This document shows positions 1 through 64,000 of a DNA stretch of 64,000 nucleotides, piece after piece. Location of the stretch: assembly GCA_021397835.1 (NCBI GenBank), contig JAJFZO010000882.1, positions 1,488,001-1,552,000 of the forward strand. Reading direction: 5' to 3'. This DNA comes from Moringa oleifera (Eukaryota > Streptophyta > Magnoliopsida > Brassicales > Moringaceae). Each line of letters opens with the position of its first letter. Within the stretch, counting starts at the first letter, position 1. The notes below the pieces were generated by a model. The model searched no databases. It was not told the origin of the DNA and saw only the letters and a list, made by a program, of their open reading frames with translations. The position numbers and the translations under genes are program-made.

Positions 1-1790
1 TCCCTAGTAATAAGCCCCTAATATGAGCTTTTATTTCCATTTGGACATTACAATTTCAATCCAATGTTTCTTGCCCCACCACCAACCTTTTCATGAATCA
101 CAATCTTATTAAGAACCTCACTCCTAGCTTGGACCCTATTCTGATCGTACTCGTGGCCATCCTATCGCCTAGCAATCAATTCCTCGCCCAACCTCATCGT
201 AGCTTCAATAGTTTCGTCGGGACCATTGTGCGCTAAGTCAATAATTCTTATTTTAACTCTATCGATGACCATCAGCTTAGGACGCCTCAGCATTACATCT
301 CGTAAGCCCAAATAAGAACTTGTTGAGAAAACAAAAAAAGAATTTAAAAAGTCTACTTTTGAAAGGTGCTATGAGTCACCTACTTTTATTCTATGAGAGA
401 GAAAAAAGGCCCATCAAGGCCCACCACACATGCGTGCGCATCACCACCATCATCTGTCTGGCCATACCGAGCCAAGCTGAGCCCGAATCTAAGCTTGAGC
501 TTAGTGGCACCTATATATTTTTTTATTATAATTGTTATTTTTTGGACCCACTTAACATAAACACATTAGCCTTCACTTTAGCATAAGAAATCGGGTCTCT
601 AGTTACCAGTACACCAGTTCATCCACCAATGTAACCACTTTGCTTGGTCAACATACAAAACACAGTGATGTGGCAAAATAGAAAGTCTTTACTACATGAC
701 ATGCATATAGGCACCTTATCTTTCCATGCTAGACCTCATCTTTTCATGTTGAACCTTATCCTCTCGTGAAAGCTTCCCTTGCATGTAGTATAAATATTCC
801 CTTCCTCTTACTCTCCAAATCACATCGAAGCATCCAGCTCTCTCCTTTCCTCCTCTCTTTCTTTCCTCCTCTCTCGCCTTCCTCCCCTCCCATTAGTCTT
901 TTATTTTTCTAGTCTTGAGTTTTATTTTTTTCAAAAATAAAATTTTATTTATTATTTATTTTATTTTATTTTGATTTCGAGCAAATTGAAAGATGCATAG
1001 TCTTTTTGGATCCCTACTGTGCATAAGAGATCCAAGATAGAAATATTTGGATTGTTTTATCCTAGAGACAAATGGGCTATAGACTACTACACACGAAAGG
1101 TAGAGTCGCAAAATGTATTAAAGAGAACGACCTATTTCGCAACTCAGTCTACTGAAATTTTAGTAATATCTTTCCTGTTTATGATTTATTTCAAGTGATA
1201 CAGTTAGCAACAGAACCAACCTTCATCTTGACAATGGCTGAAACCTTTTGTCTTTGCACATGTGGACGTAGTTGTGGCTGAGAGCTAAGATGAAGCTGCT
1301 AGCCAACGCGTGTCCATTGGCAATGGGTATGGCCGACCTAAAGAGAAAGACGAGGACGGCGATCAATGAGTAGAGCTTGGAGTCCGTGGGATGGATATAC
1401 GAACGAAGAGATTGGGCGCACGCGAGGTCAAAGGCGTTAGAAAAGAACTTGCCCACAGATGTAGTGATGAGAGCTGAGCATAGGGAGATTGGCTTTGCCT
1501 GAACTCAATTGAGATTTGACTTGATAGCATCAATCAGGATAAGGTTCAAATGGTGCTCGCCTAGTTCAGTTAGGGTTAAGATGAAGAGGTTGCCTTTCTT
1601 CTTTAAAGTGCACATCTCTCTCCCTCTCCTTCTCTCTCTGTGCAATTATACTCACAATTGAAACTTCGAGATAAAGAAGCAAAGAAAAAGTCAGTTTTAT
1701 CAACGGCAATCGGTTTCATTCAGTATATAAAAGTTTAAAATAATTGATCGTTGACTAATATATGAACCTTAAATAAAAAAGTAAATTCTC
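1..1790 (-). pseudogene. ECI1-like enoyl-CoA isomerase pseudogene, split by an LTR
   Basis: This is a degraded second copy of the intact isomerase gene at 5184-5903, in the same orientation. Similarity runs from the window edge through the 3' flank and coding part, and past the start codon into the promoter (about 1600-1790 matches about 5900-6055). Recognisable pieces include GKFFSNAFDLACAQS and FILALSHNYVHM. Damage seen directly: an in-frame stop (TGA, minus strand, 1505-1507), a deletion of about 60 bases near 1230-1240 relative to the intact copy, further small changes, and an 892-bp insertion at 321-1212. The C-terminal SKL codons are altered. The copy may begin left of the window. It cannot make a working enzyme. 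Pseudogene status is certain; the exact outer borders are approximate. Confidence 0.9.
321..1212 (+). mobile_element. Solo LTR of an LTR retrotransposon
   Basis: Comparing the pseudogene with its intact sister shows foreign DNA exactly here. It starts TGTTG and ends CAACA, the TG...CA inverted ends expected of an LTR. It is flanked by GAACT (316-320) and GAACC (1213-1217), a 5-bp target duplication with one mismatch. A TATA-like TATAAAT lies near 789-795, followed by a pyrimidine-rich leader, as in LTR promoters. No gag-pol, primer-binding site or second LTR is present, so this looks like a solo LTR left by LTR-LTR recombination. The superfamily (Copia or Gypsy) cannot be told. A short frame inside it (320-586) is not regarded as a gene. 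Confidence 0.8.
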
Positions 1791-2899
1791 AAAATTGTCA
1801 CCAACTCAACCATGGTTTACACATGACTAGTTTTTGTTTGCTATCTCTTATAAGTTCTTTTTCTTTTTCTCTTTATGTAAAAGTTATTTTTATAAAAAAA
1901 AAACTAATTTTACGTTCAAGTCCATCATTTTATCATGATAAAGTAGTTGAAGTAACATTTTTATTATCAATCTGATTGGATTTCTTACAATAACAGAAAA
2001 TTTACTTTTCTCCATGAATCATAAATTTTGAAGTTTTTCACTTATTAATTTGATTGTATTTGAAATATGCCTTTACTTTTTCATTGATCTTATCCAAACA
2101 TCATATATAGGTGTTGCACCAATATAATACCACCAATTCATAGCCATGTTTTTCCACCATACTGTAGTGACATTTTCACACCAAATTATTGGATCAATTG
2201 TACTATCCCATTATATTATTGATCAAATTTTGCACCCAATCAGAGAAACATCGTTTCGTATTATTAAGTTTGTCATATTTTTGCATAACTACGTTATCGT
2301 ATATTTACATTTTTTTTTTATAAATTTGTATTATATTTTTATGTTAAACTTATTTATATTATTTTTATTTTGATTATAAGGAGAAGTTATCATGAGTTTT
2401 AACATCTTACAGCAAAACTAAAGAAAAATAAAAAAGAATCAAAGTTTTCAAGGTTTAATTTGATTTGATTTATGTTTAATTATTGAAAATCGTTCAATTA
2501 TTCATGAAATTGATTTTTTAAAGTTTGATACATTAAAAAAATTAAATTTAGTTGATAGTGAATTATTAAGTTTTTATATTTTTAAAAAATATTAAATACT
2601 TTCAAAATTTTAAAAAATCATTATTAGCAACGAATTTATGTCCATTTGTTAAATTTTATCATTAATTTATCATTAAATTAAAAAATTAATTTTATTAAAA
2701 ATTTATTGTCAATTTATTGCTAAAATTTTGTAACTATTTTAGCATACTCAATTGTATATAGTAGTTCAAGTGAAAACTAATCAAACTCAGATTGAGATAA
2801 CATGCGATGATAGAATTTTTTATGCAGCTTCATGACAATTATATTCACAAATATTCATGGATATGGTGCCCCTAAATGTTGCTTCATGAATATATGAAC
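1791..2899. other. AT-rich spacer, no gene seen
   Basis: Very AT-rich DNA between the pseudogene and the decayed MULE. The frame at 2146-2373 is low-complexity, F/I/L/Y-rich and has no family resemblance. Nothing functional is recognised. Confidence 0.5.
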
Positions 2900-4560
2900 A
2901 CATAAGATATGATATAGAAAAGGCTAAAATTTAATGACCGCAAAGTATGACCATTTTTATTCTTGCACCGATAATAACCAAGTGAATGAAGTTGTACCTA
3001 TTTGTAGTTTTAAATCTCTTATAATTGCCATAATCTAGGTACGGAGTAAATGTGTCTACACAATAATAATCATTAAAATATGGTCATTATTTTAAATGTG
3101 ATGATGCTATGGATTATGATGTTGAATGTGAATATCCAATTCCTAATGCTTAGAGAACCGAAAAAGAAATCATTGACAATTTTTTTGAAATTGCTCAGAA
3201 GAATCATGTTGAAGAAAATCATAATCAGAATCAAACTTATCATGATTTGAACTATGTACTTACTTATAAGAAAGACTCAATGCTAATCCAAATAATGTTT
3301 ATAGATGTTTATCAATTCTTGGTGTTGAATTGTTTAGTATTAATAAGGTGCTTGTCACAAGCTTAGTGAATCCTGCTCATGCCCTAGTTAGAAGTAATGT
3401 TTTCTCAAATAAGAAAGAATTTAAGCAGATTTTGAGATTGTTTGCTTCGATTAAGAATTTTAAGTTTAGAGATATCAAATTCAACAAAAAAAATTTTATA
3501 AGTTGCTTGCACGAAGCTTGTGATAAAAATTTCAAACTCAAGATGGGTCATTCTGTCTAATTAGAGGGAGTGATTTGACTCATACTTGTATGATTGAAGA
3601 AGTTCATCAAAAATATCATCAAGGTAGCATTGTCATCATAGGAAAGGTTACGGTTTAAAGGTTAGAGGTAAAATGGTTGCATAATAATACCAAAAAATAT
3701 AATTAACAATATGAAAGAGATGTATGATATTTAATTCTTTACAATAAAGCTTGGTAGTCAAAAGAATGTGCATTGTTTTTAACATGTGGTAAACCCAATT
3801 AAATTATATCAACAATCATCTTCATATTGTTATATGTTGTAATAATGTAATCTTGATGCTATTATCGAGATACTTACAGATTGTTAGAATTTTTTTCAAT
3901 ACTTAGTTAATTATTAAAGAGTTTTCATTTAGTAGCTAAGCCAAAAAATGCAATTAATGGAACTAATTTACAAGGTCAATATAATAACATCAAGTTTGTG
4001 ACAACATGCAAGAATAAGAATGAACAAATATATCTTTTGGCTTTTGGACATGGTAATTCTGAAAGTAATAAATTGTGACATTGTTTTCTTTTTCAACTAA
4101 ATAAAATCATCGATTCCATTAAAAATTTCTATTTATATAGTAGAAATTTTAGCATTATTAATGCTATTGCATTAATATTTTGTCAAGCTACACATTATTT
4201 GTGTTCTTACAATATGGTACAAAACATAAAGAATAGATTCAACAAGAAAGATATGTTAAAACTATTTTACAAACCAATAAGGCTTGAATAGCAAGCAAAT
4301 CACCTTACCACATTTACATATGTAATGAAAAAAAAAAATGACCACTTATTTATTAACCCAAAAAATAGTATCAAGTGAAGACCTCCAACATCAAAGAAAA
4401 TTTTAATTCTTATCTTCGATTTGCGCATAATTTATTCGTTATGACCCTAGCTGATTTTGCTAGAGACACGATACAATATTGATTTTTAGACCTCCATAAA
4501 AAACATAAATATTATAGTTACACTTGGGCGAATAGGTTCATAATATGTTAAATGGTCAAT
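2900..4560 (+). mobile_element. Decayed Mutator-like (MULE) transposase
   Basis: Reading the plus strand across frames gives an ordered series of MuDR/FAR1-type transposase motifs. An N-terminal DNA-binding block with VFSNKKEFKQIL lies near 3400. A piece resembling the family's HtC motif (SDLTHTC) lies near 3570-3590. The catalytic-domain start with NGTNLQGQYNN, followed by LLAFGHGNSES, lies near 3950-4070. A block matching the SDRh..i.a....f..A.H..C segment lies near 4130-4200, and a C-terminal segment with LADFARDTIQYW near 4440-4490. Stops and frameshifts interrupt every block, so it is inactive. Only 3330-3560 remains as an uninterrupted frame. Terminal inverted repeats and target duplications were not found, so the outer limits are guesses. 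It lies between the two ECI1 copies. The family call rests on motif order, not on a search. Confidence 0.7.
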
Positions 4561-5140
4561 AAAAAACTTTGCAACAAATGATCATTTTCACATCTAAATA
4601 AAAAAAAATTTAATAAAATATCAAATAAAAAATTGATAGTAAATTTTTGAAACGTGTATTGATAATAAGTTTTAAATTGATATATTATTTTTGCAATAAG
4701 ATAATATTTTTACATACCCATATTTTTATGTTATTTATTAAATTATATTAATATCTTATTATTTTATAATTCTATTATAGAAAATAAAATATAAATTTTA
4801 TATATTTATTTGTAAATTATTACAAACTAGAGTTATCTAACTATCATATATTCTAAACTTAGTCACTTTGTTGATGATAAATTTACAGAAAAAGATCCTC
4901 CATAAAGTCAAATAAAAAATTATTGTTTAGCCATTAATAATTATTTATATGAATACCATAATGCGTTTTATAAATAAATCCATCTTAAAGTAATTATTTA
5001 GACAAAACATTAAACTAAATGATTTATGTTATAGAATGTAAGAGTAATACATTCTTCTTTGTTTATTTTTCTTGTTTTCCTTTACACCTTCACTAATTTT
5101 CCTTTTAATACAAAGCATAAACATTAAAATAACTCAATAT
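4561..5140. other. AT-rich spacer, no gene seen
   Basis: AT-rich DNA between the MULE relic and the 3' flank of the intact isomerase gene. No coding or RNA signal was recognised. The last part probably includes the isomerase 3' untranslated region. Confidence 0.4.
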
Positions 5141-5183
5141 TTATTAATAAGCCCATAAATGAGCTTTTATTTTGATGCGGTCA

Positions 5184-5903
5184 TCAGAGCTTCGATCCAG
5201 TGCTACTGACCCCACCATCAACTGCTTCGTCAGACTCAATTTTATTAATAACCTTAGTCCAAGCTACAGCCCGATTCTGACCGTACACGTATCCATCCCA
5301 TTTCCTCGCAACCAATTCCTCGCCCAACATAACCGCAGCCTCAACGGTCTCCTCGGGACCATCGTGGGCCGAATCCACAATTCCCATTTTCAACCCATCC
5401 ATGGCGGTCAGCTTAGGAGCTCTCAGCACTATATCTCGCCAGGCCGAAGGCGAACCGACCTTCATCTTGACGATGGCAATGAACCACTCCGGGATGACGA
5501 GCCCGATATCCAGCTCGCTCATGTAGAGAAACCCTCTGTCTTTGCGCATGAGGACATAGTCGTGGCTGAGAGCTAAGATGAAGCCGGCGGCCGATGCATG
5601 TCCATTGACAGCGGCTATGGTCGGCATAGGAAGGGAGACAAGGTCGACAATGAGAGCGCGGAGCTTGGATTCCATGAGCTGGAGACGGGGACGGGAGGAC
5701 TGGGCCCAGGCAAGGTCGAAGCCATTGGAGAAGAACTTGCCCTCGGAAGTAGTGATCAGAGCCGAGCAGGGAGAGACCGGCTCCTCTCGAACTCGGCTGA
5801 GAGTTGACCTAATAGCATCGATCAGGGAAGGGTTCAGACGGTGCTCGCCTGGTCCCGTTAGGGTTAAGATGAAGAGGTTGCCTCTCTTCTCCAAAGTGCA
5901 CAT
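5184..5903 (-). CDS. ECI1: Peroxisomal enoyl-CoA delta isomerase (ECI1 type)
   Basis: Predicted to shift the double bond of cis-3 or trans-3 enoyl-CoA to trans-2 so that unsaturated fatty acids can pass through peroxisomal beta-oxidation. It is an intronless frame of 239 residues, close to the usual 240 of plant ECI proteins. The crotonase fold is visible: GKFFSNGFDLA (about 55-65) forms the first oxyanion-hole region, AAVNGHASAAGFILALSHDY (about 97-116) the second, and GFLYMSELDIGL (about 124-135) is the conserved segment downstream. The C-terminus is SKL, a canonical peroxisome signal (PTS1). The frame opens further upstream, but the start MCTLEK at 5903 matches the family, and the extra residues are encoded by a GA-repeat leader. 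Monofunctional isomerase is preferred over hydratase on overall family resemblance. The dead tandem copy is at 1-1790. Confidence 0.92.
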   Translation of the reverse strand: MCTLEKRGNLFILTLTGPGEHRLNPSLIDAIRSTLSRVREEPVSPCSALITTSEGKFFSNGFDLAWAQSSRPRLQLMESKLRALIVDLVSLPMPTIAAVNGHASAAGFILALSHDYVLMRKDRGFLYMSELDIGLVIPEWFIAIVKMKVGSPSAWRDIVLRAPKLTAMDGLKMGIVDSAHDGPEETVEAAVMLGEELVARKWDGYVYGQNRAVAWTKVINKIESDEAVDGGVSSTGSKL

Positions 5904-6055
5904 CTCTCTCTCTCTCTCTGTAATTGTCTTCAAAGTTGGAACTTGCAGACAGGGAAGCGAAGGGAAAGTCAGCTTTTTGTAGCTGTTCAGTGTGCGAAAG
6001 TTTCAAATAATTGACCGTTGACCAATGTGAAGGCTAAATAAATAAAATGCAAAAG

Positions 6056-7690
6056 ACTCCTAATTGGCTAAGTAAGAAATAAATATGACCTGAGGAGTAT
6101 TAAATCAACCAAATTTCAAAATTTTCCTGAATAAAAATTCTGTCCCTATCCAGGGTCAATACCTAGGCAAGCCTGGTGAATCCGAGCGGAAGGGCCAATG
6201 CTGCAGTTGTGCAGATGACAATCGGCCGACGTGGCCTGATTGGTGACATTACAATTCCGGCAAATTATTCCAGCTTTCATTTGGGCAGTGACCGGCAGAG
6301 GGAATGAATGGAACATGTATTTTCTAAAAATAAATAAAACATTTTTTATTAAATTTAATTCAATTAAATTAAATATAAATTAATTTTTACATATTTGATT
6401 CATTAAATAGTAAATAATTAAATAATTTTAAAGATTAGCATATCTTTTAATTAAATTTATCATAGTTTAATTATTTTTTATTAAAATGATAACAGTTGAT
6501 AAATATTTTATTATAATAATTTATTTTAAGGTAATATTATTTAAAATCTTAAATTTTATTTTTTTTCTTTCAAATCAAACCTTAACTTTTAACACATATT
6601 TAAATAAATCTTAATTCATTAATTTTTAACTAAATTAAACCTTGATTCAAAATAATTAGAAAAAATTAAAGATTTTTTATTATTAAAATAATAAAAAAAA
6701 CTATTTAAATAGATTCTATACTTTATTTTGATTTTATTTATCAAATTTTTAAAAAAATTCAACTAATTAACTATTTTTATGAATTTTTTAAATTTTTGAT
6801 AGCATAATTTTTTAAAAAAATATTTTTAGTACTAAAAATATATTGAATTTTTTTAAAAAAATGATAGTTTGAATATTTTTTATATATGTAAAAAATTATA
6901 AATCAAAATTTTTTGTAAAATATCTTTAAATTAAATATTTTAATATTTAAATTTTTAATAAAATTTAATTTAAAAAAATAAAATGTCAAAATTTATATAG
7001 ATATATTTTCAAAGTAAATGTTGATTGGAAAGAGAATAAAATTTAATTTTAAAATGATATTTATTTTTATTTTAAAATTATATTAATTAAATAATATATC
7101 AAAATTAATTTTTTATTTTTAAATATTAATCTTGTTAAAAAATAATATCAATATTACTTAATATTTTAATAATGATAATCTTATTTTTTTTGTAAATTAT
7201 TAAAAAAATAAGAAAACCAAGGATAAAGAGAAAAAAATGAAGTTATTATAATTATATTTATATGATAATAATGTAACAACTTTTTAAGGTACATTAGAAA
7301 TAAAAATAATAATAATTATTACTTATTTTTATGAACTAATTATTTTGAAAGTTTATTTTAAAATTATTATTTCAAATTTAAAAAAATAAAAACTCATTAA
7401 AAAATGTAATTTTTAATTAAAACAAAACAAATATTAAAAAATAATCTCATTTGAAATAAAGTAATAATATTGTAAATAACCTAAAATACTTGATCATTTA
7501 CTTTTATTACACAGATAATCTTACCTGAAAAATAATAGCACAGGTAACCCAATAAATGCAAAGTTAACAGTAAAAATACATATAAATCTTGCTTTTTCCT
7601 GGGAGTGGAGGCAGGGAGAATTTGAATTCAGATTAAAAAATATATATATATTTTTTTTATCTTTTTCAACTGAGTAACTTTCAGATTGGT
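6056..7690. repeat. AT-rich spacer with dispersed repeat (6540-7010)
   Basis: About 6060-6320 is more GC-balanced and is probably the isomerase promoter. From 6330 on it is almost pure A/T. The part at 6540-7010 resembles sequences near 32330, 38080, 43990, 47010, 58080 and 59330, and shares the phrase around a short 'gatagtttgaatatttttta' core. It is classed as a diffuse family of unknown origin. No gene was seen up to the ACR gene's 3' end. Confidence 0.4.
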
Positions 7691-7950
7691 GGGAATGCAT
7701 AACTTGAACAAAGGCTTAAGCTCTTTGCTCTCTTCATCCAAAATGAAAATCTCCCTTTTATTGGCATGAATTTAAGGCATGAATTTAAGACAACATACTT
7801 TCAGATATAAAATTTACAATGGCTAGTCTCACAACTCTGGAAGAGAGTCTTCTCTGCAAGACTGGGGGACTTTCTTCAGTCCATTGTGAACAAAGGCACC
7901 CTCATTAGGCAGTGTTATTGAATTTGATCCGACTGGAGATGTAAGTCAGC

Positions 7951-10782
7951 TCACCATCCCATCAGTGCTCTCGTGACTCTGTCCACAATCTGACTTCTAG
8001 CTCTGCTGCTTGCAATGGGGAATTCACGGCTTTCATCCAGAAGAAATCTGTAGACTTCCCACTGGCGATCTAAGGTCGAGTGCCTTGCAATTTCAGCCTG
8101 TAAAACAACAACAAAGATTGAGTGGTGTTTGTTTCTGGAAAAAAGTTTACCCCAAATGACAGATGATAAATGGACCTTACCGAGAAAATGCATATTCGTA
8201 GCTCTTTTAGAGCCAAAGTCACATCATAGAAGACTCGAGGTCTTCCTTTTCCAGATAACTCAACTGGATTAGCAACCAAAAGTTCAGTATCTGGGCCTCG
8301 GTTTGCTATAATTACTCTCAATGGGTGAAGCATCTCCTCCTTTAAACGAGAACACAGAGCTATCTGTTGCTTAGGATCCAAGATCTTCTTCCCATCTGTT
8401 TGCCGAATAAACAGGTCCATATTCCGATAGCCTTTGACACTTGAGGAGAATCTACCATAAGCGATCTAAATGAGAAAACAGCGAGTATTTTTCAGTAAAC
8501 AACCAGTTTCAAGCGCTCAATGAACCATATATTGTCAAAAGAAAATCAACAAAGGAAGAAATGCATGTCATTTCCATATTCAGGTAGAAGTGAAAACAAA
8601 TGATGGCTACGGCTTGAGATAAAATCTAAACAAGGGACAGTCAGACTGCTTAAACACGCAAATACTAATTTGAATTACTACTTATACGAGAACCTAAGAC
8701 CAAGAAAAGCAACCTTCGTATACAGAACAATTTTTTCAAGATGGCTACGATCAAGCCTTTGAGTGCCTTAATAATAGTAGTGACCAAGGAAAGATGCATA
8801 ACAGGAAGCTGAAGACCAAGTACCTGAATATTGCAGTCCTTTGAAGTTCTCAAAATGTCATAAAACAGGCCTTTCTGATCAATACACTGTATCTGAAGCA
8901 AAGTATGAGCCGGACTCAACAGATTATCCACTGTAACAGTGACTTTCTTTGCAGCTTTTGTATCTGATCTGGGTGCTTGTGAACTGCCTTCTTTGCCTGA
9001 CTGCTCGGAGCAAAACAATTCTTCTGCTGTTGCTGGTGGGAGGGAAGAGAACCCCTGCAGACTTTCATACTCAGGCCCCGCCAACTCAAGTTCACAGCTA
9101 ATACAATAATCTTGAAAGACAGTAATCAGATGTTGACAGGTATCATCACGCCTCTGCTTTGTGTGTAAAAGCTCCCTGAAAAAAGATTGCCAAATAACGA
9201 AGTCAGTTAACACCTGATGGTAGATAACCAACAATTCAACCTCTAGGGAAACAATTTTGATTGTCCTGGAGCTATGCTTGGGTGGCAAAACGGTGGGGAA
9301 AAATAGGTGAGATCTGTAAGTTCCTCACAGTCCAAATCCAAACCAACAAACAAAATAAGCACCATACACTGTCACATCTTTGTACACAATACACGCAATC
9401 AATACATCTTTTTTTCCAGTCTTGAATCAAAGCCAAAAGGCTTCATGTCTGGCTGCATAAGGTCGTACCATCTAATCTGCCCACTTTTGTTTTCAGATTA
9501 AGTTTTGTTTATGCCATGGACTGTAAAAACAATCAACAAGACAAGGGCCTTAACTACCCAGCCTAATGAAAATACTAATCAAATGAAGGAAAAGAGGAAG
9601 ATTTATCATACTGGTTGCAGAAATAACAAATCATGACACTGGTAAGTCCTTTCTCAGAGACACAACAGTGAATATGTCGACAAGGAGACATATAAAGCCA
9701 ATATAACATCAATATAAGCGCAACATCTAGCACTAAAAACCCACATAAATAAAATAGTAAGCAACCAATAACTAGCTATGAAATCTACGTACCAATTCCC
9801 ACCTGTCTTAAAACTGAAATTGAAAGAAACCGCAGACAATCTCAGTACAACAATTGGTAAAGAAACTGCAGGTCAAGAAAAACCTATCACTCTATAAATG
9901 AGAATTTGTGTTTGGGAAGTACCCATCTAGTGCAAATAATATACTTCCAGACATCAAGTTTACTATTCATAAAATGCAAGCGCTAAACATATGAGCTATA
10001 AAATCGCACAATTTACACTGCAAAATTTAATGCAAACAAACTTACATTCCATCTGTTATGAAGAATAGGTCCAATACCCTGCCATCTGGTTTTGTCATAA
10101 CTTTCAATCTTTGAATGGTGAGTTCAAGCTCAGTGAGAACTTTTGTAACATCTACACACCAACAGGAAACCCATATCAGAACAATATTGACAGGAAAATA
10201 AAACATTATAATGACAAGCCAGAGAACCAAAATATATGTGTCATTACTTAGTTACCATGTAGCAATCCTTTTTGGTCGAGACAAACAAACTTCAACAGAT
10301 ACAGAGGAGGAATTGGAGGGTTTCTGGGCGGCTGGTTGTAATAAAATGAAACCATAAAGGAAGGGCACACTGATAAAAGCCGACTCTTCAAGTTTTCCCA
10401 TTCCACTTTATGCGAGCTACTACGCGGAACAACCCAGAAGACTATGTAACACCATCTCCCATCTGTTGAAAAATCTACACCGTGGAATAATTCAAAGATA
10501 AGTCACCAAAGCTCACGTAAATTGAGAAGAAAAACAGCATTAAAAATTCATCAAATTTGTCAACATGAAGAAAAACAGATCTACTGTGTGTTACGGGTAC
10601 ACTTATATGTACACGTCCGTTAAGGTACCTGCTCGGGTAATAGATAGACCGAACTCGAGAAAGATTCTGCACAGATCGCATCCGAGGCCGGGCTTATCGG
10701 GGCAATTGACGGTGACGACCGTGGGCTCGCCGGGGCTCCTCCCTAGCTGGACCAACACGGCATCGTCGCAGGAGATACCCAT
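7951..10782 (-). CDS. ACR10: ACT domain-repeat protein (ACR9/ACR10 type)
   Basis: Six coding exons on the minus strand: 10629-10782, 10256-10474, 10046-10151, 8824-9175, 8181-8465 and 7951-8097. They have GT-AG borders and join in one frame to 420 residues; Arabidopsis ACR9/10 have about 410. ACT domains are ligand-binding folds of amino-acid-sensing proteins. ACR proteins are plant-specific and consist mainly of ACT repeats with no catalytic domain, so this is presumed to be a sensor or regulator. Visible landmarks: VVTVNCPDKPGLGCDLCRI (about 22-40, first ACT), the second ACT with LLHDVTKVLTELELTIQRLK, LLQIQCIDQKGLFYDILRT (third), and NPVELSGKGRPRVFYDVTLA (fourth). It ends ALMGW. The choice between ACR9 and ACR10 is by feel: the serine/alanine-rich linker with LPPATAEELF favours ACR10. 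The start at 10782 gives MGISCDDAV, matching the MGI..DDVV start of the family. Confidence 0.93.
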
Positions 10783-11018
10783 TTCTGAGGCAGAAATGAA
10801 ATTACCGCAATATTCTAAGAGATACGATTGGTTCGGAGGTATGAGTCGGGAAGTCGCCGACTTCCGGGCTATTTAGTTGCCCTTGAGAGGGCACGAAGCT
10901 GTGTGGCGGCTGTGAGCCGCGGCGGTGAGATTAGACATTTTCCCTTCCTGTGGACACCAGGGGAGGGCTTTTTGAGGCAGCTGTCGGTTTTAGAAACGGG
11001 TCCCACTAGCCGTCATGT

Positions 11019-11048
11019 CCACGTCAGCGTGGTCCCGTGGGGCCACGT
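11019..11048. promoter_or_regulatory. ACGT-core motifs upstream of the ACR gene
   Basis: CCACGTCA (11019-11026) and GCCACGTA (11042-11048) are ACGT-core sites of the kind bound by plant bZIP factors. They lie about 240-270 bp upstream of the ACR start codon in a GC-richer patch. A role in driving the ACR gene is inferred from position only. Confidence 0.35.
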
Positions 11049-11399
11049 ACCTGCAGGACGTTGTGGTAACTTCCCGCTCGAAATGGAATTCCGTCGTGCG
11101 GTGTTAGGTTGGTTTCGTACGGTCAAAAGTGATCCCACTGAATTTTACAAAATTATAGAAAATAAATTACGTTTTCATGTAATGACCGAAACGCCCTCGG
11201 ATATATAAAGAATGTTTAAGGCAACTGATCATCGTGGGACTGTGTCAGCGGGACATTGGAAAATCATTAAAGACAAAGATGACGAGATCACAGCTCACCC
11301 TTGGCAGCTCCTGACCGTCGGATCAGAATTCCGATTGGCGATTTGTAGTGGTGCGATCTAAGCCAACGTGGACAAGGTTTGGCTGCCACAAACTTTTTG

Positions 11400-13030
11400 T
11401 CTTAAAAGAAAGGTTCAAGATTATTTTTTTCAATTTTAATTATATTAAATTTATAAACAAATTATAATAAGTATGAATTTAATAAAATAATTAATTAATA
11501 TTTTATTTTATATTATTATTACAAATCAAAAGATATTTTTTAAATTTTATATTAAAATATTTAGTATAAACTCAAATTAGTGTGAAAAACAAAGATATGG
11601 ATAAGATATAATATTATGATATAAATGAAATAAATTATATAATCTTTACTTTAAACAAAGGCAAATTATGGGCATAAATGGACGGCTAAGTGCAACTTGA
11701 CTGTAAAGTAATCCAACTATCGCATGTGAAATTATTTGGTGCTTTTCAAATTATATTTCATTTAAAAACATTAATTTAACAGGATTATGTTCATCCATTA
11801 TGTGATTGGTGGTTTCAGTCCAATTTTTTTTCAAGTTAATACTTTAATTTAGAATAATTTGGTAATCCAATAAAAACATCTAAACAAATTAATATGTAAT
11901 ATAATTTATTTTTATCCAATATTTTTTAAAACAAATTAGTGGGTAGGGGATCTTGCATAAGAAGCCCATGTTGCCATGTAGAAGTTCATTTATCAAAGGT
12001 CGAGATCATTAACTTAGTCAATTAATCATTTTAAATTTCAAAAAACAGATCAAAATTTTTTTATTAATTTAATTTATACTAAGCTTTTAAATAAATGATA
12101 ATACAATAATTTAATAAAGTAAATAAGTTATATTTTTTTAATTAAAATGCTCAACAAAATCAAAGAAAAATCTTAATACTTAAATTGCTAGTAAAGAAAT
12201 GTAGAGTAGCATAACTTCTTGGTGCCAATTTTTGTGTTACTAATTTCCTTAGTATTTGTCATCTTGGTATTTTGATTTTGGTTCCACGTTTTCACATCAA
12301 CGGCTGAATGATAAACAATTGCATGAACCTATGAGTAGATTTAAAATTTACTTTTATTGACTGAGGTAAATGATTTTTTTATATATTTAGATTCTTTTGT
12401 TGCAAGAAAAATGAAGTATATTAATAGTTTTAATTAAATCATTTATTTTTACAACTTCAAGATTACTTGTCAATAATTACTTTTCTAAACTCAAGATGCT
12501 TTGGATGAGGTGTGCATGAATGAAATTTGAAGTTCATCAATGTATCATGATTGTTTCTAAACTATTTGTCATTCTACTTCCATTTTTGTAATGATATCAT
12601 TTTCTTTTATTTTTTTAATTTACATTTTTTAAAATCTCATTCCTATACAGTACATGGATATCATCCTAATTTCAGAAAAGTAACTATCAATCCCCAAGTT
12701 GCAAAAATAATAATTTAATAAAAATTAATGTACTTCAATTTTCTTGCAACTAGAGAATTCAAGCATAAAAGAATTATTTACCCAATGTGATTGAAAGTAA
12801 GACAAAATAAGAGTAAATTCTAAATCTGCACAAATCCATGTAACAGTTTAATTTGTAATGTACCAATAAAAATATTAATCATAAAACCCAAAGTACTAGC
12901 AAAGATAACAAAGTCAATATCAATATTTGGTATAAAAACATGAAAACAAAATAATGTAAATCCAATATCAATATGCCACATCCATATTCCAACAAAATCA
13001 AATAAAGAGTCAATAAATATTAAAAAAAAT
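11400..13030. other. AT-rich intergenic DNA, no gene seen
   Basis: AT-rich spacer upstream of the ACR gene. Short frames such as 12820-13041 are low-complexity and have no family resemblance. No RNA gene or intact mobile element was recognised. Confidence 0.45.
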
Positions 13031-13034
13031 TGGT

Positions 13035-13410
13035 GACGCATAGATCCGTGCCAGAGAGCGGTGACCCTATCAAAGCCAAAGTAGGGGCAACAAGAGCGCT
13101 GAACCTCACACCACCTTTATTAGAGAACCAACGGTCTCTCCCTCTGCCGCACCATCCACACCCCTTATGGACACTGCTACACCAAGAGTAGCGCGACCAT
13201 GACTAAGATCTACTTGGACATGAGGCTGTGACAGTGTGCACTGGCCCCCACCATGAATAAAATCCTTCCATCCAAAAGCCTACCGACAGGCCATTTAATG
13301 CCTTTCGAAACTGATAACACCCCACAAAACGGAGGAATAAGCTGAGGGCACTTCACCGCCTTTACTTCCAGGTAAGATAAGGAGACCCAAAATTTTAGCC
13401 AATCATAATG
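13035..13410 (-). mobile_element. Possible LINE (DUF4283/zinc-knuckle) remnant
   Basis: A sharply GC-richer island in AT-rich DNA. On the minus strand, in broken frames, it reads with pieces such as VQVDLSHGRATLGVAVSIRG and DGAAEGETVG. These recall the region just before the zinc knuckle in plant LINE ORF1/DUF4283 proteins (an 'arv.vevDLs..' phrase followed by a cysteine cluster). Stops and frameshifts are present. No reverse transcriptase or poly-A tail was seen. The assignment is weak, and it could instead be a fragment of another dead gene. Confidence 0.3.
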
Positions 13411-13890
13411 GAAATCCGTAGCATCTATCCATGTTGATGATAAAACCTTGTAAATTCATGCTATGGAAATCAAAGAGGAAAAACAAAGCAAATTGTTCTT
13501 AATATTTTTTTTCCATGACAAATTCACGAAATTGCAATACCAAACAAGTTACCTATCAAAAATTTCAATTATCTTGCAATTAACCTTCGATTATAATAAA
13601 ATCATTAAGTTTGTAACCAAAACTAGAGTAATCAATACTAATAAACTAGATTTGCATAAAATTGAACTAGTTATCGCAATTTCAAGTTCAAATCTCACCA
13701 CAATTTAACTATTTGCACAATTTGTTCATAAAATTAACCAGAAATTGCTCATTAAAATTGAGATCCACAATCTTTTTTTACACAAAGCAAACTCTAATCA
13801 TGCGTTACACTAGCTTAACATAGGCATAGCTAAAGCTGACTCTAAATTAGAACCCAGACCAAATTTGTTGAGCTCCAGAAGAAGAAGAAA

Positions 13891-14418
<528 letters not shown>

Positions 14419-14488
14419 TCATAGTTTAGCTAACTGAGAGACGTTGATAAGAATAAATCGACGACCAGAAATTCTAAATGGAAGTACA

Positions 14489-14496
14489 CGCGGATC
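14489..14496 (+). promoter_or_regulatory. Histone octamer motif CGCGGATC
   Basis: An exact match to the plant histone octamer known from H3/H4 promoters, where it supports meristem and S-phase expression. It lies about 290 bp upstream of the H4 start. A related ACGGATC is present on the minus strand near 14408-14414. Confidence 0.7.
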
Positions 14497-14529
14497 GTTG
14501 TCATGTTTTCAAGTTTCATGCGCGGGTTG

Positions 14530-16250
14530 TGTGGCGGGCTTTTTAAATCTTCTGAGTTAATTTTTAGCTGAGTTAAATATTTTTTTAATATATATATATA
14601 TATATAAAATCCATATTTGTGTAATTATTATTTTTCATCTAAGATATATTATTAAGTCATCATAAAGTCTACCCATAAGATCAATCTCTCAAATTTATCA
14701 ATCTCGCATTCTTTTCTGACAATTTTTTAAATTAAAATTTAATTTTACAAAATTCTTTTAGTCTTTATTATGCGAACCAATATTTAATTAAGTTTGAAAG
14801 AAAGCAATTATTGCTAGACTAAGATAACCTATGTTAATATCAAATTTAGATGTTATTAAAATATATGAAATTTGATTGGGTCTGAAATAATAATCGTAAG
14901 TTTGATTTATTATTTTTTAAAATTATTTTTAATATCAAAATTTAATTAATAATATAAAATATAAATCAAATTTTAAATAACCTTCCCTCAAATTCTACTA
15001 TCATTGTAGGATACAATATATAAGATATCTAGAAAAAAAACATTAATCAAAATAATCTATTATTAGGTTATCAAAATTCACAATCATGCCAACTTAAACT
15101 TGGAACAATTTTTAATATTATATTATTATTTTACAAAACCAAATAACTTACAAACACTTTATCATTTTGTTTTCAAATTATCAAAAATTTAAGATGATTC
15201 AATCTGTGAATTTTAATTTAAATTCATTTAATAATTCAGTCAAAGTTAAAGTTATTTAATTAAAAAATAATAATTATGATTTTTAATTTTAAGACAAGTT
15301 AGTTCATTAACAAGTTAATAAATTGTACATAATAGAATCTCTTCCATCTGTTTTAAATTTAAGTTAAATTTTATTTAATAAATTTTATAAATATATAAAT
15401 TTTATCAAACAAAAAATAATAACATAATTTATTATTATATTATATTATATATCACGTGACATAAAAAATTATATCATAGATAAAATTAAATTTCTTAAAA
15501 AAATGCTATCATGTTGAAAATAAGATAATTTATATTTTTTATAAATTAGTTCCTCTTATAAAGTGAATTTAATTTTATTTCATTTATTTTTTTATTAAAA
15601 AATATATATAACCTTAAATGCTCATTGATATTAGTTACTTTACATAATAAAAATCAATTTTATAATCATATAATAATATATATTATTTTTTAATTATATC
15701 AAATTCAATATTACATGTGAAAAAGAAACCAAGTTAAAATTGAAGTTCTTAATTTAACGAAAATTTTTAATTATTCACTTTGTAGGTGAAGATTTTATTA
15801 TTTGTTTATATTGTTTTTAAAAATAATAAATAAAATCATTTATTAAATTGATCCGTATAAAATTTATTGGATTTGACTTTCATGTAATTTATTAATTTTT
15901 ATTAGATTTAATTATTTAAAATTTCTAAAATAACATATAAATATAATTTAATGGATCAAATCCATAACTAAGCTGCCATAAACCATATATTTTAAAACAA
16001 AAGATTCGAGCTTATTCATTAATTTCAAAAACCGATCAAACTTTTTTATAATCAAATTTGAGACTGTAAATTTGCAGATTGAACAAATCGGTTTGTTATC
16101 AACCCTAAATACATTCATGGGTAACATATAATAATTTTTTTATAAATTATAATAAATAAATAGATTTGTAAATGGAAGCCATTATGCAATGTTTACAAAT
16201 AAAATATTGGTCTATTAAACAATCATTCAATCTCGAATTAATATCAATTG
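14530..16250. other. AT-rich intergenic DNA with repeat fragments
   Basis: AT-rich, with a short (TA)n run near 14588-14605. About 14900-14990 resembles the right end of the long-TIR MITE family (see 16262 and 38677), without a visible left partner. No gene was recognised. Confidence 0.4.
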
Positions 16251-16261
16251 AATAAATATTA

Positions 16262-16735
16262 TATATAATTTTAATATTTATTTTATGATATTAAATAAAT
16301 ATTAATATTAAAAAATAACTTATTAAACATTAATTTATCGTCACTAAAATCATTCAAATTAAAATTTTATATAATGAATTTTGATTGAAAATTTTTTACA
16401 AATTTAAAAAAATATTAAAGTCATCATCACTGAAAGTTTTATAATTTTTTGAGTATTAAAAATATTTTATATTTTATATTATCAAAAATTAATAAATTTA
16501 CAAAAATGCATATTGCATTTAAAAATTATTTAAATTTGATGGATGAATTTGAAATGAATTAAAAATTCACATGAATAATTTTTGAGACATTTTCATAATA
16601 AAAATTATTAATTTTTCATATCAATCAGAAATAAATTTTTATTTAAAATAATTAATAAATTAAAATTTAATTTATTATTTTTTAAATATAAATATTTGTT
16701 TAATAATATAAAATAAACATTAAAAATTTTTCATT
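16262..16735. mobile_element. MITE-like element with long terminal inverted repeats
   Basis: The left end (about 16262-16325, an 'attttaatatttattttat' phrase) is the reverse complement of the right end (about 16650-16735). The interior resembles the element at 38677-39153. Length is about 470 bp and it has no coding capacity. Target-site duplication is not clear. It ends just before the promoter of the ATP synthase subunit gene. Call based on end symmetry and similarity to the second copy. Confidence 0.5.
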
Positions 16736-16761
16736 CCTCCATACAAGGCTGATAGGATCCA

Positions 16762-16767
16762 AGCCCA
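16762..16767 (-). promoter_or_regulatory. Site II element (TGGGCT)
   Basis: AGCCCA on the plus strand is TGGGCT on the minus strand, the site II/TCP motif frequent in promoters of nuclear genes for mitochondrial respiration and for ribosomal proteins. It is about 180 bp upstream of the ATP synthase subunit start, which suits that gene. Confidence 0.4.
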
Positions 16768-16948
16768 TAAACCGGTCCATTTGTTCAATCACGAGGCCAT
16801 TTTTGTCATTGTAACTGTTTTTGTTCTGACTTCTCTATCAAATTTACCCAAAGGGCCGGCAGTTTATGAGGACACTAGTTTGTTAGTCCTTCACTCTGAT
16901 ATTCTCTACCAAGGGGAAGGAAGAAAATACGCAAACAAAGAACCCGAG

Positions 16949-18546
16949 ATGAGGAAGTTCGATCCATGGCCCGTTTTCTTCAAGCGAGAATGGAACCGGA
17001 ACTGGCCATTCCTAGTCGGTTTCGCCATCACCGGCACGCTCATCACAAAATTCTCCCTCGGTCTTACTGGTAACGCCCCAGTCTCTCTCTGCAGACGCAC
17101 AACCCCGTACATATGTATCAACATTGAATGTGTGGGCTAACGACTGCTTGCTTTACTGTTAATCGATGACGATTAATTTAGTCGTTTATGTTTGTTATTT
17201 TCTATGCGCAGAGGAGGACGCTAAGAACTCTCCGTTCGTGCAGAGGCACAAGAAGTAAGTATCAAACCCTAGATCCAATTATTTGTTGAATTTGCTACCG
17301 TTTCTTATTACTGTGGGTTTTATTTATTACTTTAATTATTTATACGGTTAGATTTTGGGGCTGATATAGCTTAAGCAGCTTTGTTTGTGTATGGATGGAG
17401 GACTGGTGATTTAAGCTTTTATCTTTTCGGTGGCGTGTTGGCCTTAGGTTGTGTTTGATATTGCTAGTTATTGCAGAACTATAGGGCACTTGTAAGTATG
17501 GATGAAGCTGGCTGATTGTATGCTCTGCTATTATTCTTTCATTGATTTTGTTAGCAGTCCAGCTAATCTGTCTTACAATTTCCATTCCTTAGTCTGCCTC
17601 TAAGAATGTAAGATGTTGATGATAAATTATGGCTTGGGGTGGAGTTGCATGATCCTGAAGCAAGCAGGTTTTGTCAGAATAATTAGGCATGAGGATCTCA
17701 AGTGTCAATGCAGTACATGATGTGTTGGAAGATAGTGGTAGCATGATTCTGTGAGTTTCATAGATCTCTCACAAGTCATAATAACTTACACAGAGTGTTC
17801 TTAAGTTTGTAGATTGACCTTTGAACTGCCATGATAATGATATGGTTTTGGAGACAAGATTTGGGCTTTCTTGCTGGGCATTGGGTTCATGAACCTAGTG
17901 TCCTATTTAGTACCAAATCTTGTGCCAAATGTCCATTAACTTGCCTTAACATTCTATATTTCCATATCTTAAAACTTGTATTTTCTGTTCATCTCATTGA
18001 TTTTAGGGTCTTAATTGTGATTGTCATTGATTTGCTTTGGTTTACACTAGGCTAAGCACCCCTCCTCCCCCCAAATTGTGTTGTAAAAGAAACCTGCACT
18101 ATCAGATCCTCCTTTTTTGTTCCCTTTCTTTTTTTTGAATAATAACCTGGACTGCTTGATTCTAAATGATTGTTGTATGGCCATTGGAGTTTTTCTTTGA
18201 CAAAATTTGCTTTGTTTCTGGGTGCTAAAATACCAATAAATTTATTTGCTTTCCCTTTTCTATGCATCTCTTATGTGTTAATCTATGCATATCTGGTCCA
18301 GAGAGCCATAGTTGCTGTTGATCAGGGAACATTTTGTTTCCATTGTTCTTTCCCATTAAGATATACTAAATAAAACAGTTGATCTTATTAGCATTCTGAA
18401 ATTATTCTCTTCAGTTTGAAAATTATTTAGGTTTTGACTTTTCGTGATCAGTTGTTATGGCTCAAGCTGCGTTATGTGCATTTAATCCCATGGAAATCAT
18501 GAGGGACATATTCTCTTCTTAATGTATCTTGTGCTTTTACAGGTGA
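16949..18546 (+). CDS. Mitochondrial ATP synthase 6 kDa subunit
   Basis: Small plant-type membrane subunit of the F1Fo ATP synthase. Exons: 16949-17069, 17212-17254, and the last codons at 18543-18546. The product has 55 residues and starts MRKFDPWPVFFKREWNRNWP. A single membrane segment follows (about 21-39, FLVGFAITGTLITKFSLGL), then the tail EEDAKNSPFVQRHKK. Length and sequence fit the Arabidopsis 6 kDa subunit. The start at 16949 is chosen for the family start MR.FDPWPVFFKREW; the frame extends upstream but that part looks like leader. The stop is odd. Unspliced, AAG-TAA ends the frame at 17258, and the same bases form the donor GTAAGT. Spliced to the acceptor at 18541-18542, the frame ends AAG-TGA at 18546. 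Both routes give the same protein. Confidence 0.93.
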
Positions 18547-20500
18547 ACTTGTGGACCCTTGGTGCACTTGGTGATGAACCGGTTTTACATTTGGAAGTGG
18601 AAAGCCCTGTTTTGGTTTTACATTTTTCTTGTTGCTGTCTTGAACTTTCTTTGTCTTAGGAAATGATGTGGGCCAAGTTCATGATTTTTGGTGGAAGTCA
18701 GGCTGGTGCCTGTTGAGAAACTAAGGCCAATTGACTGTATGTCTATGGTGCTCCTGGGATCATGTAATGACTTTTTTTCAAAATAATTGTTTAAAGAGTG
18801 CAATACATAATCTGTTATCCAGCAATTTATGAGTATTTGGCTATTTGCATTCCAATTTCATACCATCAGCTTATTTGTTAACCCCAATTATCATTCGAGT
18901 CTGTATTTGCTGCCGGTGCCATCTGAACCTTAAGAGAAAGCATCTCAAGACACTTTAAAGCTTTCCTTTGTTGTTTGGTTCAGGTGGGTGCTCAATTGCA
19001 CTTGCTTGTTCTGTTGATTTCATGATGGAGAAAAGGTAGATAAGTGACTGTGTCATGTACTTAAATTAAGAATCAGCTGGAGAATGGATGATGAAATAGT
19101 TCTGTTGAAGTGGATTGAATCCTATTTCTACAAGTCAGAGTCCAAGTGTTTTTGAGGGGTGAAATGGATATTGATCAATCACAGGACAGAGAGTCTAGAA
19201 GAATTGGATCTGATGATCTTGCATGAGAAACTTCAGTGTTGTGATTAACCCTGATGCATATTACAAAAACCCTGAGCCTAAACTACTTGGTGGATCTCGG
19301 TACTCATTTTGGGAGCTTTTTTGTCTCTGGCTAATTTGCATAATCCTGGGAAAGAAAATGTTAATGTCTAAAATGGCATTACAGTGAATTTTGATCTGTA
19401 TATTTCCGAGTACAAAAGACAACTTAATCAGTGAGTTACCTAGTTCTCACCAATTCTTTAAAATTTTCTGGATATAGGTATAAATGATTAATCAATTTTG
19501 AATTTTGTATTTGCTTCTTATAAACTGGGGCACAGGAGATCAATTTAGTAAATGTTTAGATTTAATATTTAGAGCTTAGTTATAATATCTCTTCTTTTAC
19601 AGTATTGGAAATGGTAAATATTAAGAAAAAAAAATTGAATCATGTTTGTTTTTTGTTTTACACTTTGAAATATTGATGGGATGAATTATAAATTTGATTT
19701 AATCTAATTTTTTATTATTTTTTAAAAGATTATTTAAACTTTTAACTTAATTTTTTAAAATTTTGCTTTTTAATTTTATATCATTAAAAATTTGAAATTC
19801 AAAAAAATGGTGAGTGAAAATTATATAAAATTATGTATAATATATTTAAATTATTTCAATATTTTACTAATAGTTTTTTAAAAATTTCAAAATTATTAGA
19901 ATCTAATTTAATTTAAACTAAATTAAAAAATAAAATGTAAAATAAATCTAATCCATATATTCAAATTTAAATTAAAAAATATATGTAATTCATAATTTGT
20001 TTTATGTTTAATATACCGTGAAGTAAATTTTTTTTATATATTTTAGATAAAATATAAAAAATGTTAAATTATATTTATTTTTAATTTAAATTTGATTTAA
20101 CCTTATATATAATTTTTTAATTTGATTCAATTTATATTCAATTAAAATATTTTAAAATATAAAATTAAAAAAATATTTAAAATTTTAGTTAATTATAGAA
20201 AATATTTAAATTGTCACAAAAATATTTATAATTTTTTAAATGTTTATATATATATATTAATATTTATATTATTAAAAAATTATGTTTTTCAATAAAACGT
20301 AAATTTTGTTTAAGTTATTTTAATGTAAAAATATTTTTAATTTTTTATAATTAATTTAAGCTAAAATTTAATTTAAATAAAATTTAAAAAATAGAAATTT
20401 AAACTGAAAACGGTGTTAAATTCAGAAATTTCTTCTAACATTTACTTTTTCTCTTATTTTTCACATTTATTTATTAAAAAAGGAAAAAAAAAAAAAGAAG
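18547..20500. other. 3' region of the ATP synthase gene, then AT-rich spacer
   Basis: About 18547-18830 is probably 3' untranslated sequence of the 6 kDa subunit gene. The stretch to about 19450 is moderately balanced but holds no recognisable frame. From 19600 to 20450 the DNA is extremely AT-rich, and 20000-20400 resembles the diffuse repeat family seen elsewhere in the window. No gene is called. Confidence 0.4.
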
Positions 20501-20784
20501 CAAACCAAACTGAAGTGGCAACATACACCTGTCTTCGTATGCAGGCTCCTTGCTAGTAAGGAAAAATGAAGACCTCCCATGCTAAAGCTGGAGTGTTCTT
20601 TAAACGCCAACTATCTCAAGTGCGCTTCTTGATGGAGCAAGCACCTGGCTTGGCTCATCTCCGCAGCTACCCCATGGGACTGAACCTTTGAACCAGTGAT
20701 ACAGCCCCTTCTAGGCCTCTACCAAGTGATAAGCAGACTGCAGAAATAGCCAAAATTTTTTATAAACAAAAGGAGAGAGAGTAG

Positions 20785-25837
<5,053 letters not shown>

Positions 25838-26558
25838 GAACCCAATTTCAAATGGATTCCTGCAGACATTTGGTATTCTTTCTCTGCGTAATCACCGGTT
25901 TGTAATCCCAAATTCATTTCAACAAAACTTGTGTATATCAATAAAACCCAATTGGTATTCTTGCGAGTTTCATAATAATATAAATTTCTCTACTGCTCTC
26001 GCCCCTGAATTTTCCTTCAGTTTGAACTCAAATTTTCAGTCTCTAAATGTCTAGTAGCTTGATAAGGTATAAGGAAGTTCCTATCTTATATAGGTGCTGT
26101 ATGACTAGACAAGAACAAGTTCATCCCATCCAGGTATCGCGTTCACCAGCTGAAGTAGAGCTTGCTTTGCTTAGATTGAATCATTTTGATCTGCAAATGT
26201 CGGGTTGATCTGATGAGAAGTTTTGATTTGTTTTGTACAGACAAATTGCCAAAACCCTCTTCAGATTTTGCTACATCTATACTCAACATGAGCAGTAGTT
26301 GAAAAAAAAAAAAACAGTAAAATTAATGGCCACTACTAAAATCTTCTTTCCTTCATTTTCTGTAATTCAAAATGCTCAAGTAGAGGATAGGTTCTGCTCC
26401 ACTGCCTATAATCTCGGACTACAACATGAAATATGAGCTTTCTATTTGAGACTAGAGAACTGATTTATTCTAAATAATAAAAATATAGAATAGGAGATAC
26501 TGAAAACTGGAAGAATAAAAACCCCAAGTCAAGCATTTCTCAGGAAAATGCTTGGGGT

Positions 26559-29500
26559 TCAACTCTTCCTGGGCACACCAAGCCTCTCACGGAAATCTTC
26601 CTCCATAAGAGGGAGTCCATCACGCAATTTGATCTTTGGTTCCCATCCCAGCAACTCCTTGGCTTTGGAAATGTCTGGCTTCCTCTGGCGAGGATCATCT
26701 GGAGTGTTGTCCACCATTGAAATCTCCACATCAGGATTGATAAGCTGCAAGTTCATATTTGTCAGGTTCTCAGCAGAATGGCAAATATAATAATGTGATG
26801 AGATTCTAATTCATATTTTTGGTATAGAGAGACTAAAGGTACATAAAAAACTGACCTCCTTAACATCCTCTGCAAGTTCGAGCATTGTAAATTCACCTAC
26901 AATATGAACACCATGTCAATAATGGAAATAAGATCACATCATTGACATCCTTGTCATGTATCACAAAGTTTGTTTAATCACCTGGGTTACCAATGTTAAT
27001 TGGCCCCGTGTTGTTTCCTTCCATAAGTCGAATAAGGCCATCAACCTGCACCATTTGATATGAAAAAGGTAAGATGAGAATGGGGCTGGTAAGATGAATA
27101 AAAACCATGCAAAATAAGAAACTCTTCAATACCATGTCAGAGACATAACAGAAACTCCTGGTTTGTGTTCCAGGTGATTGAACAGTCAAAGCTTCACCAC
27201 TGCACAAATTAACAGCGTGAATGAGGATGCAGACATTGCAGCCAAAAGCTGCAAATAGAAATAAAAGCGGATCCCACTCTAATGAAAAGAAAATAGAATT
27301 ATTTGTCCAAATAGAATTTGCAGGTTATGTTCAATAGAACCTACCGGATTGCTTGGGCAATGAAGTTGCTAACAACACGGCCATCATCAATATTCATGCG
27401 GGGTCCATAGGTGTTGAAAATCCGGGCAATACGGATCTCTGTTATACAATTATCATTTTCAGACACAGAGATAAACTTATACTACAGGGACAGTATGCGG
27501 GGTGGTAGGGGGCCTTCTTACCTATTCCATGCTGCCTATGGTAATCAAACATCAAAGTTTCTGCAACTCGCTTTCCTTCATCATAGCAACTTCTAACTCC
27601 TGTAATATATACAAACAAATTGCTGGTTAGTCTAAATGTTGAACTTATGTGTGTTGCAGCACTTGTACCCTGTCATACCTTGTGAAAACATTAGAAAAGA
27701 ACAACTATTTGTTGCAATCTTTTAGTCAAATTCAGTCTGATGTACAAGACACATTACGGTACCTTATAAAAGAGGTGACATAAAAAAAAAAAAAAAAAAT
27801 CTCCCACGAATAATATTACTGAAATTTAATTTAATTTTCTGCCCAAAAGCCCTAATGTTCGATGATGTTGCAGACACGTTTTAACACAATTCAGCCACAA
27901 TGGAACAACTGTTCTTGCTAGGTATGGAAAATAATGCACATTGCCATTTTGACAAACATACCAATTGGATTAACATTTCCCCAATAGTTCTCATTCTGGG
28001 GATGTTCAAGTGGATCTCCATATACCTCTGAAGTTGATGTAAGCAAAATCCTATCAACCAACATCATATAATGAGAATTACAAGAATACCACGATAAATG
28101 GCTTCATCAATAACACTGGAGATGGTTTCAAACCTTGCTCCAACTCGCTTGGCAAGTCCCAGCATATTCAAAGTGCCAATCACATTTGTCTTAATTGTCT
28201 GTCAAGGATTATAATTTACAGTAAGACATAACTGAAGCAATTGATATTAAACAAAGGAAGAGAGGAGGTAAGCCTTTGCCCATTTTTTAGGAGAAAAGGA
28301 CTCCTTCAGATGCTATCTCAGTCACCATGAGACCACAGATGAACCTTTATCTTCAATAGATGTAAATTAAACACATATTTACCTTTACAGGGTTATGTTT
28401 GTAAAAGATTGGAGAAGCAGGACAAGCAAGATGATATATCTGATCAACCTCAATTAGTAATGGCTGAGTAACATCTGCATAGAAGTAAAAACCAAAGGTT
28501 GACATGAAAACTCAAACAGTATGGGGAACAAAAACTTAACTTTAAAAGTTTGTAGGCCGAGCAATCAAGCAGGTGATTTCCGAATGACGGATTTTTGATG
28601 ATGATATCCACATACCATGACGAATAAGCTCAAATCTTGGGTGACCAATCCATTTCTTCAGGTTGTCTCTTGAGCCAGTGAAGTAGTTGTCAGCAACAAT
28701 CACCTGAATGACCAGAAAACATATGTGAAGCAAAAGTTCTAGAGATGAGAACCTAATGCACTGTGCTATTTATCTCACCAAGAACAAAAGTAAATAGAAA
28801 AAATCCAATAAACAAAAGGTGCTCACCTCATTCTTTTCATTTTCCATTAGCTTGTCCACTAGGTGCGAACCAATGAATCCAGCACCTCCAGTAACCAAAA
28901 TTCTCATGTTTGACTGCCATCAAAATAGAGAACATGTACAGAAGATTAGAGAAAATATGATTAAATCACCAAATTATCCACATTGAAGTGTCATGATATG
29001 TCCTTAAAATCTTTTGACTATGGAAAATGGTTTGTAAAGGTTCAGCTTAATTTTCCAGTTAAGTTCTCTGGCTGCAAATTTCTCTGAATCTATGACTTGA
29101 TAAATCATGAAAAGACAGCTAACTTGCGACATCATTCCCATCTTGAATAAAGCTTCAGGGTGGTATTTATCAATTTTTCATTCATTCACAAAGTGAACCA
29201 GTGAAACCTAGAAGCAAGTGGTCCACACAAGTATTTAAGGAAATCTCCTTTTCAGAATTTTCTTGTTCTCTTTTTAAGAACTGTTTCAAGTACATCCAAA
29301 CTTGGTACCCAATTTTACTCTGGTTACATCAAATACGTTTTTCCAGGGGTATCTTGCTGAATAGTTTTAGGCCCTGAAAGTATATGCAAGATCACAAGTT
29401 ATATTATGCAGTTTTTCTCAAGAAAATGAAAACAAATGTTGATATGGAAGGGATCAATAAGTTTCAAAAAGATCCAAGTTCTTGGGCTATATTATATAAT

Positions 29501-29741
29501 ACATGTATATGAGACTAAACAGGAAAAGGAAAACTTCACAATAGAAAGGGGCCAAGTCAATAGCCTAAAGTCATAGACTTGAAATATTAAACCTTATATT
29601 ATCACATGATACGAAGTACATCACATGACAAACTATATATCTCAATTATCTATACTATAGATATCTTACCTGAAAGAATTTGGAAAATCTCAGAGGAGAA
29701 GGAGTTGGAGGTGGCTTTGTAGCTCCATTTTGCTGTGACAT
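26559..29741 (-). CDS. UXS: UDP-glucuronic acid decarboxylase, cytosolic (UXS3/5/6 type)
   Basis: Converts UDP-glucuronate to UDP-xylose, the donor for xylan and other wall polymers. Twelve coding exons: 29670-29741, 28827-28913, 28616-28703, 28383-28474, 28134-28198, 27962-28050, 27522-27599, 27345-27438, 27133-27199, 26982-27045, 26856-26896 and 26559-26744. They join to 340 residues. The Rossmann NAD motif is TGGAGFIG (32-39). A TSTSEVYG segment supplies the Ser/Thr, and YDEGK (170-174) is the SDR Tyr-x3-Lys pair. NTYGPRM and the [11 protein letters not shown] substrate segment are typical. There is no N-terminal membrane anchor, only a short [16 protein letters not shown] lead, so it belongs to the soluble UXS3/5/6 group rather than Golgi UXS1/2/4. 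A leader intron lies upstream. Confidence 0.96.
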
Positions 29742-29765
29742 TTTCCAAGATCTGTTCTTCAAATC

Positions 29766-30328
29766 CTAACACAAATAATCAAACCTCTCAATTAACCATC
29801 ACTTTCTTCAAAACCCACAAAGGAAACGTACCTGTAACTCTGATTATACCAACACCACCCCCCCCCCCCCCCAAAAAAAAAAAAAAAAAAAAGAAAGTTT
29901 GAGCTCAATAGACACTCAATAAAAAGTTTTACCTTGAGGAAAACAAAAAAGAAAAAACTTTTAAAAATATCTCGTTTGGTATTCTGATATGTTTTTAAGC
30001 CTTTCAGAATCTAACCTTTATATAGACTCCACCCTGATCAAAATGAATCAAACAGTTCCCTTTCAAAAGCAAATGAACCTTTAAAAAAAAAAAAAACATA
30101 TCTCTACCAAACTGCACCAAGTACAGAGAGAAAGAGAGAAGACACGGATTGAAATCTTCAAAAACAAGAAAGAACAGAGAATACTGAAGGCTTCACAGCA
30201 ACGAAACTAGAGTCCCCACACCTAAGGCTTTCTCTCAGATCGGAATATCAGAACCACAGTCCCGAAACAACAATACGAAACATTTTTTTCCAAACAGAGA
30301 TTGACCTTTCAATCAGCAATAACCCATT

Positions 30329-30368
<40 letters not shown>

Positions 30369-30376
30369 AAAGTTAC
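29766..30376 (-). other. Leader (5' UTR) intron of the UXS gene
   Basis: On the minus strand the leader exon ends CATCCG before GTAACT (donor at 30376), and the intron ends GTGTTAG before the exon carrying the start codon (acceptor at 29766). It contains a C-run joined to an A-run (about 29858-29891) and a (GA)n run. Leader introns are common in UXS genes. Inferred from splice signals only. Confidence 0.6.
30331..30363. repeat. (GA)n microsatellite
   Basis: About 16 GA units inside the UXS leader intron. Likely length-variable between individuals. Confidence 0.9.
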
Positions 30377-30619
30377 CGGATGCTCTCCTCTTTCTTATTC
30401 CAAACTGAAGCCTCAAAATTCAGCAGTCTCAAAGATATGTTACAGTGAATCAGACACGCGAACCCAATCCACATATATACAGAAGAAAGATTTGATATAT
30501 TGATTCAGTTGGTAAAACTGGCAATATAAACCGAAGAGTGCGGTGTAAGACCGGAAATCTGAAGTGAGTGAGTCCGAGAGTCGTCCTTCTCCCAGTCCGC
30601 TTCTCCATCCAAGCATGCC

Positions 30620-32850
30620 ACGTTATCAGTCATGAACTACACATGCACTGCTTACGTGTCTCTTTTATCCCTTAATAACATCTGGTCAATGAGCCACTGG
30701 GATACTTCCACGTAAGTATTTTACAGGGTTCCGTGAATTAGTAGGTTTCCTTAGTGCTATCCCGCAGCATAAAAAAATAATTTTTAATATCTTCCTTTTT
30801 TTAGTGTATATTAAAAGGCAAAAATAACTAATTTTCAATTTTAAAATATGATAAATGTGATTTAATTAATTAATTTAGATTTAATTAATTTTATTGATGT
30901 AAAGAAATATTCAAGATCATAAAATTTTAAATTTTTTTTAGTACTAAAAATATTTTTGAAAAATTATTATAAAAAATTAAATATTTTATAATAAATATTT
31001 TATGAATTGAAAGTTATTGAAAATTAAGTGATTGGTTTAAAATAAAACATAAAATTTATTATTTTATTAATTTTTGCAGTAATTAAAATTAAAATTTAAT
31101 TTAACCATTTTCAATATATCAAGATATGTTGAAATATATTTCAATATGCGATGTTAAATTTATGAGAGGATATTTTAAAAAATTTAATTGATATTATTTT
31201 TCATTGGATATTCTACCCTGTGGATTGCTCGGTGGGCTTCTGCGTTCTGATTGGTGAAGACCATGGAGTGCTGTTGGTCCGTGGAGGATGCTATTGTTCA
31301 CGTGGATGAAGAAATCATCCAATAACCGTACTCCGCCACGTCAGATACAGCTAAGTATGAGTAGGTACATTGCAAGTCCATGACAGGATTTGGACCAGCG
31401 TTATCTGCTGCGTCAGATCATACTAATCTGATTTTGACATGGAAATCAAAATCAAAATCTAAAAGCTATTAGGTAAACGTCTCCATAAAAATATATCCAA
31501 ATAAATTTTGATATATAAATTTAAATTAAATATTATTTAAAAAATTAAATTAAATTATTTAAATTATGGATTTTTATAATAAATTTTGATTATGTTTTTT
31601 TAAAATATGAAAAGTATTTTAATACCATTCAAAAAAATAAAAACTTATTAAGTCCTAAAAAATATATTTAAAAAAAATTATACTATTGAAAATTTTAAAA
31701 ATTTATGAAGAATAGCTCATTAGTTTAAAAAAATTTAAAATTTAAAAGATGAAATCAAAATAAAGTTTAAAATTTATTTAAATAATCTTTTAGATATTTT
31801 AATAATAAAAATATCATTAATTTTTTACTATCATTTTTACTGAAATTCAATTTGAATAACAGGTGAAAGTTTATTTTAAAAAAAAATTTAAACATCAAGA
31901 TTTAATCAGAGAAAAAATGTAAAACGAAGTTTAAAATACATTACTACTTAGATCATGATTTTCTATTAATGCGAGATGTATCAAAATTTTAAAAATATTA
32001 TAATACATAATAATTTTATATTTTATATTTTATTTTTGTATTTAATATTTTAAATTATTAAAATATTCTTCAAATTCTTTTAAGAAAAACTCCAAAAAAA
32101 TGTAATCTTATTTTGATAGATTAGATTGCATTAATGTTTGTGAATTTAAGTCGTAAAAAGAACATGGAGAGTGAGAGGTTGCACTCAAAAAAGATGTTAT
32201 GGAAAGTTAGGAAAGCATTAAAAAGATATTAGGGAGATAAAATCATGAATGATATTATCTCTTTTAATTTTTTCCTAAAATTTAAAATAATTTCAAACGA
32301 ATGAAAAACAATCAAATTATATCTTATCGAACAATTTAAATATTTAAATATTTTAAATTAAATTTTTTATAATTTTGATTTGAAATTTCATTTTTATGTA
32401 AAATAGATATTTAAGTTGCCATTAGAAAAAATTTTAATTAAATATTAAAAGATTTTAAAATTTCATAGTTATTAAGTGATTCAAACTTTTGCAATAAATT
32501 AAGTATATTTTCATTTTTGAAATATCTATAAAATTATCAAATAAATTCTAAACTTTATTTCAAGTCAATTTCTTAATTTTGAATAATTTTCAATTTATAA
32601 GTTATTTATTATGAAATCTTTGATAGTAAAAAGTCTTTTAAGAATAATTTTGAGATTCAAAAAATTCTGAATTTTTTGTGATAGTAGCTTGAAAATTTAT
32701 ACAAAATTTTAAATGATATTTACTTAAAAAATATATATTCTAAAGATCAAAATTTTCACTGATATAATATACAACAAACTTTTAAATATAGAAAATACAA
32801 ATTACTTTTAAACAATAAATGTTTAAATCACTTCACAATAAGTAACAACA
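30620..32850. other. Intergenic DNA: UXS promoter side and AT-rich repeats
   Basis: Two balanced patches, about 30600-30770 and 31200-31460, contain ACGT-core sites (for example CCACGTCA near 31336) and could hold promoter elements. The rest is very AT-rich. The parts at 31480-31900 and 32330-32720 resemble the diffuse repeat family. No open frame or RNA gene was seen before tRNA-His. Confidence 0.4.
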
Positions 32851-32853
32851 TAA

Positions 32854-32925
32854 GTGGCTGTAGTTTAGTGGTAAGAATTCCACGTTGTGGCCGTGGAGAC
32901 CTGGGCTCGAATCCCAGCAGCCACA
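32854..32925 (+). tRNA. tRNA-His (GTG)
   Basis: A complete cloverleaf. Acceptor GTGGCTG pairs with CAGCCAC. The D arm has the TAGTTTAGTGGTA box A. The anticodon stem CCACG/CGTGG frames loop TTGTGGC with anticodon GTG. The T arm has GGCTCGAATCC-type box B, and the discriminator is A. No intron and no encoded CCA. A T-run at 32936-32940 is a Pol III terminator. It is the cytosolic type and lies about 130 bp upstream of the OST4 leader on the same strand. Confidence 0.97.
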
Positions 32926-33001
32926 AGGACTGTGCTTTTTCTTGAAGGTTTTTTGAGGTTTGACTTTTTGGATCTAATGTGATTCAAGCTGGTTAACAGT
33001 A

Positions 33002-33023
33002 TGGGCCCAGCTACAAGGGCCCA
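33002..33023. promoter_or_regulatory. Paired site II motifs upstream of OST4
   Basis: TGGGCC (33002-33007) and GGCCCA (33018-33023) form an inverted pair of site II/TCP motifs just upstream of the presumed OST4 leader exon. A role in OST4 expression is inferred from position. Confidence 0.5.
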
Positions 33024-33477
33024 CTCATCGGTTTAAATGGTGGGGGAATTGAGTTGGTATTAACCACCAAAAGCCGCACAACCAGCGAGAGCGACATAGG
33101 GAGGAAGGTTGCACTTGTTTTCGGAGAGATCTGGTCACTGCTTTTGGCGTTTTTCGTGGCTGATTATCCTAACGGTAGGTTCTACATTCTCTCACTCTCT
33201 CTCTCTCTCTCTTTTTGCGTGAAGCAGTGTAGATCGCGTACTAATCAGATCAAGTTGTTTGTTTGTTTCTTTGTGCTATTTGTGAATCCTAATGAAGATA
33301 TAGAACCCGATCTGTATTAAGTTTCTCTTTTCTTTTTAACTTTTGGTTTTTTATTGCATCGTTGGTTGTTTTCCATTGCTGCCAAAGGGGCCTGTAAAAT
33401 TCTCTGAGTTTCAGTTCTCACCTCCATGTCAGTTTCATCATGTATAAAGAGTGAGAACTGACGTGTAATCGCAATGT

Positions 33478-33550
33478 GATCGCATAGCGGAGTGGATATC
33501 GCATTAGACTCCGGATCTAAAGGTCGTGGGTTCGAATCCCACTGCGATCG
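33478..33550 (+). tRNA. tRNA-Arg (CCG)
   Basis: A cloverleaf with acceptor GATCGCA pairing TGCGATC and discriminator G. The anticodon stem TTAGA/TCTAA frames loop CTCCGGA with anticodon CCG. The T arm is GTGGGTTCGAATCCCAC. It has intact box A and box B, no intron and no encoded CCA. It lies on the same strand as OST4, within its leader intron. Downstream it has a broken T-rich stretch (near 33560) that could terminate Pol III. Confidence 0.96.
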
Positions 33551-34030
33551 CACGAATTGATTTTCCCTTTCCTCCCTTTGTTTTTCTGTTTGGTTAGGAG
33601 ATTTCTTGTATTTATCTGGTGTAGACGGTGTCATTTATGTTTTTGGCAGTGGAGTTATTGTGGATATTGCGTTACTAAAATATGGAGCAAAGGGATCTCT
33701 GTGTTTGATGCAAATCAGCAAGATGTAGGAATGTAGGAAAAAAAGCCTACTTCTTATGTGTTTTGTAGTTGATATATCTTTGACAATGGTTTAACTAATT
33801 ATGGTAACTAGAGCTTTGAAGGACCTGCAAGAAGTCTCTTATTTTTGTAGGAATAGGATTTTGAATTTTAAATTCATTCCTGTCATGATAACATAAGATT
33901 ATTCTTATCACTTTGAATTTGTATTTGTAATTCAAAATTCCGATATCAGTTTGAATTCTTATCTATTGACATTGAATTGGTATCTATATCATATGCCCTT
34001 AATTTTGGGTGCCTCGTGGGTCCATATAGT

Positions 34031-34423
34031 TGTCATGTTTCTCCAGGCATTAGAGAGCTGTCACATTGGAGAGTTAAAGGATGTTTACGGAACATATCTT
34101 TCTAAATCTCATGCACCCAGAAATGGAGGGCCTATAACCAATAAGCAAATGGAAAATCTTAAAAAAAAAAAAATTATGCTTAAGGTAAGCAATATAATAG
34201 AACTATTGACAAAACAACAAAAAAATTTGATGCCATGTTGCAGTTGTCTTGCATGTTGTTGGAAGCCACACAGCCAGCTCTCTAATGCTCCGTGAAACAT
34301 GACAGCTCTTCAAAGTCCTGTAAAACACTCAACAACTCTCTAGTGCCCCCAGAAACACCTAGTAGCTCTCCAATGCCCCGAGAAACATTCAGCAGCTCTC
34401 CAATGCCTTGAGAACACTCATAA
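34031..34423. repeat. 30-bp tandem repeat with an inverted upstream unit
   Basis: Five units begin at 34276, 34304, 34334, 34364 and 34394 (spacings 28, 30, 30, 30). Each resembles AGCTCTCCAATGCCCCGAGA followed by an AACA-containing tail. A further unit in the opposite orientation lies at 34031-34059, so a transcript could fold into a hairpin with a loop of about 220 bases. It could be the remains of a fold-back or CACTA-like element with subterminal repeats. Function is unknown. Confidence 0.75.
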
Positions 34424-34903
34424 CTAGTGAAAGAATTTACATGAGCATGATATTCTTGTTTTCTTTTTCCATGTGAGGTAGGTTTTACTCTGGTGATTTT
34501 GCTGTATCGTGGGACATTTGTTATTATACTATGCTTTCATTTTGCTTTCTTTCATAAATGCGTATGAAGTTGGGTAGTCATTATGAACTTGATTTACTGT
34601 GAAATGCCAAAGCAAATTGAATAAACATTTGACCATTTAGAGGCCAACTATGACATTGCAGGTATAGTTTCCCATGAGAATAATTTAATTGACTCGTGGT
34701 TGTTCATGTATGCCCAAATCTTTCAAGCAATTGTGTGTTGGAGAGCATCATTCCATGGACTATACTATCTAGGGAAAGTTTCTTATTTTGGAATTTGTTA
34801 ATGGTGATTGACTGTCTCTGTTATCTATTAAGATCATGAAATTTGATGTTATTGTTTTGAAGTAAGGTAAAAATATACTTGAATGTTATCTCTGCTTCTG
34901 CAG

Positions 34904-35017
34904 ATGATTGGTGACCAAGATCTGGGATTTCTTGCCAATTTTCTTGGCATGTTCATATTTGTGATGGTGATTGCTTACCATTATGTAATGGCTGACCCGA
35001 AGTACGAAGGCAACTAA
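34904..35017 (+). CDS. OST4: Oligosaccharyltransferase subunit OST4
   Basis: Smallest subunit of the endoplasmic reticulum complex that transfers N-glycans to nascent proteins; in yeast it holds the Stt3 catalytic subunit and its Ost3/6 partner together. The product has 37 residues and is nearly all one membrane helix: [15 protein letters not shown] at the lumenal side, [14 protein letters not shown] as the hydrophobic part, then DPKYEGN. This closely matches plant OST4. The start codon comes immediately after an acceptor AG, so the whole coding region is in one exon behind a leader intron. It is too short for ordinary frame cut-offs and is easily missed. Confidence 0.93.
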
Positions 35018-35368
35018 GAGCTGGTACTGTATAAGCATGAGCAAGTACAAGGTTCACTTAACTTTTTCCTTTATGTCACTATATATTACCATAAATGCTA
35101 ACCAATTATCGTTCGCATAGACTAGAAGAGGAGCTTGCCAGTCAGTATTGGTTGTGACAATTTGTTTCTGCTTGAAGCTTAATTACAATTTCCTTCATTG
35201 CTGTTTCTAGTGATATGGCATTCTTTAGTAATATCATATCATGCTGTATTATGCAACCTTTTCAATATCTACGATCAATAATGTTAAGATTCTTACATAA
35301 ATAATGCAGCATCATATTGCATATCTTATTCATGTTTTGGACTTGAGATGTATGGCTCACAGGAAAGA

Positions 35369-35692
35369 ACACAATCACACAACACCACCACTAGTTAATA
35401 AGAGTGATTGTTATATGACCTGTGACAATGACAATGCTGGTGATTTGAGACTCGGAATATCTGCTATTGTCTATTATGACCTGTCCGTGACCCCTTGGAT
35501 TGTTGTTGTTGCATCATCTTGCTTATCGTCTTCATGTTTTGTGCTTGAAGCCACAGTACAGGTCACTAGAACATAATCACATGAGAAGACTAGTAATTGA
35601 CAAGTGTCAACAACTTTGGTGACTTGATTCACAGAATATTTGCTATTGTCTACATGTAGCTTGTCCATGATGCCTAGGATTTGTCCTTGTGG
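35369..35692. repeat. Diverged tandem duplication
   Basis: A segment at about 35369-35510 recurs at about 35569-35692. Shared phrases include ATAATCACA-type starts, ACTAGT, and a 'ctgctattgtcta' / 'ttgctattgtcta' core followed by a similar pyrimidine-rich tail. The period is about 200 bp. It lies between OST4 and the CASP-like gene. Frames through it (35304-35576 and 35474-35767) look accidental. The rest of 35020-36470 is probable 3' untranslated and spacer DNA with nothing recognised. Confidence 0.5.
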
Positions 35693-36476
35693 CTCCGAAA
35701 CTTGACACCACTGAAACCCATTAGCAAGCATCAAGGGTTCCTCTGTCCTACCTAGCCCATGATCCACTTATTTCATTAGGAGATGATTTGTCATTCCTTG
35801 AATCCTTCAAGCATAAAGTGGCTTTTGTTGGAACAAAAGTCATCTAATTAGATTTATGTTTCTTTTTTTAAGCTAAAGTTGTGCATGTCATGATCTTGCA
35901 TTCTCAAAGAAATATTGCTCCTTCTTTTTAGATGCCTAGTGCATATTTTACTTTAGCAATAAAAGTGGGTATGTTCTTTGCTTTCAACTTAAAAACAAAA
36001 TCTTCTAACTTGAGTTATGTTAATATTTTTAAAAAATCATGATAAATAATAATTTAAATAAATAAAATATATCTCTTTTTTATTTTAAAATAATAAATCA
36101 TAAACATATTTTTTTTATCTTTTCCAAAAAAGGTTAACATTTAATGGTCTGATTGTGCAAAATTAAGATTGAAATTTTGATTTGTTTCCTACTGAAAAGG
36201 AAAATGATGGTGTTTAGAAAAATTTAGGAATAATCTCTCCCCATTCAAATAGTTATTTAGTAACCAAAAAAGAAAAAAAAAATCCTAACTTCGGGGAATA
36301 AAAACTTACATAAAAATTACAGCACTCTTCATGCGATCGGTTAACCCTTCCCTAACAGAAGCACATCATGACAATCCACATCATAGAGTACGGTACACAG
36401 TAAAACAATCAACACCTTCACACACCCAAAAATATTCCCTCTCTCTCTATTTCTTTCTTTCTATCTCTATCTCTCT

Positions 36477-37640
36477 CTAAAGGTGAAATCGAGACCCGTT
36501 GATTATGAAGCAGACGACCCGGAAACCCGAGAGCAAGGAAGAAAGGCCCAGGAACAGGAACCCGGCAAATCCCAACGCGATGGCGATGTCAGATTGAACG
36601 CAGAACGCGTTCGTGGCCGTACACGTGTCCTGTCCCCTCAGCGTCACTGCCATGGCCGTTCCGGCTGAGTTCGCCGACAGCAGTAGGTACGCGAACACCT
36701 GTTGAGAAGACCAAAATGCCCTGTCCGTGTTCAGCTTACCAGTGAGAGAGGAGAGCAAATGGTTTTTGTATGTATAGCTACATATATCGCAATATTTAGG
36801 GGGAGAGACTTGGAAGGACCTGGTCGTGGCCGAAGTCGAACCAGACTTGAAGGACTTCAGGGAGCAAGGTGACGGCTCTGGAGATTTCCCAAACGGAAGT
36901 TCCCATCTCGAAGAGAGAGTATACGGCCACTATTGCATTCGCCGCGAAAACGAATCTGCAGCGATATTTACTTTTCGTATTAATCTTCTATTTCAGGTTC
37001 GAGATTTCGATTTCTTTACCTTCTGGGCTTCCATTTTCGAGGAATAAAGCAAATTCATGGCAGCTTTAAGGGTCTGTTTGGTTTCCTAGAGAAAAAGGTA
37101 GGAGAAGATATTGCCTTTGACTGGTAGAAAAGACTGTTTACACTCTTCTTTTCCTTTTTTTTTTACTTAAATTTTAATTTTCTTTTAGAAAATTCTTATT
37201 TAAAAATTGGAAGTCATGATCTCTTTTGAGTTCCGAAGGTGAAGAGAGAACTGTATGTTATACAATCTTTCATAATTTCAAAATTTAAAAAATTTTGCCA
37301 ATCCATACCTTAAACCGTTTTCTTCCTACGTTTTCTCATCAACCAAACAGCGCCAAATTTTTGGAGGAAATATAGCGTATGTAAATAACAGAGTTATTAG
37401 CTAAGTGTACCTGAAAGCTTCGAAATCATACCAGCGAGGAGAACTGGAGCCGCGAGAGTTAGTGAGCATGAAGACGGAGGAGGCGAGGCAGAAAGAAAAC
37501 GCCGCGACTCGAAACACGAGGATTAGTAAGTTGAAGCGCTTGAGCTTGTGTACGGCCACCGTGGAGTGGAAGTGAGGTGCCGGGATCCGGGGATGCGGTG
37601 AGGGCGCCTCGCCGTTGCGGAGTGGCTGCGGCGAGCGCAT
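36477..37640 (-). CDS. CASP-like membrane protein (CASPL4C type)
   Basis: Four-span membrane protein of the CASP-like (UPF0497) family, related to the proteins that organise the Casparian strip membrane domain; most family members are of unknown role. Three exons: 37411-37640, 36820-36955 and 36477-36698, joining in frame to 195 residues. The proline-rich cytosolic N-terminus is [20 protein letters not shown]. Membrane segments are about 36-57 ([21 protein letters not shown]), 78-95 ([17 protein letters not shown]), 123-142 ([20 protein letters not shown]) and 160-188 (to [10 protein letters not shown]). The conserved Arg in TM1 and an acidic stretch before TM3 (FDFGHDQ) are present. Subgroup 4C is assigned from the N-terminus and the SGFRVVCF end. 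The leader upstream is strongly GA-rich. Confidence 0.9.
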
Positions 37641-37789
37641 GATTGCCCCTGTTGCTGACGTTGATGACGGTGGAGATTTTGTAGAGGGAATAGAGGAAGA
37701 GGAGTCATGAGAGGAATGGGAAGGGTCTGGTTAGGATCTGGTTGAGGTCACGGGACAAGGGCGAGACAAGGTCATGGGATAATACTGGA

Positions 37790-37854
37790 AAGAGAGGAAA
37801 TGAGAGAGAAAGTGTTCCAAAGAGAAAAGAAAAGAAAGGAAAAGAAAGCCGAAA

Positions 37855-37885
<31 letters not shown>

Positions 37886-37960
37886 AAGAAGTGTAGAAAG
37901 AAAGAAAACAGAACACACACTGGCACGGAGAGGGAGAGAGAGAAGAAGGAGGAGAGACTT
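37790..37960. repeat. GA/CT-rich leader or promoter tract of the CASP-like gene
   Basis: A purine-rich run on the plus strand (pyrimidine-rich on the gene's strand) with long (GA)n pieces. It lies about 150-320 bp upstream of the start codon, where plant genes often have CT-rich leaders. Frames on both strands here (37705-38046 and 37742-38066) are artefacts of the repeat. Confidence 0.7.
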
Positions 37961-38079
37961 TGTGAGTCAGCAGCAACAGAGATGTGAGCAGGAAGAATTC
38001 GGCGATGATGGGGAGTGTGAGAGCAGAGCCCCCGGGGCCTTTTCACCTCCCCCTAACTTTCTTTGAATAAATATTAAAA

Positions 38080-38500
38080 ATAACCCTAAATTTTATTTAT
38101 TTATAATATTTTAATTTAATTTTAAATTGATAAAATTTATTTAAAATTTAAAAATACTCGAATTTAGTTTCTCATAAAATTAATTTTGAAAAAAGTTAAC
38201 ACATTATAATAAAAATTTTCACAATATTTTAGAATTAAAAATATATTTTAAAAAAATTATATCATCATTTTTTAAGAAAATCATTAAAAAATTTAAATTA
38301 CAAGTTATTTAATTAAAAAATAATTTAAATAAAATATAAAAATAAGTTAAACACTTAATTTTTTTAATTATTTATTTTTTATCAAATAAAAACAAATATA
38401 AAAATTGATCTAATTGACACAAATCTGATTTAAATTTTTTTATCTTGACTTATTTCTTTATATATAATTTTATTTTAAAATAATTTAGATATTTTTTATT
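38080..38500. repeat. Dispersed AT-rich repeat copy
   Basis: AT-rich DNA resembling the copies near 6540, 32330, 43990, 47010, 58080 and 59330. Shared phrases describe an interior 'gaatt..aaaaatattttt...ttatcatttttt' pattern. No coding capacity. Confidence 0.35.
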
Positions 38501-38676
38501 TGAAATTTTTTCTTGTTTTGTTTGACACATCACGCTCTCTGATGGCGCGTGTTGTTGGAGAATTTTGAAATGTTATTTTGAGGTTGTGATATTTTAGGTT
38601 GGTTATAGAGATTTGTATTTTTATTATTTATTTATATTTTGATTTTATAAATGCTAGGTGATCAAATTTTTTTGAG

Positions 38677-39153
38677 TAAAAGTTTTATAAAATTTTAATA
38701 TTTATTTTATATTATTAATTAAATTTTTATGTTTAAAAAATAATAAATTAAATTTTAATATATTGATTTAATTTAAATTAAATTTTATTAAAAATTTTAA
38801 AATTCAGAGAATTCAAATTGAAGATTTTATATAAAAAATTTTGATTAAAAATTTTTGATATATGCAAAAAAAATAAGTTATAAAAAGGTTCATAATTTTT
38901 TGAATAATTATTTTTGAATATTTTAATTATAAAATTTTTTATAATGATAATTTAATTTTTTATATTTATAAAAAAATTAATTTAAAATTTATTATATAAA
39001 ATTTTTAATTTAACTATTTTTTATTTTAAAATTTTTTGATAAAATTCAATGTAAGTCAAATTAAAACATCAAATTTTAATTTATTATATTTCAAATATAA
39101 AAAATTAATTAATAATATATAATATATATTAAAATTTTATAAAAACTTTACTC
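38677..39153. mobile_element. MITE-like element with ~85-bp terminal inverted repeats
   Basis: The left end (GAGTAAAAGTTTTATAAAAT..., 38677 to about 38762) and right end (...AAAACTTTACTC, about 39065-39153) are near-perfect reverse complements over about 85 bp. Total length is about 475 bp, with no coding capacity. Flanking target duplication is not clear because both flanks are simple sequence (T-run at left, (AT)n at right). A second, more diverged copy lies at 16262-16735, and a right-end fragment at about 62330-62456 ends in the same ACTC. Superfamily unknown. Confidence 0.75.
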
Positions 39154-39189
39154 TCATATATATATATATATAAATAAAAATTTAACGAA

Positions 39190-40550
39190 GCCAGAGAATT
39201 GAAAACTGTGGCAATTTAGAAATGAGGGTGTTTGATGTGTCTGGTATTTTAGCTGTTCGGTCTGTTCGGCTGTCTGAGCTTCTAGATTAGGCCTGTCGCT
39301 TACGTTGTTTTCTTGTCTCCCTTCTGTTTTTCTCTTATAGTATGCCATATTTGTCATAATTATTGGCCTGTTTTAGATCCCATTAACAACACGTCCATCT
39401 TTCTGAGTTTACCCTTTCGGACATCTAATAAACATATAACAGATAAAAATAATTTTATGAAAAAAATGTTTTTAATATTTAAATTATTCAATAAAAAATT
39501 TAATTAACAAATAAAAAAATTGTTTTTTTAAATTTAAAAATTAATTATCAAAAATTTTTCATCTGTACCTGTCAACAGATTAGAAATAAAAATGTTAATA
39601 TCAAACTTAATGTTTTTACATGAAACCCACAAAAAATTGAATTGAATTTTAGGCATTTTCTTGATGTAAAGGTCTTATCAATAATGTCTTTAAGTTCCAA
39701 AATTATTAGCTTAACGTTTACATTATATTGTCCGTTTTTGACTGAAGAGGGAAGAGTCAGTGTTTCAATCAAACACGCAATAGAAACACTATCTTGTAAC
39801 ATGGGGAGGCGTTTGGACAGACACTCTTTCGGTGTGGTTACTGTAGGCTTTTCACTGCCGTTTGCTTACAAGTGAAGCTGTCTGAAAGACAATCTGATGG
39901 GGACATCATATAATGCATTCATTTAAAGTTGTTCAATCAATCACAGTCATCCTCAGCAACATAACATAAGACCTTGAATCCAAGCCAACCTCCTTTTCCT
40001 GTTCTATTGAATTGAATGCAGCAGTTATTATTTTATGGAACAAAGGAAGAACATGAATGTGTTACCATAAGCAGCAGGGCATCCATCTCATGAGCGTCAT
40101 CTTCATTCATCAGTCACATCATACTTTTACATATAATAAAAGGAACTAAATGCATATTATTCTGAGATTAATCTAAGCTTACAGAAGAGATTGGAATGGT
40201 TTCTGATGAAAAATCAGAATCATGACTTCATATGTATTCAACTTTTAAAATGATCATAACATATGATAATTTAATAAAATAAATGATAATAATTTAACAT
40301 TAATATAATAAATTATAAAATGTTTTTTACTTTCTTACCCAAAAAAATTCAGTTCCATGGAAGGTCTTAATTCCTGATGGAAATCCCAGATGTAAACTAA
40401 CAGACAAATGAAGACAAATTAACAGTAGTTGATGTTAAGATTTGAAAACAGCACGAACTATGAAGGCTGAAGACCAACCATGATCTTGCAAGTTCGAGAA
40501 TAAAATATGTTATAAAGAAATATGCAAGTATTTGAGGTCTATAATCCATA
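39190..40550. other. Intergenic DNA, no gene recognised
   Basis: Mixed-composition DNA between the MITE and the 3' end of the E2 gene. Frames at 39313-39507, 39572-39802 and 39642-39875 are short and have no family resemblance. The part from about 40450 is probably 3' untranslated sequence of the E2 gene. Confidence 0.4.
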
Positions 40551-40703
40551 GATATGAAGATTAAGTGTCACTAAAGACTGAGATTGAAACTGTAAATGGA
40601 ATTTTACATGGTGCAAATCTAATTGCCATGGCTTGCTTCCACACGAAGAAAAGAAGATGTTCTTTAAGCTCTCTAGCAATAAGCAAGGGTGGCAATGTTG
40701 ACA

Positions 40704-43537
40704 TTACAACATTTCTTGTGATTTTCTTACACAGCGACTCACTTTCCTCTTGAACTCGTCCCTCTTCTCCCTCCACTCTTTTGCGGCTTCAACATTTGCA
40801 GGAGATTCATCATTTGGGCTGGAAAGCATTGATATTATACTCAGTACAATGCTCTCAACCTGCATATTAGGTAACAGCATAAAATGATATTGAGTGGTAA
40901 AAGGCAAACATGCATATTGAGTGGTAGGATACAATACAAGGTACACAGGGGAAAACATCTAAACTTTACAGGATTCACCTTCCTCGTCCCTTACTCAAAT
41001 TGTCTTTTCGCAAGTAGGCACAAATTTTTTCAGCTCTTCCGCTATTCTTTTCTATTCAGAGCTTACACAACTCTTTTTTTTACCTGACAATAAACCTTCT
41101 CATGCATCTATCTGTTGTCTCTCCAACTCTTTTTATTGTTTTTTCACCAAAGTTTTATGTTACCCATGGACTCAAAAGACTCTGGACAGCATCTGCCCAT
41201 GTTTCTTGGTTACTGATAGAGATCACTGACAACTCACTTCCTTTATTTTTGATCAATAATGTTAGCAATGTCGATTGACACCGCCCCCAAACCATACTTG
41301 GATGTTTCAGCTAAATTCAAATAGCAATCAACCAAGCACAAAGTTTAACAATGATTCTAGGTCATCAACCACCTAAGAAAACTCTAATGCGACCTACTCC
41401 ATGGCTGGGACACATTTACCTCATCCCAATCAGCAAGGAGCAGTTCACCATGACATGGGGATGGGCACTTTTTTCCCCTTACTTGAAAGATGTTCTAATG
41501 GTAAAGAAATGGAAATGACTGAAATAAAACTAACAAAGATGAAGCTGATCATCGAGATAGCACAACTATCTTGCATAAATATTATAATGTAAAGTATGTG
41601 CAACTGACTTGCATGCATCCAACGGGCCAATGAAATTGTATAATACAATGTCAACCTCCCACCCTAACCAACTCAAGCAATCTCTGCAAAACTAGAGTTG
41701 TGCTAGGGTTTAGAATAACACCTCAATTTGAGCAAGGCTGGGCCCGTCGGAGCAAGTCTAGACAATTTAGTCTTGTACCGATCCCCAGTTCCTGCCATTA
41801 TAGTTGCCCACCACCATGATGCTGCCAATCAGAACCTCCATCAGATGGCAAAGCCGCATACTGTAATAATATGAATGTAAACATATTACAATATGTATGT
41901 TAATCTTTTCAGCATTAATCCTTTATCCCTCAGACATGCCCAAGTCACAATTGTAAATGACTATCTCCTTGGACAACACCTCATTACATGCCTTTCAACA
42001 GTTCGAAGTTACACACCGGAATCAGAAGAGAGTAAAAGTATTATACTGTACAAATAATGTTAATGGTAGATGACTAGCGAACAATACCACTGCAGCTAAG
42101 AGACGCAAGTTTACGGTAGAAACAAAAATAAGTCAACTTATCACTAGCTATTTGATATCAATGTCAACAAGTAAATCAAGTGAAAGCATCAAACCAAGGA
42201 AATATCACCACTATATTTCATGAAAAAATGGAATAAATTTTCCATAACACATAAAGCATGAGAAAAGGATCATAAGCATTGAACACAATACCGTATGGAC
42301 TGGACTCCAGCGCTCAGAAGCAAGCTCATAGCCACTTGGGTCATCACCAGGAGGATGAAGAATTGATATGCAAACCCTTCCATCAGAGTAAACTACAGTT
42401 CACACAACAATTGCAAGATATTTGTTCAATTCACCAAAGAAAGAAAAAATATATATACATATATATAGGATAAGTAATCACCATTCGGATGCCACATCTC
42501 TGAGGTAAACCTCACAGTTGGAGGACTGACTGGATAATTCTCTGGAAAGGTCATGATTGCACTGAAGAAGCCCCCTTCACTGCAAGGATAGAATTATGAA
42601 TGAATACAATTTCCAGAAAGAATTCAATGAAAAACCAAAATTAAGGGTAAGCACTACAATTAGCATAAATCATTATACACAAATGACATAATCTATTGAT
42701 CTTATGGGACAAGATATTGGTGATGGATCAAAGCTTATAATACTATTCAAAAACACAAAACAATCTCAATGATCAAAACTAACGAAATATTGATTGTCGA
42801 GCAAATAGTCAATAGTTAAACCTTGGAAAAAGTTAAACCAAAGACATAAAAGAATGAACAAACAAACAACTTCACAAGAAGCAATTAAACCAAAAAATAA
42901 AACTTTAAACATGATTAGCTATAACTGAAGACCTAAGCAGACAGAAAGATCGCAATGAACAAAACTAATCAAATAAATCAAACTAAAAAATCAGGGGCAT
43001 GTCATCAATAACCAATTCAAAACTTCATATTCAGCTGACCATAAAACAGAAACACATATCAGTCATCAAGTCCTTACCCCAAAAGAAGAAATAAATAAAC
43101 CAAAGATCAAACAATCATGATCTAAAACCTGAACTTTAAAGCTTGAAAACACAAATAAGAAGGCAATTAGTCAAGACACAAACTGACTCAATATATTCTG
43201 TTTTTTCAATAAAATCCAAAGCTTAAGCAAAAAATTACAGAATTTGATCACTTACTAGAGAGTATCAGGGGGTCCCATAATGGATACACTCCATTCAAAA
43301 ACGTTGTTCTCGTTTACCAACCCCGCAGAGAAGCCATCCACCGGCTTCTTGCAAAGATCTGTACGCAACCAATCAATTCATCAGTCAAATCAATAGTTCA
43401 TCAAAGTTCCAAAATCAAAACAACAAAAACAAAACCCTAGGAGAATTTGAATAACTGAAACAGAGATTAAAGACTGACTCCAGGAGATCACCTCTAAGTT
43501 GCTTCTGAAGAAGGAGGCTTGCTTGAGTTGTCGCCAT
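40704..43537 (-). CDS. UBC7: Ubiquitin-conjugating enzyme E2 (UBC7/13/14 type)
   Basis: E2 of the Ubc7/UBE2G class, which carries ubiquitin for ER-associated degradation and related E3s. Five exons: 43492-43537, 43256-43358, 42482-42579, 42292-42392 and 40704-40859, joining to 167 residues (Arabidopsis UBC7 about 166). Features seen: start [29 protein letters not shown] before the HPN motif (80-82), active-site Cys at about 90 in VCISILHPP, and the class-specific acidic insertion [11 protein letters not shown] right after it. The C-terminus is [11 protein letters not shown]. The fourth intron (40860-42291) is long, about 1.4 kb, and shows no nested gene. UBC7, 13 and 14 cannot be separated here. 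Confidence 0.96.
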
Positions 43538-43599
43538 TGAAGAGAAACAGAGAGATAGACACCACAGTAGAAGGGAGGGAAAATCAGAGAACACTATGC

Positions 43600-46280
43600 A
43601 TTACAATAATTCATAACGAAGAATACGCCATTCGTGCTTTTATAGACAGCCACCACTCTCTCCTTCATATGCTTTTTCTCTCTCTTTTTTTTTAATTAAA
43701 AAAAGCATTTTGTCTTTTTCATTTTTTAATGAGGCCACGTAGGATTCAACAAAAGAGGAAAATAAGAAGAGAGAGAGAACTTTAATATTTTCCTTTTTAA
43801 AAATTTTGTATTTCCTTTTTGAATTTATTTATTAAACTTTCAGATAGAAACTAAAAAGGTTTAGGTAGTTTGGCGGTTTATTGGTTGTCCTTTTTTTTTA
43901 ATTTAGTAAATAATTTCTGTTAAATTTTCATAATTTAGGTTTTCTTTCTATGAAGAATTCATTGTTTTTGTCAATTGTTTTAGAGCAAATATATGAAAAT
44001 TTTTAAATTACATTTATTTTTAATTTAAATTTTGATATATCAATTAAATTAATTATATATTTAAAATTTTAGTTAATATAATTCAGATCATTGAATTAAA
44101 TTATCAAAAAAAATAATTTAAATAAATTTTATGATTAATTTCAATTTTTTCTTCGAATTTTAATGATTCTCAACTTACAATCTTATTTTTATGAACTTTA
44201 AAATTTTAATATAAATTATAAAATACTTTTAGTTTCCAAAAATTTTAAAATTTTTAATCGTAAATTAATTTTTTTAATTTATTAAAAATTTTAAATCAAA
44301 ATTTACTGTATGAGATTCAATATTTTAACTTTTAAATTTATAAATAGAATCTAAAATGAATCAAATTAAAATATCAAAACATAATTAATGTATAACTGAA
44401 AACTTCTTTATATTTACGCTAAATCATAATATTATATACATCTTTTGATATTTATAATTTTTAAAATAATTTAATTTTATCATATATTATATTAATATAA
44501 AAATTAAATAAATTTGGTCTTACAACAAATTTTAAAAATTTAACACAAATTTTGACTTATGTTTTTTATATATACAAGTAAATATTAAAACTATCATTGC
44601 AAAAAATATATATATTAAAATATATATTTTTAAAAATTTATATAGATAATTTTAAAAATTAAATTTATTAAAAAATAGATAATAAATTAAAAATTATTCA
44701 AATTTAAGATATGAAATTAGAGATTAATTTATTTGAGTTATTTTTGAAGTTTTTTAACAATAAAGGTATCTTTGATTTTTTATACATATTTGAGTTAAAA
44801 TTTAATTTAAATCAAACTTGTAGCTTAGAGTTTGATTTTTTATATTTTAAATATGAAAATTTGATTGATAATATCAATTAAATAATTTTTATATAATTTT
44901 TATTTTTAAATTTTATCATTGTTTAATTTTATAATTTTTAATAATAAACTTATTTTTAAATAAAACCTACTTGTTTATTATTGTTTCTCTCACTCTTCCC
45001 CGTTGAATTTTTGTGTCCTTTATATATAGAGAGAGGAGGATCTTAAATGTGTACCACCTAAAGAGCAAAGTTAAGAAAAGGAAAAGCTATGCCAATGCTT
45101 TGAGGATTGGATTTATGGACTTTTTTTTTTTTTTTTTGCATGAGATAAAGATTCTCAATAAGAAATTGAGCACTTTAATTGATGGGTCCAATTCACAAAC
45201 GTCTTTTTATCTTTTATTTTTTAAAAAAATAGGAACCCATTTGAAATCTAGGGTTCATCTTTATTCCTTGTATAGATTCACTTGGATTTGCCAATTTCAC
45301 ATGGGTATAGGACTCTTCTAATTAGTAGAATTAATTCCCCTTTATGGTATTGGTTTATGAGAGGGGAAAACCAACTGGTAATTGAGATTTGAATTTGAAT
45401 CTTCTTATGGTCAAATGGGGGAATTCTTGAAGTGTGTTTTATGAGTGGGAAATGGTCTAATTTGTGGATTCTAATGATACCCAAATGGGTTAAACTTTAC
45501 TTGAAGAACATCATCATCATAATGATTTTTGCTTGAAGCTACTTCTAGCTTGCGGGTGAAGATTTGTCATTGGATTTGCATTGATTAGGATCAAGGAAAA
45601 GAATAAATAATATGTAAGCAATGGGTAAGAATTATAACTATTTTTTTTAACACTTGTAGAAAATTCATAAGAGAAAATGATTGTTTATTTAATAAATTAT
45701 TTATAAAATTTTAAGATATCCAAATCAAAAGATTATTATGTTGACCCAAGAGATTTCTTTTATTTATGAATCACATATTTTTGGAATGTATATCTAATTT
45801 AAGATTTATTTTGAAAATTTATCACAAGACACTAATATTTTAAATTAAGATTAAATTATATTTTTAATTTAAATTGTATTAAAAAATTTAAAAATTATAA
45901 AATTAATTATTAAAATTATTACATTTTTTTATATTAAAATTTTAAATTTTGTTATAAAAATAACTCAGCATAATGAAACTCTCTTGAAATTACGTAAATT
46001 TAATTAGATAAGCAAAGTCGGTTACTTATTTATGGGTGATTAACAAAAATATCAAGACATGAAATTTTTGGATCATCTCAATTTATATAAAGTTGACAGG
46101 ATGCTAAATTTACAAGCTTCCAACCAAAGCAAGAGATAGCAAAATAGTAAAATACCACATTGAATGGTTTATAACACTATGTGCCATTAAGCAAATAGAA
46201 CAATTTCAATGGACAAAAGCAATGGCAATAGGGAATTTTCTGTGAATTTTTGACTTTCTTGTATTTTGTACTGTACCCAC
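43600..46280. other. E2 promoter, then AT-rich intergenic DNA
   Basis: About 43540-43740 is the E2 leader and promoter side with CT-rich runs. The part at 43990-44360 resembles the dispersed AT-rich repeat. The frame 45013-45321 contains poly-F from a T-run and has no family resemblance. No RNA gene was recognised. Confidence 0.4.
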
Positions 46281-46289
46281 TCAAATTGA

Positions 46290-46560
46290 GGGAAAATGGT
46301 CGGAAAATCTTCCATTTTGTTGGGTAATTGTACATTGAAATTGGGATTCAATTGAGGTGTAATGACCCAAAAGAAAAGAAAATGAAGGAAAATGGTGTCA
46401 GAATTTTTCCTTTTTGTTGGCTAAATTTAGATTGAAATTAGGATTCAACAGAGGTGCGATGACCCAAGAGAAAAGAAAGCGAAGGAAGATGACGTGATGA
46501 TTTTCCTTTTTGCTGGGTAATTTTAGTCTGAAATTGGGATTCAACAGAGTTGAAAACCCG
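46290..46560. repeat. ~97-bp tandem repeat
   Basis: Units begin at 46315, 46412 and 46508 (spacings 97 and 96). Each starts TTTTGYTGG, passes through a TGAAATTRGGATTCAA segment and, in the first two units, reaches GACCCAARAGAAAAGAAA. The third is cut short, and a partial unit precedes the first. It lies about 200 bp from tRNA-Pro. No coding potential. Confidence 0.8.
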
Positions 46561-46750
46561 GAGAAAATAAATGGATTTTACTGTTAACTGAATGGGCCCA
46601 GGAATTGGGCTAAGGCCGACAAAATTAAAAGTGAAAATGTCCGTGAAGAGAATGGGCCTACTCTATAGGGCTATGAGCCAATTACTGTGATGAATGGCCT
46701 TCAGGGGCCCACAAATTGGAGAGGTTAAAATTGACAAAAACTGATAACAT

Positions 46751-46822
46751 GGGGCATTCCGAGAATTGAACTCGGGACCTCTCGCACCCTAAGCGAGAAT
46801 CATACCACTAGACCAAATGCCC
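46751..46822 (-). tRNA. tRNA-Pro (AGG)
   Basis: A minus-strand cloverleaf. Acceptor GGGCATT pairs AATGCCC with discriminator C. The anticodon stem CTCGC/GCGAG frames loop TTAGGGT with anticodon AGG. The D arm has TGGTCTAGTGGTA (box A) and the T arm GAGTTCAATTCTC (box B). No intron. A T-run follows on the minus strand near 46735-46740. Cytosolic type. Confidence 0.96.
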
Positions 46823-47009
46823 TTTTGTTTAAACGGTTCCTAATTTATTTTAATTTTTTCATTGTTATATAGACCCCTTAAGTGACCTCCACATTTTCTT
46901 GTAACTTAATTTATTATAAAATTATACCCTAAAAAGGTAAAAATAAATCATGAGATAAAAGAATGACGCTTACTAAAAATGTTACAAGAAAAATATGAAT
47001 TTTTTTTAA

Positions 47010-47470
47010 TTATATCCATATTTAATTTAAGCCTTGATGTATTAATTAGATCAATTGTATATCTAATCTTTCAATTTAATTTAATTTGAACTTTGTTTTA
47101 AATAATTTTAAAATAAAATAAAAATCATTTTATTGTTAAAATACTTAAAAAATAATTCAAGTAAATTGAAGATATTTATTTATTAAATTTAAATAATTTT
47201 TAACTAATGAATTTTTTTTTACAAAAAATTTTAATTTTTTGTAGCGTAAATGTTTAATAATGTATTTTTAATATTCAAAAAATTAATAAATTTTTTATAA
47301 TAACAGTTTGGATATTTATTTACATCTCCAAAATAATTTTAAATTAAAATTCATTGTATAATACTTTTCAATTTGAATCTCTTAAATTTTTTAATTTTAA
47401 ACAAAATGTAAATTAAATTAAATTAAATATATAAAATTATAATTATATAAAAAATATATATAATTTAAAG
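47010..47470. repeat. Dispersed AT-rich repeat copy
   Basis: Clear similarity to 59330-59770. Both contain 'ttttttataatRacaRtttgRatattt' followed by 'tttacatctc', and a downstream start of 'aaattaaattaaat'. About 450 bp, non-coding. Terminal repeats are uncertain. Confidence 0.5.
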
Positions 47471-47479
47471 TTTTTTTAA

Positions 47480-48700
47480 TAAATATTTGATTTTATATTT
47501 TATCAAAAGTTTGTCTGGTAAAGGAACATAGTTATTAAAGTAACCATAAAATGATGTCTAGTTTACAAAATCTTGAATAATTCTCAATAATAAATTAAAA
47601 TCAAAACTGTAGATTTCCCCACAAGAAAATAACAAATTAAGAATTTTTAAAGACAAATTAAGATTTGGTAAGCGGCTAATATTATGCAGATTAGAACAGA
47701 ATGATATCTTTAAATGGTAAAATTAGGGACAAAAGAGAGAGCAGCAAGAGGAAGTGGCTTCTAAAAATCCTTATAAATTTTATTTTTTTTTAATTTTATA
47801 TAAATAAATTATAATATTTTTTAAAAAAAAAATTTCACCATCATAATTTAAAAAAATAATAATAATGGCTGGATCACAAGCAGAACAGGAAGTCCAAAGT
47901 GGACAAACAGAATGTAAAGTGATCATAAGAGGCTAATAAATCCAACCAAAGATACATTAATTGATCTTATCAATGTCAGTTTTTTTTGTCTGATTACAAA
48001 GTCAATGAAAAGCACATGCATGCAGCATCATTGCCTCTCAATCATGTCTTCTCTTCTCTCATTCATGACCATTTTTACAGGCTCTAAATGCCTCTTCCAC
48101 ACCGCTCTAAAGTTAATTAAAGCTCACAAATCATCTCTTTGTCTAAATTTATGCTGAATTTTTTTATTAAATTAAAATATGTTATATTTTTTTAAAAAAT
48201 TAATATAAAATTATAATTTCAATTAAAATATTAAAACATAAAATATTACAAGAAAAATATCATTTTTACTAATCACTATAGAAGTCAGTCAGAGTCAGCA
48301 AGTAAATCTTATCGTGCTAATACATAATTATGATCATTTTGACGAATTCCATCACATGATTCGGGCAAACCCTAAGATCTTATTCCGACAAAGCTATTTT
48401 GACAAAACTTTAGGGTTGGCCGGTAGAACGACAAATATGTAGAGTTAATGTCTTAATGACAATTAACTGGCTCGGTTTAATTAATTATGCCATGATCAAA
48501 CCCAACAGTTAAATTAATCTCTTGAATATGGGCATGACATAGGATTCCCAGACAGATAAGACTGTGAAAGCTGAGTACTTTTCTTTTCAAGTTCAAAGAA
48601 ACCATGATTAACCCAATAAATTATGTCATTATAAAAGGTTAACCAGTTTCTCTTCAAGAACCCTAAATCATGAACAGGATCACGTACTGATCATCATCTC
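47480..48700. other. Intergenic DNA upstream of the CLE gene
   Basis: AT-rich spacer. From about 48290 the composition is more balanced and probably contains the CLE promoter and leader. No TATA box could be chosen with confidence. Confidence 0.4.
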
Positions 48701-48701
48701 C

Positions 48702-49397
48702 ATGCACAGCAAGGTTATGGTAGTGATGAAGAGAAAGCAGCAGACCATCGCTCTAGCCTGCGTCTTCTTCTTCTTCTTCGCGATCTTCTTCCTGGTAGCT
48801 TCTCTCCGTTGGTACGCCATGGCAGAAGGAGTTGAAGAGAGAAAATCTTGTAATCTTTCTCTTTGATGTGAGTGAAATAATTAGCAAGTAATGCTAATCT
48901 TCTTCTCTTCTGATCGACGCTGTTGTTTTCACAGGTGATGTCAAGCTCGACCATGGAGGACTGCCCAGATCAAGATCAACATCCAGAACCCTGTTAGCTA
49001 ATTGGCTTGCTCAGGTAATCAACAATATGTTCTTCTATTTTCTGACCTTACAATTAATATACACAATAATACTAATTAAGAGTATATAATTTTTTATTGA
49101 TAATTTCAGCCATCGAGTTTAATATTTATATTGACTGTTCTTTATAAAACATCATTTTTATCCACGATAGCTAATATAACAGGCATTTAAAGTATACTAT
49201 TTTTTAATTTTAATTTTAATTTCTTAATATCAGTGTTAAGAAAATAATAATAAAATAAATGACTTAATTAAATTGATTTTAATTTGTTTTTGATGAAAAA
49301 TAAAAAGAAGAAATATGGGAGGCAGGAGAAGCTGAACGTTCGTAAGGTACCATCAGGACCAAATCCCATTGGGAACAAGCATCCACCAAAGCCATGA
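48702..49397 (+). CDS. CLE peptide hormone precursor (CLE46-like, TDIF-like core)
   Basis: Secreted signalling peptide precursor of the CLAVATA3/ESR family, perceived by leucine-rich-repeat receptor kinases. Three exons: 48702-48849, 48935-49014 and 49326-49397. Phases match at each GT-AG border and give 99 residues. The N-terminus has basic residues (10-14) followed by a hydrophobic stretch (about 16-35, with five consecutive Phe), fitting a signal peptide or anchor. A basic variable region with GGLPRSRSTSRT follows. The CLE dodecapeptide is RKVPSGPNPIGN (82-93), with the tail KHPPKP. Gly6 and Pro4/7/9 of the motif are present. Exon 3 could instead begin earlier (near 49308), adding up to six residues in the same frame. 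Three-exon structure is known for CLV3 and CLE40. CLE46 orthology is suggested by the neighbouring UXS and E2 genes, from memory of the Arabidopsis map. Confidence 0.82.
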
Positions 49398-49629
49398 AGG
49401 AAAGAGGTCAACCTTGCCAAAGAGACTGGCCCCCGTGAATGTTAATTTTGATGAGAATACTGAAGTTAATCAAATTATTATTATTATTTTAGAAATATGT
49501 TGTCTCTTTAAATTTCCATATGATATAAATATACATTTTTCTTTTCAGTTCATATTGAATTTGTGAATTTTTACTGGTTTCAATTATGTTAATTTTTTTA
49601 AAAAAATTATAATAAATATTAATTTAATA

Positions 49630-50066
49630 AAATTAATAATTAATATTATTTATTTATTTAGTTTATATTATCATTTAAAAATATAAATATATCTTCTAAA
49701 TTATATATTAAAAACTCAAATTTGTAAAAAAATTATACGTGGTAAAATTTATTAATTTTTAATTAATTTTGAAGATATTGTTCTTTGTTGTAAATTAGAG
49801 TATTAACTAAATAATTTTCAATGGATTTGATTAATTTGGGTATTAATTTAATAAATTAATAATTTATTTATTTATTATTATAAATTATAAAATATATATC
49901 TAAAATTTCATATTAAAAAACTTTGCACAAGCTCAAACCAGAAAAAAAATTATACGCAATAAAATTTGTTAATTTTTAATTAATTTTGAAGATATTGCTC
50001 TATGCTGCAAATTAGAGTATTAAGCAATTTATTTTCGGTGGACTTGATTAATTTGGGTATATGCTT
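49630..50066. repeat. Direct tandem duplication, period ~217 bp
   Basis: Two adjacent copies. For example AATTATACG occurs at 49731 and 49948, each followed by the same TTAATTTTTAATTAATTTTG and 'gaagatattg' sequence and ending near 'ttgattaatttgggta'. AT-rich and non-coding, downstream of the CLE gene. The rest of 49400-51240 is AT-rich with nothing recognised. Confidence 0.8.
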
Positions 50067-51270
50067 TCATATATCGTGAAATATATTTTCTAATTTGGCA
50101 GGATAAGAATTAGTAGTTATAATTATCGTGAAATATATTTAATATTTAATACTTTTTAGTTAAAAAATGTTAATTATAATATAGTATTTTGTCTATGAGG
50201 TATTATAAAATTTAAAAATTAGAAAATTTTAACTTTAAATCAATTTGTTCTTATTTAATTTGCACAATTTGGAGAATTTTTAAGTTATGTGAAAAATCAA
50301 TATTTGATCAAAGTCATTGGCAACTTAATTAATTTTTATGACATTAAAGAAATTAATGTGATTTTTCAACAATGTAAAATCTATAAAGTTGTTTATATAT
50401 CTTTAATTTATTTTTAATAATATAATAAATAAAAAATTTAAATTAATTTTTAAAAATTAAATAATACATTCAATTTTTAATTTGGTTTAAATTAAATATT
50501 AATAAAAAATTAAAAATATTTTTGTTGTGAAAATATTCAATGATTGAAGTAATTTTCCACTAAAAAATGTACATATATATATATATTCAAGATTTTAACA
50601 ATGTAAATTTTTTTAAAATATACATTTTTCATATTATTTTTATGATTATTTAAATATTTTTTATATTTGTAAATTTAAATTTATCCTATATTATTTTAAT
50701 TTAAATAATCTTTTTAAAATATTAATTGATGACATCACGATATAAGTTAAATCAAATTAAAATATTACATATAATTAATTTAACTAATTTTTTAAATATA
50801 AAATAAAAATAGGTATAATTTTAATTTTTTTTATATCTAATTGAATAATAATAAAAATAATTTATCTTTTCTATTTTGCTCTATATCCACCAAATAGAGA
50901 GTGAATTGCAATGTTTGTATGATAATATCACCAATTACATGGACAAAGCGTTGCAATTTGTTTTTATAAACTGTTTTCCTTTATTTTCATTTCATTTTTA
51001 TATATTTAATTTTCCCAAAATTGAATCAAACAAATATACTCTCTCTATAATAAATAATTTATATAAATATAAATAAGAAAAAAATACAGAAAAGGATAAC
51101 AATAAATCACCCTAAGACACATCACGAAAAATTAAATAAAATAAGAGTGAATTAACACCAAAATCTAAATTTTATAATAAAAATTAAATGCATTAATAGG
51201 TATTTATAATTGTTGTTTTATTTAATTATACAAAGGAAAATTTATTCTTTGGTTGGTAACTGAAGCTAAG

Positions 51271-51406
51271 GAACTTCTGGAACCAACCAGAAACTGGAAA
51301 TTAGAAACTTCCCTCACGCTCGCAAAAATGGGAAGGCAACATCCCACGATGTCTTATGAACAATTGAATCCAACGGCTCAGATTCAATCACATGAACCTT
51401 CTGGAA
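51271..51406 (+). promoter_or_regulatory. Heat-shock element cluster of the HSC70 gene
   Basis: A three-unit match GAAnnTTCnnGAA at 51394-51406 (GAACCTTCTGGAA), a two-unit GAAACTTC at 51304-51311 and a TTCTGGAA at 51275-51282. These are binding sites for heat-shock factors. They lie 140-275 bp upstream of the HSC70 start codon, so heat induction of this gene is likely. Confidence 0.75.
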
Positions 51407-51545
51407 CCAAAGGGAGGAGGGAAGCTAGATAAATGCCCCTCCACTTTCTTTCACTCTGCGTATCCGTGAGGAAGAGGAAAGAGGAAGTTCTTTGAGAGTT
51501 TTAGTCTGTGGATTTGTTGTGTGAATAGGAAAGCAAGTGGCATCA

Positions 51546-53997
51546 ATGGCAGGCAAGGGAGAGGGGCCCGCAATCGGGATCGATCTCGGGACGACGTACT
51601 CATGCGTCGGAGTGTGGCAGCATGACCGCGTCGAGATCATAGCCAACGACCAGGGAAATCGAACGACGCCATCTTATGTTGCATTCACAGATACTGAGCG
51701 ATTGATTGGTGACGCTGCCAAGAACCAGGTCGCCATGAACCCGATTAACACAGTTTTCGGTGAGCATTTGATGATCTCATGAAAGCTGTTAGCTCTTTGC
51801 TGTTTGGATCGTGTTTTATGAGGGTATTCTGTATGCGTTTTAGCTCCGTGCTTTTACATGTTTACATTTTCGTTGTAGTGATTAAGAGTTTTGCATTTTG
51901 AATTTCGTGGTGACTTGACCATTGGCGGAGGAAAAAGAGAAAGGAAAAAGATGTGACGTTTGTTGGGTTATGTGATTTGAGTTTTATAGATCGTGACAAC
52001 GTTACAATGATGAGGAAATTCTGATTATGTTTTGATTGATTGTTGTTTGACATGACGCCAAAATATGAAGTTGGTCTGAAATGATGAATGCATGTAGAAT
52101 CTTGCAACGGATGTGCCAACTTTTGCATGTAGAGAAAATGTATTTATTAAGTCTCTACTAGTGGTTCTGATGAGGACGCATTCTATATGCATAATTGTAT
52201 TAAAATTTTTTTTTTATGGGTATTCGGTTTCTAGTATTGATTTTGTATCTGTGAACTGTGACAGATGCTAAGCGCTTGATTGGTAGGAGATTCAGTGACC
52301 AATCTGTTCAGAGCGACATCAAGCTCTGGCCATTCAAGGTCATTGCCGGGCCTGGTGACAAACCCATGATTGTGGTCACCTACAAGGGCGAGGAAAAGCA
52401 GTTCGCTGCTGAGGAGATCTCATCTATGGTCCTTACCAAGATGCGTGAGATTGCTGAGGCTTACCTTGGCACAGCTGTGAGGAATGCAGTTGTCACTGTA
52501 CCAGCCTACTTCAATGACTCTCAGCGTCAGGCTACAAAAGATGCTGGGGTTATTGCAGGCCTCAATGTTATGCGTATCATTAATGAGCCCACTGCTGCAG
52601 CAATTGCTTATGGTCTTGACAAGAAGGCCACCAGTGTCGGTGAGAAGAATGTGTTGATTTTTGATTTGGGTGGCGGTACCTTTGATGTCTCCTTGCTTAC
52701 CATTGAAGAGGGTATCTTTGAAGTTAAGGCAACTGCAGGGGACACCCACCTGGGAGGTGAGGATTTCGACAACAGAATGGTTAACCATTTTGTTCAGGAG
52801 TTTAAGAGAAAGAATAAGAAGGATATTAGTGGGAACCCAAGAGCTCTTAGGAGGTTGAGAACTGCTTGTGAGAGGGCAAAGAGAACTCTGTCATCTACTG
52901 CCCAAACTACAATAGAGATTGATTCTTTGTATGAGGGTATTGATTTCTATTCAACAATTACTCGTGCAAGATTTGAGGAGCTCAACATGGATCTCTTCAG
53001 GAAGTGTATGGAGCCGGTTGAGAAGTGTTTGAGAGACGCTAAGATGGACAAGAGCAGTGTACATGATGTTGTCCTAGTAGGTGGTTCAACTAGAATTCCG
53101 AAGGTGCAGCAGCTATTGCAGGATTTCTTCAATGGGAAAGAGCTCTGTAAGAGCATTAACCCTGATGAGGCTGTTGCCTATGGTGCTGCTGTTCAAGCTG
53201 CTATTTTGAGTGGAGAGGGTAATGAAAAGGTGAAGGATCTACTGCTGCTGGATGTTACCCCATTGTCACTTGGGTTAGAAACTGCTGGTGGTGTGATGAC
53301 TGTTTTGATTCCCAGGAATACTACCATTCCCACCAAGAAGGAGCAGGTGTTCTCGACCTATTCAGACAACCAGCCTGGTGTCTTGATCCAGGTTTATGAA
53401 GGTGAGAGAGCTAGGAGTCGAGACAACAACCTCTTGGGAAAATTCGAGCTTTCTGGCATTCCTCCTGCACCAAGGGGAGTTCCTCAGATCAATGTCTGCT
53501 TTGACATTGATGCCAACGGTATCTTGAATGTGTCAGCTGAGGATAAGACCACAGGCCAGAAGAACAAAATTACCATCACCAATGACAAGGGAAGATTATC
53601 AAAGGAAGAGATTGAGAAGATGGTCCAGGAGGCTGAGAAGTATAAGGCTGAGGATGAGGAACACAAGAAGAAGGTTGAGGCAAAGAATGCTTTGGAGAAC
53701 GTTGCCTACAGCATGAGGAACACAGTGAGGGATGAAAAAATTGGTTCAAAACTTGCCCCAGCTGAGAAGAAGAAAATTGAGGATGCAATTGATCAGGCCA
53801 TTCAGTGGTTGGACAGTAACCAACTTGCAGAGGCAGATGAATTTGAGGACAAGCTGAGGGAGCTCGAGGGTATTTGCAATCCCATAATAGCCAAGATCTA
53901 CCAGGGTGCTGGTCCTGATAAGGGTGCTAGCATGGATGATGATGCTCCCCCAGCTGGTGCCAATAGTGCCGGTCCCAAAATTGAAGAAGTTGATTAA
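51546..53997 (+). CDS. HSC70: Cytosolic heat shock cognate 70 kDa protein
   Basis: ATP-driven chaperone of cytosol and nucleus. Two exons: 51546-51759 and 52265-53997, joined at TTC-G|AT within VFDAKRL, the usual intron place in plant HSP70 genes. The product has 648 residues (Arabidopsis HSC70-1: 651). The nucleotide-binding domain has [10 protein letters not shown] (about 10-19), [14 protein letters not shown] and [13 protein letters not shown]. The substrate-binding domain follows from about 395, and the C-terminal tail is short, Gly/Ala-poor, ending EEVD, the TPR co-chaperone tag that marks the cytosolic form. The true start is the ATG at 51546 ([13 protein letters not shown]); an in-frame GTG lies nine bases upstream. 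The gene is convergent with the ACD gene at 55479. Confidence 0.98.
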
Positions 53998-55478
53998 GTT
54001 AGTGTTAAATGATTGAGTATTATGAGTGTTTTTGTACTGACAGATTCAGTATGGTATAGGGGAAGAAGCATCTGTTAATAGTTTTCAGCTTTCAGCTCTG
54101 GTGACATCTTTCTGGTAGTATCTTAAGGAGCTTCTTGAAGTTCTTACTTTAGTTCCATTGCTTTCTTAAACGAGGCTACTCTATTCTGGTTGATAAATCC
54201 ATTAGAGTGAATAGGAAGGACCCAACTAGTGCATCCGAGCATCACTTTCTCTTTTTGGTTTTCTGCCTGGTTCTGGTTTAACATGTTTTCATTTGTTCTT
54301 ATGCGGGATTTAAGAATAGATTTAAATATCATACAGCAGTAGCTGGCATCCATGCCTATTTTGATTTGGATGACTCTTGAAGAATTGCATAAAATAGTTT
54401 TCTCAAGTCCTGTTGTGGGTATCTAAGCAATCTATCAAGCTTAAGCAAAGACCTCAGGGCGGTTCGCAACTACCATGGACAGTGCATATGCAGAATCAAG
54501 ATTCAAGCAATCAAGTGCCAACAGCTATGCTGCATATTTACATAGCAAGTCCCCCAAAAAAGCACAAAGAAATTACTTAAGTGAATGTGCAAGTAAATGC
54601 AGGGTTAACCATACAGATGATTACAGATTTACAGCAGAGGATTCTAGATGCAAGCATCATGGATGCTAGAAGATAAAAATGCTTTAAACTTGGTAGATAA
54701 TAAATTATACAGAGAAATTGCTCCAGATCCTGAAAGAACAGGCAATGAAAGAAAGTAATTGAATGAATTTGTTAGGCCTTTGACACTGTTTTCTAGAGAA
54801 TAAAGGCAGTGGCATGTATAACCAGAAGTGACATGATTCATGCCAGGAGCAATAATGCATCTGCTATTCATAATACTGCCATTCAGGACAAAAGTGGCAT
54901 CTTGTGACATATCATTCAGTAAATTAACAACCAGGTGAAGATCCTGGATTGCAGGTAAAGTTGTCTGAAGAAGATTGTCAGAGCACTGGTAAGATAACTT
55001 GGTAACTTTGTGGTGATGAAGGCTAAATGGCAGGTCCTTCAAACAAAATAACCATAATATGGTACAAAATATGGCCAAAGAAAAGACAGAAGAAATAATT
55101 TATCATACCACTGTGAACAACAAAGCAAGCAGAACCCCACAAAGAATGCAGAAAATTTTTTGCTTTAAATTTCAAAATTAAAGTAAGTTCCAGGAACATT
55201 CCTGAAGAACATGGCATTAAATCATCAGAGCTATAATCAAATAGACAAGGACAATAAAAGAGCAACCACTATAATCATCAACACTTTCAGTTGTTGATGT
55301 GACCTTAACTAAAAAGGTTATAACAGATATAAATTCAGGACTGAATCTTAGCGAAAAAAATGCATATTTCATTCATAGGTTTCTTTATGGAATGAGGTTA
55401 GTAAACAATAAAGCACCAACCGCTTAAACCATTCTCGCATTTCTCACCCTAATGTCCCTTCCAGGTTAACAAGCTCAT
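53998..55478. other. Convergent 3' regions; unexplained frame 54644-55078 (-)
   Basis: The first few hundred bases are HSC70 3' untranslated sequence. On the minus strand, downstream of the ACD gene, an uninterrupted frame of 144 codons (54644-55078) begins MAIFCTILWLFCLKDL. I recognise no family. An acceptor-like TTGTTTGAAG sits near its start at about 55040, so this may be an alternative 3' exon or untranslated sequence of the ACD gene. I do not call it a gene. Confidence 0.35.
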
Positions 55479-56963
55479 TCACTCCATGGTGAAAGGACGA
55501 AGGCATACACGGACCTCATGTTCTTCTGGTCCTACACGATGTTTGGGCACAATAATCTCAAGCATCGTTCCTGTCTCGTCCCGGTATGCTTCTAGCTTAG
55601 CATCTTCTGGAATGCGATTCGGAAGGGGGATCTCTCTAATGAATTCCCCTGGTGGGCAGTGCTCTGGTGTTGGATCTGTTAGCTTAAAAGTCCTATCATG
55701 TCTCTTAATGAATGGCTTCCGAGCTGTACTCAGGCAAGATATCTTTACAATCCCATGTGAGGGTGTATTCCTCCAAGTAACTTTCACCTTTTCAAGATCT
55801 GCAAAAGGCAAGCTGACAATAATCAAGAATCCCTGGTCATCTTCATATATTGTTTTTGCTGCGGTAACAGGCCCATATACATTCTTCATCACCCCACTAA
55901 ACTCATTCAACCATGGCAGCTCAACTGGGTGCAGTTTCATATCCAAGCCTCTGTCAGAATGTGAATTATTAGAACACGAATCATCACTGTTTCCATGTGG
56001 AAAATAGTCCTTCTTGCGTTTGTTGCAGATAGGTGAGATATCCATCCCATCACAGTTGGTAAAATCTGATGGCTGAGTTGACAAATTCAAAGTAGTGCCA
56101 TTGAGCAACTTCTTTGGGTGGGGATTCAGATTACTCTTCAGTGGAGGAAGGGGCCGCTCAAGCTCAAATTCCGTATTTGGAAGGTTCCTCCATGAAGAAA
56201 AATCACTTGCTTCAGGAGGGACAGAGAAGTTTACATCCCTGCCTGTAAGCTCCGTCCACCTCTTCTTTTCTTCCTCATCAAGATTCATGAGGTTTGGAGA
56301 GCGAACAATTTCAATCCCATGAACACACTGTGGGTTAGAAAGACCACGGTAATGCTTTCTCTGCATTCTGTGAGATCGGACAAAACCCTTGTCCACACTG
56401 AATGGAAATGGGCGTTCTCCCTGGCGAGAATGACCATTCATGTAACTCCTGAGCTGCATCTTTCCCAATGCATTTTCAGGTTTTTCCTTGAAAACCCACA
56501 TATACATGTTCTCCATATCATGTTGAACCAAGAAAGCATCAAGCTGCAGGTCTGACTTGTCATACCCAGACAAGCCATTGCTGTCCCTAATTATCTTACA
56601 CTTGGACTTCTCATTCAGAACAGGCTTGAAATAGAAACTAAAAAAGAACCAAGCACCCCACACACTATCCAGACGCTTATTGCATTTCTTTGCAACTTTT
56701 GGGACATTAACAATGGCCTCAACTTCGTAAGTTTGAGGTGCAAGGCCAACATCTAAGACCTCACAAGGGTCATTCCATGTTAATGGAGGTGGGCTAGCCT
56801 CAGATGATAAGGGGAGATTGATATCAGGAGGCCTTGAAAGGATAACTGAACGATTCATCTCCCTCTCCAATTCATCATGCGTAAAAGAGCCTGAATCCAT
56901 TGACAACAGTGTGGAAGGGTGATAATTCTCCATTGATAAGGCTGTGAGGAGTGCTTCGCCCAT
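55479..56963 (-). CDS. Alpha-crystallin-domain protein, IDM2/IDM3-like
   Basis: One uninterrupted coding exon of 494 residues. The C-terminal about 125 residues (from about 368) form an alpha-crystallin/HSP20-like domain: DDQGFLIIVSLPFADLEKVKVTW, then GIVKISCLS, HDRTFKLTDPTPEHCPPGEFIREIPLP and the closing strand TGTMLEIIVPK. The long N-terminal part is not part of small heat-shock proteins. It includes SVWGAWFFFSFYFKPVLNEK (about 100-120), and a basic stretch with HRMQRKHYRGLSNP and NKRKKDYF that could be a nuclear signal. In Arabidopsis, IDM2 and IDM3 are ACD proteins of this kind that act in active DNA demethylation. Membership of that group is inferred, not shown. The start MGEALLTAL is preceded by spliced leader sequence. 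Confidence 0.75.
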   Translation of the reverse strand: MGEALLTALSMENYHPSTLLSMDSGSFTHDELEREMNRSVILSRPPDINLPLSSEASPPPLTWNDPCEVLDVGLAPQTYEVEAIVNVPKVAKKCNKRLDSVWGAWFFFSFYFKPVLNEKSKCKIIRDSNGLSGYDKSDLQLDAFLVQHDMENMYMWVFKEKPENALGKMQLRSYMNGHSRQGERPFPFSVDKGFVRSHRMQRKHYRGLSNPQCVHGIEIVRSPNLMNLDEEEKKRWTELTGRDVNFSVPPEASDFSSWRNLPNTEFELERPLPPLKSNLNPHPKKLLNGTTLNLSTQPSDFTNCDGMDISPICNKRKKDYFPHGNSDDSCSNNSHSDRGLDMKLHPVELPWLNEFSGVMKNVYGPVTAAKTIYEDDQGFLIIVSLPFADLEKVKVTWRNTPSHGIVKISCLSTARKPFIKRHDRTFKLTDPTPEHCPPGEFIREIPLPNRIPEDAKLEAYRDETGTMLEIIVPKHRVGPEEHEVRVCLRPFTME

Positions 56964-57870
56964 ATTTTTTTTCGCTTGTTTCTGCCCTCTTCTTGCTTCT
57001 GGGTTTAATTTGTAATCCCACCACCGTCAAGAAGAGCACCCCATCACCATACTCGTGAATTAAATCAAAGGCACAAATATGACAGGACCATTCATCAATC
57101 CACAAATCCAAAATAGCAACTCATAATTATCTTCATGTTTCATAGACTCACAAATACCCACCACAAACACTCACAAAGATTCATCAATCAGTCTGTAACC
57201 ACGGGCCAAAATTAGCACTAGCAATGCATGACAATCCTTGACCTGAAAAAGTAAAGGACATAATCCCAACACAGTCAAAATCAATTCACATAGTAGCACC
57301 ACATGCGCTTAAGTAAACAAATCAAGGAAGTGATGTTAAAATTCAATCGATTTGACTTAGTTCTCTAAGAAACGAGCTTTTGGTTCGGGATGAAGGAATA
57401 ATTCACCTTACAGAGTCGAATAGCTATATTAAGCGTACACAAGAAAAAGGCTTTGACTTTCTACGATCTCACCTAAAGAAAAAAGTCAATATTCAAGTTC
57501 AGTTCCCTTTTCTTTTCCCACACTTCCTCAGCAACCAAACAGAGAAAGAGAAAGTAGGAAAGCAATCAAAAATTTCAAAAGTTATAGAATCTCCTAAACA
57601 CACCGAATATAGTAGATAAAAGTACAGATTCAAAGCAATCAAATCAAGCACAAAAAGAAAACCCTAACCCTAGATACAAAATCTCCAAAAAAAAAAACTA
57701 CACAAAATAAAATCGAATAAGAAACCCGAGAAATTCTCATTCTATGTCTTTTACCTAAAAAGGAAGGCTTTGCATCCACAGAGAACAGAGAGCTCATCAG
57801 GCGCGATCCCCATCTAGAGAGAAAGAGAAAAAGAAGGAAAGGTAGAGAACGGTCTCTGTTTAAAGACCGA
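56964..57870 (-). other. Leader region with intron(s) of the ACD gene
   Basis: On the minus strand a leader exon ends CCTTTTTAG before GTAAAAG (donor near 57754), and an acceptor TACTTTTTCAG is seen at about 57243. At least one leader intron is likely. The region upstream of 57790 is GC-richer and probably the promoter. Splice choices are inferred from signals only. Confidence 0.45.
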
Positions 57871-58059
57871 GCTTGCGTGGAAAAGTCCTGCACCGGTTAT
57901 CACCGCCGCTTGGAATTGGCCACGCCGTTAATTGACGGCGCGGTGAATTTAGACTGTCACCGTGAGGAAACAACGGTCAAACCGTCAAAGGAGGCGTCTG
58001 CCAAAAGTAGCAATTGCCTTTTCCTAATTATACAATTTTTTGTTTATTTATATTATTAA

Positions 58060-60110
58060 TTTTTAATTTAAAGATAAAATACAAAAAGAAATCTTAATTT
58101 AACTGGATAAATCGATTAATTAATTATATATTTGATTTTTAATTGCATTAAATATTAATTACAATAATTACAATAAATTAAAAATATTTTTATTTTTTGA
58201 ACTATTTCAGCAAATTTTACATTATGTCTCTAGTGCATTCATCAAATTTCAATTATTTTTATTTATAAATTATTTTATACTTTTTAAAATTTAATTTTAA
58301 AAAATAATTTTAATTTTATAATTATAATTGAAATATTTTTATATTTATAAAAAATTTAAATTTAACACATACTAATTTAATTTAAATATTCTTAAATTTT
58401 AAATTTTTTAACATAATTTAAATGAAACCAAATTGAAACATCAGATTTACAATTCATCCAATCAATTTTATTATTTTTTATATTTATTTTAATTTTAAAA
58501 ACATTAGTAGATCACATGAATTTAAATCATTAAGTTGTTATTTATAAATTTTTAAGTGCTTAATCTTACATTAATACTATTAATTCCTTGATGATTATTT
58601 TAATAATGTTGTAATGATGTGAGACAAATATATATATATATATATATATAATTAGATATAAGTATGCTTTGTGAATTCGAACTCAAAGCCGTTAATCTTT
58701 CACCGGTTCTCCGCTTATCATATTAATAAATTCATGAATATAAGGACTATGATCTATAGCTCCCACGAGTTTTTATTTTTTATTATTTATTAATTATTTA
58801 ATCGTGTTTGCATAATATTTTATTAACACTATTATTTTTTAATAATGTGCCCATTGATTGCATCATCCCCTTTAATTATTGTCACTATTGTTATCATAAA
58901 CTATGTAACATTAAATTAATTGGTATTATTGTTGGTAAGCTCCTCATAATTGAAGTCGGCTCACATGTTATTTTCACTATGGATCATGATTAAATTATAA
59001 AATCGGATTATGCAATCTTATTAGGATAATCACATTCTTGATCGACAATAATTGCTTTAAAAAAAGGAAGAAAAAAATCGAAGGGGCAACAAAAGCCGAA
59101 GCTCTTAGGGTCAATTACGGGGTGATTACTATTGGAATTCGATCATTAGGGTTTTAATTATTTGATTATGCTTGTGGATGCAAACGCAGTAGTTGTAAAG
59201 CTCGGATTAAGGTCTCGTAATCAACATTATCTTCCATTTGGGTTGGTTGCTTAGATTCATACTTTTTTCCTTTTGTAATTTTTTATTGTACTTTTGTTTT
59301 GTGCTTGTAGTGGTTGATTGAATGATTTTTAAAAAATTGAATTTTAATATATTAATTATATATTTAATTTTTTAATTTAATATAAATTAAAATTTGACTT
59401 AAATAATTATATAAAATTGAAATTTTTTATTATTAAAAATTTTAAAATAACTAAAATAACTTTATATTTCATTCTCAATTTATTTCTTAAATTTAAATTA
59501 TTTAAATTAATAATTTATTTTTATGAATTTTTAAAATTTTTAATGATATAAAATTTTTAAAATTTTTAATGATACAAAATTTTTAAATTTTTTTTATAAT
59601 GACAATTTGAATATTTTTTTACATCTCTACAACATTTCAATTCGAACTTTGTTGTAACAAGATCTCCAATTAAGTATTTTATTTTAAAATTTTTTAATAA
59701 AATTAAATTAAATTAAAAAATTTTATATATAATTAGTTCAATCAATATTTTTTAAATCATAGAATAAAAATAAAAATAATCTATTTTTTATTGTTAAGAA
59801 AAACCAATCAAGCGATAAACATTCTTGCATTTGATTAACCGGTTATTACAATATGATTTAATCTTCCCGACAGATTAAAATATAAAGCATTATTAGGACT
59901 ATGAGTTAAAAAGTGTTGCCATCACGGAAAATCCAATGTGATACTAACTTGGGCTTTGCCGTACCTTGATTGCATATTTTACTCTAAATTAAAAATATTA
60001 ATTAACTATAATTTCAAGTAAAACAACACTAACCTTGCAATTAACGTTTCTTAAGAATATCGATGAGCATACTTTAATCGGCTTAATCTTCGATAAATCC
60101 CTCTTTTTTT
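58060..60110. repeat. AT-rich spacer with two dispersed repeat copies
   Basis: The parts at 58080-58450 and 59330-59770 belong to the diffuse AT-rich family (the second is closest to 47010-47470). An (AT)n run lies at about 58628-58651. Between them, 58660-59290 is moderately balanced DNA without a credible frame. The ATL promoter should lie near 59800-60110; no clear TATA box was picked. Confidence 0.45.
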
Positions 60111-60113
60111 GCC

Positions 60114-60647
60114 ATGGCGGATGATAATTTCTCCCCCTCTAGCTACAATTTATGGATAATTCTCGTCGGATTCGGTTCAGCGGCTTTAGCGATCACAATC
60201 TACCATTGCATTGCCACCAGGTGCTGCAACAGAGGCCAGGATGGCCCAAGCCCACTGGAGGAGTCCAGGTCTGGTGCGGTGGAGATGCCGAGCAGCGTCG
60301 AGATATCAACGGCCCATCTAATTCCGGTCCACAAGTACCAAACCGGCATGAATTTGATGGGCGGAGACGGCACTTGTGCCGTGTGCTTGTGTGAATTTGA
60401 AGAAGGGGAGGAGCTGCGAACGTTGCCGGATTGCAAGCATTCTTACCACGCGCCGTGTATCGACGTGTGGCTTCATTCGCATTCTAGTTGCCCTATGTGC
60501 CGTAGACTCGCCACGCCGTCTGCGTTCCCGTCTCCGTCACCTACACAGTCGGTTTCACTGCAACCGCCATTCTCGTTTCCGTCGCCATCTTCGGCTCCGT
60601 CGGCATTGTCGTTGCCACTGCAGGTACATCAATCACGAATGTTTTGA
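60114..60647 (+). CDS. RING-H2 finger protein, ATL family
   Basis: Probable membrane-anchored E3 ubiquitin ligase. An intronless frame of 177 residues, typical for ATL genes. One membrane segment (about 13-32, LWIILVGFGSAALAITIYHC), followed by a Cys pair and a short variable region. The SAHLIPVHKYQTG-like stretch (about 66-79) takes the place of the GLD motif. The RING-H2 ligands are C88, C91, C107, H109, H112, C115, C126 and C129, with the ATL-typical Pro before the third Cys (LPDC) and WL after the sixth ligand. The tail is rich in Ser and Pro. The last codons (CAG-GTACAT) could be a splice donor, so an alternative C-terminus is possible. The exact ATL number cannot be given. Confidence 0.88.
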   Translation: MADDNFSPSSYNLWIILVGFGSAALAITIYHCIATRCCNRGQDGPSPLEESRSGAVEMPSSVEISTAHLIPVHKYQTGMNLMGGDGTCAVCLCEFEEGEELRTLPDCKHSYHAPCIDVWLHSHSSCPMCRRLATPSAFPSPSPTQSVSLQPPFSFPSPSSAPSALSLPLQVHQSRMF

Positions 60648-60861
60648 TAGGTAACTTCGGCTTGAGTTTTGGAAATTATTTAGATACGTTACAATATAAA
60701 TGGCTTCGGTGTTACGAGGAAATCACGTAAAAAATTATTATGCAGGCTAAGGTTGCTATGTGCTTTTTGTTTTAACATGACGTGAAGTGATGAAATAAAA
60801 AGTTTTGTTTAATATATTTTTAAAATTTTTAATTTTTTAAATGAATATACAAAAATATTAA

Positions 60862-61366
60862 TTACATTAAGAGAATATATATTTTATTCATTATCTCAAA
60901 TTGAGATTTTAAAAAATTATACTTATTTAAAATTTATGTCTATTTAATTTTTAATATTAGACTATCATTTATAATTTTTATTAATAATAACGATTTTATG
61001 CATATATAATATGCATATAATTTTTATTTACATAATTATTTTTATAAATTTTAAAATATTATTAAAATAAATAATATATTTTTATTTATTTCAAATTTAA
61101 TAAAAATATATGAAATATAAATATTTAAAGATGATAAAAAAGTATTTTATTTATTTTAATAATATTTTAAAAAATATATTATGATAATTTTACAAATAAA
61201 AATCATATGTGCATTAAATACAGACATAAAATTATTAATATTAATAAAAATTATATCTAAAAATTTTGTGTTGAGAATTTAATAAAAATATATATTTTCA
61301 ATAAATATAATTTTTTATAAGCTTCAATTTGAGATGGTGAATAAAATATAAATTTTCTTTATGTAA
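60862..61366. mobile_element. ~505-bp fold-back (long inverted repeat) element
   Basis: The left arm (60862 to about 61082) is the reverse complement of the right arm (about 61137-61366) over almost its whole length. Both arms contain ATTTTATTCAYYATCTCAAATTG, then a 'attatacttatt'-like part, TAATTTTTATTAATA and TTAAAATATTATTAAAATAA. The ends read TTACAT...ATGTAA. The loop is about 55 bases. No coding capacity and no clear target duplication. It is probably a MITE or fold-back element. It begins about 215 bp after the ATL stop codon, so ATL read-through transcripts could form a long hairpin. Confidence 0.85.
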
Positions 61367-61369
61367 ACA

Positions 61370-64000
61370 ACTTGTAAAAAAATAATGAACTAACTTCTTT
61401 TTTATTTCATTATTCTAAATCAATTGTCTGTATAGTTTGATTTTATTTGAATTTGTAAAAAAGTATTTGAATTATTATTATATACTTTTTAAACTAGTAT
61501 ATATATATATATATATTAAATTTTGTATTATAAAAATTAAAAATTTATAAAAAACAATTCAAAAAATAAAAAATAACTTAATTAAAAATTTAGAAATTTA
61601 TTTGAGTTAAAAATATTTTTAATTTTTAAGAATTTTTTAAATAATATCTGATTTAAACTTGATAAAAATAAATGTATAATTAATTTAATGGATAAATTTT
61701 TAAATTAAAAATGCACGAAATTTAAATTATATATTTCCTAATTTTTATTATGAATGCATTAGACAATAAATCTTTTACCTTTTGGATTTTATGTTGATTA
61801 CTATGTTTATGGCTTAAGAATAATTGTTTTTTTTTTCTGGATAAATTATGCTTAATCTCCACACTAATTTAAATTAATGAATTATGCTCCCTCGTTAGGT
61901 AAATTAAATTAAACGAGGATTAAACAAGTAAGCATAAATTATGAAGATAAGAATATGGAGACCAAAAATGAAGATTAAACTTAAGTGATAAGATGACAGT
62001 TTTAAGTTTATCTTTGGAATTTATTATACACAAATTGGTATTATTGTATCATTGTTTTTCAAATGATTTATGAATATTAAAACATAAAAATATTTTTTGA
62101 TTTAATAGTAAATTATACAAATTTCATATATCAAAAATATGTTGAATGAATTTTTTTTAATTTATTAAATATTTCAAAAAATTATATTATCAAAATTTAA
62201 AAAAATTATAACAACTAAATTTTAAATAAACAAATATTCAAATTTGAGAGATAAATATGAAATGTAGTGAATAATTTATTTGAGTTATGTTTAATATAAT
62301 TTATCAATAAATATAGTTTTAATTATTCATAACTATTTGAAATAAGATTTAATTTAAAATAAATTAATAAATAAAATAAAATTTATTATTTTTGAATTAT
62401 AAAATTTAATTAATAACATAAAATAAATATTAAAAATTTATATAATTTTACTCTAGTAAAAATGATAAAAACAAAACTTGGATCCTAAATGGTCAACGAG
62501 TGGGCCAGGATGCTCATGGTCCCAGCCCATCAACTCTGTTTCTTCAAAACTCAACATTTTGTTTTTCACTCAAAAAAATTGTTTATTCTCTAATAAATTA
62601 AAATTTAACATTTTTTAAATTCTTAAAACAAAAAAGACAATAAATTTATGCAAGGTCAACTTGAGATGGGTGCCATTATGTTACCCATTCAAGAACATCT
62701 TGGGGCTTGGGCCAAGGCCATTTATTCTCACCTGTTCACCAACGGCTGGCACTTGGAACCCTCGACTATAATCTTCCGTTAGCTTCTTGTTTTTTTTTTT
62801 TTTTAATAAATTAATAATGTTAGGTGTGCATTACAATTAACGTCATCCTGATTTGTTAAGCTCGTGTTAACTAGTTAATTTTACAAGTGGAACTGTTTAA
62901 ATAAAAAATAATTTATCAGATTATTTTTTATTCTTTTTATTTTTTAATTTGCATGTGTAAATAATTTTTTTATTGATGAAATAGTAAAATTAAAAATCTT
63001 GTTACACCAACAACAGTGAAAAAATCTAATTAATTATATTTAGTTAATGATATACTTCTAAATTCAATTTATATATAAAATTCAACTTTTATTATGCATA
63101 TTTAATATAAATTTTTTGATAAAAGATATTTGTTTCATAAATAATAATTTCCATTGCTTTTAACATTACGACTACTTAGTTGAATCATTGATAAAAAATT
63201 ATATCACTACAGTAAATTTGCTGAGTAGCCACGCCAACTCAATTTCAAAATATGTGGGATCTCAGTGTCAATTAAGCCCGAATTGGATGTCACTTGGATT
63301 GTCACCTTTACTCCATCCTTTATTTTTCAAAATTTTTTATTATAATGATTTATCAAAAAAATATTTAAATTATGTGCGTACAAATAATGAATATATCATC
63401 ATTAAGATTGGAACATCTTTTTTAACGTTTTTAAAGATATATTTATTAATTTTTATATATTTTTAATGTTATCAAAAAATATGAAATAATTAAATGATGA
63501 CATGTAGAGAAATATCTTTAAATAATAATAATGTTAAATTAATTAGATAAAAAATCTAGAAAATAAAGATACGATCAAAAGTGACTAGTGTACATTCTAA
63601 CGCTTAAGTTAATATTCGATTTAATAAAGTTTGATTAAAGGATGAATAACTCAATCAGACTGTATTTGAAGTTTTACTTATATAAGTACATCGAAGTGTA
63701 TGCTTGTCAATTTACTTTTGAATATGATTTGTTCTTATCGTGATAAGGGAGATGTTGATTTGTTTTTTGTTTGATTTTCTATCGCTTAATATTTTTACAT
63801 GCTTGTCAAACTTGAATCACGATAAATTTACATTAATTAGATAATCGCTTATTTGATATTCTAGCATATTTTTCATCGATATATAATTAGCTTTTTAACT
63901 TTATTGTTTGGCATAACGTTTTTAAAACATATTTCTTTCATGAGTTTAGATAAATTTAGGTACTTTTATCATGGACTTAAGCTTATTGTAGAAGTGATAT
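61370..64000. other. AT-rich intergenic DNA with repeat fragments
   Basis: A (TA)n run lies at about 61497-61516. The part at 62080-62300 looks like the dispersed AT-rich repeat in reverse orientation, and 62330-62456 like a right-end fragment of the long-TIR MITE. Balanced patches at 62480-62790 and 63220-63330 hold no recognisable frame. The frame 63188-63466 is low-complexity and not credible. No gene is called to the window end. Confidence 0.4.

Follow-up and report, generated by a model that had tools for sequence, protein, structure and literature searches.

Does a stretch of the Moringa oleifera genome in which no long reading frame stands out encode a peptide hormone precursor, and to which CLE type would that precursor belong? 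The window analyzed here is a 64,000-nucleotide stretch of DNA (G000:C565:1488001-1552000) from an assembly of 279.5 Mb in 669 contigs; unless a contig is named, positions refer to the window. A sequence-only reading had placed a three-exon CLE gene at 48702-49397. We consider it highly probable, from comparison with related sequences, that this locus is a protein-coding gene of the CLE46 type (B-type) and a predicted secreted-peptide precursor. The family itself is already known, and the gene is one of two CLE46-type genes found in this genome.

Gene model and precursor

Joining the three GT-AG exons on the plus strand produced a spliced coding sequence of 300 nt, specifying 99 amino acids and a stop, with the translated precursor MHSKVMVVMKRKQQTIALACVFFFFFAIFFLVASLRWYAMAEGVEERKSC-DVKLDHGGLPRSRSTSRTLLANWLAQ-EKLNVRKVPSGPNPIGNKHPPKP. 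All junctions lie where the sequence-only reading had put them, and the exons join in phase to give the 99-residue product it had described. Exon 1 (48702-48849, 148 nt), read from the translation with its junction taken from the family profile, encodes a basic KRK, the hydrophobic core TIALACVFFFFFAIFFLVA and then AMA, and ends in phase 1; signal peptidase could cleave after residue 41, following AMA, as judged by eye. Intron 1 (48850-48934, GT-AG, phase 1) is followed by exon 2 (48935-49014, 80 nt; translation and family profile), which encodes the variable linker DVKLDHGGLPRSRSTSRTLLANWLAQ and ends in phase 0. Intron 2 (49015-49325, GT-AG, phase 0) has a 3' end uncertain by a few codons. 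Exon 3 (49326-49397, 72 nt) comprises 24 codons counting the stop, the short exon to which the CLE motif had been assigned, and encodes EKLNV, the CLE dodecapeptide, and a KHPPKP tail.

The precursor displays the features expected of the CLE family. The dodecapeptide RKVPSGPNPIGN (49341-49376; DNA pattern and translation) ends six residues from the C-terminus, and the small precursor of 99 residues carries an N-terminal signal-like hydrophobic segment at residues 15-33. This segment is strongly hydrophobic, with a mean hydropathy of 2.82 over 19 residues, bearing out the signal-like N-terminus proposed earlier; the corresponding peak in the paralogue on contig C518, described below, is lower (0.97, 19-residue window). 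The SGPNPxGN end and the xxPP tail, which are CLE46-type (B-type) features, are both present. In an alignment of nine sequences including the window gene, S G P N P, G N, and P P are invariant, and the core SGPNP-x-GN is common to the window gene and its eight aligned relatives. Position 1 of the motif is R in the window gene, H in seven of the eight other sequences and Q in the remaining one; H at this position is common in the CLE46 type without being invariant and was therefore not counted as defining. Judged from these sequences, the arginine is the one unusual feature and the main surprise of the gene. The first nine residues of the motif, RKVPxGPNP with S or T as the main choices at x, were turned into a degenerate DNA pattern; it matched once in the 279.5 Mb genome, and its reversed control did not match at all.

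No long frame marks the gene, as the sequence-only reading had also observed. The longest plus-strand frame touching the motif (49369-49566, 65 aa) is out of phase and overlaps the motif end only; the whole motif is covered by a 50-aa minus-strand frame, and the in-phase frame over it is 37 aa long and begins at TTG. It is plausible that automatic annotation could miss such a gene. The exons have a G+C content of 48-50%, compared with 35% and 20% in the two introns and 29% and 18% in the 1-kb flanks. Translation through a retained intron 2 gives a protein that terminates without the CLE motif. A TATA-like box at 48630-48635, 72 bases 5' of the ATG, is a possible core promoter by its match to TATAAA. 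Between this box and the CLE start, a short reading frame of six codons plus stop (48670-48690, plus strand) possibly lies in the 5' leader, and could dampen translation as an upstream open reading frame.

An open spliced chain is by itself weak evidence for a gene. Within 48400-49397, 669 open GT-AG models that include the motif were enumerated (two or three exons opening with an ATG, with a minimum of 60 bases per intron and 30 for exon 1, and a maximum of 250 for exon 2); the equality of this count with the number of contigs is a coincidence. Because so many open models contain the motif, openness is cheap, and independent evidence is therefore needed. When the models were ranked by a family profile from which the window gene had been left out, the one proposed earlier came fifth of the 669. 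The four models above it have the same intron 1 and the same second donor, and differ in the start ATG or in a shift of the second acceptor by one or two codons. Intron 1 and donor 2 are therefore well supported, while the exact position of acceptor 2 is less certain. Acceptor 2, before 49326, is preceded by the purine-rich stretch ATATGGGAGGCAG, and alternative in-phase AGs end at 49307, 49310, 49328, and 49331, changing the sequence before the motif by +6, +5, -1, and -2 residues, respectively. Donor 1 reads CTT/GTAATC and lacks the exon-side G that the donor consensus normally has. By sequence, donor 1 and acceptor 2 appear to be weak splice sites.

A collinear paralogue and annotated relatives

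A second three-exon CLE46 gene was found on the minus strand of contig C518 (exons 1826284-1826185, 1825748-1825684, and 1825545-1825468), encoding 80 aa and ending in HKSSSGPNPVGN-HHPPSRQ. Its intron phases, 1 and 0, are identical to those of the window gene. The two genes also agree in the aligned position of intron 1, written S/C-DVKL in the window gene and S/V-HFKL in the C518 gene (slash, splice junction), and this position aligns with S/xx[VF]KL of the CLE46 family. The C518 block and a third block on contig C13 were located via copies of the HSP20-like neighbor, and 40 kb around each was examined. The C518 block is collinear with the window but inverted, with E2, HSP70, and HSP20-like genes in matching order and orientation; its CLE gene sits between E2 and HSP70, on the expected strand and at the expected position. 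In the interval between the C518 E2 and HSP70 genes, tblastn returned EGKKIHKSSSGPNPVGNHHPP at 32.3 bits. Position, motif, and structure, not this score, are the grounds for the paralogy, because an unrelated stretch on contig C2 scored higher (38.5 bits) than the C518 motif exon. Over the motif and the next four codons, 12 of 16 codons differ between the two genes, seven of the 12 synonymously; within SGPNPxGN, five of the six differing codons are synonymous, a pattern that selection on the peptide would leave, in a tiny sample.

The neighboring genes suggest for this pair an origin in an older duplication. In the window, an E2 ubiquitin-conjugating enzyme gene (E2 G1/UBC7-like) spans 40710-43377 on the minus strand, as the extent of the exons that match C518, and is collinear with C518. 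The HSP70 gene (51545-53998, plus strand), about 2 kb downstream of the CLE gene, is collinear with both C13 and C518. The HSP20-like (SLT1-like) gene (55479-56963, minus strand) is one of three copies found in the genome, the further near full-length copies lying at C13:5715280 and C518:1812672; it had no local Pfam match, yet its database relatives carry PF26144/PF26145. Its best relative is from papaya (90%, P0001), and papaya has at least two further copies at 75% and 74% (P0071, P0096) among the matches listed, 120 of 735. The three HSP20-like copies in both genomes, together with the poplar PtCLE34-type gene discussed below, fit an old core-eudicot duplication, presumably connected with the gamma triplication. 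Within the 40 kb examined on C13, neither tblastn nor the six-frame profile returned a convincing CLE match.

As a single sequence searched against about 5.8 billion proteins, plant proteins included, the 99-residue product returned two candidates and none at E <= 10. The two-gene alignment of the window and C518 products, by contrast, retrieved nine plant proteins with E values of 6.5e-19 to 5.9e-10. Five of the nine are named CLE-related protein 46 or 46-like (Durio, Camellia, Mercurialis, Rhododendron, and Quillaja), and the others are hypothetical proteins, three from Populus and one from Nyssa. Seven of the nine were used for the alignment and profile; the longer Populus entries P0128 and P0129 (Populus alba and P. 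tomentosa) were left out because each carries an insertion. Flanked by QAMEA and VHFKL, this insertion occupies the expected place of intron 1, which suggests that it may be a misannotated read-through of intron 1.

A family HMM was built from the seven annotated proteins and the C518 gene, with the window gene excluded. Against it, the window product reached 51.5 bits; two TDIF precursors scored 14.6 and 12.0, and two other CLEs from this genome -1.7 and 4.5. Residues 1-76 scored above every one of 2000 shuffles (16.6, with shuffles up to 12.2). So did residues 34-82, a segment reaching one residue into the motif, by a narrow margin (8.1, with shuffles up to 7.2), so that the precursor outside the motif also fits the CLE46 subfamily. 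Over its whole length, the protein is 25-34% identical to its relatives. A six-frame scan with a profile of the seven annotated proteins alone covered 4631 pieces from window positions 44001-52000 and the C518, C13, and C2 stretches. Ranks 1, 2, and 4 went to the three C518 exons. Of the window exons, exon 3 was independently recovered at rank 3 and exon 1 at rank 7; exon 2 was absent from the 14 best pieces listed. The three-exon CLE gene proposed from sequence is thus supported by its relatives: the collinear paralogue with the same phases, the annotated CLE46 proteins of other eudicots, and the profile choice among 669 alternatives.

The window product had no Pfam match, its 20-residue tail had no match in the PDB, Rfam found only three tRNAs in the window, and RKVPSGPNPIGN as a literal motif had no match in the literature text searched. 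The pattern GP[ND]PxGN matched the genome five times and, when reversed, four times, so that the number of matches by itself shows no enrichment. The window and C518 genes account for two of the five matches; nothing CLE-like surrounds the remaining three in their frames. A broader CLE-like DNA pattern gave 26 matches against five reversed controls, and about 14 of the 26 look like CLE genes when the frames are read. This pattern misses the C518 gene, which has no proline at position 4. Two loci about 20 kb apart on contig C49 (4550083 and 4570822) have open frames with several CLE-like motifs each, three in the first and two in the second (for example RGSLAGPDPIHH, PTGSDPIHH, and RKSPSGPNPLHH), as in multi-CLE precursors; they are probably a tandem duplicate.

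Two more weak matches came from the genome protein search, and neither was retained as a relative. The first (C2:3673558-3673764, E 9.6e-4), the best-scoring non-self stretch, has one in-frame TAG and a weak resemblance to exons 1-2. Against the annotated-family profile, its two pieces ranked 2466 and 625 among the six-frame pieces scored, with scores of -1.4 and 0.3. In the 20 kb examined, blastn found nothing matching the window, and none of the frames contained a G[PQST][NDSGK]P peptide; the resemblance is probably due to chance. The second (C518:1828275, E 1.8, three TGA codons) lies on the strand opposite to that of the real paralogue, which is nearby.

Known CLE systems and rival readings

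The window gene shares with CLE46 (AtCLE46, AT5G59305; PtCLE5, PtCLE26; and the CLE-related protein 46 proteins) the C-terminal SGPNP[IVT]GN and K at position 2, and with the aligned CLE46 proteins the xxPP tail. It differs in having R1 rather than H1 (Q1 in Mercurialis), in V3, and in a divergent signal peptide and linker. AtCLE46 is AT5G59305 (PMC8136906) and UBC7 is At5g59300 (PMC7355981), locus numbers which by themselves suggest that AtCLE46, like the window gene, has an E2 neighbor. AtCLE46, given as HKHPSGPNPTGN, serves in PMC7552357 as an example of a gene for which alternative splicing may produce both motif-containing and motif-lacking proteins, which resembles the outcome of intron 2 retention in the window gene. 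A poplar survey (PMC4776436) gives PtCLE5 as IHKSPSGPNPVGN and PtCLE26, called a putative AtCLE46 orthologue, as IHKSSSGPNPVGN, a 13-mer identical to that of the C518 gene. In the same survey, the motif of PtCLE34 (Potri.010G206700) is IHKAPSGPSPIGN; comparing motifs only, it ends in PIGN like the window motif but has H1, A3, and S8 instead of R1, V3, and N8. Since Potri.010G206600 is an HSP70 gene (PMC5324098), the locus numbers indicate that PtCLE34 probably adjoins HSP70, as the window gene does. PtCLE34 is likely to represent the orthologous lineage of the window gene.

CLV3 and CLE40 belong to a different CLE subfamily with another motif type. They resemble the window gene in having three exons, with two introns (PMC10436580), and a CLE motif near the C-terminus. 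Introns occur in 13 of 50 PtCLE genes, six of which have two (PMC4776436); in tomato, seven of 15 CLE genes have one or two, and SlCLE14 (HKPPSGPNPNGN) occupies 568 bp for 95 aa, a span which suggests intron sequence. Three-exon CLE genes are not unusual.

A chance open chain around a chance motif, with no gene behind it, would be in keeping with the 669 open GT-AG chains that contain the motif. It is barely conceivable given the collinear C518 paralogue with the same phases, the nine annotated plant relatives, and the profile rankings of models and exons. Assignment as a TDIF (CLE41/CLE44) gene acting via TDR/PXY in the cambium is also very improbable. TDIF is a B-type CLE, and nine of 12 residues of the window motif equal its motif HEVPSGPNPISN, the differences being H1R, E2K, and S11G at positions 1, 2, and 11. 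Against this assignment, the window motif combines the S11G change with an xxPP tail, the genome contains two separate HEVPSGPNPISN genes (L014 and L025), and the window precursor scores much higher on the CLE46 profile than the TDIF precursors do. In PMC5383425, moreover, the AtCLE46 peptide has no measurable TDR binding, and TDIF-H1R binds TDR 3.2-fold less.

The most serious rival, though still an unlikely one, is a decaying CLE46 duplicate in which the motif exon survives while weak splice sites and a divergent N-terminus leave little or no functional precursor. The weakness of donor 1 and acceptor 2, the low overall identity to relatives, the poor showing of exon 2 in the independent six-frame scan, and the absence of a convincing CLE match from the 40 kb examined on C13 are all consistent with decay. 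On the other side, all three exons are open in frame and the motif is intact, the core differences to the C518 paralogue are mostly synonymous, the N-terminus is strongly hydrophobic, and the family profile supports exons 1 and 2; a copy as old as this one is taken to be would, without constraint, probably no longer have an open frame. We prefer the reading of a CLE46-type gene that has an intact sequence and is very probably functional.

Predicted role and wider meaning

From established CLE knowledge, the precursor of this CLE46-type gene would enter the secretory pathway, be cleaved on both sides of RKVPSGPNPIGN, and lose the KHPPKP tail; its prolines would probably be hydroxylated and arabinosylated, and a leucine-rich-repeat receptor kinase would perceive the peptide extracellularly. 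A review (PMC12554668) describes a CLE46 reporter active in the shoot apex and wound-induced in leaves, states that CLE46 inhibits root regeneration, and lists its receptor as unknown. By analogy with AtCLE46, the most likely role of the peptide would be that of a shoot- or stem-derived signal restraining regeneration or differentiation, rather than that of a TDIF-like TDR ligand. A more speculative proposal, which we regard as rather doubtful, is that the gene is an old CLE46 duplicate whose receptor-anchoring N-terminus changed from H to R and which combines this with TDIF-like V3 and I10. Such a hybrid ligand might have exchanged the CLE46 receptor for one of the CLV1/BAM type that prefers R1, or might signal through both.

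Short exons make CLE genes difficult to annotate, and peptide families are therefore undercounted; in tomato, 37 new CLE genes were added to the 15 first listed. The present case supplies exact predicted junctions and a second CLE46 gene on C518. Since the review gives no known receptor for CLE46 (PMC12554668), a naturally occurring peptide that has R1 and resembles TDIF at positions 3 and 10 would be useful for asking which residues decide the choice of receptor.
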